DNA of 64,000 nucleotides from positions 2,756,501 through 2,820,500 of the forward strand of contig NC_018870.1 of the NCBI RefSeq assembly GCF_000305935.1, read 5' to 3'. A program made the translations under genes and the position numbers. Below the pieces are notes generated by a model. That model saw only the letters and a list, made by a program, of their open reading frames with translations. It had not been told where the DNA came from and did no database searches. Below are positions 1 through 64,000 of the stretch, piece by piece; the first letter of the stretch is position 1, and each line of letters starts with the position of its first letter. The DNA is from Thermacetogenium phaeum DSM 12270. GTDB taxonomy: Bacteria > Bacillota > DSM-12270 > Thermacetogeniales > Thermacetogeniaceae.

Positions 1-268
1 CAGTATCTGGGAGGATGCGCAGGACGTTGCCGCTCATCTCGAAAACCCCCATACCGCAGGCGACATAATGGGGCTGCCCCTCTTTGACGTATTTGATCAC
101 ACCGATATCCAGCCCGCCGATAATAGGGGCGTGATTGCGCAAGATGCCCAGCAGGCCGTCCTGCGAAGGGATGACCACTCCTTCCACATCCTCTTCGACG
201 ACAACCCGCTCGGGGGTAACGATCTCCAACCGAAAGGTTTTCCCTTTTTCCTTAGCCTGTTCCGCCAC
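1..268 (-). CDS. atpC: ATP synthase F1 epsilon subunit, partial (C-terminal part beyond window)
   Basis: The first 89 codons of the epsilon subunit, the central-stalk regulator of F1, are present; the rest lies before position 1. The frame starts with GTG directly after the atpD TAA stop. It gives the family pattern of a short charged head followed by FRLEIVTPERVVVEEDVEG, VIPSQDGLLGILRNHAP and an ACGMGVFEM strand. It is the last gene of the minus-strand atp operon, in the usual order after atpD. It is too short for the ORF list because it is truncated. Identity is confident; the true length cannot be seen. Confidence 0.93.
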   Translation of the reverse strand, partial: MAEQAKEKGKTFRLEIVTPERVVVEEDVEGVVIPSQDGLLGILRNHAPIIGGLDIGVIKYVKEGQPHYVACGMGVFEMSGNVLRILPDT

Positions 269-1714
<1,446 letters not shown>

Positions 1715-1725
1715 TTATACCTCCT

Positions 1726-2607
1726 TCATCCTTTCAGGGCCTCCGCCCCGCCGACGATCTCGGAGATCTCTTTGGTAATCGCCGCCTGACGGGCTTTGTT
1801 GCTCAACAGGGTCAACTGCTGGATCATCTCTCCGGCGTTTTCCGTGGCGTGGCTCATGGCCACCATCCGCGCCGCGTGTTCACTGGCCTTTGACTCCAGA
1901 AGGGCGCGGTAAACCTCGGCGTCGATAAAGCGAGGCAGGATCATTTCCAGAACGGCCCGCGGGCTCGGCTCGATAAAGTAATCACTGAGATAATCTGCCT
2001 CGCCATCCTCTTCCGCTGCGGCGGCAGGAGCGCCATCCACATCAATCGGAAGCAGCTTCACCACCTTCGGGTGCTGCCTTCCCGTGGATATAAACTCCGT
2101 AAATACCAGATTGATCTCATCAAAAGTATTCCCCTCATAGAGCTTGACCAGGGCGCGGGAGATGGCCTGCGCCTGCGCCATCGTCGGCTCATCTCCGATG
2201 GCCAGGAACTCCGCAACGAGGTTGTACTTCCGGCGGCGAAAGTAGTCGCGCCCCTTCCGCCCGATAACGACGAGCCCGGTATCTTCCTCCTGCGCCATAA
2301 CCGTCTCCGCCTGTCGGATGATATGGGCGTTGAAAGCCCCACAGAGCCCCCTGTCGGAAGTAAAAACAGCATAACCCACGCTCTTCCGCTCGCGCGGTAC
2401 GAGAAGAGGGTGGGTGGATTCGGCAAAGGCCCCGGCAATTCTCTCGATCATCCCCTGAATCTCCCGGGCGTAGGGCCTGGCTGCTTCAACCTTCTCCTGG
2501 GCGCGCCGCAAGCGCGCCGCAGCCACCATTTCCATCGCCTTGGTTATCTGCTCTGTATTTTTAATGCTCCGGATTCGCCTTTTGATGTCCCGCATCTGTT
2601 CCGGCAA
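1726..2607 (-). CDS. atpG: ATP synthase F1 gamma subunit
   Basis: Rotor shaft of F1. The 293 aa protein has the typical N-terminal helix MRDIKRRIRSIKNTEQITKA and the C-terminal helix ATENAGEMIQQLTLLSNKARQA that form the coiled shaft. The middle domain carries the DRGLCGAFN motif. It lies 18 bases after atpA and 14 before atpD in the standard order. The charged, alanine-rich stretch around residues 195-210 (AAAAEEDGEADY) is a common variable insert. Confidence 0.97.
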   Translation of the reverse strand: MPEQMRDIKRRIRSIKNTEQITKAMEMVAAARLRRAQEKVEAARPYAREIQGMIERIAGAFAESTHPLLVPRERKSVGYAVFTSDRGLCGAFNAHIIRQAETVMAQEEDTGLVVIGRKGRDYFRRRKYNLVAEFLAIGDEPTMAQAQAISRALVKLYEGNTFDEINLVFTEFISTGRQHPKVVKLLPIDVDGAPAAAAEEDGEADYLSDYFIEPSPRAVLEMILPRFIDAEVYRALLESKASEHAARMVAMSHATENAGEMIQQLTLLSNKARQAAITKEISEIVGGAEALKG

Positions 2608-2625
2608 TTAGATCACCCCTGTCGC

Positions 2626-4725
<2,100 letters not shown>

Positions 4726-4729
<4 letters not shown>

Positions 4730-5211
4730 TGAATTTCCCCTACCTCTTTCAGAATGTCATCCACCATGCGCCTGTTGTCCTCCTGGCTGAGATTGCGACC
4801 CAGGATTTTCTCTGCCGCCATAATGGCCAGTTCGCTTACTTCCCGGCGCAGGGCAAAGATGGCCTCGTCGCGTTCCCGTTGAATCTCCTGGCGCGCCTTC
4901 TCCAGCAGGGCAGTGGCCTCATCGCGCGCCTGAGAGAGAATGGCCGCCCGCTCCTCTTCAGCGGCTTTGGTGGCCCGTGCCACAATATCCTGAGCCTCCT
5001 CCCTGGCGGAGGCGATCTTTTCCTGGTATTCCTTGAGGAGGGCTTCGGACTCGGCGCGGTTGCGCTCCGCTGTGGCAATGTTACGGGCTATCTCCTCCCT
5101 CCGCTTATCCAGGAACTCGATTACCGGCCCATATCCAAATTTATACAGGATAAACAGGATTACCAGAAAGTTTACAATTGCCCAGATCGCTGTATACAGA
5201 TTCAGTTCCAC
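4726..5211 (-). CDS. atpF: ATP synthase Fo b subunit
   Basis: Membrane-anchored peripheral stalk. Residues about 5-26 form one transmembrane helix (TAIWAIVNFLVILFILYKFG). The rest is a long charged, alanine-rich helix ending near residue 161, the normal b-subunit design. It overlaps atpH by four bases. About 120 bases separate it from atpE. Confidence 0.95.
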
Positions 5212-5330
5212 TTTTGTCCCTCCAGCAGCGGGTCCATAAATACCCGGGCGTGCACCGACCGGAAACGCGGCACGCCCCGGGTATCATACCCTGAAAAACC
5301 TTGTGATGCCAGCCACTTTCTCACGGGGAC

Positions 5331-5567
5331 TTAACCCATCTTGCCGAGCAGCAAGAAAGCAATCAAAAGTCCGTAAATGGTCAAGGCCTCCATAAATGCC
5401 ATGGCAATAATGAGGGTAGTCCGCAGTTCTCCGGACATCTCCGGCTGCCGGGACATGCCCTCCAGGGCCTTTGCTGCAGCAGTACCCTGACCCAGAGCGG
5501 GGCCGATTGTGGCAATACCCATCACCAATGCAACGGCTAAAGCAATGATCGCAGACGTCAAATCCAT
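5331..5567 (-). CDS. atpE: ATP synthase Fo c subunit (proton type predicted)
   Basis: Rotor-ring proteolipid of 78 aa with two membrane helices joined by the polar loop SRQPE. The ion-carrying glutamate is E60 in FMEALTIYG. Sodium-binding c subunits usually have Ser or Thr directly after this Glu; here it is Ala, so proton coupling is the better guess. Q27 and Y65, which also occur in sodium-type rings, are present, so the call rests mainly on A61. A good ribosome site (GGAGGGAG) precedes ATG. Confidence 0.96.
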
Positions 5568-5642
5568 ATTTTCTCCCTCCTTTCTGCCCCCTACCTAAGT
5601 TGATTTAAAGGTTATCCTTAAAGCCATCGGTCCACCATGCCC

Positions 5643-6323
5643 TCAGTGAGCCTCTGCTGTGGCATTGGCGATGTAAATGGCGGTCAGCGTCGTAAACACC
5701 AAAGCCTGAATAAAGCCGAAGAGAAGCCCCAGCAGCTGCATGGGAACCGGTGTCAAAGGCGCAAATAACCCCAACAAAACGGCGACCACCGTTTCCTCGC
5801 CAAAGATATTTCCGTAAAGTCGCAGGGACAGTGACAGCGGCTTAACAAGCTCTTCAATAAGATTCAAAGGGAACATGAGAAAGAAGGGCTGGAAAAAGTG
5901 CTTCAAGTATCCGACACCCTTCTCCCGCAATCCGGCAACCACAGAGGTGATAAAGGCCACAACTGCAAGCCCTGCCGTTACACTGAGGGTGCTCGTAGGC
6001 GGCGTAAAGCCCTTAACATGTCCGGCCAGCGGGAGAATACCCGACCAGTTGGAGATCAGAATAAAGAGGAAGAGGGTGGCCAGGATCGGAAAATAGCGGC
6101 GCGCCTTCTGCGGCCCCATAATGCCGCCGAAAAAGTTCAGCAAGGCTTCGATGGTATACTCCAGGAGGCACTGAAAACGGCCCGGTACCTTCTGCATCCG
6201 CCTGGTCGCTAAAAAGAAGACGAGCAGCAAAAACGCCATAATTGCCCACATGGTCGTTACGTGGCTGGTGACCTCTAGTCCGAAAACCGTAAACAGCACT
6301 TGACTACCGTGTTCCATCGACAA
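5643..6323 (-). CDS. atpB: ATP synthase Fo a subunit
   Basis: Stator membrane subunit forming the ion half-channels. The 226 aa protein has five to six hydrophobic helices. It carries the essential arginine in PLSLSLRLYGNIFGEE and the C-terminal FIQALVFTTLTAIYIANA helix. It ends in His after Ala-Glu-Ala, as in other short Firmicute a subunits. It lies 75 bases before atpE. Confidence 0.96.
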   Translation of the reverse strand: MSMEHGSQVLFTVFGLEVTSHVTTMWAIMAFLLLVFFLATRRMQKVPGRFQCLLEYTIEALLNFFGGIMGPQKARRYFPILATLFLFILISNWSGILPLAGHVKGFTPPTSTLSVTAGLAVVAFITSVVAGLREKGVGYLKHFFQPFFLMFPLNLIEELVKPLSLSLRLYGNIFGEETVVAVLLGLFAPLTPVPMQLLGLLFGFIQALVFTTLTAIYIANATAEAH

Positions 6324-6402
6324 ACCCCTTTCCAGGCTCCCACTATATCCCTTACATTACAACAATTTTAACCACTTTGCAATCCCCACGTCCAGAAGAT
6401 AA

Positions 6403-6705
6403 CTACTGCGGTTTTTTTTTGAAAGGACGCTTCCTGGCAGCGATGTATTCGCGCACTATAGTCACATTTTTCATCACAGTCAGCCCAACAGCAGTCCCCA
6501 CGAGCATCCACATATCCCGGTAAACCAGGAACATGGCCAGGATATTGATGAAGTACCTCGTCAGATAGCAGTTGGTTACCGCCAGCATCCCCTGATCGGG
6601 CGGCCGGTCCTGGTTTTTTTTAATCGTCCACTGGAGATAGAAGTGGTTCCCGATGCTAACTGCCGCCCCCCACAAAAGGCCGAGCAGCAGGGATTGGTAG
6701 TTCAC
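6403..6705 (-). CDS. AtpI-like ATP synthase assembly protein
   Basis: A 100 aa membrane protein with about three hydrophobic segments (residues 3-20, 48-62, 65-80) directly upstream of atpB. Position and topology match the ATP synthase protein I group, which helps c-ring assembly and Mg2+ handling. Sequence motifs in this family are weak, so the call leans on context. The stop is TAG, and the run of eight or nine T bases at 6411-6420 is simply its lysine-rich tail KKKPQ. Confidence 0.75.
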   Translation of the reverse strand: MNYQSLLLGLLWGAAVSIGNHFYLQWTIKKNQDRPPDQGMLAVTNCYLTRYFINILAMFLVYRDMWMLVGTAVGLTVMKNVTIVREYIAARKRPFKKKPQ

Positions 6706-6714
6706 CGCGCCTCA

Positions 6715-6969
6715 TCACTCCTTACCCCCGTTCTTACAGCCGTCCTCCAGAGCGCTGTTGACGAGCCTGAAAACGCCGCGGAACCCTGCTGCGACCCCAA
6801 ATAGGGAGAAAATGATGGTCATCCAGGAGTCTTCTTTCCGGAACAAAAAAATATCCAGATAATGTCCCATATAATATCCTACCAGAACCGATGCCACCAT
6901 GGTAACCCCAATATTCGTCATCAATGCCAGCGCCCGCCATCCTGAGCGGAATCTCTTCTTTTCGTCCAT
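6715..6969 (-). CDS. AtpZ/AtpI-family small membrane protein
   Basis: About 84 aa with two membrane helices: NIGVTMVASVLVGYYMGHYLD, then SWMTIIFSLFGVAAGFRGVFRL. This is the pattern of AtpZ-type proteins, often called the F0F1-ATPase subunit of the Ca2+/Mg2+ transporter family. It is the first atp gene. I chose the ATG giving MDEKKRF, preceded by GGAG, over a TTG four codons earlier. It follows wecB after about 100 AT-rich bases, where the operon promoter could lie, but no clear -35/-10 pair was found. Confidence 0.75.
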   Translation of the reverse strand: MDEKKRFRSGWRALALMTNIGVTMVASVLVGYYMGHYLDIFLFRKEDSWMTIIFSLFGVAAGFRGVFRLVNSALEDGCKNGGKE

Positions 6970-7066
6970 CTCTTTCTCCAAAATCTGTCATTTGAATGCA
7001 ACGTGAAGAGGCTATGAATAATTATTATTCGCTCTTGATTATGGAAATCCTTCCAGACCCGGTGGA

Positions 7067-8248
7067 TTAGCGAGAAAAATACTTGGCCTCGGCAGCAGGC
7101 CGAAACTCAGCTGGAGCGGCAGCCCGCCCGAAATAGGAGAGGATGGCCTGGACGATGCGCTGCGCTGCTCTGCCGTCACCGTAAGGGTTGACCGCCCCTG
7201 CCATTTTGAGATACGCCCCCTCATCGTCGAGCAGCCGGGAGACCTCTTCGGTAACCCGGTAACGGTCGGTCCCCACGAGACGGGCTGTGCCGAACGCCAC
7301 AGCCTCCGGCCGCTCCGTCACCTGGCGCAGCACAAGCACCGGTTTTCCCAGGGCGGGAGCCTCCTCTTGAATGCCCCCGGAATCCGTAAGCACCAGGTAG
7401 GCCCTCTTCATGACATTGATAAAGGGAAGGTAGTCCAGCGGTTCGGTCAGGTAAACCCGCTGCACGCCGGTTAAAACCCCGGCCACCTCCCGGCGCACCG
7501 CCGGATTTTTATGCACCGGAAAAACCACCCCGACATCGGGATGCGCCAGCAGCACCTCCCGCAGAGCCAGGTAGACGTCCTGCAGGGGTTTCCCCAGGTT
7601 CTCGCGCCGGTGTGTCGTCAGCAGAATAACGCGCCCGTTCTCCTGAAACGCCCTGGCCAGTTCCGGTTCCAGCTGAAAAGGCTGCTCCGCCGCCTGGAAA
7701 AGGGCGTCGATGACCGGATTGCCCGTGACGAAGATCCTCTCAGCGGCAATCCCCTCTTTGAGCAAGGCATCCCGCGCCCGCTCCGTAGGCGCGAAATGCA
7801 GGTCGGAGAGGTGGGTCGTCAGGACCCTGTTGGTCTCTTCGGGAAAAGGGGCATACCTGTTGTAGGTGCGCAGGCCGGCTTCCACATGCCCCACCGGGAT
7901 CCGGCTGTAAAAGGCGGCCAGTGCGGCGGTAAAGGTCGTCGTGGTATCCCCCTGGACCAGCACCAGATCGGGGCGCTCGCGGCCGAGGACCTCTTTCAGC
8001 CCGTGGAGCACCGCATCCGTCACGTCAAAAAGATCCTGCCCCGGGCGCATGACGGCCAGGTCGTAATCCGGCCGCAGGTTGAAGGTGTCCAGCACCTGGT
8101 CGAGCATCTCCCTGTGCTGGGCGGTCACCACAACCCTGGTTTCAATTTCGTCCGCATGCGCCCTCAATTCCCTGATCACGGGAGCCATTTTGATGGCCTC
8201 CGGCCGTGTCCCGAAGACGCACAAAACCCTGATCTTCTTCATGTCCAC
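7067..8248 (-). CDS. wecB: UDP-N-acetylglucosamine 2-epimerase (non-hydrolysing)
   Basis: Cytoplasmic enzyme converting UDP-GlcNAc to UDP-ManNAc for cell-wall polymers. The 393 aa protein has the N-terminal FGTRPEAIKMAPV motif and TAQHREMLDQVL. GDTTTTFTAALAAFYSRIPVGHVEAGLR and the C-terminal LTDSGGIQEEAPALGKPVLVLR are also present. The same gene (mnaA) lies upstream of the atp operon in Bacillus subtilis. The last 20 residues are alanine-rich and outside the conserved fold. Confidence 0.95.
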   Translation of the reverse strand: MDMKKIRVLCVFGTRPEAIKMAPVIRELRAHADEIETRVVVTAQHREMLDQVLDTFNLRPDYDLAVMRPGQDLFDVTDAVLHGLKEVLGRERPDLVLVQGDTTTTFTAALAAFYSRIPVGHVEAGLRTYNRYAPFPEETNRVLTTHLSDLHFAPTERARDALLKEGIAAERIFVTGNPVIDALFQAAEQPFQLEPELARAFQENGRVILLTTHRRENLGKPLQDVYLALREVLLAHPDVGVVFPVHKNPAVRREVAGVLTGVQRVYLTEPLDYLPFINVMKRAYLVLTDSGGIQEEAPALGKPVLVLRQVTERPEAVAFGTARLVGTDRYRVTEEVSRLLDDEGAYLKMAGAVNPYGDGRAAQRIVQAILSYFGRAAAPAEFRPAAEAKYFSR

Positions 8249-8263
8249 ACCGCTTTCCCGGCG

Positions 8264-8587
8264 CTAATCCAGGCGCAAATAGTTCTTCTCAATCAGCTTC
8301 TGGATGTGCCGCTCCAGGGCGGCTCCGACATCGGCATCGTACTCCTCTTCCAGCACGAAGAGGAGGGAAACCGCCGTCTGGGCCACATCCAGCAGCTCCC
8401 GCAGCACCAGATCCACAACCTGCTTCTCGCTCAGGGATGTCCCTTCACCGCTCATTCCCCGAAACTTCCCGATGGCCTGAGCCAGCTCCCCGGCCTCCTC
8501 CATCAGCTTGAGGGCCGTGGACTCCAGCGTCGGCTTGAGATTATTCAGGCGCGGGAGCGTGATGTCCTTCGTCCTCATTTCTCCCAT
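8264..8587 (-). CDS. MazG-like nucleotide pyrophosphohydrolase family protein
   Basis: About 107 aa, all-alpha, with the MazG-type metal motif EEAGELAQA and a second acidic helix [12 protein letters not shown]. Such proteins hydrolyse (d)NTPs to monophosphates, here perhaps as a house-cleaning enzyme beside the nucleotide enzyme dCMP deaminase. The start is uncertain: three in-frame ATG codons lie within 10 codons near a GGGAGAGG ribosome site, and all overlap the end of the deaminase gene. The stop is TAG. Confidence 0.7.
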
Positions 8588-9050
8588 TCTCATCCTCTCC
8601 CTTGACATAACCCATACGGACCAGCCTCACCCCTGCCTCCCGGAAGATATCCAGGGCCAGGCTGTCGGGGTAATCCCCTTGAAAGTAAACCTCCCGGATC
8701 CCGGCATTGCAGATCATCTTGGCGCACAGGACACACGGCCTGTGGGTGATGAAAAACACCCCACCCTTGATGGAAATCCCGTGGACGGCCGCCTGGATAA
8801 TGGCGTTCTGCTCCGCATGGAGGCCGCGGCACAGCTCGTGGCGCTCCCCCGAGGGGACGCGCAGCCTCTCTCGCAGGCAACCCACCTCGCTGCAGTGGGG
8901 GTGCCCCGCAGGGGCGCCGTTGTATCCGGTGCAGAGAATGCGCCTATCCCTGACGATGACAGCCCCTACCTGGCGCCTGAGACATGTGGAGCGCTTGGCC
9001 ACAACTCGGGCAATCTCCATGAAGTACTCATCCCAACCCGGTCTTGCCAT
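8541..9050 (-). CDS. dCMP/cytidine deaminase family protein (ComEB-like)
   Basis: Zinc deaminase of about 169 aa that would convert dCMP to dUMP. The signature [11 protein letters not shown] supplies one His ligand and the catalytic Glu, and PCVLCAKM supplies the two Cys ligands. The N terminus has the [28 protein letters not shown] block of this group. The ATG giving [15 protein letters not shown] is chosen because AGGAGGGG precedes it. It overlaps the downstream MazG-like gene by about 45 bases. Confidence 0.92.
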
Positions 9051-9149
9051 GTAACCCCTCCTGCCCGTGCACAGCAACGCCGCCGGGAGTAAACCCTGAG
9101 GGCTTTACTTTTTCCCCATTTATCGGTATCAGCGGAGCGCAACAGCTGT

Positions 9150-10397
9150 CTAACTCGCATAAATGGGAAACTCCCGGCAGAGCCTCGCCACGATCCGGCG
9201 CGCCTCCTCAATTCTGGCGGCATCCCCCCGGAAGGAAAGCACACAGTGGATCGCCCTCCCGATCTGCTCCATCTCCCGCTCCTTCATGCCCCGGGTGGTC
9301 ACCGCAGGTGTGCCGATTCTGATCCCACTGGTAACCTGAGGCCCAAGAGCATCCCCCGGAACCATGTTCTTATTAACAGTTATCCCCACTTGATCCAGCA
9401 TTAATTCGGCCTCACTCCCGGTGACATCCTTACTGCGCAGATCGACCAGGAGGAGGTGGTTGTCGGTTCCTCCGGACACCAGCGAAAAACCGTATTCCTT
9501 CAGCACTTCCCCCAGCCGGGAGGCATTCTGCACCACCTGCCGCTGATAGGAGCGGAAATCTTCACTGCCCGCCTCTTTCAGACAAACCGCCTTGGCGGCG
9601 ATGACGTGCATCAGCGGCCCTCCCTGAATCCCGGGAAAGACCGCCTTATCGATCTTCTCCGCAAAGGACTTCCGGCAGAAGATCAGCCCACCCCGCGGCC
9701 CCCTCAACGTCTTGTGGGTTGTCGTCGTCGTGAAATCAGCATAGGGAATCGGGCTCGGGTGCAGGCCCGTCGCCACCAATCCGGCAATATGAGCCATATC
9801 CACTAAAAGATAAGAACCGCACTCCCGGGCAATTGCAGCAAAGGCCTCAAAATCGATGCGGCGCGGGTAGGCACTCGCCCCGGCGACGATCATGCGAGGG
9901 CGCACCTCTAGAGCCCGCTTGCGGATCTCCTCATAGTCGAGAAAGCCCTTTTGGTTGACACCGTAAAGATAACTCTCATAATAGCGTCCGGAGATGTTGA
10001 CCCTGCTGCCATGTGTGAGATGCCCCCCGGTTTCCAGCCCCATCCCCAGAATGCGCTCCCCCGGTTTTAAAACCGCGAAATAAACCGCAGTATTGGCCTG
10101 GGTTCCGGAATGAGGCTGAACATTGACGTGCTCCGCCCCAAAGAGCTTCCTGGCCCTTTCTATGGCCAGCTCTTCCACAACATCCACGTGTTCGCAGCCC
10201 CCGTAGTAGCGGCGCCCCGGGTAACCTTCGGCGTACTTGTTGGTCATCACAGACCCCTGCGCCGCCAGCACGGCCCGGCTGGCATAGTTCTCCGAAGCGA
10301 TCAGTTCCAGTTTCTCCCGCTGCCTCCGCTCTTCATCCCGGATGGCAGCCGCCACCTCCGGGTCAACGGGCAGCAGGTACTCATCGATGCAGTCCAT
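9150..10397 (-). CDS. glyA: Serine hydroxymethyltransferase
   Basis: PLP enzyme that interconverts serine and glycine with tetrahydrofolate, feeding one-carbon metabolism. The product is 415 aa from the ATG at 10397 (GGAGGT four bases before). A longer in-frame extension upstream is not family-like. Motifs seen: [42 protein letters not shown] and the PLP lysine in [17 protein letters not shown]. The stop is TAG with an in-frame TGA six codons later. The gene order next to rpiB matches Bacillus. Confidence 0.97.
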
Positions 10398-10416
10398 TCC
10401 GTACCTCCTGCTATTC

Positions 10417-10902
10417 TTAGTCAACAGCGCTGTCTTCCCTTTTTTGAAGACACCTGCCGCAGAACTCCTCTTCGATCGAGCGGATCTTGTTGACTCTCCT
10501 TTCATGCCGCCCTCCTTGAAAGGCAGCCTGCAGCCAGGCTCTAACGATCTCACAGGCCAAACCGGCCTCTGTTACCCTTTCTCCCAGGGTTAAAACGTTG
10601 GCATCATTGTGTTCGCGGGCAGCGCGTGCGGTAAAGACATCATGGCAGAGGGCAGCCCTGACACCCGGAACCTTATTGGCGGCTATTACCATCCCGATCC
10701 CGGTACCGCAGATCAGGATACCGAACCTGCTCTCGCCGCGGGCGACCGATTCGGCAACCGGCCGGGCGATGTCAGGATAATCGACAGCCTCCGTGCTGTT
10801 CGTCCCGAAATCGACAAAGCTAACCCCCTCCCCTTTAAATTGCTCCTTAATCAGCTCTTTAAGGTTGTAACCGGCATGGTCGCTGCCAATGGCAATCTGC
10901 AC
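10417..10902 (-). CDS. rpiB: Ribose 5-phosphate isomerase B
   Basis: Pentose-phosphate isomerase of the RpiB/LacAB family, about 161 aa. The N terminus [14 protein letters not shown] and the active-site region [25 protein letters not shown] are clear, as is [13 protein letters not shown]. The start is probably the GTG that yields the canonical beginning; an ATG 21 bases upstream is possible. The C-terminal 20 residues ([21 protein letters not shown]) extend beyond the usual end. It lies 19 bases upstream of glyA. Confidence 0.94.
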
Positions 10903-10981
10903 TGTCACCACCCACCCCCGCATAAACGAAGTAGACTTCTAGGAGGCTGCCCTTTTTTCCTTCCGCGCACCGAACATTTTT

Positions 10982-11674
10982 CTACAACATCTTCCGCAGG
11001 CGCCGAAAAACGCCCTCCAGGGCGGATGCAAGCTCGGAGGCGCACTCCCGGTAGGCGGCCTCCGGCAGGCCGTAAGGGTCGGGAATGTCATACCCGGCCA
11101 GCTCCTTCTCCAAATCCTTTAATTCCTCCAGTTCCCCCCTGATGGCCCAGTTAAGGCCGTCTTTTAAAGCGGAGATCTCTTCGTCGATCTCCCGGAGGCG
11201 CTTCAGGACCTCCGCCCTCTCCTCCTCCAGGGCCTCGAGAGCGGACCCGTTGGCATTCCAGTATCTTTCCCCTTTATCCCTTATCCTCCTCATCACTTCG
11301 GCCAGCCGGGAAGATGCCGGAAAATCCCCGGCGTCGGCAAACTCCTTCAAAATGAAAATCCTATCCGCTGCCTCCGGGAACAGTTCTAAAAGGCGCCTCT
11401 TCTGGGCAGCCGTCATGGTCAGGATGAGGTCCGCCTGCCGCACCATCTCCTCGTTCAACTGCCGCGCCCGGTGGCCGGACAGATCGATCCCCTCCTTCTT
11501 GAGAACGGCACACGCCTGGCGGCTGGCCGCCGCCCCGGGGAAGGCGTCCAGCCCCGCCGAGCTTACCTCAACCTTCTCCGCCAGGTCGAAGGAGCGCAGG
11601 ATTTTCCCGGCCAGCGCCTCCGCCATCGGGCTGCGGCAGGTGTTCCCGGTGCAGACGAACAATATGCGCATCAC
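10982..11674 (-). CDS. Low-molecular-weight protein phosphatase, YwlE-like, with a helical insertion
   Basis: The N terminus ILFVCTGNTCRSPMAEAL is the phosphatase P-loop (Cys at about residue 9, Arg at 15). The general-acid loop DIPDPYG occurs near residue 190. In the usual 150-residue enzyme these parts are closer. Here about 80 extra residues, highly charged and helical (residues about 105-185), are placed just before the acid loop, giving 230 aa. Position between rpiB and mntP matches ywlE, a protein-arginine phosphatase in Bacillus; substrate here is inferred. The stop is TAG. Confidence 0.85.
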   Translation of the reverse strand: MMRILFVCTGNTCRSPMAEALAGKILRSFDLAEKVEVSSAGLDAFPGAAASRQACAVLKKEGIDLSGHRARQLNEEMVRQADLILTMTAAQKRRLLELFPEAADRIFILKEFADAGDFPASSRLAEVMRRIRDKGERYWNANGSALEALEEERAEVLKRLREIDEEISALKDGLNWAIRGELEELKDLEKELAGYDIPDPYGLPEAAYRECASELASALEGVFRRLRKML

Positions 11675-11698
11675 GCCCTATTTCACCCCGTTTCGAGA

Positions 11699-12280
11699 TC
11701 AGAAAAACATTCTCACGCCAATCCCCGCCAGCACCAACCCCCCGGCGATCTCGGCCCACTTTCCTGCCCAGTGACCCAGCAGCTGCCCCAGGAGCAGACC
11801 GCAGGCGGTCATTGCGGCGGCCACCAGGCCCAGCACGACCACGAAAGCAGTCAGTCCCTTCATCGTTGCTCCCAACCCGATGCCGGCCCCGAAGGCATCA
11901 ACGCTGACACTCCAGCTCAAAGCCAGAAGCCCGCCCCAGGAAGAGGCCGGTTTTGCCGGGGGAGGGCTCAGCATTTCCCTGAAGTCCCGCAAACTGAATG
12001 CGGTAACCCTCCACGGCCACCCCTCTCCGATCATCCTCAGCCCCAGGATAATCAGAATGAACCCTCCCATCCAGGCGGCCAGCCTTCCGATCAGAGCGCC
12101 CAGGTAATTACCAATCAGAACGCCGATCAGCGGCATCAACACATGGAATATCCCCACCATTCCGGCGGTGCTGATAATATAACGGCGGGAGCGATTTCCC
12201 ATCCCCAACCCCAGGGCCAGGGAAAAGGCATCGGCACCGAGAGCAACGGCGACCAGGATCAACGTCAACAGTTCGTCCAA
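11699..12280 (-). CDS. mntP: Manganese efflux pump MntP
   Basis: Inner-membrane Mn2+ exporter of 193 aa with six hydrophobic helices. Both family aspartate motifs are present: VALGADAFSLALGLGM in helix one and WSVSVDAFGAGIGLGA in helix four. It starts ATG with a weak ribosome site and follows the Sua5 gene. The chromosomal position equals that of ywlD (mntP) in Bacillus. In many bacteria mntP is controlled by an Mn2+ riboswitch; none is apparent in the 37 bases upstream. Confidence 0.92.
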   Translation of the reverse strand: MDELLTLILVAVALGADAFSLALGLGMGNRSRRYIISTAGMVGIFHVLMPLIGVLIGNYLGALIGRLAAWMGGFILIILGLRMIGEGWPWRVTAFSLRDFREMLSPPPAKPASSWGGLLALSWSVSVDAFGAGIGLGATMKGLTAFVVVLGLVAAAMTACGLLLGQLLGHWAGKWAEIAGGLVLAGIGVRMFF

Positions 12281-12317
12281 CAGCGAAACCCTCTTTCAGA
12301 AGCTTGAATTCAGCGTT

Positions 12318-13391
12318 TTAGATTTCGTGCTGGGCGGAAGCCCGGGACAGGCGATTCATCACGGCCATCCCCATGCCCTCAGGCGCAACCGCCTCCACAA
12401 GCAGCACTTCCACCTCTCGCTCATCCCCCTCCCGAAGGGCGGCGAATAGCCTGCCGGCGATCTCCTCCGGGCGGAAACGGGAACCCAGTGCGGCAAGATA
12501 GAAGGGCGGCGGTTGAATGTCGCGGTAAGCCGGGAGATTTTCGCTCGTTGCCAGCACACCAACCCGGCGCCCGGGGTTCGCGGCAAGGAAGTTTCTAACC
12601 TTGGCCACCTGCTCCTGGGAGCTGCCGGTTACCACGATCACCTGCGCCCGGGGGGAATAGTGCCTGAAAAGCAGGCCGGGAGAGGGGGCGGCCCTCCTTC
12701 CCACTGCCCCCATACCCTGCGGGTTGTTTACAACCTCAGGCACAATCACCTTTCTCCCCAGCACAGCTTCGATCTCTTCCCTGGTCACGCCACCCGGCCT
12801 CAAGAGGACGGGGTGCTCGTCCGCCAGGCTGAGGATCGTCGACTCAACCCCGACCTCCGCAGGCCCCCCGTCGAGAATGATCTCGATTTTCCCCCCCAGA
12901 TCCGCCAGCACATGCTCTCCCCTGGTGGGGCTGGGCCGGCCTGAAATATTGGCGCTCGGGGCGGCGATGGGAACACCGCTGGCCGCAATCAGGGCCAGGG
13001 CAATCCGGTTGGCCGGGTAGCGCAGGGCTACGGTGGGAAGCCCTGCGGTCACCTCATCCGGAATCCCCTCCGCTCGCGGCAGAATCAGGGTCAGCGGCCC
13101 CGGCAGGAACCGGCGGGCCAAAACCTCTGCGGCTGGCGGCCAGCTGCTCGCCAGCTCCCGCGCCTGTTCCAATGAGGCTACGTGGAGGATCAGGGGGTTC
13201 TCCGGCGGCCTCCCCTTCACCCGGAAGATCCTCTTCACAGACTCCGGGTCCATCCCGTTCCCCCCCAGTCCATAGACGGTTTCCGTAGGAAATGCCACCA
13301 GCCCCCCCCGGCGAATCACCTCAGCCGCTTCGGCGATCAGGTCGGGATCGGGATCAGCGGGGTCCAATTGCAGGTAGCGCGTTTTCTCCAT
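12318..13391 (-). CDS. Threonylcarbamoyl-AMP synthase, Sua5 type (tRNA t6A synthesis)
   Basis: Makes threonylcarbamoyl-AMP from Thr, bicarbonate and ATP for the t6A37 modification of ANN-decoding tRNAs. The N-terminal YrdC domain (about residues 15-200) shows GGLVAFPTETVYGLGGN, KGRPPENPLILHV and APSANISGRPSPT. The C-terminal Sua5 domain extends to 357 aa. This is the long Sua5 form, ywlC in Bacillus gene order. Confidence 0.95.
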   Translation of the reverse strand: MEKTRYLQLDPADPDPDLIAEAAEVIRRGGLVAFPTETVYGLGGNGMDPESVKRIFRVKGRPPENPLILHVASLEQARELASSWPPAAEVLARRFLPGPLTLILPRAEGIPDEVTAGLPTVALRYPANRIALALIAASGVPIAAPSANISGRPSPTRGEHVLADLGGKIEIILDGGPAEVGVESTILSLADEHPVLLRPGGVTREEIEAVLGRKVIVPEVVNNPQGMGAVGRRAAPSPGLLFRHYSPRAQVIVVTGSSQEQVAKVRNFLAANPGRRVGVLATSENLPAYRDIQPPPFYLAALGSRFRPEEIAGRLFAALREGDEREVEVLLVEAVAPEGMGMAVMNRLSRASAQHEI

Positions 13392-13540
13392 CTCAGCACC
13401 AGCCAGTCGTAACTAGGATTTCCCAAAAAGATGCAGAATAATATCCTCTTCCACAATTAACATGCCTCTCACTATAACGCCATAATTCACCAAAATTTCT
13501 GATATTTAGTCATACTATCGGCATTTTCCCGCCGTCCGAC

Positions 13541-13569
13541 TTTCGTATTCCCCCAAATAGTTATATAAT
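13541..13569 (+). promoter_or_regulatory. Possible vegetative promoter of the DUF1646 gene
   Basis: TATAAT occurs at 13564-13569, 48 bases before the TTG start, with a weak -35-like TTTCGT at 13541-13546 (17-base spacer). It is the only plausible promoter in the 225-base gap between two divergent genes. The rest of that gap shows no gene or clear repeat. Confidence 0.35.
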
Positions 13570-13616
13570 CAAAGAGGTTCCTACTAAATTATAGCTCTTA
13601 AAGGAGGTACTGTCAT

Positions 13617-14651
13617 TTGTTAGTCGGTCTAATAATCATTTTATTGCTCGTCCTGACACTGCCCTTCTTCGTCAAAGCGGTGGAGCACAACCTGGAGCCC
13701 TTTCTCTTTGTGATGGGGCTGGCGGCCACCGTCATTTCCGGAGTTCTGAGCGGACACCTGGTTGAGGAGATCTTCACCAATCATCTCATGTACATGATAA
13801 CCGCTGCCGTCCTCGTTTTCGGCCTGCTGTTCTCTGTCTTTCAAAACCAGGTTCAAAAATGGATAAGGAGGATTTTGCATCACATCCCTCTGAATTTTTT
13901 CGTTTTTCTTGTCATCGCCATCCTGGGTCTGATATCCAGTATCATCACCGCCATCATCGCCGCCCTTCTGCTGTCGGAAATCATCAATGCCCTCCCCATG
14001 GAGAGGAAGAAAAAGGTCAACACCACCATCATTGCCTGTTTAGCCATCGGCATGGGGGCTGCCCTGACACCCATCGGTGAGCCGCTTTCCACAATCGTCA
14101 TCTCTAAAATGGGAGAAAGCTTCTGGTACCTGGCCAGGCTCATCGGCATCTTCATCATACCAGGAGTCATCATTCTGGGCATCACCGGCAGCCTCGTGGC
14201 AGGTAAAGGGCAAAAGAATAATAATGAAGCCGAAGAGGGAGAAATCCCCGACCTGGAGGATGAAACCATAACCGGGGTTTTTATTAGGGCCGGAAAGGTG
14301 TTCCTTTTCATTATGGCCCTGGAGCTGCTTGGGGCAGGCTTCAAACCACTGATCGATACCTATATCATCCACCTGGACGGACGCCTCCTCTACTGGATCA
14401 ACATGATCTCAGCCATCCTGGACAACGCCACTCTGGCGGCGGCAGAGATCAGCCCGGAGATGTCAGGCTTACAGATCGAGGGGATCCTGATGGGGCTTCT
14501 CATAAGCGGAGGGATGCTGATCCCCGGCAATATTCCCAATATCATATCCGCCGGGAAACTGAAGATCACCAGTTCCGAGTGGGCGCGCCTCGGCGTTCCT
14601 CTGGGGCTCGTCCTGCTGGTCACCTACTATCTGATCATCTTCATCCTCTAA
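13617..14651 (+). CDS. DUF1646 family multi-pass membrane protein (putative ion transporter)
   Basis: A 344 aa protein with about ten hydrophobic helices and a polar loop at residues 200-215. The double-helix pattern GMGAALTPIGEPLSTIVISKMG and a later NIPNIISAGKLKI resemble the two half-sites of ion-transporter-superfamily permeases. DUF1646 proteins are of unproven function and often suggested to be cation antiporters. Start is TTG, nine bases after an excellent AGGAGGT. It is the only plus-strand gene in the first 36 kb and converges with prmC, overlapping it by 11 bases. Confidence 0.75.
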   Translation: MLVGLIIILLLVLTLPFFVKAVEHNLEPFLFVMGLAATVISGVLSGHLVEEIFTNHLMYMITAAVLVFGLLFSVFQNQVQKWIRRILHHIPLNFFVFLVIAILGLISSIITAIIAALLLSEIINALPMERKKKVNTTIIACLAIGMGAALTPIGEPLSTIVISKMGESFWYLARLIGIFIIPGVIILGITGSLVAGKGQKNNNEAEEGEIPDLEDETITGVFIRAGKVFLFIMALELLGAGFKPLIDTYIIHLDGRLLYWINMISAILDNATLAAAEISPEMSGLQIEGILMGLLISGGMLIPGNIPNIISAGKLKITSSEWARLGVPLGLVLLVTYYLIIFIL

Positions 14652-15510
14652 CAGCGGTTACCAGCCGGGGCAGGCCGCGGTAGTCCTTGTCGATACCGAT
14701 CCTTCGCCAGCCCTCTCGGTCAAGGATACCGGCGAAGGCCGCGGCCTGCCCCGGCCCCACTTCGCAGGCCAGCAGGCCGCCGGAAGCCAGAAAAACGGCC
14801 GCCTGGGGCACCAGCCGCCGGTAGAGATCCAGCCCGTCCTCCCCACCATCCAGGGCAATCGAAGGCTCATAACGCACATCGGGAGGGAGGGTTGCCATTT
14901 CCGATGAAGGGATATAAGGGAGATTGGCGGCAACCACCGTTCCCACCCCTACCATACCCCTGGCAAGCAGGGGGGCCAGCAAATCCCCGTGCAGGAACTC
15001 CACCCTCTCCCCAACCCCGTTGCGGTGGGCGTTTTCCCGTGCCACCTCCAGTGCCCCGCAGGAAATGTCCGTCGCCAAAAGGCGCGCCCGGGGACTGTAG
15101 AAGGCCAGGCTTACGGCAACCGCACCGGAGCCGGTGCCGACATCGGCGATCAGCAGCTCCCCAGCCCCTTTCTTTTCCCTCAGGAAATCCAGCACCCTTT
15201 CCACCAAGAGCTCCGTTTCCGGACGGGGGATGAGCACCTCAGGGTTGACGGAAAAGGGAAGGGACATGAACTCCTTTTCCCCAGTGAGATAGGCTATAGG
15301 AACCCTCCGGCAGCGCCTCTCCAGGAGAGCGCAAAACTCCTTCACCACCCGGGAAGGAACTTCATCCTCAGAAAACACAAAGAGATCGGTGCGCTCCCGC
15401 TCCCAGGCATGTGCCAGCAGAACCTCCGCCTCCAGCCGGGGCGCCTCGATCCCATCTTCCCTCAATCTGATTGTTCCTTTCCGCAAAAGCTCCCTACAGG
15501 TCGTCATCAC
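14641..15510 (-). CDS. prmC: Peptide chain release factor N5-glutamine methyltransferase
   Basis: SAM-dependent enzyme that methylates the GGQ glutamine of release factors. At 289 aa it has the SAM site [13 protein letters not shown] (motif I) and the catalytic NLPYIPS (NPPY-type) motif. It overlaps the start of prfA by four bases, so substrate and modifying enzyme are coexpressed, as usual. Confidence 0.95.
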
Positions 15511-16598
15511 TCTGCCGCTTCTTCCGCGCCGGAAGCCTGTTCCTTCAACTGTTCGGCCCTGTCGGCAGCGATCAGGGCGGTGATCAACTCTTCCAGATCC
15601 CCTTTCAGGATCTCCGGAAGACGGTAAATGGTCAGCCCGATGCGGTGGTCGGTTACTCGGCCCTGGGGAAAGTTGTAGGTCCGGATCCGCTCGCTGCGAT
15701 CGCCGCTTCCCACCATCGACCTGCGCAGGGAAGAAAGCTCACCCTGCTGCTCTTTCTGAGCCCTGTCGAGCAAGCGGGCGCGCAAAACACGCATGGCCTT
15801 TTCCTTGTTCTTGTGCTGGGACTTCTCATCCTGACAGGTAACGACGATCCCGGTCGGGATATGGGTAATCCTGACGGCTGACTGGGTGGTGTTGACCGAC
15901 TGGCCGCCGGGACCGCTGGAACAGAAGATATCAATGCGCAGGTCCTGCGGATTGATCTCCACGTCCACCTCTTCAGCCTCCGGCAACACCGCCACCGTCG
16001 CTGCCGAGGTGTGAATGCGCCCGGCGGATTCCGTAACTGGGATGCGCTGCACCCTGTGCACACCGCTCTCATATTTCAATTTGCTGTAAACATGGTCACC
16101 GCTGACCTGGAAGATGATCTCCTTAAAGCCGCCCATATCGGTGGCATGGGAACTTAAAACTTCAACCTTCCAGCCCTGCTGTTCGGCGTAGTAGCTGTAC
16201 ATCCGAAAGAGATCTCCCGCAAACAGGGCGGCCTCTTCCCCTCCGGTTCCCGCCCGGATCTCCACGATGACATTCTTCTCATCCCGCGGGTCGCGCGGCA
16301 GGAGCATGATCTTCAGCTCTTCTTCGAGGCTTTCCTTCTTTTTCCGGAGTTCCACGAGCTCCGCCTCAGCAAGATCGCGCAATTCCGCATCGGCGCTCTC
16401 TTCCAACAGTGACTTGGTGCTCTCGATCTCCTGGCAGGTCTTTTTGAATTCTCTGAAAGCGGTCACAATATCCGTCAGCTCGGCGTGCCTCTTTGCATAC
16501 TGACGCCATCTGTCGATGTCGGCAATCACCGCCGGATCGCCGAGTTTTTGCTCCAGGTCTATGTAAAGAGCTTCCAGGCTCGCCAGTTTTTCCATCAT
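15507..16598 (-). CDS. prfA: Peptide chain release factor 1
   Basis: RF1 ends translation at UAA and UAG. The 363 aa protein has the GGQ motif in [18 protein letters not shown] and the helix-rich N-terminal domain. The codon-recognition region near residues 180-200 contains [10 protein letters not shown]; the PxT-type motif is read here as PVT. RF1 matters in this genome because it would compete with tRNA-Pyl at UAG. The start could be either of two adjacent ATG codons. Confidence 0.96.
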
Positions 16599-16648
16599 CT
16601 TTATCTACCCCCTTCTTCCACACCCTTTCGTCTGTAATACGCCGGGGG

Positions 16649-17536
16649 TCATTCCCCGGGAGCAGCCGGGGAAACGAGCACACATTTAAAAGCCGAAATG
16701 GCCACCTCGATCTGACCGGCATCAGGCTCACCTGTCGTCAGTTTCTGCAGCCAGAGGCCGGGGGCTATGAGCAATCCCATCCGATCTCTGTATCTCCTGG
16801 AACAGCGGATGAACTCGTACCCGAGGCCGGCGATCAAGGGGAGAAGAAGGAGGCGCGCCCCGAATTTCCACCACCAGGGGCCGTTTCCCACAAGAGCGAA
16901 AACCAAAATGCTGATCACCAAAACGATCAGCAAAAAGGAGGTCCCGCAACTGGGGTGCAGGCAGGATCGCCGCGCCACCTCCTCCACTGTGAGATCGGCT
17001 CCCTCCTCATAGGTGTTGATGACCTTGTGCTCCGCCCCGTGGTACTGAAAAACCCTCCGGATATCCTCAAATCTGCGGATAACCAGAAGGTAGAGCAGAA
17101 AAATGCCCAGCCGGGTTACCCCTTCAATGACATTCTGCCCGAAAATCCCCACCTGAAAACGGGCGATGTGCCCCAGCCAGGTGGGAAGCAGGATGAAAAG
17201 CCCAGTGGCGAATAGAACGGCGAAGGAGACCGTAAGGCCGATCTCCAGCGCCCCCAGGCTCTCTCCTCCATCTTCCCCGGAAACCAGGGAGGCGGAGAGG
17301 CTGAGACTCTTGATCCCGAGCACGAGAGACTCGAGCAGAACGACGGTCCCCCGGATCAGCGGCCACCTGAAAAAAGAAAATGCCTCCGTCCAGGGAGCGA
17401 CATCTTCTTTGCGAACAACGATCTCTTCCCCCACGCGCACGGCAGTGGCAATCCCTTGAGGGCCGCGCATCATCACCCCGTCAATCACGGCCTGACCGCC
17501 GTATTGAAAGGGTGTAACGGATCTCTTACGGAGCAA
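16649..17536 (-). CDS. DUF1385 family membrane protein
   Basis: A 295 aa protein with the family start FQYGGQAVIDGVMMRGPQGIATAVR and about five membrane helices (around residues 45-65, 95-125, 140-160, 200-235). The HGAEHKVINTYE motif follows near residue 165. The family is conserved in Firmicutes next to rpmE and prfA (ywkF-like position) and has no firmly established role. It lies 25 bases after rpmE. Confidence 0.88.
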   Translation of the reverse strand: MLRKRSVTPFQYGGQAVIDGVMMRGPQGIATAVRVGEEIVVRKEDVAPWTEAFSFFRWPLIRGTVVLLESLVLGIKSLSLSASLVSGEDGGESLGALEIGLTVSFAVLFATGLFILLPTWLGHIARFQVGIFGQNVIEGVTRLGIFLLYLLVIRRFEDIRRVFQYHGAEHKVINTYEEGADLTVEEVARRSCLHPSCGTSFLLIVLVISILVFALVGNGPWWWKFGARLLLLPLIAGLGYEFIRCSRRYRDRMGLLIAPGLWLQKLTTGEPDAGQIEVAISAFKCVLVSPAAPGE

Positions 17537-17561
17537 GGCGCCGCTCTCCCTTCCGGATTGC

Positions 17562-17765
17562 CTAGCGACCGTACTTCTTCCGGAACCTTTCTACCCGTCC
17601 GCCTTTCTCCACGACCCGCGTTCTGGCCCCGGTATAGAAGGGATGGCAGTTGGAGCAAACCTCCACCCTCATCACCGGCTTGGTAGAGCCCACTTCAAAC
17701 CGGGCGCCGCAGGCGCAGGTGATGACGGCCTTTTTATTATATTTCGGGTGGATACCCTCTTTCAT
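17562..17765 (-). CDS. rpmE: Ribosomal protein L31, zinc-binding form
   Basis: A 67 aa large-subunit protein beginning [20 protein letters not shown]. The zinc motif is formed by CAC in TCACGARF and CSNC in [11 protein letters not shown], so this is the C+ (zinc) type. The second of two adjacent ATGs is chosen, seven bases after GGAGG. The stop is TAG. In Bacillus this gene follows rho directly; here rho is 26 kb away. Confidence 0.96.
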
Positions 17766-17795
17766 CATCTCACCTCCAGTATCGTAACGGTGAAT

Positions 17796-17825
17796 ATTAT
17801 AGCACAACGCCTGGTTTCCTGGCAA
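17796..17825 (-). promoter_or_regulatory. Vegetative (sigma-A type) promoter of rpmE
   Basis: On the minus strand TTGCCA (17820-17825) and TATAAT (17796-17801) are separated by 18 bases. The rpmE start lies about 30 bases further on. This is one of the best -35/-10 pairs in the window. It implies rpmE has its own promoter, consistent with loss of the rho-rpmE linkage. Confidence 0.7.
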
Positions 17826-17959
17826 ACGGAGTTTTGTCGCCCCTTTGTCGCCGTTTTTCAACCGGTTAGGGAGCAACCGGCTATCGCAAAGCAATACACC
17901 GGTCCTGTTAACCAACAACAGAACGGACAACCCTATCAATAACACCAGAGCTGCGAGGA

Positions 17960-19120
17960 TCAGCCGAGGAGGGTGTGCAGGAGGATCGTCCAGATAACCA
18001 TAAAGAGAAGGGCCGCCGGGTAGGTGGCGCCGTAGCCGGTGGCAACCTCATCGGTGCCGGCGGCATCAACGGCAGCGCCCAATCCAGGTGTACTGGTCAT
18101 CCCACCGCAGATCGCTCCCGAGAGCAGGATCCAGTTGATCTTCCAGAGGTATCTCCCCACCAGAAATCCGACGAGTTCGGCAACAATCCCCGCCGCCAGC
18201 GCTATCAGGCAGAGGATAATCCCCTGCCCCCCCAGAACCTCAACCACACCCGCCCCGCTCTGAATGCCGACGATCGCCAGGAAAAGGGCCAGGCCGAGCT
18301 CCCGGAGGTCGCTGAGCACACCTGCGGACATCCTCGTGGTGAAAGGCCCTATTCTTCCTAAATACCCCAGCACCAGGGCGGATATAAGGACGCCCCCCGT
18401 GATCTCCAGCTTGATGGAGGTGGCCAGACCGGGTACAGGGATCGGTATGCTCCCGATGATAATACCCGCGGCGATGACGAAGGCGAAACCGATCAGATCG
18501 AAGCCGGCTTTACCTCTCCCGCCAGGCACCGTCCTGCCTTTAGACACCTGTTTCATTTCTTTCCGGTAAACCTCAAGCTCTCTTTTAACATCTATTTTGA
18601 AGATGACCGGAGCCAGCTGTACGAAAAGGATCACCAGCAAAACACCGAAGGGGTAGGCCACCGCATGGCCGACGGTAATGTTGGGATTGCCCCCGGTGGC
18701 CTCCAGGGCAGCCGCCAGGCCGGGGGAACTGGTGAGAGCCCCCGTGTAAGTCCCCGCCACCAGGTAGGGGTCGAATTCCCCCTTACAGAGAAGGGTCAAT
18801 AGGTAGGTGGCCAGGGCGCCGCTGAAGGTGATGATCGCCCCGAGAAAGAGGAACCTCCAGCCGTACAGCCTCATTACCCTTCCTATGTCCTCCGCTGCCA
18901 GAAGCCCTACTGCCGAGATAAACAACACCAGGCTGAACTGGAAGAGCGCTTTGTCGGCCGTGCACCCTAAAGCCCCGGCTATTATTCCCACAAAAAGCGT
19001 CCCCGATGTCTCCAGACCGACCCCCTTGATTTTGAGCTTTCCCAGCAGCAGTCCCAGGGCAGTTGTCAGGAACAGGATAAAAAACTCGTTCTTAATAATG
19101 CTGTCGATGAATTCCCCCAA
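17960..19120 (-). CDS. AspT/YidE-YbjL-type transporter (putative amino-acid or dicarboxylate antiporter)
   Basis: A 386 aa membrane protein with two homologous halves. Each half has a TSSPGL or TSTPGLGAA motif ([18 protein letters not shown] and [17 protein letters not shown]), the hallmark of the aspartate:alanine exchanger family. A hydrophilic loop (residues about 175-200) separates the halves; no TrkA-C domain is seen. I prefer the TTG start at 19120, seven bases after GGGGAGAGGG. A longer frame to 19273 adds a non-family-like head. Substrate is unknown. Confidence 0.8.
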
Positions 19121-19462
19121 AATAAGCCCTCTCCCCTTCACCGGGTGCTGTTCTGTGTTGTTCAGGAATCCCGCCGCCTCAGCGCTGCCCCGGCCGGCAG
19201 AAGTGAAGCAGAAACTATGGGGCCGCTTCAAGCTGCTTTTTGCAACTTTTATGCCAGGAAAAGGCCGCATCAAAACCCCTTTCTATCCGGCTTTGAGAGA
19301 GCAGCCCGCACCGGTTCTTATTCCCCCCTGACTTAAAGGTTTAAGTCGATGTTGAAACATGAATTCCCCCAGTCCGAGATCCATAATCCGGCGAAGGGCT
19401 TAATCCGGCTTTCATGCGGCAGGATGCATAAAAAACAACGCACCCCTTTTCCACTCATTACC

Positions 19463-19486
19463 ATGGATACATTATATTGTATCCAT
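19463..19486. promoter_or_regulatory. 24-bp palindrome, likely operator
   Basis: ATGGATACA and its perfect inverse TGTATCCAT flank a six-base TTATAT spacer. The minus strand of the centre contains TATAAT, so the palindrome would cover a -10 box reading toward the AspT-like gene. This would give that gene a leader of about 340 bases. In the rest of the 596-base gap (19121-19716) I see no gene apart from the hairpin at 19637-19668. Confidence 0.5.
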
Positions 19487-19636
19487 TGAATCCGGACATC
19501 CCATCCTCTTTGTTAAGAATCTCCGGACACTTTCCAGGTAATGATCGGAGCAAAACCGCTTTTTCGAGGGTGCGCTGTTCGTTTATACAGATACAGGCCT
19601 TGAACGGGGCTCAGGTCAGACCTCCGTTCGAGAAAA

Positions 19637-19668
19637 GGGTACGGGGCAGGGTCGAAAAACCCGTACCC
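19637..19668 (-). terminator. Hairpin with short T run, probable terminator of the methyl-THF methyltransferase gene
   Basis: GGGTACGGG and CCCGTACCC pair perfectly (nine bases) around a 14-base loop. Read on the minus strand the stem is followed by TTTT. It lies 49 bases beyond the stop of the minus-strand gene at 19717. Confidence 0.55.
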
Positions 19669-19716
19669 CGATCGTACTCCCCTGTGACAAAATACCGGAG
19701 GGCGGCCATAAACATA

Positions 19717-20517
19717 TTAGAGTTCGAATCTCTTTTCGCGGTAAGCCTTCAAGTAATTCATGCAGTAATCATCCCGACCCGCCAGGGTCTCGGCAGCGAT
19801 CAGATTGGCCATCATCTGCTTGTCCAAAGGATTGATGATCAGGCTGTCCAGTCCCTTGGCAATGGCCATCACCGCAAAGTTCTGGTTCAAGAGTTTGCGC
19901 ACGGGCAATCCATAGGAAATGTTGGAAAGCCCGCAGATGGTGTGAACTCCCGGGAACTTCGTCATGATCTCTTCAATGGCGTTGAGAAACTCCACCCCGA
20001 AGGTGCTCTTGGTGGAAACAGGCTGGACCAGGGGGTCCACATAGATATTCCCGAGGGGAATCCCCTTCTGGACAAGGCTGTTGATCAGTCTGTCGGCAAT
20101 CTGCACCCTGTCGGCGCATGTCTCCGGCATCCCCTCATCGCTCATGCAGAGGGCCACAACCTTTAGCTCCGTACCCGCCAACATGGGAAGCATGGCCTCA
20201 AACCTTTCCTTTTCCAGGGAAATGGAGTTGATCATGGCAGTCCCTTGATGAACGGCGAGGGCCCTTTCGATGGCCTTGGGGTCGGGGCTGTCAATACAGC
20301 AGGGGGCAGGGACCACCTCCTGGACGATCTTCACCAGCCACTCCAGGTATTCGGCCTCCTTCCCGACGAAGATCCCGGCATTGACATCGATATAGTCGGC
20401 TCCGGCATCATACTGATCCCTGGCTACCTTCTGGATCGCCTCCGCGTCCTGAGCTTCGATCGCCGCAGCGATGGGCTTGCGGCTGGCATTGATCAATTCA
20501 CCTACAACGAGCATCAT
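19717..20517 (-). CDS. Methyltetrahydrofolate:corrinoid methyltransferase family protein (MtgA/AcsE-like)
   Basis: A 266 aa TIM-barrel pterin-binding protein. It has ADYIDVNAG near residue 40, IDSPDPKAIERAL near 75, NSISLEKERF near 97 and GLSNISYGLP near 190, the pattern of MeTr/AcsE and MtgA. In acetogens such proteins move methyl groups between corrinoid proteins and tetrahydrofolate. In this neighbourhood it is a good candidate to receive methyl groups from the methylamine corrinoid proteins; that link is inferred. Ribosome site GAGGAGG precedes two adjacent ATGs. Confidence 0.85.
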   Translation of the reverse strand: MMLVVGELINASRKPIAAAIEAQDAEAIQKVARDQYDAGADYIDVNAGIFVGKEAEYLEWLVKIVQEVVPAPCCIDSPDPKAIERALAVHQGTAMINSISLEKERFEAMLPMLAGTELKVVALCMSDEGMPETCADRVQIADRLINSLVQKGIPLGNIYVDPLVQPVSTKSTFGVEFLNAIEEIMTKFPGVHTICGLSNISYGLPVRKLLNQNFAVMAIAKGLDSLIINPLDKQMMANLIAAETLAGRDDYCMNYLKAYREKRFEL

Positions 20518-20645
20518 TCTTTCCTCCTCACCGTTTTTCGCTGTTTTGGATTGATCCGTAAACTGGCAAAACCGCTTTTAGAAATTATTCAGCAACAGTC
20601 GTCCGCGGGCAGTTCCGGACCCGTTATTGCCCTCTCCAAACATAC

Positions 20646-21881
20646 TCAAAGGCCCTGGCTCAACAATTCCTCCAGGTTACCGGCAACCGCAGCGGGATCC
20701 ACGGAAATCCGGGCGACACCGCTCTCCATGGCCGCCCGGGCGACACCCGCCGCCACCTGCGGGGCAACCCTCCTATCAAAGGCATTGGGTATGATGTAAT
20801 CCTCCCTCAGCTCCTCGTCCCCCACAAGACCGGCGATGGCGTAAGCCGCCGCTATCTTCATTTCCTCGTTGATCTGCCGGGCACGCACATCCAGAGCACC
20901 TCTGAAAACACCGGGAAAGGCCAGGCAGTTGTTGACCTGGTTGGGAAAATCCGAACGTCCTGTGCAGACGATCCGCGCCCCCGCCTCCCGCGCCGCATCG
21001 GGCATAATCTCCGGAACCGGGTTGGCCATGGCCATGACGATGGCATCGGGAGCCATCTTCCGCACCGCCTCCGGTGAAAGCACATTGGCGGCGGAAACCC
21101 CGATGAAGACATCGCTCCCCTTCAGCACATCGGCAAGCGTCCCCCGCAGCCTGTCTTTATTGGTAACGGCGGCGATTTTTTCCTTCTCGGGGTCCATTCC
21201 CCCCCGCCCCTCGCAAATCGCTCCTTGCCGGTCGCACATGACGATATCCTGCACGCCGGAGCTCAGGAGCAGCTTACAGATGGCTATCCCGGCGGAGCCG
21301 GCGCCGTTGATCACTACCCTGATCTCGCCCATCTTCTTGCCTACGAGCTTGAGAGCATTAAGCAGAGCGGCCAGGGTGACGATGGCGGTTCCGTGCTGGT
21401 CATCGTGAAAAACGGGTATGCTCATCTCCTCTTTCAAACGGCCCTCAATAGCAAAGCAGTCTGGCGCGCTGATATCCTCCAGATTGATGCCGCCGAAAGT
21501 GGGCTCAATGCTCTTGACGACCTGCACAACCTCTTCAACACTTCGGGCCCGGATGCAGACGGGGAAGGCATCGATCCCGGCAAAAACCTTGAAAAGCAAG
21601 GCCTTCCCCTCCATAACCGGCAGGGCGGCCTCCGGCCCGATGTCCCCCAGACCCAGCACGGCGGTGCCGTTGCTGACGACAGCCACCATATTCCACTTAC
21701 TGGTATAATCATAGACCTTATCCACATCGGCGTGGATTTCTTGGCAGGGAACTGCAACACCAGGAGTATAGGCCAGACTCAGATCATAGCCGTTGTTCAC
21801 CGCAACTTTTCCTTGTACCGTAATCTTTCCCCTGTACTTGTGATGCAACTCTAAAGCTTCTTCCCGTAATGACACAGCCAT
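20646..21881 (-). CDS. NAD(P)-dependent malic enzyme
   Basis: Oxidatively decarboxylates malate to pyruvate. The 411 aa short bacterial form shows SLAYTPGVAVPCQEI, EDISAPDCFAIE, VFHDDQHGTAIVTLAALLNAL and the nucleotide-binding VINGAGSAGIAI. The cofactor cannot be told safely by eye. GTG two codons inside the ORF (21875) has better spacing from GGGAGGT than the listed ATG. It sits between the methyl-THF methyltransferase and LarA-like genes. Confidence 0.93.
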   Translation of the reverse strand: MAVSLREEALELHHKYRGKITVQGKVAVNNGYDLSLAYTPGVAVPCQEIHADVDKVYDYTSKWNMVAVVSNGTAVLGLGDIGPEAALPVMEGKALLFKVFAGIDAFPVCIRARSVEEVVQVVKSIEPTFGGINLEDISAPDCFAIEGRLKEEMSIPVFHDDQHGTAIVTLAALLNALKLVGKKMGEIRVVINGAGSAGIAICKLLLSSGVQDIVMCDRQGAICEGRGGMDPEKEKIAAVTNKDRLRGTLADVLKGSDVFIGVSAANVLSPEAVRKMAPDAIVMAMANPVPEIMPDAAREAGARIVCTGRSDFPNQVNNCLAFPGVFRGALDVRARQINEEMKIAAAYAIAGLVGDEELREDYIIPNAFDRRVAPQVAAGVARAAMESGVARISVDPAAVAGNLEELLSQGL

Positions 21882-21907
21882 ACCTCCCAGCCAATCGATT
21901 GTCTTTT

Positions 21908-23137
21908 TTACTGCACTCTCACCTCAGGTAAGATGGTACTGCCGAAAGGAATGATCAAGACGCTCTCCCCAGGCCTTAACTCCAGATCAGCCAGATCCTT
22001 AAGCGGTTGAAAATAGAAGCGGCGGGCGGTCTCATCATCCAGGGACGACTTCAGCAGCAGTTGGCACCTGCTCACCAATTTGGCTATGGAGACCGCTTTG
22101 TGTCCGCCGAAAACAAATCCTTGCCTCATCCGCTCCAGAATCTGCTCAGGTGAACTGCTATTAAGCATCCACTCCTCGAAAACATTGTTGCCGATCCCAT
22201 CCTGCAGTTCGGCAACCAGCACGAGCCGGCCGCCCGTCTTCACCACCCGCGCCGCGCTCTCCAGGGCCTTCTGCGCCTGGTAGAGGTTGAGATCCTTGGG
22301 GTATCCGCCGGCGCTGACGACCACCACATCCGCCGGTGCATCCACGAAGACCTTGTAGTAGTTATCCAGCAGCCGGCACCCTTCCCTGTGGGCGGCCACA
22401 GGGTCCCCCGCCATCACCGCGAAGATCCCCTTTTGCGAGTTCAACAGTACATCCACCACAAATGTTCTGGGGAAGAAGCGCCCGAACTCCTCCATATCCT
22501 CCCGGACGGGGTTGCCGTCGGCAACGGCGGTCCCGGAGGCTGGGTCCATCATCATCTGGTGATTGTTCTCGATCGCCCTATAGGAGGCAACGCCCGGCAG
22601 GAGGGCCTTGAACCCCCCGGTGTAGCCGGCGTAATAATGGTACTCCAGATTCCCGGTCAGGACGACCAGGTCCGCTTCCGCCACCTCCGGGGTCACCTCG
22701 ATGGGGGTTCCCCTCGAAGTTCTCCCCAGAAGCACGTAGTCGTGCGGTTCTACGGACCGGTATTTTTCAAAGACCTCCTCGCCGAGAATGCTGCGCCTCT
22801 CCTCTGCGGTCATCGAGCGATGGGTGCCCAAACCGAAAACGATGGTGACATCCTCCACCCGCACCCCGGCACCGTGCAGCTCCGCAAGGAGAGGGGGGAG
22901 GATCAGGTAAGTAGGTACAGGCCTGGTAATATCGCTGACGATGATCGCCACCTTTTCCCCAGGGGCCGCCAGTTCCCTCAAGGGACTGGCGCCGTGGGGA
23001 TTTCTCAGAGCAGCCCTGACCGCAGCTGCGGGATCGGGCACGGGTTCCGGTTCTCCCGCCGGGGCCAGCCACTGCGCACGCTCCAGCAGAGCCGGGGGAA
23101 GGGGCAGTGTCGTCCGCCCGTATTTCAGTCCCTTCAT
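21908..23137 (-). CDS. LarA-like nickel-dependent racemase family protein (DUF2088)
   Basis: About 409 aa. The motifs GLGTHRSMTAEE and EYHYYAGYTGGFKALLPG contain the two His and the Lys that hold the nickel-pincer cofactor in lactate racemase. The family also contains enzymes acting on other 2-hydroxyacids, so lactate is not assured. Cofactor genes larB, larC and larE are absent from the window. I chose the ATG at 23137, ten bases after GGAGG; the longer frame overlaps the AOR gene and is not family-like. Confidence 0.82.
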   Translation of the reverse strand: MKGLKYGRTTLPLPPALLERAQWLAPAGEPEPVPDPAAAVRAALRNPHGASPLRELAAPGEKVAIIVSDITRPVPTYLILPPLLAELHGAGVRVEDVTIVFGLGTHRSMTAEERRSILGEEVFEKYRSVEPHDYVLLGRTSRGTPIEVTPEVAEADLVVLTGNLEYHYYAGYTGGFKALLPGVASYRAIENNHQMMMDPASGTAVADGNPVREDMEEFGRFFPRTFVVDVLLNSQKGIFAVMAGDPVAAHREGCRLLDNYYKVFVDAPADVVVVSAGGYPKDLNLYQAQKALESAARVVKTGGRLVLVAELQDGIGNNVFEEWMLNSSSPEQILERMRQGFVFGGHKAVSIAKLVSRCQLLLKSSLDDETARRFYFQPLKDLADLELRPGESVLIIPFGSTILPEVRVQ

Positions 23138-23168
23138 CAAAAACCATCCTCCATCATTGTATTTGCAC

Positions 23169-25058
23169 TTACACCCCGGCCAGCCAGTCCAACCCCAGTT
23201 CCAGCAGTTTTCCCTGACGCGGCCTGCCCGCTTCATCCCAGCCGGCCATGGCGTAGTACAGATCCAGGGCCTTCCGGAAATCATCAGGCGGTATGGCCAG
23301 ACTCCCTTTGTTGGGGCCGCTCTTTAAGGGGGTGAAAAGACGCTCCGGTATGCGGTCATCATCACGCCCGAACCCCTCCCGACAGTTGAACAGCCGGGCC
23401 ATAGTGTTAAGCCTTTCGCCGGTCTTCATCAATTCCCATAAGCTGGTTTCCCAGCCGGTCACCGCCTCGATGATCTCCAATAGAATATTATAAGGCGTAA
23501 CACTGCGGGCGATAAACCCAAAAACGCAGGCACCCAGGGAATCGTAGCTGAAATTGAGAAAACTGGTATAGAGAATAGTTCTCACCTTCCGCCAGGAGAG
23601 ATCCGTTGCCGGAACCCCCTCTAAAATCCCGAGAGGGCGTCCTGCCTTCTGCCCCAGGGGATTTCCGGGAACGAAGAAGGGATCGTGCTGGGCGTACTGA
23701 TGGTCGGCACCCTGCGGGGCCAGGGCGTACTGCATCCCGAATCCGGTTTTGACCCTGGGGTCGTGCATGGGAAGCTCCTGTCCTTTGACGTGCATCAGGA
23801 ACCTTTCCGAGCCCTTGCCGATCCTCTTCGCCAGGGCGACCGAACCGTCGGCCAGCCACTCCCCGAACCCCTCCCGGTAGGCGATCAATCGCAGCAGCTC
23901 CAGAAAGATACCCTTGTTGCCGAATCGCAGCTCCAGGCCGCCGGTATCTTCAAGGGTGAGCAGCCCGTTCTCAAAGCACTCCATGGCAAAGGCAATCGTC
24001 AATCCGGCGGAAATGACATCGAGGCCGTATCTGTTGCAAACCTCATTGGCCTTGGCAACCAGCCTCAGGTCGGAGATTCCGCAGCTGGAACCCAGGGAGG
24101 CCAGGGCCTCGTACTCCGGCCCGCCGTAACGGGGATCGACGTCGTACTCCCCGGAAACCCTCACGACCCGTTTACAGCGCACCGGGCAGGAGAAGCACCC
24201 TCCCCGCTTGACCAGGATCTCCTGGTTGAGCCTGGTGCCGGAGATTTCCTCATACCCCTCGAAGGTTCCATTGGTCCAGTTGCGGGTAGGAAGCGCCCCT
24301 GCAGCGTTATTCCCCTCAACACCACCGGGTGTGCCCATGTCGTGCAGGGCTTTGCTCAACGGATGGACCTTGGCCTCCGCCGAAACCCAGCGGGAGAGCT
24401 CTTTGAGCCTTTGCGGATCGCAGACCTCCACCCTTCCGGTTGCGCGCACGGCGATGGCCTTCAGCTTCTTGGAACCCATCACCGCCCCCAGACCGTTGCG
24501 CCCGTTGAAGTGCCCCAGCTCATTGAGGATGGCCGCGTAGCGGACGAGGTTCTCTCCTGCAGGCCCGATCTGGGCGATCCGCACCCGCTCATCCCCCAGC
24601 TCCTCCTTAATGGCAGCAGCGGCCGTCCCGGTCTCCAGGCCCCAGATTTTCCCGGCGTCCCGGATTTCCACCTTGCCGTCGTCGATCCAGAGGTAGACGG
24701 GAGCCTCCGCCTGCCCCTTGATGACTATGGCGTCATACCCGGCCGCCTTCAGCTCAGGCCCCCACCATCCCCCCGCCTCAGACTTACCAAAGGCGCCTGT
24801 AAGGGGTGACCTGGCGCATACAGTATAGCGGGGTACACAGGGCGCCACCGTTCCCGTCAGCAGCCCCGGTGCGAAAACCAGCAGGTTTTCCGGCCCCAGG
24901 GGGTCGACGCCAGGGGGCATGTCCTTCAGCATGTAGTAAAGGGCGATCCCCGGCCCCCCGCCGTAGGTGCGGTAAAAGTTCTCCCCCGGTTCCTCGACGG
25001 ATATGTTTTTTCCCGTCAGGTCGACGTGCAGTATCCTGTTGTTGAACCCGTATGGCAC
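23169..25058 (-). CDS. Aldehyde:ferredoxin oxidoreductase family protein (tungsten type)
   Basis: Tungstopterin enzyme of 629 aa that reversibly oxidises aldehydes to acids with ferredoxin. The N-terminal domain has RILHVDLTGKNISVEE, YGGGPGIALYYML and SEAGGWWGPELKAAGYDAIVIKG. The FeS cysteines begin in GGCFSCPVRCKRV near residue 290. The C-terminal GCHSCP-like block is less clear. In acetogens this enzyme can reduce acids. The neighbouring MoaD-like gene fits cofactor synthesis. Confidence 0.93.
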   Translation of the reverse strand: MPYGFNNRILHVDLTGKNISVEEPGENFYRTYGGGPGIALYYMLKDMPPGVDPLGPENLLVFAPGLLTGTVAPCVPRYTVCARSPLTGAFGKSEAGGWWGPELKAAGYDAIVIKGQAEAPVYLWIDDGKVEIRDAGKIWGLETGTAAAAIKEELGDERVRIAQIGPAGENLVRYAAILNELGHFNGRNGLGAVMGSKKLKAIAVRATGRVEVCDPQRLKELSRWVSAEAKVHPLSKALHDMGTPGGVEGNNAAGALPTRNWTNGTFEGYEEISGTRLNQEILVKRGGCFSCPVRCKRVVRVSGEYDVDPRYGGPEYEALASLGSSCGISDLRLVAKANEVCNRYGLDVISAGLTIAFAMECFENGLLTLEDTGGLELRFGNKGIFLELLRLIAYREGFGEWLADGSVALAKRIGKGSERFLMHVKGQELPMHDPRVKTGFGMQYALAPQGADHQYAQHDPFFVPGNPLGQKAGRPLGILEGVPATDLSWRKVRTILYTSFLNFSYDSLGACVFGFIARSVTPYNILLEIIEAVTGWETSLWELMKTGERLNTMARLFNCREGFGRDDDRIPERLFTPLKSGPNKGSLAIPPDDFRKALDLYYAMAGWDEAGRPRQGKLLELGLDWLAGV

Positions 25059-25146
25059 CAGTTCCCTCTCCTTTCAGGATAATCGTCATTCGTACAATAA
25101 CAGTTAACTACTGCATCCCTCTGCGAAGACTTCTTTCACGGACTCC

Positions 25147-25377
25147 TTAACCACCCCCGAAAATCGGGTAGAGGGCAACCCTGCAGCCGGGCTCCAGCGG
25201 GTCATCCGGCAGAAGCGACCTGCCTTCGCAGATCACCAGGTCAACCTCTCCGTGGTTGAGCCCGATTTTCTCCAACAGCTCCCTCACCGTCAGCGGCCGG
25301 TTGGCAGCGACGGTCACCAGGCCGTCGTCGTTGGAAACGAGATACCTGAGGCTGGAATAGAGCTCGACGGTGATCAT
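25147..25377 (-). CDS. MoaD/ThiS-like sulfur-carrier protein
   Basis: A 76 aa ubiquitin-fold protein ending in FGGG, the activated Gly-Gly tail of sulfur carriers. LTVRELLEKIGL and ALYPIFGGG are typical of the MoaD branch. It lies 88 bases upstream of the aldehyde:ferredoxin oxidoreductase gene on the same strand, so a role in supplying sulfur to its tungstopterin is the simplest reading. A start at ATG 25377 has GGAGG-like sequence upstream. Confidence 0.85.
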   Translation of the reverse strand: MITVELYSSLRYLVSNDDGLVTVAANRPLTVRELLEKIGLNHGEVDLVICEGRSLLPDDPLEPGCRVALYPIFGGG

Positions 25378-25411
25378 GGCAGGTCACATCCCTCCTGGTA
25401 CAGGTAAAGTG

Positions 25412-25447
25412 CTCTTCCTCCTTCCCGCAGGTGGGAAGGAGGAAGAG
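25412..25447. repeat. Perfect 15-bp inverted repeat (hairpin)
   Basis: CTCTTCCTCCTTCCC (25412-25426) pairs perfectly with GGGAAGGAGGAAGAG (25433-25447) around a six-base loop. It lies 37 bases past the BCCT transporter stop and 35 bases before the MoaD-like start. There is no T run on either strand. It may stabilise or separate the transcripts of the two gene groups. The GGAGG in it is not spaced to serve the MoaD-like start. Confidence 0.6.
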
Positions 25448-25483
25448 GCCGTCTTCTTAAAGTCTTGTTAATAAAACCCCATT

Positions 25484-27061
25484 TCAGGCATCAACGCTCT
25501 GCTGCTGATAAGACACGGCAGGCCGGTAGTCGATCGCCTCTTTCCTGGGCTGCAGATGCGGAAAGTCCTCCTTCAGCATCTTGATGCCGGAAATTATCAG
25601 CAAGATCAGGACCGGCGTCAACGGCAGGGCGGCAATGATCGATGAAAGCTGCACAGGCTGGAGGCCGCCCACGACCAGGAGCCCGATGGAAACGGATGCC
25701 AAAGCAATCGCCCAGATGACCCTGTGCCAGCGGGCGGGCTGCTCATCCCCACGGAGCTTTTTAGTGCACACCGAAGCCAGGGTATAGGCCGTGGAGTCCA
25801 CGGTGGTGGCGAGGAAGATGAAGATCAGCACCGTCCAGATAAACATGGCGATCTTCGACAGAGGAAGGGTCTGCAATGTCGCCACGATCACGGCGAACTG
25901 CCCGCTCTCATTCATGATCTGGGTCAGCGGAGCAATGTGGTTGGCCTCCACGAAAAGGGAGTAGCCGCCGAAGATGGCCATATAGAGCCAGCACCCCAGA
26001 GTGCCCCAGAAGCATTCGGCAATTACCAGTTCCTTTATAGTGCGCCCCTTCGAAATCCGGGCGACGAAGAGCCCCATCATCGGAGCGTAGGCGATCCACC
26101 AGGCCCAGTAGAAGACAGTCCAGGCCTCGGGGAACCCGCTTCGAGTGATGGGATCCATCCAGAAGGTCATGCGGAAGAAATTGTTGAGCAGCAGTCCCAG
26201 GCTGTTAGTGGTCATCTTCAGAATGAACACAGTGGGGCCCGCCAGCAGAACAAAAGCGATCAGTACGAAAGCGAGGTAGAGGTTGATATCGCTGAGCACC
26301 TTGATGCCCTTGCTCAATCCCCTGTAAACACTGGTGCCGAAAATGCAGAGCCAGATAAGGACGATAACCAGCTGCAGCCAGATAGAATCCTCAACCCCGA
26401 AGAGGCCTTGGAGCATGGCCGATACCGCCGGAACCTCGAGGCCGAGGGAGGTGCCCACGGCGCCGACCAGCCCGAAGCAGATCAAGACGTCAATGATAAC
26501 TCCAACCCACCCGTCGACAAGCTTCCCAAAGATGGGGCGCAAGGCGGTGCTAAATCGCAATGTCGGCTCCTTGCGGACAAAAACAGCATAGGCGATGGGG
26601 ATCGTGGGAATGCAGTAGATCGCCCAGGCGCTGAACCCCCAGTGGAACATGCCATAGAGGTGCGCCCATTCGAAAGCCAGCGGCGAACCGGGCTTAACCC
26701 CGAAGGGAGGGCCGTTCAGGTAAAAAATGGGCTCCATAATGCACCACATCATGATCCCCCCGCCGATCCCGGCGGCGAAGAGCATGGCGATCCAGCTGAA
26801 GGTGGAGAACTCCGGCTCCTCATCGGGGCCGCCCAGCTTGACATTCCCGTACCTGCCGAGGGCCAGCCAGATCAGCACCGCAAAGCAGAAGAACCCGAAC
26901 AGCAGGAAAAACCAGCCGAAGTGATCGGTAATAAAGGACCAGACGGCATTGACCGCTCTTCCCCCTTGCTCCGGCCAGATGGCCAGGGGTACGCTCAAAC
27001 CAAGTACAACAAGTAATGAAGGCCAAAACACAGCGTGATTGATTTCGCCTCTTTTTTCCAT
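25484..27061 (-). CDS. BCCT family betaine/carnitine/choline-type transporter
   Basis: Membrane transporter for quaternary ammonium compounds, 525 aa with twelve hydrophobic helices. The BCCT tryptophan segment FYWAWWIAYAPMMGLFVARISKGRT is at about residues 315-340, and the early GGGIMMWCIMEP glycine region near residue 100. It follows the MttB-family gene after 176 featureless bases. With a non-pyrrolysine MttB homologue beside it, uptake of glycine betaine or a similar methylated amine is likely but not proven. Confidence 0.92.
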   Translation of the reverse strand: MEKRGEINHAVFWPSLLVVLGLSVPLAIWPEQGGRAVNAVWSFITDHFGWFFLLFGFFCFAVLIWLALGRYGNVKLGGPDEEPEFSTFSWIAMLFAAGIGGGIMMWCIMEPIFYLNGPPFGVKPGSPLAFEWAHLYGMFHWGFSAWAIYCIPTIPIAYAVFVRKEPTLRFSTALRPIFGKLVDGWVGVIIDVLICFGLVGAVGTSLGLEVPAVSAMLQGLFGVEDSIWLQLVIVLIWLCIFGTSVYRGLSKGIKVLSDINLYLAFVLIAFVLLAGPTVFILKMTTNSLGLLLNNFFRMTFWMDPITRSGFPEAWTVFYWAWWIAYAPMMGLFVARISKGRTIKELVIAECFWGTLGCWLYMAIFGGYSLFVEANHIAPLTQIMNESGQFAVIVATLQTLPLSKIAMFIWTVLIFIFLATTVDSTAYTLASVCTKKLRGDEQPARWHRVIWAIALASVSIGLLVVGGLQPVQLSSIIAALPLTPVLILLIISGIKMLKEDFPHLQPRKEAIDYRPAVSYQQQSVDA

Positions 27062-27237
27062 GGCATTACCTCCTGAAATTGATTGATCGAACTTTCAGCC
27101 GCAGGCTGGCAGGCGACTCAGGCGGCGGAATAACTCACGATAAGAATTGTTCTCACCAAAGTTAGCGCCGGTCTTGCGATCGGTTCCTCATCAAGCGCCG
27201 CTTTTTACTGCCGGGGCACCTCTTTTACCGTCAGGGG

Positions 27238-28665
27238 TTACTCCCCTAGCTCTCTTTCTGCCCTGGCGATGATTTTGTCGAGCTCGGCATCAACTTCGGG
27301 GCTGAGCGGCTCCACCCGGTGCGACGCCAGCAATTCCTTTGCCTTCTCCCTGGCGATATCTTCAAGCCTGGGGCAACCCCTGGCCTCCCACTCTTCAAAG
27401 GTCAGGCGCTGGGAGATCACCGGCCTCCAGAGTTCACCCGCCCGCAGGTGCTTTCTCGTGTGCTTGTGCTCGAGGAAGCTGATCCCCTTTTCCACCACCT
27501 CGTCGACGATGGCCACGGCCAGTTTATCCTCATTGACCTCCAAACCCTTAACAGTATGCTGGATGATGGATGACATCTCATTGTCGATGACCAGCATCTC
27601 GTAGCTCCCTACCAGGGCGTTGTCGACGCTACCGGCGGTGCCACAGAAGTCGATCCCGATCAAGGCAGGCAGGAGGGCGTTGTAGATGCGCTCGTACCCG
27701 CTCTGGGCATCCGCCGCCTTGGAGGCACCGGTAAAGCAGCCCGCCCCGCGGGCAATCCCGTAGTGCCTGGCCAGCTGCACCGCCAGGGCTCCACCGATTC
27801 CCATTTCCGGTATCGCCCAGAGCGCCACCCCTGTTCTCATGTCCATAATGCCTCCCGCCCGCGGCGACATCACCACCCGATGGCCGGGGCTCATCAACTG
27901 GCAGGCGATGACTGCCGCCAGTATTTCGGCATTATGCTGGGCGACATTGCCCAGGATAGTAATGGGGGAGGTTGCTCCCATGATGGGAGCGGGATCGATA
28001 CCTAAGGGCAGACCTGCCTCTACCACATCCATCAAGGCCTCAGCAGGCCCCGTACCGAAGTCCAAAGGGCTGATGGGGGAAACCTCATAGTAGCCCAATC
28101 CCTTCTCCCGCAGGGCCTCCTCGCTACCCGCTACGGCCAGCAAGACATCATGAATATAAGGCCATTCATCATGCGACTCCAGGCAGAGCCTGATCGGCTT
28201 CGTCGTGTTGCGCAGCAACGTCGCAGCTTCGATGGTTACTATTGCTTTTTGAGAAACATCGCGCGGGTAGAGAGGGGAGACGACGTTGATAAATTCCAGG
28301 GCATCGGCCAGGCGTGTGAAGTCCTGAAGGTCCTTCAAAAGGGCATCCCTTCTCTGCCCTGTTTCCAGATCGATCACCGCCGGCATGCCTACACATACCT
28401 GTCCGTAGGCCCTGTTCCGGCACAGCTCGAGAACATGCTCTCCGTTGCGGCTGGTGATCTCCCACGGCCCGGGGACGGACTTGAGCGCCTTTTCGATGAC
28501 ATCATCGGTAAAGGTAATGCGGTCCTTCTTCTCCTTACACCCGTTGTCCAACAAGAGGCTCCTGAACTTCGGCGAGGTCGTTCTGATGCCGGTGTTTTTC
28601 AAAATCTCCACACTGGCCTCATGCACCTTCATCAATTCTTCTTCCGGCAATATTTCGAATTTCAT
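27238..28665 (-). CDS. MttB-superfamily methyltransferase without pyrrolysine (candidate quaternary-amine methyltransferase)
   Basis: A 475 aa corrinoid-dependent methyltransferase of the trimethylamine methyltransferase superfamily. It aligns by eye with the upstream mttB (NAEILAAVIACQLMSPGHRVV and IDNEMSSIIQHTVKGLEVNEDKLAVAIVDEV blocks). Where mttB has its in-frame UAG, this protein reads CFTGASKAADAQ with no stop. Known non-pyrrolysine members include MtgB, which demethylates glycine betaine. The BCCT transporter downstream and corrinoid gene upstream support that type of substrate. Confidence 0.88.
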   Translation of the reverse strand: MKFEILPEEELMKVHEASVEILKNTGIRTTSPKFRSLLLDNGCKEKKDRITFTDDVIEKALKSVPGPWEITSRNGEHVLELCRNRAYGQVCVGMPAVIDLETGQRRDALLKDLQDFTRLADALEFINVVSPLYPRDVSQKAIVTIEAATLLRNTTKPIRLCLESHDEWPYIHDVLLAVAGSEEALREKGLGYYEVSPISPLDFGTGPAEALMDVVEAGLPLGIDPAPIMGATSPITILGNVAQHNAEILAAVIACQLMSPGHRVVMSPRAGGIMDMRTGVALWAIPEMGIGGALAVQLARHYGIARGAGCFTGASKAADAQSGYERIYNALLPALIGIDFCGTAGSVDNALVGSYEMLVIDNEMSSIIQHTVKGLEVNEDKLAVAIVDEVVEKGISFLEHKHTRKHLRAGELWRPVISQRLTFEEWEARGCPRLEDIAREKAKELLASHRVEPLSPEVDAELDKIIARAERELGE

Positions 28666-28692
28666 ACCGCAATCCCCCTGTTGTTTACGGTC

Positions 28693-29334
28693 TTAAGCAG
28701 TCCTGCCTATAAGCCGCCTGGCAAGCTTCACTGCGGTCGTGGCATCCTCGGCATAGCCGTCGGCTCCGATCTGGTCGGCCCAGGTCTGGTTGATAGGAGC
28801 TCCCCCGATCATCACCTTGACCGAATCACGGAGCCCTTCCTCCTTCAATGTTTCGATGATCTCCTTCTGCTTGCCGACGGTGGTCGTCAGTAAGGCCGAA
28901 ATACCGACGATGTCGGGCTTCAATTCCTTGATCTTTTCGATAAATCTGTCGGTGGGAACGTCGACCCCGAGGTCGATCACTTCAAACCCCGCCGACTTCA
29001 GCATCATGATGACGATATTCTTCCCTATCGAATGCAGGTCTCCGTGCACCGTCCCCATGATCACCCGGCCGATAAACTCCCTGTTGACACCTGCCAGCAG
29101 GGGCTCCAGAACGGCGATCCCGGCTTCCATAGCCTTAGCCCCGAGCAGTAAATCCGGAAGGAAATACTCCCCGGCTGCGAAGCGGTCGCCGACCACTTCA
29201 ATCCCCGGGGTCAAACCCTCGTTGATTATCCTCAAGGGTTCAATACCGGCCTCCAGGGCCTTCCGGGTCAGCTCTGGAACCGCATCTTCGTCCCCTTCGA
29301 TCACCGCCTCCGCTACTTCCTTCAAGATATCCAC
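28693..29334 (-). CDS. Methyltransferase corrinoid protein (MtbC/MttC-like)
   Basis: A 213 aa methyl-carrier with a helical cap (residues 1-85) and a B12-binding domain. The Co-ligand motif is GDLHSIGKN with His at about 101, followed by VIDLGVDVPTDRFIE and a GGAP motif near 180. It lies 28 bases before the non-pyrrolysine MttB homologue, its probable partner, and just after mttB. The same fold recurs four more times in the window. Confidence 0.92.
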   Translation of the reverse strand: MDILKEVAEAVIEGDEDAVPELTRKALEAGIEPLRIINEGLTPGIEVVGDRFAAGEYFLPDLLLGAKAMEAGIAVLEPLLAGVNREFIGRVIMGTVHGDLHSIGKNIVIMMLKSAGFEVIDLGVDVPTDRFIEKIKELKPDIVGISALLTTTVGKQKEIIETLKEEGLRDSVKVMIGGAPINQTWADQIGADGYAEDATTAVKLARRLIGRTA

Positions 29335-29371
29335 CTTTTACCAGGGCACCTCCTTGTCGTTATATTTTTTA

Positions 29372-29400
29372 CATGGGGCCGCCGTGAAGGCGGTCCCATG
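29372..29400. repeat. Intercistronic hairpin just after mttB
   Basis: CATGGG and CCCATG, with inner CCGCC and GGCGG, form a 12-bp stem with one G-T pair (A-C mismatch on the minus strand) and a five-base loop. It begins about 17 bases after the mttB TAG stop and 38 bases before the next corrinoid gene. No T run follows, so mRNA processing or stability is more likely than termination. Confidence 0.5.
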
Positions 29401-29417
29401 AATAGAACCGGAACCCG

Positions 29418-30899
29418 CTATTTCTTCTTGAGGCCGTACTCCTCTTCGGCCTCTTCGACGATCTCCCTGATCTTCTCCGGCACACCCGGCGGCAGCGGTT
29501 CGGGTTTATGGGTTTCCAGTATATGGATGGCTTCCTCGTAGGCCCTGGCCGTCAGATCCTTCCCGCCCTTTTCGAGCCAGGCATCACGCATCCGGCGATC
29601 GAGCAGCTTGCTCTGAGACTGTTCTTTCCTGAAGTTCTTGAAAGTGTGCTCCTTGGTCACGAATTCACCGGAGGATCCCACCTCCTTGATGAGATCCACG
29701 GCGAGGGTATCGTCATTGACCGGAATTCCCTGGAGCACCCTGTTGATCATCCTGGCGATCTCGTTGTCAATTACCATCTGAGCGAAATCGAAAGTGACCC
29801 CCAGTTCCAGCATCCCCAGTCCGTAAATCAGGTTCGCGCCACCTAGCGCCGCCATCAGACCGGTGATGGTCTTTTCGTGAGCCGCCTGGGCGTCGGGAAT
29901 CTTGCTGTCAGCCTATCCTCCGGCCACCCAGCTGGGAAGGAGATAGTATTGGGCCAGCTGGGCAACTGCTGCATTGATCATCCCCAGCTCTGGAGAACCG
30001 ACGGGGGCGGTTGCCGTCTTCAGGTCCATAATGGTGGTGGAGCTGCCGTAGATAACCGGTGCCCCCTTGCGGGTGGCCTGACTCAGGACGATCCCGCCCA
30101 GCACTTCAGCGTTGTGAGTCACCAGCGTTCCTGCCAGGGTAACCGGCGACGTTGCCCCCGCCATGGCCATGGAGATGAAGCAGACGGTGATCCCCTGCCG
30201 GGCGGCCTCGATGACGATGTCGCAGCACTCGGTTGCAACCAGCTTCAAGGGGCTGGTCGGACAGACAATGGTGCTGTAGATCGGCCTCTCCCGAAGCTTG
30301 TCCTTGCCGCCCACGATGGCCGCCGCCATCTCCACGATCTTCTTGAAGTTCTGGACGTTCATGGCGCCGATGAAGCAGTGCTTGGAAATATTGGGGAAGA
30401 TGGCCTCGGCGTTGTGCAACGGCTGCACCGGACCCGGCATCTCGTCGGCGCCTACCGCCCTGTTGTGCACCACGACCTGGTCAAGGGCATCGCAGATGAG
30501 GGCAGCTTTGGCCACATCGTCCTTGGTGGAGGGCCGGTACTCCTTAGTGTAGGGGTCGATGACCCGCAGCCCCTCGCCGAAATTCAGGAAACCGACGCGC
30601 TTGCCATCGATCACGTAGTCGTACTTCGGGTTCCTGCCGGCCAGGACGATGGTGCTGGGGGCAGAGCGGATGGCATCTTCCACCAGGTACGGGGGGAACT
30701 TGACGATCTCTTTTTCCTCGTCCACGATCGCCCCCGCTCCGTCCAGAATCTCCCGCGCCTCCTTGCTCCCGACATAGAGCCCGGTGTCGCGCATCACCTC
30801 CAGTGTGGCGCAGTGGATGGCAAACAACTCGTCTTCGCTAAACATTCTCAACCCGATTCCGTCAACCCGGCTGAATCCCGCCTGTAAGCTTCTGATCAA
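29418..30899 (-). CDS. mttB: Trimethylamine:corrinoid methyltransferase, pyrrolysine-containing (in-frame UAG)
   Basis: Removes a methyl group from trimethylamine and passes it to a corrinoid protein. The ORF is split by a TAG at 29913-29915. Both halves are in one frame and together give 493 residues, the family length. The context is WVAGG-(TAG)-ADSKIPDAQ, matching the pyrrolysine site of archaeal MttB (residue 329 here, 334 in Methanosarcina from memory). A nearby tRNA-Pyl supports decoding. The start is TTG, four bases after GGGGGGAG. The final stop is also TAG. Corrinoid genes flank it on both sides. Confidence 0.95.
29913..29915 (-). other. In-frame UAG read as pyrrolysine in mttB
   Basis: The minus-strand codon TAG sits between GTG GCC GGA GGA and GCT GAC AGC AAG. 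No frame change is needed to join the halves, and the flanking residues are the most conserved in the family. Read as a true stop it would remove the last 164 residues. Confidence 0.93.
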
Positions 30900-30911
30900 G
30901 GATCTCCCCCC

Positions 30912-31559
30912 TCATTTTTGAATGAGTTCCAGGCACTTCTTCACGGCATCGGAGGCATCCTCTCCGTATGCATCGGCGCCGATCTTGTCCGCCCAGCGCT
31001 GGGTACAAGGCGCTCCGCCGACGATGGTTTTGAACCTCTCTCTCAGCCCCCGCGCCCGCAGCTCATCCTCGAGCTTCTTCTGCTCTGCCAGGGTCGTCGT
31101 GAGGAGGGCGCTGGTTCCGATGATATCGGCATCAACCTTGATCGCCTCCTCGATGATCCTGTCCACCGGGACATCACGCCCCAAATCGATGACCTCAAAA
31201 CCCTGAGTTTTTAGAAGAGAGATGACTATCCCCTTGCCGATGTCGTGAACATCGCCTTCAACGGTGGCGATGAGAATGGTCGCCTTTTTGTCCTGGGCGG
31301 CCCCTCCGGCGATGGCCTCCTCCAGAACCCCGGTGACCTTTTTCATCACCTCGGCGGAGAGAATCAGTTCGGGAAGAAAGATCTCACCGCGCCCGAACAT
31401 ATCGCCGACCTTCCTGATCCCGGCGCTGAAACCCTCGTTGAGAACGCCGACGAGATCCAGACCGGCATCAATGGCCTGCCTGGCCACGGCCACCGCCTTA
31501 TCCTCATCACAATTGGCGATGGCCTCCTGTGCTTCCTTGATAACCTCTTCCCAGCTCAA
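30912..31559 (-). CDS. Methylamine methyltransferase corrinoid protein (MtbC/MttC-like)
   Basis: A 215 aa methyl carrier with the Co-ligand motif GDVHDIGKG (His at about 105), a helical cap and a C-terminal GGAPCTQRWADKIGADAY segment. It lies between mtbB (14 bases upstream) and mttB (12 bases downstream), so it may serve dimethylamine or trimethylamine demethylation or both. Sequence alone does not settle the partner. Confidence 0.93.
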   Translation of the reverse strand: MSWEEVIKEAQEAIANCDEDKAVAVARQAIDAGLDLVGVLNEGFSAGIRKVGDMFGRGEIFLPELILSAEVMKKVTGVLEEAIAGGAAQDKKATILIATVEGDVHDIGKGIVISLLKTQGFEVIDLGRDVPVDRIIEEAIKVDADIIGTSALLTTTLAEQKKLEDELRARGLRERFKTIVGGAPCTQRWADKIGADAYGEDASDAVKKCLELIQK

Positions 31560-31573
31560 CTGTCGCCCCTCCT

Positions 31574-32965
31574 TTAAAGCATTTTCACCTTGCGTTTAAA
31601 GTTTTCAACGGAATTGATCTTGATATCCAGCAGTCTGGCAATGTTGAACTTGGCTTCGATCCCGTAGGATGCCCGGTCGCGCGCCTGCACATGACCGATA
31701 TCCAGCTGCTCCCGCAGCTCTTTCATTACATAGGAATCACAGAGATCGAAGACAGAGATCCCCAGCTTCTCGGCCACATATTCCTTGGCTTCTTTGATCT
31801 TCATGGCCTTGGACATTTGGACACGTGCCACCAGATCTCCGGCGGTACGAATTCCGCCCATGCCCGCAGCCACTTCGTGGGCGATGGCCATTCCGTAGGC
31901 ATCGCCGTGGCCAATCTACAACCCGTCGGCCTTTCCTATTTCAACAAGAGCCTTCGAGGCCCGAGAGGTGGCATCGGTAGGCGCCGTGTTGGTCAGGGGA
32001 ATCGCCCCTACACCCATGCCGGCGTTGACATGGACCGGTATGTTCGACGCCTCCGAACAGGCCTTGGTAAAGGTGACCGCCCGGGCCAGGTTCCAGGGGA
32101 AGGACTTGCTGCTGTTGGTGTTGATCACCGCTCCGAAAATGCTGCCCCCAGCCTTTTCCACCACCTTCGCCTGATCATGCGGATAAAGCCCGGCCAGCCT
32201 CACCCCGTCATACTCCAGTCTGCCGTGCATTCCCAGCACGAACTCCCCGGCCATCCCCACCTCGATGGCCATATCGGGGTACTTCTTCTTTAAAATTTCC
32301 ATCGCTTTGAGGGTGGCCAGAAAATCGCCGTCACCTGATGCCCCCACGGTGTCGAAGTTGATCCCGTCGGCCCCGGCCTCATAGAGAATGCTGGCTATGT
32401 AGACCATATCCTTGGCCGCCATCTCCACGGCCTCCTCCTGGGCCGCCCTGGCCTCCTTGATCTTCGCCATCGGGAGCAGCTCGGACCAGTTGTCGATGGG
32501 CCCGTCGGGCTTGGTGTACAGCCCCAGATTCGGCATCGCCCCGTAAAACACCGGAATCACGCAGTTGAGCTGGATCAGCTCCATGGAGGCTGCCTCTTCG
32601 TGCACGAAATTCTTGAGCTGCTTATAGCTGTAATCTGTGCTGCAGAGCTCCATGGTATCGGAACAGAGCGCCCTCTCATGGATAAGGACGGTGGTCATCC
32701 GGTCCACCGGTATCCCGGCGCGGACTGGCAGCTTCAAGGTGCCGGCGTCAAAGGTTCCCACCACCTCGTTGCCGCGCTCGATGCTCACCGTTTTCTGAGG
32801 ATCGGTAACGATCTCGAAAAGCCTCTGCATCTCGTCATCGGTGAGTTCCGGTATCCGCCCCCGCTCGGCGGCATCCAGCATCCCTTCTTCGAGCTCCCGG
32901 CGGATCTCCGCCTCGCTCAACCATACAGCAGATCCATCGCCCATTCTAGTGAAAAATTCTGCCAC
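31574..32965 (-). CDS. mtbB: Dimethylamine:corrinoid methyltransferase, pyrrolysine-containing (in-frame UAG)
   Basis: Demethylates dimethylamine to monomethylamine. A TAG at 31916-31918 splits the gene; joined in frame it has 463 residues, near the archaeal length. The context GKADGL-(TAG)-IGHGDAYGMAIAH corresponds to GVDGI-O-IGVGDPLGM of Methanosarcina MtbB. The N terminus FFTRMGDGSAVWLSEAEI, HGRLEYDGVRLAGLYPHDQA and NTNSSKSFPWNLARAVTF match the family. Starts GTG ten bases after AAGGAGGG; ends TAA. Residue 350 is the pyrrolysine site. Confidence 0.95.
31916..31918 (-). other. In-frame UAG read as pyrrolysine in mtbB
   Basis: TAG lies between GAC GGG TTG and ATT GGC CAC GGC. The frame continues without shift into 114 residues of conserved C-terminal sequence. 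A truncated product would lack the barrel end that holds the active site in this family. Confidence 0.93.
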
Positions 32966-33019
32966 AGCTGATCTTCCCTCCTTATAATTGCCATCGCTTT
33001 CGTCAGTTAATAGGGGGGC

Positions 33020-33052
33020 GTCCCCCTCCCCCCGCTCCCAGAGGAAGGGGAC
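33020..33052. repeat. GC-rich inverted repeat between aminotransferase gene and mtbB
   Basis: GTCCCC at 33020 and GGGGAC at 33047 pair, with further C/G-rich partial pairing inside. It lies in the 131-base gap between the aminotransferase stop and the mtbB start. No T run follows. It could be an intercistronic RNA element that sets unequal expression. Confidence 0.4.
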
Positions 33053-33096
33053 TTTTAGGGTAAGCGATCAACAGATCGCCTGCATTCATCAACAAC

Positions 33097-34458
33097 TCAT
33101 CCCGTATACTCCTGATACGCCTTTTCTATAGCGTCACAGACAATTTCCACGATCCGGTCGACCTCCTCGGCGGTGATGATCATCGGAGGCGACAACTGAA
33201 TGATGTCCCCTGCCAGGCAGCGGCAGACAAGGCCGTTCTCGTAAGCGATCTCGATCACCCTCGCCCCGAGCGGGGTGGGGAATTTCTCTTTAGTGGCCCT
33301 GTCCTTCACCAGGTCGATGCCCACCATCAAGCCGAGCCCTCTGACCTCGCCGACTGCCTCCAGATTCCTCTCCTTAATCCCGTTCAAAAGCCGCCCGCCC
33401 ATCCTGGCGGCGTTCTCCCAAAGCCTCTCCCTTTCGATGATCTCGATGTTCTTCAAGGCGACGGCGCAGGCCACCGGGTGCCCGCTGTAGGTGTAGCCGT
33501 GGGGGAATGTTCCCTTCTGTTTAAGCACATCGAAGATCTTCTCGGAAACCACCGCCGCCCCCAGAGGCACATAACCGCTGGTAATGGCCTTGGCGAGGCA
33601 GATGATATCGGGTGTCGCCTCCCAGTGCAGGATCCCGAAGAGCTTCCCAGTCCTCCCGAAGCCGCAGATAACCTCGTCGTCAACATAGAGGACCTCGTAC
33701 CTGTCGCAGATCTCCCGGATCTTCTCGAAGTAGCCGGCAGGTGGCACGAACACCCCACCCGTTCCCATAATCGGCTCCGCCACAAAGGCCGCCACATTGT
33801 CAGGGCCGAGCTCCTGAATCTTTCTTTCCAGATCCAGGGCGCACTCCAGCCCGCACCCCGGGTACTCCTTCCCGAACGGGCAGAGGTAGCAGTAAGGAAC
33901 CGCTACATAATCAAATCCGGGGAGCAGCGGCTCAAACCCCTCGTGGAAATTCGGCAGTTTGGTGGCGCTGAGGGCTCCATAGGTGGTGCCGTGGTAGGCC
34001 CTCTGCCGGGAGATGATGATCTCCTTGCTCTTGTATCCCTTGTTGTGAAAATAGTACCGGACGAGCTTGAAGACGGTATCGTTGGTCTCCGAACCACCGC
34101 TGGTTAAGAAAACATGGGCGTTCTCGATCGGAACCATGGAGGCCACCTTTTCCGCCAGCTTCACGGTAGGGACGGTCGAATACTCGTTGAAGGCCGTCCA
34201 GTATTCCAGGGTCAGGATCTGCTCCCTGGCCGCTTCGGCAAGCTCGGCGTTGCCGTGACCGAGGGCGCTGAGCCACAACCCGGCCGTCCCGTCGATGTAC
34301 TCCCTCCCCTCCACATCGTAGAGCTTGCAACCCTTTCCTGCCGCCATGATCTTGGGACCCCGCTCCATCAGCCTGGTGATGCTTGATGTGGGGTGCAAGA
34401 AATGTTCCACATCGGCTTTCTTGAGGGCTTCCACCTCAACAGCATCGTAAGTCTTCAT
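33097..34458 (-). CDS. Class III PLP aminotransferase (omega-amino acid:pyruvate type)
   Basis: A 453 aa fold-type I enzyme. LTSGGSETNDTVFKLVRYYF (PLP phosphate site), the YVDDEVICGFGRTGK aspartate block and the PLP lysine in CLAKAITSGYVPLGA are clear. The family uses beta-alanine, taurine, putrescine or similar amines. It is the first gene of the sigma-54-controlled methylamine operon, so it may process an amine or amino acid met in the same niche. The substrate is unknown. An odd cysteine cluster (CYLCPFGKEYPGCGLEC) near residue 190 could bind a metal. Confidence 0.85.
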   Translation of the reverse strand: MKTYDAVEVEALKKADVEHFLHPTSSITRLMERGPKIMAAGKGCKLYDVEGREYIDGTAGLWLSALGHGNAELAEAAREQILTLEYWTAFNEYSTVPTVKLAEKVASMVPIENAHVFLTSGGSETNDTVFKLVRYYFHNKGYKSKEIIISRQRAYHGTTYGALSATKLPNFHEGFEPLLPGFDYVAVPYCYLCPFGKEYPGCGLECALDLERKIQELGPDNVAAFVAEPIMGTGGVFVPPAGYFEKIREICDRYEVLYVDDEVICGFGRTGKLFGILHWEATPDIICLAKAITSGYVPLGAAVVSEKIFDVLKQKGTFPHGYTYSGHPVACAVALKNIEIIERERLWENAARMGGRLLNGIKERNLEAVGEVRGLGLMVGIDLVKDRATKEKFPTPLGARVIEIAYENGLVCRCLAGDIIQLSPPMIITAEEVDRIVEIVCDAIEKAYQEYTG

Positions 34459-34549
34459 AAGCTACCCTCCGATTTTTAAAAATTAATGGTCGAAATTTTG
34501 CCGCTACTTCAAACCAAACCGGATATCCCCGACTCATCGCATCGCCTAC

Positions 34550-34565
34550 TGCAAGTTTAATGCCA
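34550..34565 (-). promoter_or_regulatory. Sigma-54 promoter (-24/-12) of the aminotransferase-mtbB-mttB operon
   Basis: Minus-strand TGGCAT-TAAAC-TTGCA, with exact GG-N10-GC spacing, differs from the consensus TGGCAC-N5-TTGCA at one base. It lies 92 bases upstream of the aminotransferase ATG. A GATTTAAC octamer is found 100 bases further upstream (34665-34672, minus strand). Confidence 0.8.
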
Positions 34566-34683
34566 GCCCAAAGATGCCGGTGAGTACGGCGCCATTCTCC
34601 CGCAACGGGCGCTACCTGACAGGCTAATCACACCAGAACAGCAAGTCAGCGGTGCCTGAAATAAGTTAAATCCGCAAAATGGG

Positions 34684-34968
34684 TTACCTCTCCCGGAACA
34701 TCTTCAGCATTCGCTCGGTAACCGCAAACCCGCCCACCAGGTTGACGGTGGCCAGCATGATAGCGATAAACCCCAAAGCTTTGTTATGTGTCGCCGCTGC
34801 CAGAGCGGTAGCCACCAGGGAACCGAGGATGGTGACACCCGAAAGGGCGTTCATCCCCGACATCAGCGGCGTATGCAGCAGAGAGGGCACATCTCTGATC
34901 ACCTTATATCCGGCCGCCGTGGCAACCACAAAGATAAGAATTAATGCCAGAGGGCTCAACCCCTTCAC
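34684..34968 (-). CDS. pntAB: NAD(P) transhydrogenase subunit alpha part 2 (PntAB)
   Basis: A 94 aa membrane subunit with three helices: LALILIFVVATAAGYKVI, then MNALSGVTILGSLVATALAAA and ALGFIAIMLATVNLVGGFAVTERML. The stop is TAA. The GTG at 34968 lies only one codon after the pntAA TAG and in the same frame. A TTG three codons later (34959) has better spacing from AGGGGGTG. It forms the proton channel with PntB. Confidence 0.92.
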   Translation of the reverse strand: MKGLSPLALILIFVVATAAGYKVIRDVPSLLHTPLMSGMNALSGVTILGSLVATALAAATHNKALGFIAIMLATVNLVGGFAVTERMLKMFRER

Positions 34969-34971
34969 CCC

Positions 34972-36150
34972 CTAGGCAATCAGCCTCATCGCTTCCAGGG
35001 CGCCGGCGTGGACTACCTTGCCATCCCTGGTAACGAGGGAGGAGGCGATAATCTCATCATCGGGATCGAGCACCACCCGACCGTCCTTGACCAGGTAAGC
35101 AACGAAGTTGTATATGTTATGGGCAAACATCCAGGTGGAACTCACCGGAACCATGCCCGGGATGTTCTTGGTGCCGTCAATGCTCACTCCATAGAATTCC
35201 TTGACCTCCCCGCCAACAGTCAGGGCGCAGTTCCCCCCCTGGTCGATGGCGATATCGATGATCACCGAGCCCGGCTTCATGGATTTGACCATCTCCTCGG
35301 TGATCAGAACCGGCGCCACTTTGCCGGGAACGAGGGCCGTGAGGATGATGATGTCTGCCTTTTTGACCGCCTCTTGAATTGCCTCTCTCTCCTTGAGCAA
35401 CCACTCTTCCGGAAGGTGGTTGGCATAGCCGCCCTTGCCCACGGCCACTTCGGCAGGAACGCCGGTTTCCACGATTTTTGCCCCCAGGCTCTTCGCCTGC
35501 TCCACGGCATCCGGCCTGATATCCACTGCATAGACGACCGCCCCCAACCTCTTAGCGGTGGCGATAGCCTGCAAACCGGCCACACCGGTTCCGATGACCA
35601 GCACCGTCGCCGGCTGAATCACCCCCACCGCCGTGCCGGTCATGGGCATGAATTTCGCCATGCGGTTGGCGGCCATGAGCACCCCCTTATATCCGGCGAC
35701 CGTGCTCATGGAGGTCAGGGCATCCATGGACTGGGCGCGGGAGATCCTGGGAATACCGTCCAGCGTCAGGCTCACCACCCCCTTCGCCGCCAGGTCCTTG
35801 ACCATCTGGTGGTTCGGGGGAGCTGCCGGATGAATAAAGGTCACCAGCAACTGCCCCTTATGCATCATTTCAACCTCATGTTTCCCCTTTGTCTCGTTGA
35901 AAAGGGGTTCTTTGACCTTCATAACGATGTCGGCCGCAGCGTAGAGCTCCTCGACATCCCGAATCAGCTCCGCTCCGGCCCGCCGGTATTCCTCATCCTC
36001 GATATAGGCAAGCGCCCCGGCGCCACTCTCCACGAGGACCCTTGCTCCGCCGTCGACGAGCTTTTTCACCGTTTCCGGTATGGCGGCAACCCTCCGCTCG
36101 CCATGCATGATCTCTTTGGGAACACCGACCGCAAGACCCTTAAACTGCAT
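34972..36150 (-). CDS. pntAA: NAD(P) transhydrogenase subunit alpha part 1 (PntAA)
   Basis: The NAD(H)-binding domain I of proton-translocating transhydrogenase, 392 aa. VGVPKEIMHGERRVAAIPETV, VIQPATVLVIGTGVAGLQAIATAKRLGA and the VIIDIAIDQGGNCALT block are all present. I chose the ATG at 36150, preceded by AGGAGGT ten bases upstream. The stop is TAG, followed in frame by GGG and the pntAB GTG. A sigma-54 promoter precedes it. Confidence 0.95.
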   Translation of the reverse strand: MQFKGLAVGVPKEIMHGERRVAAIPETVKKLVDGGARVLVESGAGALAYIEDEEYRRAGAELIRDVEELYAAADIVMKVKEPLFNETKGKHEVEMMHKGQLLVTFIHPAAPPNHQMVKDLAAKGVVSLTLDGIPRISRAQSMDALTSMSTVAGYKGVLMAANRMAKFMPMTGTAVGVIQPATVLVIGTGVAGLQAIATAKRLGAVVYAVDIRPDAVEQAKSLGAKIVETGVPAEVAVGKGGYANHLPEEWLLKEREAIQEAVKKADIIILTALVPGKVAPVLITEEMVKSMKPGSVIIDIAIDQGGNCALTVGGEVKEFYGVSIDGTKNIPGMVPVSSTWMFAHNIYNFVAYLVKDGRVVLDPDDEIIASSLVTRDGKVVHAGALEAMRLIA

Positions 36151-36266
36151 TTTCTGGCCTACCTCCTTTGTTCTCAAAATCTGTTCGCTACATCTCCAGC
36201 TACCACTAGAAGCAAATCGCCAGGTCAGTGGGATGCGCGGTGCATCCCTGCTGCCAACAAAGACCT

Positions 36267-36282
36267 TGCAAATCCAGTGCCA
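36267..36282 (-). promoter_or_regulatory. Sigma-54 promoter (-24/-12) of pntAA-pntAB
   Basis: Minus-strand TGGCAC-TGGAT-TTGCA is a perfect match to the sigma-54 consensus. It lies 117 bases upstream of the pntAA start. It is divergent from the equally perfect promoter at 36437, with 154 bases between them. Confidence 0.88.
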
Positions 36283-36350
36283 ACGAAAAAAGCCCGCTGC
36301 TGCGGTTCATCATTCTCAAAAACTCTTTAATTCTGACTTGATTGTTTCAC

Positions 36351-36390
36351 CGGTGATTTAACAGATCATAAGAAGGCGCAGCGGTGATTT
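36351..36390. promoter_or_regulatory. Candidate enhancer (activator) sites between divergent sigma-54 promoters
   Basis: CGGTGATTT occurs twice as a direct repeat (36351-36359 and 36382-36390), 31 bases apart, about three DNA turns. The first copy extends to GATTTAAC, an octamer that recurs upstream of the sigma-54 promoters at 34550 and 42185. The second copy runs into the palindrome TTTCCCGGAAA. The distances (about 50-90 bases from each promoter) suit a sigma-54 activator. The binding protein is inferred to be the regulator at 38857. Confidence 0.55.
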
Positions 36391-36436
36391 CCCGGAAACG
36401 GTTAAGTTGCAGGCACCGGAGGGAAAACGCCGTCGC

Positions 36437-36452
36437 TGGCACGGAAATTGCA
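36437..36452 (+). promoter_or_regulatory. Sigma-54 promoter (-24/-12) of the corrinoid-pylB-pylT unit
   Basis: TGGCACGGAAATTGCA matches the consensus TGGCAC-N5-TTGCA exactly. The corrinoid protein ATG follows 80 bases later with a GGGAGGG ribosome site. The transcript could continue through pylB and pylT, as no terminator is evident in between. Confidence 0.88.
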
Positions 36453-36531
36453 CTATAAAACACAAGAAAATGACCAAGCTATTTAGAGAAAAGCCGCCGA
36501 AACAACATTCAAGGGAGGGTTTTCTAAACTA

Positions 36532-37170
36532 ATGGGTAAATTCGATGCAATTCAGCAAGCGGTTATCGAGGGAGATGTGGAACGGGTCAAGAACCTGGCG
36601 GCAGGGCTGCTCGCTGCAGGTGAAAACCCGCTCGCTATCATCGAAGAAGGCCTGATCGCCGGGATGAATGTCGTAGGGGTGAGGTTTAAAGAAGGGGACA
36701 TGTTCGTGCCGGAAGTGATGATGTGCGCCAACGCCATGAACGCCGGCGTTGAGGTAGTAAAGCCGTCGGTGCAGGGGGAGAAGATCAAGTCCGCCGGCGT
36801 CGTTGTCATAGGAACGGTGAAGGGTGACCTGCACGACATCGGGAAAAACCTCGTCTCAATGATACTGCGCAGCGCCGGGTTTGAGGTCATCGATCTCGGC
36901 GTGGACAACCCACCGGAGAAGTTCGTCGCCGCCATCAATGAGCACAATCCGCACATCGTCGGGATGTCCGCCCTTCTGACAACAACCATGCCTGCCATGA
37001 AAGAAACCATCGATGCCATCACCGAGGCAGGTTTGAGGGATAAGGTGAAGATCATCGTCGGCGGCGCACCGGTGTCCCGGGAATTCGCCGGGGAAATAGG
37101 CGCGGATGGATACGGGGATGATGCCATCTCGGCGCGCGACGTCTGCCTGGAGCTGGCCGGGCAGCAGTAA
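36532..37170 (+). CDS. Methylamine methyltransferase corrinoid protein (MtbC/MttC-like)
   Basis: A 212 aa methyl carrier with Co-ligand motif GDLHDIGKN (His at about 101) and a GGAPVSREFAGEIGADGY C-terminal segment. It is the first gene behind the plus-strand sigma-54 promoter and precedes pylB by 285 bases. No methyltransferase gene is adjacent on this strand, so it probably works with the divergent mtbB/mttB operon. Confidence 0.93.
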   Translation: MGKFDAIQQAVIEGDVERVKNLAAGLLAAGENPLAIIEEGLIAGMNVVGVRFKEGDMFVPEVMMCANAMNAGVEVVKPSVQGEKIKSAGVVVIGTVKGDLHDIGKNLVSMILRSAGFEVIDLGVDNPPEKFVAAINEHNPHIVGMSALLTTTMPAMKETIDAITEAGLRDKVKIIVGGAPVSREFAGEIGADGYGDDAISARDVCLELAGQQ

Positions 37171-37455
37171 TCCCTGTGCCGAAGATATTCCCGGCAACAA
37201 CACGTTGAATCCTTTTTTCGTTCCTCTGTTGGTGCCGCCGCTGGCGGTATGGTAGTCTATTGATTTATAATTGATATCGGGGAACCGTTCCTCTGCCACC
37301 GATCATCACGCAGGAGACAGCAGAGGGATCAACCAGCAGTCGCCACTCTGGACACTAAAATGAATGGTTCCTCGATATTAATTTTTTTCATAAGCGTTGC
37401 AACCTGTCGGATTCCGGCGAAAGTCTTGAAAAAGCCCCACCCTGGGGTAGGGGGG

Positions 37456-38607
37456 ATGGCATTGGCTGCACTAAGAAACCAAAGCGAGCACCGCCTGGAA
37501 GGCATTCTGGAGAAGGCCGGCCTTCTCCAAGAGCTGACCGACCGGGAGGCGGCCTTCCTGCTCGGACTGCAAAGCAGGGATGATCTGGACAAACTCTTCA
37601 GAACCGCCCGCTCCTTGAGGGAGAGGTTCTTCGGCAACAAAATTTTCCTCTACGGTTTTATTTACCTCTCCACCTGGTGCCGCAATAACTGCACGTTCTG
37701 TTACTACCGGAAATCAAATTCTAAAAGCGTGCGCTACCGCAAAACGGCCGAGGAGGTCCTGGACGCCGCCGCCAGGCTGGCCGCATCCGGGGTCCACCTG
37801 ATCGACCTGACGCTGGGGGAGGACCCGTACTTCCACAATCGAAAAGAGGGCTTTCAGCCGCTGATCGCCCTGGTCCACCAGGTTAAAAAGCGGACAGGCC
37901 TCCCGGTCATGATCTCCCCCGGAGTGGTGCCCGGCCGCATCCTGCAGGATTTCGCCACCGCCGGAGCGGACTGGTACGCCTGTTACCAGGAAACGCACAA
38001 CGAAAGGCTGTTTGCTGAACTGAGGCTCGAGCAAAGCTACCAACAGCGCCTGGCGAGCAAGGAGGAAGCGCTCCGCTGCGGCCTGCTGGTGGAGGAGGGA
38101 ATCCTGACCGGTATAGGGGATACCGAAAGCGACATCATGCTTTCCCTCCAGGGAATGCGGCAGCTGCAAGCACAACAGGTGCGGGTGATGAGCTTCGTCC
38201 CCCAGCAGGGGACGCCGCTCGCCGACCGGGAGACACCGGCGCGCATTCGCGAACTGAAGATCATCGCCGTGATGCGCATCCTCTTCCCGGACCGGCTGAT
38301 CCCGGCCTCTTTGGATGTAGACGGCGTTGCCGGACTGCGGGATAGAATCAACGCCGGGGCCAATGTGGTCACATCGATCATACCCCCCTTAATGGGGCTG
38401 GCGGGAGTCGCTCAGTGCAGAAGGGATATCGACGAGGGAAACCGCACGGTGGCGGGAGTTCTCCCCTTCCTGGAGGAGATGGGGCTGACCGCAGCAACCG
38501 CCGAGGAATACTTAAGCTGGGTAGAAAAGGAGAAGGCGAAACTTATAAGGCTGCACGGTACCTGTCTCAGCGGCAGCAATCCTTTCTCAGAAATTTCTCA
38601 TCAATAA
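37456..38607 (+). CDS. pylB: Methylornithine synthase PylB (radical SAM, pyrrolysine biosynthesis)
   Basis: Radical-SAM mutase that turns lysine into 3-methylornithine, the first step to pyrrolysine. The [4Fe-4S]-SAM motif is CRNNCTFC (Cys 75, 79, 82). It is followed by VDLTLGEDPY-like IDLTLGEDPYFH, MISPGVVPG, YQETHNERLF, VEEGILTGIG and FVPQQGTPLA, plus SLDVDGVAGLRDRINAGANVVTSI, all as in archaeal PylB. The 383 aa length is slightly long. The start may be ATG 37456, TTG 37462 or a longer ATG at 37360. pylC, pylD and pylS are not adjacent. Confidence 0.94.
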   Translation: MALAALRNQSEHRLEGILEKAGLLQELTDREAAFLLGLQSRDDLDKLFRTARSLRERFFGNKIFLYGFIYLSTWCRNNCTFCYYRKSNSKSVRYRKTAEEVLDAAARLAASGVHLIDLTLGEDPYFHNRKEGFQPLIALVHQVKKRTGLPVMISPGVVPGRILQDFATAGADWYACYQETHNERLFAELRLEQSYQQRLASKEEALRCGLLVEEGILTGIGDTESDIMLSLQGMRQLQAQQVRVMSFVPQQGTPLADRETPARIRELKIIAVMRILFPDRLIPASLDVDGVAGLRDRINAGANVVTSIIPPLMGLAGVAQCRRDIDEGNRTVAGVLPFLEEMGLTAATAEEYLSWVEKEKAKLIRLHGTCLSGSNPFSEISHQ

Positions 38608-38698
38608 AAAAAAGGAGATCCGCGCATTATGTCGAAAAAGATACTATAACCTGATGATTCATCATCTCTGCCGGTCATTTTTCTGCCGATGGGTTTAC

Positions 38699-38770
38699 GG
38701 GGGGTGGATCGGAAGGATCGCATAGACTCTAAATCTATGTAGCCGGGTGCGACTCCCGGACTCCCCGCCA
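38699..38770 (+). tRNA. pylT: tRNA-Pyl (amber suppressor, anticodon CUA)
   Basis: A 72-base tRNA with encoded CCA. Acceptor arm GGGGGGT pairs with ACTCCCC. The D stem GATC/GATC holds an unusually small five-base loop GGAAG. The anticodon stem has six pairs (CATAGA/TCTATG) with loop CTCTAAA and anticodon CTA at 38729-38731. The variable region is three bases. The T stem CCGGG/CCCGG lacks the usual TTC loop (TGCGACT). The short D loop, single base before the D stem and six-pair anticodon stem are diagnostic of tRNA-Pyl. It lies 92 bases after pylB and is probably cotranscribed. Confidence 0.96.
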
Positions 38771-38856
38771 GTTTTCTCACCCTTCTTGAACAAACCGCAA
38801 TCCGAAGCCTCTTCCACAGTGATTTTAGCGGCTATCCAAAAAGGGGGGTCTTGAGG

Positions 38857-40515
38857 ATGATTCCAAATATGGGTGTGGTTTTCACTTCTCAGGGGGGGGA
38901 GATCATCGCCTATAATGAAGTGGTGGAACGCCTTTTCCCTTCCATCCCGTCCAATATTCGGGATATCAGCGCTGAGATCGGCGACAGGGATTCGGAAATT
39001 CAAATCACAAAGGTGGATCTCCGTTCCCCGGCGGCCGACAACCCCGGGTTGAATGCCTACCTGTTACACCCCCAAGATCAACTCCCCACCGCCTGCTGCA
39101 GGCAGGAGACAGTACCGGCCGGGATGAAAAACCTGAAGAGCGAAGCGCTTCGTCAGGCCCTCGACATGTCCTTCGATGAAATATTCATCGTAGACAAGGA
39201 CGGCTACATCCTCTTTGTCAACAAGGCGGTGGAAAGGCACTACGGAATCAAGAAGGCCGACATCATCGGCAAGACGGTTTTTCACTTTGCAGACCGGGGA
39301 ATTTGGGAGCCGCCGATCTTTCCCATAGTCATGAAAGAGAAAAAGATGGTCACCGTGCTTCAGGATACCGCCGTCGGGAAAAAGCTCCTGGTCACCGCCA
39401 ATCCGGTATTCAACGAGGCCGGAGAGATCGTCATGATCGTCGAAAACGCCCGGGATATAACAGAACTGGAACAACTGAAGATGCACCTCAGTGAGGCTCA
39501 AAACATGGCCACCAAATACAAGTGCCAGCTGGAAGAGCTGCTTAAAAAGGAACTAGACCTGGGCGGGTTCATCATTCACAGTAAAAAAATGCAGGAAATC
39601 GTCCAAATGGCCCAGCAGGTGGCCGCAACCGACTCCACCGTGCTAATCCTAGGGGAAACGGGTGTCGGTAAAAGCCTTCTCGCCAAATTAATCCACAAGC
39701 TGAGCAGGAGAAGCAAGGGGCCCTTTATCACCCTGAACTGCGCAGCTCTCCCCGAACAGCTTTTCGAATCCGAGCTGTTCGGATACTCCCCCGGCGCCTT
39801 TACCGGGGCCAGCAGAACGGGAAAAATAGGCCTCATCGAACTGGCAGAAGGAGGCACCCTGTTCCTGGACGAGATCGCCGAGATACCGCCGAGGCTGCAG
39901 GCCAAACTCCTGGAGGTCATCGAGGAGCGCCAATTCATCAACATCGGCGGCAAGGCCCCCAAGAAGATCGACGTCCGGATCGTGGCGGCCACCAACCGCG
40001 ACCTTAAAAAGTGCGTCGCCAGCGGCTCTTTCAGAGAGGATCTTTACTACAGGCTGAACGTCATCGAGATCACGATCCCCCCTTTGCGGGAGCGGACGGA
40101 TGAAATAATCCCTCTGGCAGAGCACTTTCTGGCCACCTACAACAGAAAGTACGGCACCAGCAGGCGCCTTTCCGAAGATACCCTGGACATGCTGCTCTCC
40201 TACTCCTGGCCGGGCAATGTGCGGGAGCTCGCCCATGTCATCGAAAGGCTGGTCATCACCGTACCGGAGGATGTGATTAAACCGCAATACCTTCCCCACC
40301 TGACGGTCAGAACGAAAGAAGAGGAAATAGACGAAGGAGAGCTTTCCGTCACCAAGCTGATGCCGCTCGACCGCGCTCTGGAAAAGGTCGAAAGAGAACT
40401 GGTAACAGCGGCCTTTAAACGGCTGAAAAGCTCCTATAAGGTCGCCAAGGCTCTGGGCATCAGCCAGAGCAAAGCCTACAGACTGATGCGCAAGTTCAAC
40501 TGCGAGGGTGAATGA
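38857..40515 (+). CDS. Sigma-54-dependent transcriptional activator with PAS domain
   Basis: About 552 aa. A degenerate PAS-like head (1-75) and a PAS domain (about 98-210) precede the AAA+ domain. The AAA+ domain has Walker A GETGVGKS (about 266-273), the sigma-54 contact loop GAFTGA (about 313-318) and FLDEIAE. It ends in a Fis-type helix-turn-helix, [20 protein letters not shown]. The ATG is eight bases after AGGGGGG. Four sigma-54 promoters within 6 kb make it the likely activator of the methylamine, pyl and pnt units. The signal sensed by PAS is unknown. Confidence 0.93.
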
Positions 40516-40524
40516 AAAAACAGT

Positions 40525-40556
40525 GGGCGGATGGCCGATTCCGCCCGGATTTTTTT
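40525..40556 (+). terminator. Rho-independent terminator, bidirectional
   Basis: GGGCGGA and TCCGCCC form a seven-base stem with an eight-base loop, followed by GGA and a run of seven T. An A run precedes the stem, so it can also end minus-strand transcripts from pntB. It lies between the convergent regulator and pntB genes. Confidence 0.85.
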
Positions 40557-40565
40557 GTTCCCCTG

Positions 40566-41954
40566 CTATTGAATCTCCCTGGTCAGCTTTTCTACCGTTT
40601 CGGCAGCATCCCCCTGCAGCAACACCACGTTCGGCCGGTCATAGAGGGGGTTAGGCACTCCTGAATACCCCGGCTTTGTATCCATGTTGCAGACCACCAC
40701 GTACTTAGCCTCATCCACCCTGAGGATGGGCATTCCGTAAATCGGTGTCCCCTCAGCGGTGATGGCGGCAGGGTTGACGACATCGCACGCTCCGATGACG
40801 ACAACGACGTCCGTATCCTTAAACTCCGGGTTGATGGCTTCCATCTCATAAAGCCGGTCATAGGGAACATCCACTTCCGCCAGGAGAACGTTCATATGGC
40901 CGGGCATTCTTCCCGCTACCGGGTGGATGGCGAACTTGACCTCCTTCCCCTGTGACTCCAGAACATCTAAGAGCTTTTTCACTTGCCACTGGGCCTGGGA
41001 GACGGCCATGCCGTATCCGGGGACAATAATCACCTTCTGGGCCTCCTTGAGGAGGGAAGGCGCATCCAGGCTCTTCTCGCTCTCTGCAGTGCCGCCGTTT
41101 TCTCCGGCGGCCGGGCTCAAGAGGGAATCCCCCGCCAGATTAACCGCGGCCACACTCCCGTTCAGCACCTCCAGCAGGGAGCGATTCATAGCCCTGCACA
41201 TGATCCCGGTGAGGATGATGCCGGCCGCACCGACAATCGCCCCCACACTCACCAACAGGGGATCCCCAATGGTCAGGCCGCAGATGGCTCCCGCCAGCCC
41301 GGAATAGGAGTTTAAGAGAGAAATCGTGATCGGCATATCGGCGCCGCCCACCCGTATGGCGAAGAGCACACCGAAGCCCAGGGAGAGCAGCGTCACCAGC
41401 ACGGAAACCACCACGGCAGCGGCGGCAGAACCGAAGGAGCCCGCTGCGACCAGCACCCCCAGAATGAGGAGGCAGAGGGCGTTGACAACATTATGCCCTT
41501 TGATGACGAGCGGCTGTTGAGGAATGCGCCGGTCCAGCTTCCCGGCGGCGATCAGACTGCCGCTCAAAGTGACCCACCCTACTACCAGGGCAAGCTGACT
41601 GGTGAAGCGGCTGAAAAGCCCCATTTCCGGATAGGTCTCAAAAATCACCACCAGGGCCACCAGGGCGGACGCCCCACCCCCCAGCCCGTTGAACAGACCC
41701 ACCATCTGCGGCATCTGGATCATGGCAACCTTCATGGCCATCAAATAGCCGATGATCGCGCCCAGCAGAACGGCAAGCCACAAGACCGGAACATCGGCGA
41801 TCCCGTTGTAAAACAACACCACCAAAACGGAAACAAACATGCTGAGGGCTCCCAGGCGGTTCCCCAGCACAGCGGTCTTTGGTGAGCTCATCAACTTAAT
41901 TCCGTAAAGAATGACAACTGCCAGCACAATTGTAACAACTTCATAGAACCCCAA
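40566..41954 (-). CDS. pntB: NAD(P) transhydrogenase subunit beta (PntB)
   Basis: Membrane and NADP(H)-binding subunit, 462 aa. Residues 1-270 hold about eight helices with GLFNGLGGGASALVALV. The C-terminal domain III has VPGYGMAVSQAQ and VVVIGACDVVNPAAIT plus PILRVDEAKYVVVCNMDTKPGYSG. It is separated from pntAA/pntAB by 4.4 kb, unlike the usual single operon, but has its own sigma-54 promoter, so the parts can still be coregulated. The stop is TAG. Confidence 0.95.
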   Translation of the reverse strand: MGFYEVVTIVLAVVILYGIKLMSSPKTAVLGNRLGALSMFVSVLVVLFYNGIADVPVLWLAVLLGAIIGYLMAMKVAMIQMPQMVGLFNGLGGGASALVALVVIFETYPEMGLFSRFTSQLALVVGWVTLSGSLIAAGKLDRRIPQQPLVIKGHNVVNALCLLILGVLVAAGSFGSAAAAVVVSVLVTLLSLGFGVLFAIRVGGADMPITISLLNSYSGLAGAICGLTIGDPLLVSVGAIVGAAGIILTGIMCRAMNRSLLEVLNGSVAAVNLAGDSLLSPAAGENGGTAESEKSLDAPSLLKEAQKVIIVPGYGMAVSQAQWQVKKLLDVLESQGKEVKFAIHPVAGRMPGHMNVLLAEVDVPYDRLYEMEAINPEFKDTDVVVVIGACDVVNPAAITAEGTPIYGMPILRVDEAKYVVVCNMDTKPGYSGVPNPLYDRPNVVLLQGDAAETVEKLTREIQ

Positions 41955-42184
41955 TTAAACCCTCACCCCATCCGCAAATATTATTGAGAGATCAGAAATG
42001 CGACTCCTGCGAAGAAACAGCATCCTTCACCAAAATTACCCTGCCAACCGCCCCCATCGTTAAGTTTTCAGCCGCTTCCTGCTACTGCAAACGGCCGAAA
42101 CCCTCTCGAAACCCCGGCGACTGCCGCTTATCAACCCTTCCAAAAAGGCCGGGTCGGGGAGGCAACCTCTCCTTACCCTCCAAT

Positions 42185-42200
42185 AGCAAATATAATGCCA
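42185..42200 (-). promoter_or_regulatory. Sigma-54 promoter (-24/-12) of pntB
   Basis: Minus-strand TGGCAT-TATAT-TTGCT has exact spacing and one deviation in each half from the best consensus. It lies about 230 bases before the pntB start. GATTTAAC occurs 83 bases upstream at 42283-42290. The remainder of the 41955-42420 gap has no gene I can support. Confidence 0.75.
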
Positions 42201-42226
42201 GAAGAAAAACCTTGTTCCTTCTGGCA
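42196..42226. repeat. Inverted repeat covering the -24 box of the pntB promoter
   Basis: TGCCAGAAG (42196-42204) and CTTCTGGCA (42218-42226) are perfect nine-base inverse copies with a 13-base spacer. One arm contains the -24 GG element. It could be a repressor operator or chance symmetry. Confidence 0.4.
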
Positions 42227-42332
42227 CTAATCCTTGCGGGCTGCTTCCTGTTAATGCAGTTTTGAAACAAGCATTAAGTTTTGATTTAACGGCACCTAGA
42301 ACCATTCATCTTTGCGGACGGGATGCCCAATA

Positions 42333-42366
42333 CTTGAAGCCCTCGATGGCCGCCAGGGGCTTCAAG
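42333..42366. repeat. Hairpin downstream of the M23 peptidase gene
   Basis: CTTGAAGCC and GGCTTCAAG pair over nine bases with a 16-base spacer. It lies 55 bases after the stop of the peptidase gene. There is no T run, so termination by the intrinsic route is doubtful. Confidence 0.4.
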
Positions 42367-42420
42367 CAGTTCTTTTGAATTCGCCTCCCGGTTAACAACA
42401 GGCAAGGGCGAAAGAAAAGT

Positions 42421-43293
42421 CTACCTCAAAAAGGGCAGGGGATCAACCGCCCGGTCGTTGATCCGCACCTCGAAGTGGAGATGCGGGCCTGTTGCCCTGC
42501 CGGTGTCCCCGACGCGGCCGACGACCTCGCCCCTTTCCACGAAGTTCCCTTCTTCTACCAGAAACTCCGAAAGATGGCCGTAGAGGGTCTTCAGGCCGCC
42601 ACCATGGTCAAGGATCAGTGTATAACCATAATAAGGAAGCCAGCCGGTATAGATGACCTCACCCCTATCAGCCGCTCTGATGTCATCCCCTCCGTCACCG
42701 GCAATATCCAGCCCGTGGTGAAACTCACCGCCGCGCGGCCCAAAGAGGGATGTCAGCTCCCCCCGTAAAGGCCAGGCTAGGAACCGTTCCTCATCTTGCT
42801 GGCTGTAAGCTGCAGTACCCCCCGCAGGCTGAGCCGCCGGCAAAGGGATAACCAGCTCCCTCCCTGCGGCCAAAGCCTCTGGATCCTGGATCCCGTTGAC
42901 GGACATTAAGTGCCTCACACTCACCTGATAGCGGCGGGAGAGCGACCAGAGGGTCTCCCCGCGAGCAACCCGGTGGGTCTCCCCCCGGACGGTGGGCAGA
43001 ATGAGGACCTGCCCCGGCAGGAGAAGGCCTCCATCGTCAATCCCGTTCACCGCAGTAAGGGTGCACAGATCGACACCGAAACTCCGGGAGATGCTCCAGA
43101 GGGTATCCCCCGGGCGTACCTCATAGGAAAGGTAACGGGGGTTTCCTCCTTCCACCACACTGCTATCCACCGTTTCTGCCCAGGCGGATGAAAATCCATC
43201 CTCCGGGAAAAAACCGGCGGCCTGCTGATTGGGAAACAACAGCAATCCGGCCAGGATGAACGAAAGAAAGGCCAGCACTTTGCTCTTGTGCAT
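42421..43293 (-). CDS. Exported LysM-M23 peptidoglycan endopeptidase
   Basis: A 290 aa secreted cell-wall enzyme. Residues 1-25 form a signal-like hydrophobic segment after basic residues. Two LysM repeats follow (YEVRPGDTLWSISRSFGV at about 55-98 and HRVARGETLWSLSRRYQV at about 105-150). The C-terminal M23 domain has HHGLDIAG, YGHLSEF and the zinc motif GPHLHFEVR. It is the last gene before rho and ends in TAG. Similar proteins act in cell separation or sporulation. Confidence 0.93.
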   Translation of the reverse strand: MHKSKVLAFLSFILAGLLLFPNQQAAGFFPEDGFSSAWAETVDSSVVEGGNPRYLSYEVRPGDTLWSISRSFGVDLCTLTAVNGIDDGGLLLPGQVLILPTVRGETHRVARGETLWSLSRRYQVSVRHLMSVNGIQDPEALAAGRELVIPLPAAQPAGGTAAYSQQDEERFLAWPLRGELTSLFGPRGGEFHHGLDIAGDGGDDIRAADRGEVIYTGWLPYYGYTLILDHGGGLKTLYGHLSEFLVEEGNFVERGEVVGRVGDTGRATGPHLHFEVRINDRAVDPLPFLR

Positions 43294-43930
43294 GGCAACT
43301 CACCTCTTAAAAAAAACCGGTCACCATGCTATTTTCCCCCATCTGCAGGAAAATATTCGCTGGCGCCTTATGGAAGGGGGTTCAAGAATTAACGCCCTGC
43401 TTAAGATCGCGCCGGCTGGCTGAGGGGCAATTTACGGCATGGCAAAAGCTCCCCAAGGTGGCTTTCGGCGTCGTTTTAGAGAGGGAAAGGGGAAGCCGTC
43501 CAAAAAAGACACTTGGGATGACTTCTCCTCTTACAGAGAGCATCCTGATAAAGCAATCAGCAAAAACAAAGAAGACACCCATGCCGCCTGGGGCGGCACC
43601 AACAGAGCATGAAAATAACCGACGGGTCTGCCGGCGAGCGACCTATGGAAGACCGGGTAACAGGACAGGCGAAGCGAGGATGACAGGTCGGGATGCGAGT
43701 ACAGACACCTAATGAGCTTCGATGGAATGGATTTGCTGCGAGGCCAAACGCTGCATTCGGCAGAAGCAGTTCGCAACTTGTTACGCAGCATCCCAGAGCT
43801 GTCCCGAAGCGAGCCGTCGTCCTGTCCGGCCTGGAATCGGGAGTCGAGCGGTAGACCGGCAGGGTATGCGGTCTATTTTCATGGCAGGAAAATCGCACCG
43901 GCACCACGAGAAGAAAGGGCAGGCATACGG
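43294..43930. other. 637-base gap with no supported gene, rich in predicted hairpins
   Basis: No ORF here resembles a known protein; those present read as low-complexity Arg/Pro/Ser sequences in several frames at once. The plus strand carries several strong stems. GCCGCC/GGCGGC lies at 43583-43597. TAGACCG/CGGTCTA at 43852-43875 is followed by TTTT. A longer pair GCTGCG/CGCAGC encloses CTGC/GCAG near 43733-43790. It may be a structured RNA or the relic of a mobile element at the boundary of the accessory block. Confidence 0.35.
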
Positions 43931-45187
43931 TCAGTCCTTAAAAAGCTCCGGCAGAGCCCGCAGCAGGTCGCGGTTGGCCTTGGTCTTCTGCATGGCATCG
44001 ATCAGCATCTCGATTGTTTCAGCTGTACCGTAAGAGGCGAAGAGCCTGCGGAAGTTCCAGACCAGCTCCAGCTCCTCCTTGCTGAGCAGGAGCTCCTCCC
44101 GCCGGGTTCCGGAGCGCTTGACGTCAATGGCCGGAAAAATGCGCTTTTCGGAAAGCCTTCGATCGAGCACCAGTTCCATATTGCCGGTTCCCTTGAACTC
44201 CTCGAAGATCACATCATCCATCCTGCTGCCGGTTTCCACAAGAGCGGTGGCCAAAATGGTGAGGCTTCCCCCCTCCTCAATCTTCCGGGCGGCACCGAAG
44301 AAGCGTTTCGGTTTATGCAGAGCCGTTGGATCAACTCCACCGGAGAGGGTACGGCCGGAGGGAGGAACGACGAGGTTGTATCCCCGGGCAAGGCGGGTGA
44401 TGCTGTCCAAAAGGATGACCACGTCCCTCTTGTGCTCCACCAGCCTTTTGGCGCGCTCCAGGACCATCTCGGAGACTTTAACGTGGTTCTCCGGAGGCTC
44501 GTCGAAGGTGGAGCTGATCACCTCGCCGTCCACCGAACGCTGCATGTCTGTAACCTCTTCCGGCCGCTCGTCGATGAGGAGCACCATGAGGATCACTTCG
44601 GGGTGGTTTTTGGTGATGGCATTGGCGATCTTCTTCAGCAAAAAGGTTTTGCCGGCCTTGGGCGGAGCCACAATCAGCCCGCGCTGCCCCTTCCCCAGAG
44701 GAGCGATGAGGTCGATGATCCGGCAGGAAATGTCCCCCGCCTCCTCCCCCTCCAGGGTCAACCTCTCGTTGGGGAAGATGGGCGTCAGAGCGTCGAAATG
44801 TAGCCTTTTGGCGGCCTCTTCCGGGTCGTACCCGTTGACCGTCTCCACCCTTAAAAGGGCATAAAAGCGCTCCGTCTCCTTGGGCGCCCGGACCTGCCCG
44901 GCCACCCGGTCCCCCGTCCTCAAGTCAAAGCGGCGAATCTGAGAAGGCGAAACGTAAATATCATCGTGGCTCGGCACATAGGCGAAGGGCCGCAGGAACC
45001 CGTAGCCGTCGGGCAGGATCTCCAGAACCCCCTGAGCAAAGAGCAGCCCGTCCTTTTCTGTCTGGGCCTTCATGATTTCAAAGATAAGCTCTTTTTTGCG
45101 CAACCGGGAATAACCGGTCAGCTCCAGCTCCCGGGCGATCTGCAGCAGCTCGGCCATGGTCTTTTGCTCTAATTCCGCTAGGTTCAA
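43931..45187 (-). CDS. rho: Transcription termination factor Rho
   Basis: Hexameric RNA-dependent ATPase of 418 aa. The N-terminal Rho_N helix region (residues 1-45), cold-shock-like RNA-binding domain ([33 protein letters not shown]) and the ATPase P-loop PPKAGKT near residue 185 are clear. [19 protein letters not shown] and the Q/R loops follow. It has a leader of about 290-410 bases with two promoter candidates. rho genes are often autoregulated through such leaders. Confidence 0.97.
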
Positions 45188-45476
45188 GGAAATCCTCCTG
45201 TTCTTAACTTTTTAGATTAAGAATTCTATTAAGATTAAAAAAATTAAAAATCATAGAGTTTTTCGGTAATGCACAAAGGCAAGCATCAAGAGGGAAACAG
45301 CAGGCACAGACCGGGGATGTTCTGATCCCAAATGAATGCAGCTAATTGACAGTGGGGAAAACACCCTTAATCAGTCCAGGACGCGAGGAGGGTCCCAGCT
45401 TGTTCAGAGAAAAGCGGCTGACTTAGCCTGGCGGAAAGCGCCCCTTGCGAAGCGCTCTGCAGCTCTCTACACTCCC

Positions 45477-45504
45477 ATTATACCAGCCATCGTTCAAAAC
45501 ACAA
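45477..45504 (-). promoter_or_regulatory. Possible second promoter of rho
   Basis: Minus-strand TATAAT at 45477-45482 has a weak -35 TTGTGT at 45499-45504 (16-base spacer). It lies 290 bases before the rho start. The leader downstream shows AT-rich sequence near the gene and no recognisable riboswitch. Confidence 0.4.
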
Positions 45505-45602
45505 ACCACTTCTTCGCAACCAGAACCGCATTCCTGACGAATTTCCCAGAAGGGAGAAGTGCTTGGGCCAAAGGGGGTAGAAACAGCACCAGGTTATAGT
45601 AA

Positions 45603-45631
45603 ATGTTATCATCTCTGTTATTTTATGTCAA
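45603..45631 (-). promoter_or_regulatory. Vegetative promoter upstream of rho
   Basis: Minus-strand TTGACA (45626-45631, perfect) and TAACAT (45603-45608) are 17 bases apart. It starts just after the fsa stop, so rho can be transcribed separately from fsa with a leader of roughly 400 bases. Confidence 0.6.
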
Positions 45632-45657
45632 GAAGCGATCCCTATCTCCTATCCCCC

Positions 45658-46314
45658 TCAATTTCTTTCTTCTCGCATCTTTGCCCAATCGGCAAGGAAA
45701 CGCTCGATGCCGCGATCGGTTAAGGGATGCCGGAACATCTGCTCGAGCACACGGAACGGCACCGTGGCGATATCCGCTCCCAACCTGGCCGCCTCCAGCA
45801 CATGGCGGGGATGGCGGATGCTGGCCGCAATGACCTTCGTCCCAAACCCGTAATTGTCGAATATCCGGACGATATCCTCTACAACATCCATCCCCTCCTG
45901 GCCGATGTCGTCGATGCGGCCGATAAAAGGGCTGACAAAAGCCGCTCCGGCGCGCGCCGCCAGCAGGGCCTGAAGGGCGCTGAAAACAAGGGTGACATTG
46001 GCACGGATGCCCTCTCCGGCCAGAATCCGGACGGCCGACAACCCCTCAGGAGTCACCGGTATTTTCACCACAACATGCGGATCGATGGCCGCCAGATCCC
46101 GCGCCTCCCGGAGAATCCCGTCAGCGTCCTGGCTGATTACCTCGGCGCTGACTGGGCCCCGGACGATGGTGCAGATCTCCTTGATAATCCCGTGAAAATC
46201 ACGGCCGCGCTCCTTGGAAACCAGGGTCGGGTTGGTGGTGACTCCGGAGATCACACCCCATTCCGCAGCCTTTCTAATTTCCTCCACATTGGCAGTATCC
46301 AGATAGATTTCCAA
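45658..46314 (-). CDS. fsa: Fructose-6-phosphate aldolase / transaldolase-like protein
   Basis: A 218 aa TIM-barrel transaldolase of the small (TalC/Fsa) group. [35 protein letters not shown] and the Schiff-base lysine in [17 protein letters not shown] are present, with [15 protein letters not shown] and ASIRHPRHV. Such proteins act as transaldolase or F6P aldolase; the difference cannot be read by eye. The order fba-fsa-rho matches Bacillus. Confidence 0.94.
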
Positions 46315-46360
46315 AGCACTTCCACTCCTTGATCTACACGTTTATATATTCAATGCCTAT

Positions 46361-47215
46361 CTATGCCTTGCCCGCGGAGCCGAAGAGCCGAATCTTCTCC
46401 CTGATCACCTGACAGGCCTTCTCCCGAGCGGGGCCTAAAATCCGGCGGGGGTCGATCTCTGAAGGATCGGCCTCCAGGCGTCGGCGGACCTCGGCCACAA
46501 AGGCCTCCCGGATGTCGGTATCGATATTCACCTTCCGCACCCCCAGGGAGATCGCCCTTCTGATATCCTCGCCGGGGACACCCGAGGAGCCGTGCAGCAC
46601 CAAAGGTACCCCAGTCAGTTTTCTGATCTGCGCCAGTCGGTCGAAGTCCAGCTCAGGTTTCCCGCGGTAGCGCCCGTGGGCGGTTCCGATAGACGGGGCC
46701 AGGGCATCAACCCCGGTCTCCCGCACAAAGATTCTCGCCTCTTCCGGATCGGTAAAGAAAGCCTCTCGCTCGGAAACCCGGACCTCATCCTCTACACCCC
46801 GGATGCGGCCCAGTTCCCCTTCCACAGAGACCCCTACCGCATGGGCGACCTCGACGACCCTTTTGGTGATGTCGATATTCTCACTTAACGGGTGGTGCGA
46901 TCCGTCGATCATGACCGATGTAAAGCCGTTCCTGATGCAGAGCATCACCTGCTGAAAGTCCGTTCCGTGGTCGAGGTGCATGGCCACAGGCACACTGGCA
47001 GAAGCGGCAGCCTCCCGGATCAGGGCCACAATATAGCCCATACCCGCGTACTTGATGGCACCCTGGCTCGCCTGGATAATCACCGGAGAGCGTTCGGCCT
47101 CGGCCGCCCGAATAATAGCCTGAACGATCTCCATGTTGTTGCAGTTAAAGGCGCCGACTGCGTAACCGCCTGCTTCGGCGCTGGCGAGTATTTCCGCACA
47201 TGTGACCAGACCCAA
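46361..47215 (-). CDS. fba: Class II fructose-bisphosphate aldolase
   Basis: Zinc aldolase of 284 aa. The zinc and catalytic motifs are HLDHGTDFQ (about 83), the SVEGELGRIRGVEDEV block (about 131), PSIGTAHGRYRG (about 174) and LVLHGSSGVPGEDI (about 206). It lies in the usual place beside fsa. The stop is TAG. Confidence 0.95.
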   Translation of the reverse strand: MGLVTCAEILASAEAGGYAVGAFNCNNMEIVQAIIRAAEAERSPVIIQASQGAIKYAGMGYIVALIREAAASASVPVAMHLDHGTDFQQVMLCIRNGFTSVMIDGSHHPLSENIDITKRVVEVAHAVGVSVEGELGRIRGVEDEVRVSEREAFFTDPEEARIFVRETGVDALAPSIGTAHGRYRGKPELDFDRLAQIRKLTGVPLVLHGSSGVPGEDIRRAISLGVRKVNIDTDIREAFVAEVRRRLEADPSEIDPRRILGPAREKACQVIREKIRLFGSAGKA

Positions 47216-47229
47216 GGCTCAAAATCCCC

Positions 47230-47901
47230 CTATTCCTTGGAACGCCTTTTCCTGCTCTTCACCTTTCCCCGCCCTACCCACTGGAGGGTGCCGGGTTTAA
47301 GAACGATTTCCCAGGTGTTTTTGATGGCTTTGCAGTCCTCTTTGGTCTCGGCGCCGATCACGCCGACCGCTCCACAGCGCGAGCATCGCAGCTCCACGCG
47401 TTCGGCGAAGATCTCCACCTCGATCTCCGGGTTCCCGCACTGGCAGGACAGCTTCCCTTCCGAAGCCAGTTTGTGCAAGAAGTCCAGAATCTCATACATA
47501 ATCTCAGGGTTGGAAAAATAATCGGAAAACCCCAGATCCTCCGCCATCTCTCGCAGGGACTTCTCCTGTCTGGCGATGCACTTCTTCACCTTCCGCCGCG
47601 GTCCGATAAATCCCACCTCAAGCCCGGTCTCCTCGCAGATAAGGCTGATGACATCAGGGGACCAGATCTCTTTGAAGGAATACTGGTAAAGGTGCCTCGC
47701 TTCACACATCAAACAATCCAGCTGCATGTAGTAAACCTTTCTGTCTCTGGTAGCAATGGAGAGCAGGGGGGCTCCACAGTCACAGGAAAAGCGCACCGTC
47801 CTGATCTGACCTGCAAAATGAAAAAGCGATAAAGTGTAGTATTTTATTTTTCCACATTCGGGGCAACGTAATGCAACTGCAGTAACTGCCTGAACGATCA
47901 T
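47230..47901 (-). CDS. Conserved-type zinc-ribbon protein of unknown function
   Basis: I do not recognise a characterised family. The 223 aa protein has several paired cysteines: RCPECGK (about 14), SCDCG (about 40), CLMCEARH (about 63), CQCG (about 157) and RCSRCG (about 176). This suggests two or three zinc sites and nucleic-acid or protein binding. The tail is basic (RGKVKSRKRRSKE). It lies 14 bases before fba, so it probably shares that transcript. The stop is TAG. Confidence 0.6.
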   Translation of the reverse strand: MIVQAVTAVALRCPECGKIKYYTLSLFHFAGQIRTVRFSCDCGAPLLSIATRDRKVYYMQLDCLMCEARHLYQYSFKEIWSPDVISLICEETGLEVGFIGPRRKVKKCIARQEKSLREMAEDLGFSDYFSNPEIMYEILDFLHKLASEGKLSCQCGNPEIEVEIFAERVELRCSRCGAVGVIGAETKEDCKAIKNTWEIVLKPGTLQWVGRGKVKSRKRRSKE

Positions 47902-47988
47902 GTGTCTAACCTCCTCCGCCTCTGCCGCCTCACATGCACCTTTTATTCTCCATCTATCTGTTAAATCCTTTAAAAAAATTCAGAAAGT

Positions 47989-49182
47989 TTACATTTGAGT
48001 ATCGCCCAGAGGCGCCTTCTGAAAACCGCTCCCCTCCGGCAGCATCTCCCCCCGGTAAACCCTGGGGACAGATGCCCTGATCACCGTGCGCCGTGCCTGC
48101 AGAAGCACCGGCGTCCCTACTTCCACACCTGGTATCTTGCCCACATCGACACAGCTTAATTCCATTCCGATCCTGCCTACGACCGGAGCGGAAGCACCGT
48201 TGATTATAACATAACCGGTGCCGACCGGAAAACCCAGATAATTCAAAACAATTTTTCCCATCACTTTGATGAGGTCCCCCATACCGACAGGGCGCGGGCT
48301 GACGTCGATGCCGAAGCCGTCGCTGTAGCCCACGGGTATCACCGCCAGGAGAGTATCCCGGCGCACCTTATGGGTTCTCCCGTAGCCGACCGTGTCCCCC
48401 TTCTGCACCCTCTGCAGGTGCAACACCCGCGCCCAAAAGGACCAGGTACCTGCCAGCTCCAGAGAGTTCTGCGGCACCCCGGCGGGGAGTTGGCCGTATA
48501 AAAGAGTACCCACCCGCACCATCTCCAGGTGCATTTCCGGGTAAAGGAGGGCCGCAGCGCTGTTGCAGACATGCCGCAGGGAGAAGACCACTCCCCGTTC
48601 CGCCAGGTGGCGCACCACATCCTGGAAAACCCGAAACTGATGCCTGGTGAAGGAGGGGTCCCCGGCAGCAGAAGCGAAGTGGGTGTAGATCCCCTCCCAT
48701 TCCAGCTCTGCCAGGGAGAAGAGCTCAGCCGCCGCATCCTTGAGGGCAGCCGGCTTCAAACCGGTCCTTCCCATCCCCGTCTCCACCTTCAGGTGAACGG
48801 GAACCCTCTTCCCGTATCGGCGCCCGGCATCGGCCAGCCGCACCGCCTGCTCCAGGCTGCTGACCGAGGGAGTCAGCCCGTACCTGAGCACCGCCTCCTC
48901 CTCGCCGGGTAAGAGGGGGCGGAAAACAAGGATAGGCGCGGTGATCCCGGCCTCCCTCAAAGACATCCCTTCTTCGGGATGGGTCACCCCCAGCATCGAG
49001 GCCCCCTTCGCCAGGGCTGTGCGGGCCACCGGGACGATACCGTGCCCGTAGGCATCGGACTTAACAACCGCCAGCAGGCGCACCCCTTCCCCCAAGAATT
49101 CCCTCACCTGGGAGACGTTGTGGGCAACTGCATCGAGATCAACCTCTATCCAGCGGGAATGCAGCATTCTGTCTTCTGTCAT
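47989..49182 (-). CDS. alr: Alanine racemase
   Basis: PLP enzyme making D-alanine for peptidoglycan, 397 aa. The PLP lysine is in LLAVVKSDAYGHG (about residue 40), and the catalytic Tyr region in GYSDGFGIDVSPRP. VKVETGMGR-like LKVETGMGRTGLKP and RIGMELSCVDV are also seen. The Ser in VKSDAYG replaces the more common Ala. It is transcribed toward the zinc-ribbon gene. Confidence 0.95.
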   Translation of the reverse strand: MTEDRMLHSRWIEVDLDAVAHNVSQVREFLGEGVRLLAVVKSDAYGHGIVPVARTALAKGASMLGVTHPEEGMSLREAGITAPILVFRPLLPGEEEAVLRYGLTPSVSSLEQAVRLADAGRRYGKRVPVHLKVETGMGRTGLKPAALKDAAAELFSLAELEWEGIYTHFASAAGDPSFTRHQFRVFQDVVRHLAERGVVFSLRHVCNSAAALLYPEMHLEMVRVGTLLYGQLPAGVPQNSLELAGTWSFWARVLHLQRVQKGDTVGYGRTHKVRRDTLLAVIPVGYSDGFGIDVSPRPVGMGDLIKVMGKIVLNYLGFPVGTGYVIINGASAPVVGRIGMELSCVDVGKIPGVEVGTPVLLQARRTVIRASVPRVYRGEMLPEGSGFQKAPLGDTQM

Positions 49183-49299
49183 CTGCTCTCACAGCTCCAG
49201 ACGTTTCACCATATCAGCACATCTCTTTCAGTGCCGTGTTCCCTCACCGGACGGCTCCGGCGTTTTCGATCGGCGGCCGCCAATCAGCGCTACAAAAAG

Positions 49300-50379
49300 C
49301 TATTCCATCTCCTGCTCCCCGCCCTTGCGGCGGTGGGTGAACCTCAAATACAGGGGGAACACCCGCCTCCAGAGAAAGTACCAGAAGGTGGAGAGAACGA
49401 GGTCGTACTCCCCGATAAATTCGGTGAAGCGCCCCCCGAAGCCCTTCTTGAAGCGATAAAGGCCGGATAAGGGGTTGCCGGGGTCGTCCGTCGGAGGCAC
49501 TCCCCGGAAGTCGTAGATCCTGCACCCCAAGGACTTCGCCCAGCGGATCATCGTCCACTGCAGGAGGTTGTTGGGCATCACATTGCGATGCCGGCTGCTG
49601 GAGGCACCATAGAGATACCAGACCTTATCCCCGCAGTGAAAGGCTATGGTTCCGGCTATCACCTCACCCCTGTATTCGGCCAGAAAAAGCCGCGCCATCC
49701 CCTGTTCTACGAAGAGGTCCCACATTCGCTCGAAGTAGCCGAAGTTACGGATCAGAAAGCCGTCCCGCTCTGCCGTTTCCTGCAATATCTCGTAAAATAC
49801 CGCCAGATCTTCTTTCTTCTCGGCCGTCCGCACCACAACCCCTTTGCGGATGGCCAGGCGCAGATTGTATCTAGTCTTGCCCGCCATCCCCGCCAGCAGT
49901 TCATCCTCAGAAGGGGTCAGGTCCAGCCGGAAAACGTAGCGGGGCTGCACCCCGCCGAATCCCGCCTTCTCCTCCACCGGGCGCAATCCGTGTTTTTTCA
50001 GGCGCTCTCCGGCCTCCCTGTCCTCAACGGGAATGTCCGGGTCGACCTTGATGAAGATCGCCCCGTGGCTCCTCCCCAGCCTTCTCAACTCCTGCCAGAA
50101 GAACGCCTCACCCTCCTCATCGCACTCCCTGCCCAAAACCGGTCCGCGCGGGGCATAGAGGATGGACTTCTTAAAATAGGGAATCGTCCTCTTCAAGAGG
50201 GAAATGGCGGCAATGGGAGTGCCCTGCCTGGTGATCAGAAGGCGCAGCGGTAGCCAGCCGGTCCCCCTTTTCAACTCCCCCCACTCGTAGGTCTGGAGGA
50301 AGTGCGGTTTGGGAGAGGTGCTGATAAAGCGGTTGAATAAGTCCTTCTCTTTTTCTCCGATCAGGTGCACCTGATACAA
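49300..50379 (-). CDS. FemABX-type peptidoglycan bridge aminoacyltransferase
   Basis: A 359 aa double GNAT-fold protein. FLQTYEWGELKRGTGW at the N terminus, ILYAPRGPVLG near residue 73, and the C-terminal YRGEVIAGTIAFHCGDKVWYLYGASSSRHRNVMPN with YDFRGVP are family blocks. Such enzymes add amino acids from aminoacyl-tRNA to lipid II or the cell-wall peptide. It lies 12 bases after pyrG. The stop is TAG. Confidence 0.9.
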   Translation of the reverse strand: MYQVHLIGEKEKDLFNRFISTSPKPHFLQTYEWGELKRGTGWLPLRLLITRQGTPIAAISLLKRTIPYFKKSILYAPRGPVLGRECDEEGEAFFWQELRRLGRSHGAIFIKVDPDIPVEDREAGERLKKHGLRPVEEKAGFGGVQPRYVFRLDLTPSEDELLAGMAGKTRYNLRLAIRKGVVVRTAEKKEDLAVFYEILQETAERDGFLIRNFGYFERMWDLFVEQGMARLFLAEYRGEVIAGTIAFHCGDKVWYLYGASSSRHRNVMPNNLLQWTMIRWAKSLGCRIYDFRGVPPTDDPGNPLSGLYRFKKGFGGRFTEFIGEYDLVLSTFWYFLWRRVFPLYLRFTHRRKGGEQEME

Positions 50380-50391
50380 AACGACACCCCC

Positions 50392-52101
<1,710 letters not shown>

Positions 52102-52117
52102 TCAAGGGGATGGGCTT

Positions 52118-52753
52118 TTACTGAATGTAATCCAGCACCACCACTTCCTGTTCCGGAGGGAGGCTCTCCGCCGTCCCCTGCCAGACTTTCTCCCGACGCA
52201 CCCTTTCAAAGTGGCGGGTGAAGTCATCCAGGGGGCCGAGATCAAAAGTAAGATGGGGGGTGCGGTAATGCATCGGAAGGATCAGGCGAGGCTTTAACTG
52301 CTCAACCACCTTTAAGGCACCTGCGGCGTCGATGGTATAAACACCACCTACCGGCACCATGAGAACATCCACCCTCCCGATCCCTTTCACCGTGGCCTCC
52401 TCCAACAGGTGCCCCAGGTCACCTAGGTGGCAGAGGCGCAAACCGTCCATCTTCCACGCAAAGATGATATTCTTCCCCCGCAGGGCACCCCCGGCTTCAT
52501 CGTGAAAAACGGAAAAACCCTCCACTTCCAGGCCGCAAACCCGGTGGACGCCGGGGCTTTTTAAAACCCCCGGGTGCCCTTTGAGAACGCTCACTGCGTT
52601 GTGGTCGTAGTGGTCATGGCTGACGGTCACCACATCCGGTTCCACATCAGGGATAGGATAGCCCACCCGAGGATCGAAGGGATCGGTCAGGAGACGCACC
52701 CCCTCCCCCTCGCAGTAGAAACAGGCATGTCCCAACCAGCGCACGATCATCAT
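52118..52753 (-). CDS. Metallo-beta-lactamase-fold hydrolase (UlaG-like)
   Basis: A 211 aa cytoplasmic protein. WLGHACFYCEGEGVRLLTDPF and the metal motif SHDHYDHN (residues about 44-51) are typical, with GDLGH near 110 and PMHYRT near 167 supplying later ligands. The family hydrolyses varied esters or phosphates, and the substrate is unknown. It begins three bases after the argS stop. Confidence 0.85.
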   Translation of the reverse strand: MMIVRWLGHACFYCEGEGVRLLTDPFDPRVGYPIPDVEPDVVTVSHDHYDHNAVSVLKGHPGVLKSPGVHRVCGLEVEGFSVFHDEAGGALRGKNIIFAWKMDGLRLCHLGDLGHLLEEATVKGIGRVDVLMVPVGGVYTIDAAGALKVVEQLKPRLILPMHYRTPHLTFDLGPLDDFTRHFERVRREKVWQGTAESLPPEQEVVVLDYIQ

Positions 52754-52756
52754 GGA

Positions 52757-54424
52757 TCACATCCTTTCCGGAGCAGATACTCCTATTATCTTCAGGGTGT
52801 TCCTGAGCGTTATGCGACAGGCATTGACGAGGGCCAGACGCGCCTCCCGGAGCCCCGTCCCGGCATTGAGAACGCGGCAGGTCGTATAAAAACCGTGAAA
52901 GAGGTTCGCCAGATCGTAGGCGTAACGGGTCAGGCGGTGCGGCTCCAGTCGGGTGGCAGCATGGATGATCTCCCCCGGCAGCTCGGCGATCTTTTCAATC
53001 AGGGCGCGCTCCTCCTCTTCCCGCAAAACACTGCAGTCGATCTCCCGCGCCCTGGGTATCTCCCCCGCCTGGCGCAAGATGCTGCAGATCCGGGCATGGG
53101 CGTACTGCACGTAATAGACCGGATTTTCACTCGACTGCTCTTTGGCGAGGTCGAGGTCGAAATCCAGGTGGCTGTCGGCACTGCGGTCCACGAAGAAGAA
53201 GCGCGCTGCGTCCTTCCCTACTTCTTCCATGAGCTCCCTTAAGGTCACATACTCTCCGGACCTCTTGGACATCCTCACGGGCTCTCCCCCACGGAACAAC
53301 CGGACCAGCTGCATGATGATCACCTGCAGCCGGTCGGGGTCGATTCCCAAAGCCTGCATCGCTCCCTTGAGGCGGGCCACATGGCCGTGGTGGTCCGCCC
53401 CCCAGATGTTGATCACCCGGTCAAAGCCTCTCCGGAACTTGTTCTGGTGGTAAGCGATATCGGCGGCAAAATAGGTGGGGACACCGTTGCTCCGCACCAG
53501 CACCTCATCCTTCTCATCCCCGAAAAGGGTTGAGCGGAACCAGATCGCCTCATCCTTCTCATAAATGTAGCCTTTCTCCTGCAGCTCCTTCAAAACCTCT
53601 TCGATCGCCCCGGAATCATGCAGAGTCTGCTCTGAAAACCAGACATCATAATGCACTCCGAAGTCGGCCAGGTCCCTCTCCATCTCCGACAGCTTCTCTT
53701 TTAGCGCGTACTTGATCAGGATCTCCCGCCGCAGTTCCGGGGCCATCCCGGCGTACCTGTCCCCTTCCTGAGAAATGAGCCGCTTCATGCACTCGACGAG
53801 GTCCTCCCCGGGGTAGCCGTCTTCAGGGAAGGGAACATCCTTTCCCAACAGCTGCAGATACCGGGCTTCCAGAGAGCGGCCGAAGATCTCGATCTGGTTC
53901 CCGGCGTCGTTGATGTAAAACTCCCGGGTCACATCATAACCGGCAGCCTCAAGCACGGCGGCCAGGGTGTCCCCCAGGGCCGCCCCCCGGGCGTTCCCCA
54001 TGTGCAACTGCCCCGTGGGGTTGGCGCTCACGAACTCCACCTGCACCTTCTCCCCGCCCCCGACGTTAGAGCAACCGTACCTTTCATCCATCTCCTCAAC
54101 TTCCGGGATTACGTCGTAAACCCAGGCTGGATCCAGGAAGAAGTTGATGAACCCCGGGCCCGCCACCTCCAAGCGGGCCACCCTGTTCCTCCCGGCAGGG
54201 AAGTATTTCAGCAGCACTTCGGCGATCTTCCGGGGCGCCGCTTTCGCCGGGCGGGCCAGGACCATGGCGATATTGGTGGCCAGGTCACCATGGGCGCTCT
54301 CCCGCGGCCTCTCCAAAGTGTAAGGGGGAAGATGGTCAAACTGCAGTTCCCCCGCTTCCTGCGCCCTCTCCGCCGCTTCCTTCAGGTCGAGATAAATCCG
54401 GTTCTTCAAATGTTCCAGCAGCAT
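52757..54424 (-). CDS. argS: Arginyl-tRNA synthetase
   Basis: Class I synthetase of 555 aa from ATG 54424 (AGAGGAG ten bases upstream). The HIGH motif appears as HMGN in ANPTGQLHMGNARGA. The KMSKS-like motif is MSKR in RMSKRSGEYVTL. The N-terminal Add-1 domain and the C-terminal anticodon-binding helices (RLTRYAYDLANLFHGFY) are present. A longer frame upstream lacks family similarity. Confidence 0.97.
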   Translation of the reverse strand: MLLEHLKNRIYLDLKEAAERAQEAGELQFDHLPPYTLERPRESAHGDLATNIAMVLARPAKAAPRKIAEVLLKYFPAGRNRVARLEVAGPGFINFFLDPAWVYDVIPEVEEMDERYGCSNVGGGEKVQVEFVSANPTGQLHMGNARGAALGDTLAAVLEAAGYDVTREFYINDAGNQIEIFGRSLEARYLQLLGKDVPFPEDGYPGEDLVECMKRLISQEGDRYAGMAPELRREILIKYALKEKLSEMERDLADFGVHYDVWFSEQTLHDSGAIEEVLKELQEKGYIYEKDEAIWFRSTLFGDEKDEVLVRSNGVPTYFAADIAYHQNKFRRGFDRVINIWGADHHGHVARLKGAMQALGIDPDRLQVIIMQLVRLFRGGEPVRMSKRSGEYVTLRELMEEVGKDAARFFFVDRSADSHLDFDLDLAKEQSSENPVYYVQYAHARICSILRQAGEIPRAREIDCSVLREEEERALIEKIAELPGEIIHAATRLEPHRLTRYAYDLANLFHGFYTTCRVLNAGTGLREARLALVNACRITLRNTLKIIGVSAPERM

Positions 54425-54555
54425 TTTTCGACGACTCCTCTTGTCTGTTTCTCCCTTTCTATTATCCGGTAGACCGGCGCTTTTATGCAACTCCCGATTT
54501 CGCATCGGTGTTCTCCCAACAACGAATTAGCAGGCCGGACGGTTACCCTTGGCCG

Positions 54556-55596
54556 CTATTTACACGGCAGAATAATCTCCACAGCACACCCGCGGTCTGG
54601 GTTGTTGCCGATCCGGATCTCCCCTCCGTGGTTCTCCACGATCGACCGGCATACGTAAAGACCGAGGCCTGTCCCCTTCTCCTTTGTGGTAAAGAAGGGG
54701 TCAAAAACCTGCTGGAGGACCTCTTCGGCGATCCCCGGACCCGTATCTCTGACGGTGATTCTGGCCGCGCCCTGCCCGGCGTCAACCGAAGCCTCCATTC
54801 TGATCTCCCCGCCGGCTGGTGTTGCTTCCAAGGCGTTTTTCAGGACGTTGAACAATACCTGATGAAACTGCTCCCGGTCGAGGGCCACCGGTGGGAGATC
54901 CGGCGCCGGGGAAGAGATGAACCGGATCCCCTTGCCGCTGATCTCGTTCTCTACCAGCGCCGCTACCTCGGCCATCAGCTCCTTCAGGTCGCAGGGCTCA
55001 CGGCGGGGAATTCCCGGCTTGGCCAGACGGAGATAGTCGGTGAGCAGTGAATTGACGCGGTCGAGGGCGTTGAGCATGATCTCCAGGTAATTCTGAAACC
55101 TCGCCCCCCTCACTTCCCTTCTGAGGAGCTGCAGGATGCCCTGCACCGAGCTCAACGGATTGCGGATCTCGTGCATGGCCGCGGCGGCGAGCTGCCCCAT
55201 GATGGCCAGGCGCTCCGCTCGGAGAACGGCATTCTCCAGCTCCTGCTGCCTCCTGGCATCCCAGAGGATTACCAGCCCTCCGGCTATCCCTCCATCCTCG
55301 TCCTTCACGAAATGGGTGCTGAAATAAGAAGGGAACCGGCTGGTAATGGGTGTCACCGGTCCGGTGTAGTTACCCCCCTCTTTCAAGGCCAGCAGTATCG
55401 GATGGTCCGGCGGAACCCCTCCCTCCCGGAACACTTCCAGGATGTCTTGGCCGGCAACCTCTTCTCCGGAGATTCCGATAACCTTCGCCAACAGGGTGTT
55501 GAGAGCGACGACCTGCCTTTTCCTGTTAAATACCCCAATTCCCAGAGGAATAACTTCCAAAATCTGCTGCATGGACGGTTCTGCGCTGATATTCAA
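54556..55596 (-). CDS. PAS-domain histidine kinase, NtrB-like
   Basis: A 346 aa cytosolic kinase without membrane segments. A PAS domain (about 10-115) is followed by the H-box MHEIRNPLSSVQGIL (His at about 142). The N box is NVLKNALEATP, G1 is DTGPGI and G2 is KGTGLGL. No response regulator gene is next to it. Its start overlaps the winged-helix gene by four bases. It terminates a five-gene run that includes KaiC-like ATPases. Confidence 0.92.
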   Translation of the reverse strand: MNISAEPSMQQILEVIPLGIGVFNRKRQVVALNTLLAKVIGISGEEVAGQDILEVFREGGVPPDHPILLALKEGGNYTGPVTPITSRFPSYFSTHFVKDEDGGIAGGLVILWDARRQQELENAVLRAERLAIMGQLAAAAMHEIRNPLSSVQGILQLLRREVRGARFQNYLEIMLNALDRVNSLLTDYLRLAKPGIPRREPCDLKELMAEVAALVENEISGKGIRFISSPAPDLPPVALDREQFHQVLFNVLKNALEATPAGGEIRMEASVDAGQGAARITVRDTGPGIAEEVLQQVFDPFFTTKEKGTGLGLYVCRSIVENHGGEIRIGNNPDRGCAVEIILPCK

Positions 55597-55928
55597 TCCT
55601 GGCCACTCCTTTGTGCGGTGAAAAACGAAGCGATGAGATCCCCGTGCCGGAGGCGAAAAAGGGAAAAGCGCCCATTCTCCGCCCTTTCCAAGATCCCTAT
55701 TCTGGCCAGCATCTCCATTGCTTCGAGGACCTCCTTCAGTGGACGGTGCAGGCGTCGGGCAATTCCCGAAGCGGTGTCAACGGTATGAGGGTTGGCCTGA
55801 AAAAAGGTCAGCACCTCGATGCGGACAATACTCCCCCGCACGATCTCGTGAATGCCATCAACATCCTGCCCGCCGGGCAAGTATTTCTCCTCTTTGTGCA
55901 CCAGTTCCTCCTTTTTCACTTCTTTCAT
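55593..55928 (-). CDS. Small winged-helix DNA-binding protein
   Basis: A 111 aa protein whose middle (about 35-95) reads as a winged helix: IVRIEVLTFFQANPHTVDTASGIARRLHRPLKEVLEAMEMLARIGILER. The N terminus is lysine/glutamate-rich. It overlaps both neighbours by four bases, so it is translationally coupled. A likely role is the DNA-binding or adaptor part of the kinase/KaiC-like cassette; this is inferred from position. Confidence 0.65.
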   Translation of the reverse strand: MKEVKKEELVHKEEKYLPGGQDVDGIHEIVRGSIVRIEVLTFFQANPHTVDTASGIARRLHRPLKEVLEAMEMLARIGILERAENGRFSLFRLRHGDLIASFFTAQRSGQD

Positions 55929-56929
55929 TTCATTCCTTCCACCGTTTCTTCCTCAGGGTAGGCGTGAAACTCGCAGCAGTCCCCCTCTACCGAGGCACAC
56001 TTCATCTCCTCACAGGTGATCGCCCTTCCGAGGACGACGGTCAGGCAGGCGGACAGCTTTCCCCGGAGGAGGTCGCAGGTCGGCCGCGGCGTTCTGTACA
56101 GCTCAAGATCTTCCAGCACTGCCGCCTCAAAAGAGCGATAACAGCGGATGACCGCCTGCCCGCCGGCGGCATTCAGAGAGACAAGTTCTACTCTTCCCAG
56201 CCCGTAGCTGCTCAGCTCCTCGAAACACACCCTTAAGGCCTCCTCCGGCGCCTCACAAGAATCTTCAATATGCCTGGCAACCGCCAGGTAGGACCTGTAG
56301 CCGGCATCGAAAAGGACCTTTTTCAGAATAAACGGAGCGTATTCCTTGATTGCGCTGAGCAAAGAGGTAAAGACATCCTTGTGGAACAGAACTGCCCGCT
56401 CCCTCTCAATGTAGACGACATCTCCCTCCCGCCTGACGGCCTCCGTTTTCAGGCGTCGCCTGCTGGGAAAGATCCGGCCGAGACAGACCCCTGCTTTCCT
56501 GTCGACGCCTACCGAGGTGGAGTATTCCCGGCCCAGGCTGTGTTTTAAAGCAGCCTGCAGGGCTCCCAGCCGCGGGCAGTAAAACAGCAGCCCCTCTTCT
56601 TCGGCTCCCAGGCAGAATTCCCGATAGGTGCACCGCTCCCGCTTCATCGTCACCAGGATTTCCCCTTCATCCTCTTCCAGGGAGAAGCTCTCTCGCTCCA
56701 GAAAATTTCTCTCGCCGAGGAAACTGAGGTAAGAATTGCATATCCCCAGAGGATCCCGCTCCCCGGGCAAAAACTGCTCCCCGTAGCTTTCGAGCAAGCT
56801 CTCCCCGATCCCTCGCGTAATCTCTTCCAGCCAGTACCTGCTGCCGAACGGCATTGCAGCAGCGGTCCTGCTCAGTGTTAAATAAAGGCTGTTGATGATT
56901 TTTTGGTAAATATTCAAGCCATTCTGCAC
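55925..56929 (-). CDS. V4R-domain protein of unknown signalling role
   Basis: About 334 aa. The C terminus GKLSACLTVVLGRAITCEEMKCASVEGDCCEFHAYPEE has the Glu/Cys pattern of V4R domains, which bind small ligands in bacterial regulators. An earlier region (residues about 90-170) with YREFCLGAEEEGLLFYCPRLGAL may be a second, degenerate copy. No DNA-binding domain is seen. The start is uncertain (GTG 56929 chosen over ATG 56968). It overlaps the winged-helix gene by four bases. Confidence 0.6.
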   Translation of the reverse strand: MQNGLNIYQKIINSLYLTLSRTAAAMPFGSRYWLEEITRGIGESLLESYGEQFLPGERDPLGICNSYLSFLGERNFLERESFSLEEDEGEILVTMKRERCTYREFCLGAEEEGLLFYCPRLGALQAALKHSLGREYSTSVGVDRKAGVCLGRIFPSRRRLKTEAVRREGDVVYIERERAVLFHKDVFTSLLSAIKEYAPFILKKVLFDAGYRSYLAVARHIEDSCEAPEEALRVCFEELSSYGLGRVELVSLNAAGGQAVIRCYRSFEAAVLEDLELYRTPRPTCDLLRGKLSACLTVVLGRAITCEEMKCASVEGDCCEFHAYPEEETVEGMK

Positions 56930-56933
56930 GGCC

Positions 56934-57656
56934 CTACACCCCCAGATCCGGTGCAAAGATAATACCAAAAACCGGGCTGATGCCGAAGATGTGGGGAACG
57001 GCGCTGAACTTTCCGCTTCTCACCTTCCCCACCTGCAAAAGGCGCACCGGCCTCCCTTCGGAGACGCCGAACTTCATGCGCACGATGACGTTGTAAAGGT
57101 GGCTGGTGACGGTCATCACCCTCTCCTCCAGCACCCCGTCCACGAACACATCGAGAGCCAGAATGCCCCTTTTGCGCAGGTACTTCAAGCGCGTCCGGTG
57201 AAACTCCAGGATCTCGGCCGGCTCAAACGGCGTAAAGAGGGTGCTCAGGCTGTCCACCACCAGGCGCTTCCTCCTGCCGGGAAAACGATCCAGGAGCTCC
57301 TTCTCCAGGGCAAAAAACTTATCCAGGCTGCTCTGTCCGGCAATCGCATACTTTTCTCTACTCCCTTCCTCCTCATAGGCGTCGACGAAGATCAGGCGCT
57401 GCGCCTCTTCGTAGGCTTTCGTTCCCACTTTGAAGCCCCTCAGGTGCCTGCGCATCACCTCCGGCGGTTCGTCGCAGGCCACGTAGATGCAGGTATCACC
57501 GCAGAGCAGCCCCTCCTTGATGAATTCCCCGGCCAGAAATGTCTTGCCGATGCCGGTGTCACCGTGCACCATGATCTGGGTGCCGTATTCCATCCCCTGC
57601 GCGATAAGGTTATCAAGCCCCTCAATCCCGAAATACGCCTTGTTGTTCATTGCCAC
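56934..57656 (-). CDS. RAD55/KaiC-like single-domain ATPase
   Basis: A 240 aa RecA-fold ATPase with Walker A GDTGIGKT (about 33-40) and a Walker B-like strand RKRLVVDSLSTLF near 130. FGIEGLDNLIAQGMEYGTQIMVHGD is the usual KaiC-type lead-in. Bacterial members are linked to signalling and motility rather than recombination. It overlaps the double-domain ATPase by ten bases and ends in TAG. Confidence 0.82.
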   Translation of the reverse strand: MAMNNKAYFGIEGLDNLIAQGMEYGTQIMVHGDTGIGKTFLAGEFIKEGLLCGDTCIYVACDEPPEVMRRHLRGFKVGTKAYEEAQRLIFVDAYEEEGSREKYAIAGQSSLDKFFALEKELLDRFPGRRKRLVVDSLSTLFTPFEPAEILEFHRTRLKYLRKRGILALDVFVDGVLEERVMTVTSHLYNVIVRMKFGVSEGRPVRLLQVGKVRSGKFSAVPHIFGISPVFGIIFAPDLGV

Positions 57657-59035
57657 CCTCCCGGACGCGGGAATACCTGAACACCATCCTCTGTTATCTC
57701 CATCAGATGGTTTCCGGTAGCGTGAGCGGTACCCCGCATTTTATAGAGTTCCAACAGGCGCATGCGCCTGTTGTGAAAAAGGATCGACTTCAATATAATG
57801 CTCCCCTGAACGAGAGACTGGACGATACCGAACTGCCGGTCCTCCTGCCCCACCACGGTCGGGTAAAGGAAGAGGGAAGTACAATCGAGATTCTTGAGAT
57901 AGGCAAGAAGGAAAAAGAGCTTCTCCCGTAAGGCCGCAGCGTCCTGCACCCCGCTGATCAGGGCAGGCAGGGAATCCAGCACCAGGCGCCTGATCCGGTG
58001 CCTCCCGATCAACCCCCTTATTTCCGCAATGAACTGATCGATGTTGACATCCACAAAGGGCGTGTAAAAGATTTGCACCAGATTCTGATCTATAAGAGCA
58101 GACAGGTTCCAGGAAAAAGATGCCGAACGGGCGATGATCCTTTCCGGTGGCTCCTCCAGGGAAATATAGCATCCCTTCTCCCTGCAGAGGGCGCCTTTGA
58201 CCAGGTACTCCGTCCCCAGCACCGACTTCCCGGTGCCCGCCTCACCCGCCACAACGACACCTGCTCCTTCGGGAAAGCCCCCGCGCAGAAGTTCGTCAAG
58301 GCCGCGGATCCCCGTCTTCACCCGGCGCTCTGGGGCCAGGGTTCCCTGCGGCTCCTTAAGGAGCGGGCGCAGAGAATAGACGTGGATGCCCCCCTCTTTG
58401 ATCTGGAAGCTGTGTCTGCCGGAAAAGTGAGGCTGGCCGCGGCTTTTGACGATCTCCAGGGCGCGCCGGCGCTGCAAGCCGTCCCTTTCCCCGTAGTGCA
58501 GCCGCACCACAACGTCGACCAGAAATTCTTCAAAGGAATGCAGTTTCTCATCATCGCTCTCCTGCTCCTTCAACAGGAAGGAGGTCAGCCCCAGGCGCCG
58601 CAGCCCGTTGCCGAAGGCATATACCGCCTGCCTGAGCTTGAGAGGATTGGAGATCACCTGGCGAAAATGGGAGACGCTGTCGACAACCAGCCGTTTCGCC
58701 CTCACTTCCCCGGCGATTTGTTCGAGAAATCTTGATTCAGGCTCCAAGACCACCTCAGGTGAAGTGCAGACCACGCGGAGCCTGTTCTCCTTCTCCAACT
58801 GCTGCAGGTCCCATCCCAGGCTGCAGGCGTCCCGGTAGAGCGACTCCGGGAACTGCTCAAAAGTCAGAATCAGTCCGTTCTCCCCGAAATCCTTGGCCCC
58901 CCTGTAGACAAACTCAATGCCCAGCGTCGTTTTCCCCGCCCCGGGAATCCCCTCCACAAGCACCATGCTTCCTGCCAGGATACCCCCGTAGAACAGCTCA
59001 TCAAAACCACTGATCCCGGTGCGAACTTTGAGCAC
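57647..59035 (-). CDS. KaiC-like double-domain ATPase
   Basis: About 462 aa with two KaiC domains. In ORF numbering, Walker A motifs lie at GIPGAGKT (49-56) and GEAGTGKS (284-291). Each is preceded by a GISGFDELFYGGI or GIRGLDELLRGGFPEG lead-in. Walker B-like RLVVDSVSHF and RLVLDSLPALI follow. The GTG at 59035, six bases after GGGGGG, is a better start than the ATG at 59095. No kaiA or kaiB gene is seen. Circadian function is not implied. Confidence 0.85.
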   Translation of the reverse strand: MLKVRTGISGFDELFYGGILAGSMVLVEGIPGAGKTTLGIEFVYRGAKDFGENGLILTFEQFPESLYRDACSLGWDLQQLEKENRLRVVCTSPEVVLEPESRFLEQIAGEVRAKRLVVDSVSHFRQVISNPLKLRQAVYAFGNGLRRLGLTSFLLKEQESDDEKLHSFEEFLVDVVVRLHYGERDGLQRRRALEIVKSRGQPHFSGRHSFQIKEGGIHVYSLRPLLKEPQGTLAPERRVKTGIRGLDELLRGGFPEGAGVVVAGEAGTGKSVLGTEYLVKGALCREKGCYISLEEPPERIIARSASFSWNLSALIDQNLVQIFYTPFVDVNIDQFIAEIRGLIGRHRIRRLVLDSLPALISGVQDAAALREKLFFLLAYLKNLDCTSLFLYPTVVGQEDRQFGIVQSLVQGSIILKSILFHNRRMRLLELYKMRGTAHATGNHLMEITEDGVQVFPRPGGWQ

Positions 59036-59182
59036 AAGACACCCCCCCTCAGTTCCTGACAAACGGTCAAACAGACAGATGCTATAATTCGACATGATAG
59101 GGTGTTTTTCCTTCGTCTGAATATAACCAGTATTTTGTCCAAATTATGTTAAAGGGCACGAGCACACTACCGCCCCGAAAAC

Positions 59183-59216
59183 AAAAACCTCTGGCGAAGC
59201 AACGCCAGGGGTTTTT
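59183..59216 (-). terminator. Bidirectional terminator hairpin
   Basis: AAAAA-CCTCTGGCG, a six-base loop, then CGCCAGGGG-TTTTT. The nine-pair stem has one wobble. It can end minus-strand transcripts of the methyltransferase cluster above it. The remainder of the gap 59217-59422 shows no gene or repeat I can support. Confidence 0.8.
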
Positions 59217-59422
59217 GAGGGGCGGGATGAGACCCGCTGCAGGGATGGCCGGCCCCTCCGGCCGGACAAAGTCGCTTATCGGAATCTCTCCGTAAATTGT
59301 CTAAAAGAGCCCCAAGGAAACCTTTGAGAAGAACCTCGGGTGCCGAAAAGCAAAAAATCCATAGAACGAACAGCTTGCGTAGCAGTTATAAGTCCGGAGG
59401 GCACTAAGAACAACTTGAGAGG

Positions 59423-59794
59423 CTAAAGTCCCCGCTCTCCCCGGAGATGCGGCAGTTCGCTCAGGCACCTCTCGACCAGCTCCTCCACCTCTCCCTTCCC
59501 AGGGCCGAACACCACGACGTTCAGTCTGAGAGAGGGTTTTAAAAAAACGGAGCCGCTCCACTCTTTCGAGGCCCGGGTGACCACCTTACCGGGCTTCGTG
59601 CAGCTGAAGGCGGCATACCGCTCCCCTTCCGTAACAAAGGCCTTGATGTGCCCGGGCACCACCCCTTTTACGCTCAGCCTCTCCGCCAGCCCCAGCAGCA
59701 GCTGGGAGACCATCCCCTCCACCTCACAGGCCTTCAGCGGCCGGGGAGGCCTCAGCTCCAGCGCTCTGGAAACCGCCGCCTCATGCAGATGCAT
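59423..59794 (-). CDS. Small protein of unknown function in the corrinoid cluster
   Basis: A 123 aa protein I do not recognise. It starts MHLHEAAVSRALELRPPRPL and has a beta-rich middle with AFSCTKPGKVV and VVVFGPGKGEVEELVERCL. It overlaps the GTPase gene by 14 bases, so both are probably translated together. A role helping metal or cofactor handling by that GTPase is only a guess. The stop is TAG. Confidence 0.5.
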   Translation of the reverse strand: MHLHEAAVSRALELRPPRPLKACEVEGMVSQLLLGLAERLSVKGVVPGHIKAFVTEGERYAAFSCTKPGKVVTRASKEWSGSVFLKPSLRLNVVVFGPGKGEVEELVERCLSELPHLRGERGL

Positions 59795-60383
59795 CCTGCA
59801 GCAACCTCCTCAGGGCCGGTTCATCAAGACCTTCAATGAGAGAAGCGGCCACCACCCCGGCCCGGGGATTGATCTCCTTGACCTTCTCCATAAGCCTCTG
59901 CAGCTCACCCTCACCGGCCTCGTCGATCTTGCTGGCAATGACCAGCTTGGCCTCCGCTACCTGGGCAGAGATCAGTTCCGGCATGATCTCCATCAGCTCC
60001 TCCCAGCGCCCGGTATCGGCAACGGCCAGGGTGAAGATACCGTCAATCCCTTTCCCGTACCTCTCGAGAGTGTTCAGGATCGTGCTCGGTCTGGCAACAC
60101 CGGTGGCCTCGATGATCACCCAGTCGGGGCTAAACCTTTCGGCGATCTGGTTCACCGCAAGGGTCAGTTCTCCGGTCAGCTGGCAGCAGATGCAGCCCCC
60201 GTAGATCTCTCTGACCTGGAACCCCTCCCCGGAGAGAAAACGGTCGTCGATCCCCACTTCCCCGACCTCGTTCTCGATGATGACCACCTTCTGCTCCCGG
60301 TCCACAACCAGGTAACCGGCCAGTTGCCTGATCAAGGTGGTCTTGCCGGAGCCCAGGAAACCGCTTACCAATATTACCCTCAT
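59781..60383 (-). CDS. COG0523/CobW-type GTPase (metal or cofactor chaperone)
   Basis: About 200 aa. Walker A GFLGSGKTT lies at the N terminus (about 9-17), the CxCC metal motif GGCICCQ at about 62-68, and the Walker B-like VIIEATGVARPS at about 88. The CobW C-terminal domain is missing, so it is a short G-domain-only form. The family delivers zinc, cobalt or other metals. In a corrinoid methyltransferase cluster, cobalt or corrinoid handling is attractive but unproven. The start is ATG 60383. Confidence 0.82.
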   Translation of the reverse strand: MRVILVSGFLGSGKTTLIRQLAGYLVVDREQKVVIIENEVGEVGIDDRFLSGEGFQVREIYGGCICCQLTGELTLAVNQIAERFSPDWVIIEATGVARPSTILNTLERYGKGIDGIFTLAVADTGRWEELMEIMPELISAQVAEAKLVIASKIDEAGEGELQRLMEKVKEINPRAGVVAASLIEGLDEPALRRLLQDASA

Positions 60384-60387
60384 CTTT

Positions 60388-61098
60388 TCATCCCTTTCCA
60401 AAGCCGAACAGTGAAAGATTAGAGAGAGAATCCTTCATGTCGATGCGGAAGTAATCCATAGAAAGCTTTTCCCCGGGCTCCAGGACGATAAAGTTTTCAT
60501 CCCAGGGGCCTGTCAGCAGCTGCTTCAGCAACCCGATGGAGCCCTTCACCACCTGGTGCTTCAGCCCCATCATGGCGGCGATTTCGTAGGATTTCGCCAG
60601 GCAGGCGTCGTCAAGAGGGTATGCTCCCGTATCGATCAGAACCAGCCGCCGGTAGTGCTCCAGCATCATTTTCAAAACCCGCTGCGCCCGCTCTTTGCCG
60701 TAGCGCTCCACACAGCGCTCATACTCCCTGATAATATTGTTTTCGTTGACGATCCAGCCCCTGGTCAAGAAGTAGCTGACCATTTCCCGTGAGAGGGCTT
60801 CCCTCTTTTCGTAGGACCCCAACAGGAGGGAGATGCAGTCGTCAACCCTGGGCACGATCAGCCGCGCTCTGGTAGAGTGCAGGCCCAACAGCGAGTTCCC
60901 GCAGTATCCGTAGCAGAGGATGATGTTCTCCACATTGCTGATCCTGCTCACCGTTTCCTGTAGTCTCATACGCAGGGTTTCTGGGTGGTTGTGGAGCCCC
61001 GATTCCACCCAGATCACCGGGTGCTTAACCCCGGTTTCGGTAATCGCCATGTTTACTTCATCGCTCAGCGTCTGGCATGCTATGACTATCGTGCTCAT
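60388..61098 (-). CDS. DUF1638 family protein
   Basis: About 236 aa with TIVIACQTLSDEV at the N terminus, ILCYGYCGNSLLGL near 60 and PRVDDCISLLLGS near 80, the pattern of DUF1638 proteins. These are found with corrinoid methyltransferases and are not characterised. The paired His/Cys residues could bind a metal. It lies 11 bases after a corrinoid protein gene and nearly touches the GTPase gene. Confidence 0.78.
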   Translation of the reverse strand: MSTIVIACQTLSDEVNMAITETGVKHPVIWVESGLHNHPETLRMRLQETVSRISNVENIILCYGYCGNSLLGLHSTRARLIVPRVDDCISLLLGSYEKREALSREMVSYFLTRGWIVNENNIIREYERCVERYGKERAQRVLKMMLEHYRRLVLIDTGAYPLDDACLAKSYEIAAMMGLKHQVVKGSIGLLKQLLTGPWDENFIVLEPGEKLSMDYFRIDMKDSLSNLSLFGFGKG

Positions 61099-61109
61099 CT
61101 CATTCCACC

Positions 61110-61784
61110 TCATTTAGCTGCTCTGCTTTCAGAAGCGCACCTGCCGTCGCCTTCCTTAAGCAATCTGATGCAGAGTTCCGCGCCCTCCGTGCAGTTTTTC
61201 ACCCAGTAGTCCGCACCGGTGTAGCTGCAGACGACCTCATTCACCAAGCCGCCGATGATGATCGTCGGCCGCCGCTCCCCAAACCTCTTCTTGATCAGGC
61301 CGACCGTCTTTTTCATGGAATCGTAGGCATCGGAGATCAGCCCTGACAGACAGAGAATGGGAGCGCCCGTTTGTTGGAGCTTCTCCAGAAACGCCGCCGG
61401 CGATACGTTGACGCCGACGTCCAGCACCTCCAGCCCGTAATGGCGCATTGTCACGATCGTAATGTTTTTCCCTATATCATGGATGTCCCTTTCCACGGTG
61501 CCGAATACAATCTGAGGATGTCGACCGCTGTCTCCGGTTCCATCGGCAGGCCCCAGCACAACCTGCTGGGCGTGCTTGTAAATGTCGGCGGCCATTACCA
61601 CATCGGCCAGGAAGTACTCCCCCCGGTTATATCTCTCCAGAACGATCTCCACCCCGGTCCTGACCTCCTCCAGCAGCGTGAAGGGATCGATCCCCCTGGC
61701 GAGGCCGTTGCGGACCAGGGAAATGGCCTTATCCTCCTGAATCCCCGCAACAGCAGAAACTATCAGCTTGCGCACAGCCTGCAT
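61110..61784 (-). CDS. Corrinoid methyl-carrier protein
   Basis: A 224 aa protein with a helical cap and the Co-ligand motif RDIHDIGKN (His at about 102), then LDVGVNVSPAAFLEKL and IIIGGLVNEVVCSYTGADYW. It lies 19 bases downstream of the GntR regulator gene. It is the best partner for the UroD-family methyltransferase upstream. Confidence 0.9.
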   Translation of the reverse strand: MQAVRKLIVSAVAGIQEDKAISLVRNGLARGIDPFTLLEEVRTGVEIVLERYNRGEYFLADVVMAADIYKHAQQVVLGPADGTGDSGRHPQIVFGTVERDIHDIGKNITIVTMRHYGLEVLDVGVNVSPAAFLEKLQQTGAPILCLSGLISDAYDSMKKTVGLIKKRFGERRPTIIIGGLVNEVVCSYTGADYWVKNCTEGAELCIRLLKEGDGRCASESRAAK

Positions 61785-61803
61785 CTCCCGATCACTTCCC
61801 CCG

Positions 61804-62523
61804 TCATGGACGTGAAACAGCCTTCAGCCTAAAACGGTCGCCGCGGCAGATCATCTTCGACCATCCGATCGGCCGGTTTTCGGCGGCATAGATGATCTGT
61901 TCGATGCACAGGGAGGGAAGCCCTTCCCTGGCATCCAACAGTTCCGCTTCCTCCTTCGACAGAATGCACGGGGATACCTCCATCACGTTTTTAACAGAAA
62001 TCAGCTCTGTATGTCGGGCTACCAGGTCCGGGAAGGCGGCGTAGGCGATCTCCTTTTCCAGCAGGGGAGCTCCTTTCACATAGGGGAGAAAGCGGGAGTC
62101 AACGGCAACCGGCCCCTCTGCCTCGGAGAGGATGCGCCTGATCTTCAGAACCTTATTCCCCCTCTTGACGCCCAGCTTGCCGGCAATCTTTGCATCAGCA
62201 GGTACTATTTCCAGTTGATCGAGCTGCACGGAAAAGCCGCTCTTCTTGCCGAAGATGCTCTCTTCAGAGAGATTCAGAACCAGCGTATCCATCCGGGGGG
62301 CAGTTACGAAACTCCCCTTCCCCTGAACGGACTCGATGTAGCCGTCTTTGACCAGCAACTCCAGGCCGTGGCGCACGGTCATGTGGCTGACCCCGTACTG
62401 CCTGGCGAGCTGGGCTGTGGAGGGGATCATATCCCCGGGCTTCAGTTCGCCCCGGTCGATCTTTTTTTTAAGGTCCTCCGCCACCCGGTAGTAGGCGGGC
62501 AAGAAAGAAGTACGATTCTTCAT
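61804..62523 (-). CDS. GntR/HutC-type regulator with UTRA domain
   Basis: About 239 aa. The N-terminal winged helix reads YYRVAEDLKKKIDRGELKPGDMIPSTAQLARQYGVSHMTVRHGLELLVKDGYIE; a UTRA effector domain fills about 90-235 (VAVDSRFLPYVKGAPLLE). I chose the ATG at 62523, which yields the usual start, over one 11 codons upstream. A strong inverted repeat just upstream may be its own operator. It sits inside the corrinoid cluster and probably regulates it. Confidence 0.88.
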   Translation of the reverse strand: MKNRTSFLPAYYRVAEDLKKKIDRGELKPGDMIPSTAQLARQYGVSHMTVRHGLELLVKDGYIESVQGKGSFVTAPRMDTLVLNLSEESIFGKKSGFSVQLDQLEIVPADAKIAGKLGVKRGNKVLKIRRILSEAEGPVAVDSRFLPYVKGAPLLEKEIAYAAFPDLVARHTELISVKNVMEVSPCILSKEEAELLDAREGLPSLCIEQIIYAAENRPIGWSKMICRGDRFRLKAVSRP

Positions 62524-62537
62524 CGAAACCTTATACA

Positions 62538-62568
62538 CCTCTGTGGAGGTGGGCACCCGCCACAGAGG
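62538..62568. promoter_or_regulatory. Inverted repeat just upstream of the GntR gene, candidate operator
   Basis: CCTCTGTGG (62538-62546) and CCACAGAGG (62560-62568) pair perfectly, with a further GGTG/CACC symmetry inside. It lies 15 bases before the regulator ATG. It could be an operator or an mRNA hairpin controlling its translation. Confidence 0.5.
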
Positions 62569-62652
62569 AGAAGAGGGCGGGCGCCCGAACCCTTTCTTTC
62601 CTTTACAAGAAGGAATTCTCTATTTAACAGGTGTTTCCTGCAGAATGAGGCT

Positions 62653-63759
62653 TTAACCCTTCACCGACTCGATCATCGCCTTGACGTTTTCCGGTTTGGC
62701 GTTCGGCGGGATGTCGCAGCCTGAAGAAAGGATAAACCCTGAAGGGCCTATCTCGTTGATCAAGCGCCGGCAATAGTCATGCACTTCGTCGGGTGTACCC
62801 AGCGATAGCAAGGCCGGCGGCACATCCCCCATGATGCACATGTGGTCCCCCAGCACTTCCTTCGCTTTGAAGATGTCGGTGGCGCCGTCTAGCGCCAGGA
62901 CGCATTTGCCCTTCGGTAACTCCCGCAGGTATTCCAGGTCCCTGGTCCAGTTGGAGTCGAAGTGCAGGATGGCGACCACGCCCTCTTCAACCACCGCTTC
63001 TACCAGCTGCTTGATATACGGAAAAACAAACCTCTTCCACAGCCTTGGTGAAATAAATTCACTCGCCGAACGCCAGCCCCCTACCCAGACACCGATTGGT
63101 TTGGTGGCACGCAACATCTTCCTTACATTTCCAATAATATCGGCTATAGCCACATCCATCGCCGCCTGTACCTTATCCGGAATCCGGTACAGGTCCTTTA
63201 AAAATGACTGCATTGACCTGCCGCCGCAGAAGATTTCATATGGGATGGTAAAACTTCCACCACAGAAAAGCACAATTCCTAAATCTTCGATAGCCTTTTG
63301 TGCTTTCGGTGCAAAATCCGCTATTTGTTGAACTTTTTCTCCCAAATTATCTAATCTATCCCTCAAATAGTCGTGGAAAAACTTATTATATCCTTCATTA
63401 AGGATAGTATCATAATCTTCAACTGTCATTAACTCCCGTTCATCCACCTGCCAAATTTCATTTTCAGGCAAATCACGTCCGGGGAGCTTTACCCTGGAAA
63501 GCCATATCGTACCAACTATAGGTGCATAAAAATAAGCGCTTTGCAGTGCATCTATCTCTCCTAGATTTGAAAATGACCTGATAATGGTCTTGTTGGAAAT
63601 TTCCGGGTTAGTGCAGAATTCAGACATTTTTACACCCATATGCCTTGCACAAAAGGCATTAGCCAGTGGTGCAACAGGCACCCGGTCGGGTTTGCCCAAG
63701 GCCACCGCCGTCTTGATGCGGTTTAAACGCTCTTCGTACAGCTCCTTAGCAGTCGCCAT
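62653..63759 (-). CDS. Uroporphyrinogen-decarboxylase-family methyltransferase (MtaA/MtbA-like)
   Basis: A 368 aa TIM-barrel protein. RVPVAPLANAFCARHMGV is near the N terminus. Candidate zinc or substrate ligands are LHFDSNW (about 272) and SSGCDIPPNAKPEN (about 345), the latter being the usual C-terminal motif of corrinoid-linked members. Such proteins transfer methyl groups to or from corrinoid carriers. It overlaps nothing and begins directly after a corrinoid gene stop. The substrate is unknown. Confidence 0.85.
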   Translation of the reverse strand: MATAKELYEERLNRIKTAVALGKPDRVPVAPLANAFCARHMGVKMSEFCTNPEISNKTIIRSFSNLGEIDALQSAYFYAPIVGTIWLSRVKLPGRDLPENEIWQVDERELMTVEDYDTILNEGYNKFFHDYLRDRLDNLGEKVQQIADFAPKAQKAIEDLGIVLFCGGSFTIPYEIFCGGRSMQSFLKDLYRIPDKVQAAMDVAIADIIGNVRKMLRATKPIGVWVGGWRSASEFISPRLWKRFVFPYIKQLVEAVVEEGVVAILHFDSNWTRDLEYLRELPKGKCVLALDGATDIFKAKEVLGDHMCIMGDVPPALLSLGTPDEVHDYCRRLINEIGPSGFILSSGCDIPPNAKPENVKAMIESVKG

Positions 63760-64000
63760 TTACGCCACCCCCAGCATCTTTTTGGCAACATCCACACCTG
63801 CCGGTGCATCTACACAGTAGGCATCTGCCCCCGCATATCTGCAGGTGGACTCATCAACAGGACCCCCACCGATCAGCACCTTTACACCGTCCCGCAAGCC
63901 GGCCTGCTCCAGGGCTTCGACGGTGGCCTTCAGGCTGTCAAAGCTGGTGGTCAGCAGGCAGGATAGTCCTACGATCTGCGGTTTGTGTTCCTTTACCGCT
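63760..64000 (-). CDS. Corrinoid methyl-carrier protein, partial (C-terminal part only)
   Basis: The last 79 residues of a B12-binding domain are visible: AVKEHKPQIVGLSCLLTTSF, then VKVLIGGGPVDESTCRYAGADAYCVDAPAGVDVAK. The TAA stop abuts the ATG of the UroD-family gene, so the two are coupled. The histidine motif lies beyond the window. It would be the fifth corrinoid protein of the region. Confidence 0.85.
   Translation of the reverse strand, partial: AVKEHKPQIVGLSCLLTTSFDSLKATVEALEQAGLRDGVKVLIGGGPVDESTCRYAGADAYCVDAPAGVDVAKKMLGVA

Follow-up and report, generated by a model that had tools for sequence, protein, structure and literature searches.

The complete pyrrolysine gene set of Thermacetogenium phaeum is split between two loci, with pylB and pylT next to a sigma-54 activator gene

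Pyrrolysine (Pyl), the 22nd amino acid, is built out of two lysines by PylB, PylC and PylD, and its tRNA, tRNA-Pyl, is charged by PylSc and PylSn. Bacteria in which many genes end in UAG have to avoid damage from a UAG-reading tRNA, and the one case studied has a substrate-dependent switch: Acetohalobium arabaticum is reported to express Pyl in dependence on trimethylamine (PMC11467909). A Chem Rev review describes the bacterial pyl clusters as variable yet compact and depicts that of Desulfitobacterium as one cluster, in agreement with the contiguous order given in the preliminary description of the DNA studied here. Among archaea, Ca. Methanomethylophilus alvus carries pylB ~0.7 Mb from pylTSCD (PMC3941956). 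Separation of pylB and substrate control of pyl genes are thus both known; within the open-access literature, we found no report of sigma-54 control of pyl genes and no paper linking sigma-54 or RpoN to pyrrolysine. T. phaeum, a heat-loving acetate-oxidizing bacterium, has the full gene set for reading UAG as pyrrolysine, and we describe here how this set is arranged.

In the window, by which we mean the whole 64-kb stretch of DNA analysed, located at 2,756,501-2,820,500 of the chromosome, pylB and pylT are separated by 91 bases and enclosed by two further genes of the same orientation:

36532 to 37170, plus strand: MtbC/MtgC-like corrinoid protein, the first gene after the best sigma-54 site (TIGR02370, B12-binding domains)
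37456 to 38607, plus strand: pylB, 3-methylornithine synthase, a radical SAM enzyme (TIGR03910, match to PDB 3t7v)
38699 to 38770, plus strand: pylT, amber-decoding tRNA-Pyl with encoded CCA (ARAGORN, fold, relatives)
38851 to 40515, plus strand: PAS / AAA+ / HTH sigma-54 activator, the proposed methylamine-Pyl regulator (domain matches)

The preliminary description had recognized the tRNA as tRNA-Pyl by its CTA anticodon, five-base D loop and six-pair anticodon stem, and this identification was borne out. ARAGORN called a tRNA-Pyl (cta) at 38699-38770 as the sole tRNA of the window, and the sequence folds into an acceptor stem of 7 bp, one linker base, a D stem of 4 bp with a D loop of 5 bases, an anticodon stem of 6 bp (extended by a closing G-U in the computed structure) with CTA in a 7-base loop, and a T stem of 5 bp. 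The tRNA, present in one copy in the genome, shares 67-69 of its 72 bases with the tRNA-Pyl of related pyl loci. The adjoining gene was likewise correctly named as pylB. Its open frame begins at 37360, the likely start being the ATG at 37456, and the resulting protein of 383 aa scored 493 bits in a profile search against the TIGR03910 equivalog (cut-off 348), matched the solved PylB structure 3t7v at 2e-89 and retains the CxxxCxxC motif as CRNNCTFC; a family search found no other PylB above cut-off in the genome. The flanking genes proved to be those expected, with a score of 216.3 bits for the corrinoid protein against TIGR02370 (cut-off 215.3) and matches of the activator to Sigma54_activat (235.9 bits), PAS and HTH_50. 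The activator likely starts at 38851 or 38857, and its sequence contains the GAFTGA loop.

Family searches found no pylS, pylC or pylD within the 64-kb window. The preliminary description had placed these genes elsewhere, adding that finding them just outside the window would make the locus ordinary and that their absence from the genome would cast doubt on its function. In family searches of the whole genome, PylSc, PylSn, PylC and PylD were each located at one place above cut-off (336, 118, 427 and 229 bits, respectively), and their adjacent, full-length genes form one minus-strand block in the order pylC-pylSn-pylSc-pylD at ~2,498,836-2,502,456 (locus L011). The block lies on the same chromosome ~291 kb from pylB (290 kb when rounded) and 254 kb outside the window. 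T. phaeum has the two-part bacterial synthetase, and its PylSc matches 3dsq, a solved bacterial pyrrolysyl-tRNA synthetase of the PylSc type, at 4e-98. At the block we found no second pylB or pylT, and a search of plasmid DNA gave no match. The pylC gene is preceded, in the same orientation, by a DUF1638 gene and one for a RACo-type corrinoid activator (L011 13486-16029), homologues of which also precede pylSc-pylD-pylT in Paradesulfitobacterium (L112); on its 3' side, the block is followed by genes for tRNA-Asn, tRNA-Met and tRNA-Val. Because the full-length pylC-pylSn-pylSc-pylD genes form this distant block, the pyl gene set of T. phaeum, with all six genes full length, is complete yet split between two loci; clustering of the genes is usual in bacterial pyl systems and is not one of their defining traits.

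The preliminary description had omitted the Pyl-using genes mtbB and mttB, which are found in the same window as pylB and pylT and on the opposite strand:

31574 to 32965, minus strand: mtbB, dimethylamine methyltransferase; its Pyl codon is the TAG at 31916-31918 (Dimeth_Pyl matches in both halves)
30912 to 31559, minus strand: corrinoid protein between mtbB and mttB (B12-binding domains)
29418 to 30899, minus strand: mttB, trimethylamine methyltransferase; its Pyl codon is the TAG at 29913-29915 (MTTB matches in both halves)
28693 to 29334, minus strand: corrinoid protein after mttB (B12-binding domains)
27238 to 28665, minus strand: MttB-family methyltransferase without internal TAG (MTTB family, no stop inside)

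The Rfam models PYLIS_2 and PYLIS_3 match mtbB (61.1 bits) and mttB (86.3 bits), respectively, and begin at the TAG in both cases; the models largely describe conserved coding sequence, and the matches therefore mark the Pyl codon of the family and do not prove an RNA signal. In the alignment, the TAG of a second Pyl-type mttB at 712,625-714,022 falls in the same column (GG*xDSK), and the genome contains five further full-length MTTB-family genes without a stop; no member of the MtmB (monomethylamine methyltransferase) family was found in the genome. A short MttB-family fragment with a 74-aa frame (G000:C1 190528-190692, L126) is probably a truncated gene. The terminators of mttB (29418-29420 of the window), pylSn (L011 11798-11800) and pylD (L011 9837-9839) are themselves TAG, so Pyl insertion could extend their products, and the terminal TAG of the second Pyl-type mttB (L127 12063-13577) is directly followed by another stop, making a tandem stop. 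The T. phaeum genome paper lists tri- and dimethylamine methyltransferase genes (Tph_c27660-27720) and reports that the organism does not grow on trimethylamine; the words pyrrolysine and pyl are absent from its text (PMC3551663).

We searched the window for sigma-54 promoters with a weighted scan of the -24/-12 elements (GG, 10 bases, GC) and used first-order Markov sequences as the chance model. Five sites scored at least 17, where chance would give 0.37, and not one of 100 simulated windows reached four. Four of the five are intergenic within the methylamine-pyl island and represent the four best intergenic motifs of the 64 kb; they are given here with two tentative activator sites:

36437 to 36452, plus strand: sigma-54 promoter motif TGGCACGGAAATTGCA upstream of mtbC-pylB-pylT (maximum possible score, best of 64 kb)
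36267 to 36282, minus strand: sigma-54 promoter motif TGGCACTGGATTTGCA, divergent, upstream of the transhydrogenase alpha / alanine dehydrogenase-like gene (second best in the window)
34550 to 34565, minus strand: sigma-54 promoter motif TGGCATTAAACTTGCA upstream of the aminotransferase-mtbB-mttB genes (score 17.1)
42185 to 42200, minus strand: sigma-54 promoter motif TGGCATTATATTTGCT upstream of the transhydrogenase beta gene (score 17.1)
36334 to 36339, plus strand: TGACTT box between the divergent promoters, tentative activator site (top shared 6-mer, post hoc)
34643 to 34648, minus strand: TGACTT box upstream of the promoter ending at 34565, tentative activator site (same comparison)

The genome also contains a gene for RpoN. 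The genes for transhydrogenase alpha (34684-36177) and beta (40566-41954) flank the pylB-pylT unit on opposite sides, each with a strong sigma-54 motif upstream, which suggests that the regulon also covers NADPH balance. Here pylT has no sigma-54 site of its own and would be transcribed from the mtbC promoter; the 285-bp gap 5' of pylB has room for, and could hold, a separate pylB promoter. The scan found no sigma-54 site upstream of the pylC-D block or of the second mttB, and the proposed switch therefore leaves both unexplained.

For comparison, we annotated 80 PylB loci from genome contigs (L031-L110). In these, the 400 bases upstream of a pyl, mtb or mtt gene have approximately ten times the sigma-54 motif density of the remaining sequence; 13 of the sites precede a pylB, pylT or pylSn. 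The enriched motifs occur in Clostridia and in Sporomusa and its relatives, and bacterial pyl systems may generally be under sigma-54 control. In the activator tree, the T. phaeum protein forms one clade (100/99) with the activators at the pyl loci of Sporomusa acidovorans and Desulfosporosinus metallidurans, where sigma-54 sites precede pylT and pylB by 57-116 bp; the activators encoded next to pylT in Formimonas and Paradesulfitobacterium do not belong to this clade. A search for upstream activating sequences by repeats alone recognized none. TGACTT is the commonest 6-mer in the seven regulatory regions of the activator clade, where it occurs in six, whereas 14 of 15 control regions lack it; as the comparison was post hoc and the chance of such a pattern is ~0.02 after correction for the number of 6-mers, we treat the box as a tentative lead. 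Taken together, the sigma-54 promoters, the linked methyltransferase genes and the relatives of the activator at other pyl loci support, and do not prove, the link of pylB-pylT to a methylamine regulator.

The split itself is most simply explained from the gene orders of related clusters. Family relatives carry a contiguous pyl cluster in the order B-C-Sn-Sc-D-T; a corrinoid gene (mtbC) immediately precedes pylB in 11 of the 80 loci, and in Paradesulfitobacterium and Formimonas a sigma-54 activator gene comes directly after pylT. Removal of the middle block from an ancestral mtbC-B-(C-Sn-Sc-D)-T-activator cluster would give exactly the observed locus, so a single relocation, suggested by gene order, is the simplest history. 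The four genes of the block are still together in their ancestral order, and the trees group PylC, PylSc and PylD with a family member (98/97). A candidate vestige of the pylSn start in the 91-bp gap between pylB and pylT (AAAAGATACTAT) was not significant, as 32% of mononucleotide shuffles scored as well.

With the genes, their places, the TAG codons, the motifs and the motif enrichment as observed above, we favor, at a probability of roughly 70%, the reading that half of a complete bacterial pyl system is located here, that its middle block was relocated, and that the activator and RpoN switch this half together with the methyltransferase genes. The most serious competitor, considerably less probable though one to be reckoned with, is that the two halves were acquired separately: an island with mtbB, pylB, pylT and the activator would have been transferred horizontally and replaced the resident ends of the cluster, leaving pylC-pylSn-pylSc-pylD as the old, vertically inherited block. 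The similarities to Formimonas fit this history, as its tRNA-Pyl is the closest to that of T. phaeum (69/72) and one MtbB copy of Formimonas is 79% identical to the T. phaeum protein, and the position of PylB in the tree is not resolved beside its family. However, constraining PylB to group with the family gives a tree as likely as the unconstrained one (AU P value 0.549), so that family descent is not rejected and a separate origin of PylB, which we tested, is not supported; the highest identity of PylB, 63%, is also to a family member. Mobile-element genes were not noticed at the junction on general inspection.

Decay offers a different account, in which methylamines are not used and the pyl genes persist without function. 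The reported lack of growth on trimethylamine (PMC3551663), the missing MtmB family and the truncated MttB piece at 190528 would fit, but the six genes are full length with proteins above their family cut-offs, the TAGs are at canonical positions with intact downstream halves, and the regulatory sites look intact, making decay rather improbable. That an assembly error broke up a contiguous cluster is very improbable: apart from the unusual layout nothing favors it, the genome was published as one closed chromosome of 2,939,057 bp (CP003732; PMC3551663), and each half has its own coherent neighborhood in continuous sequence without N runs.

Under the favored reading of relocation and joint control, pylB, which provides the first biosynthetic step, and pylT would function from within the methylamine island and pylC-Sn-Sc-D from an intact block, with all pyl products acting in trans across the two loci and tRNA-Pyl inserting Pyl at the in-frame UAG of mtbB and the two mttB genes. 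The activator and RpoN would probably induce mtbC-pylB-pylT together with the divergent methyltransferase genes, and through such joint switching the decoding of UAG as Pyl would be largely confined to times when methylamines or related substrates are available. We raise more tentatively, with the odds somewhat against it, the wider idea that a dedicated sigma-54 activator in a broad group of anaerobes controls the expansion of the code from UAG stop to pyrrolysine alongside the methylamine enzymes, the switch in T. phaeum having become restricted to pylB and pylT, with the synthetase and later enzymes outside. With pylB and pylT alone near an identifiable activator and textbook sigma-54 promoters, the locus provides named parts for testing. 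The ability of a pyl cassette to persist in pieces is also relevant to finding pyl systems in fragmented genomes.

Compared with known systems, the arrangement is uncommon and not without precedent, so that its description as unusual holds in part. A pylB followed directly by pylT was found in none of the 80 sampled loci. Flanking sequence of at least 6 kb is available on either side of PylB in 27 loci; the remaining pyl genes are all present in 16 of these, and several of the 27 show partial or full separation. The sole pylB of a deltaproteobacterial MAG is on a different contig from its C, D, Sc and Sn genes. Of the solved structures, those closest to T. phaeum PylSc are 3dsq and 2zni, both of the Desulfitobacterium enzyme. 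Desulfitobacterium hafniense shares the two-part bacterial synthetase with T. phaeum but has one cluster, as drawn in the review, with another gene order. Acetohalobium likewise has a bacterial pyl system switched by methylamine, for which the accessible part of the report names neither regulator nor promoter type (PMC11467909). In Ca. M. alvus, pylB is remote as in T. phaeum, but that system is archaeal and lacks PylSn, and its pylT stays with S, C and D. The four pylB copies of Ca. Formimonas warabiya DCMF all lie over 1 Mb from its pylD-pylT genes, which are followed by a sigma-54 activator and methylamine genes. One of the four copies has a sigma-54 motif 191 bp upstream, and the system is more dispersed than that of T. 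phaeum; the Formimonas chromosome (G021; L038, L111) has a single pylD. Syntrophaceticus schinkii and family relatives have the same six genes with separate PylSn and PylSc, the PylSc of the family members examined being 70-78% identical to that of T. phaeum, and in S. schinkii and two relatives a sigma-54 motif is located ~250 bp upstream of pylB. The cluster is contiguous in S. schinkii and these family relatives, whereas in T. phaeum a distance of ~291 kb separates pylC-Sn-Sc-D from pylB, and pylT comes directly after pylB.
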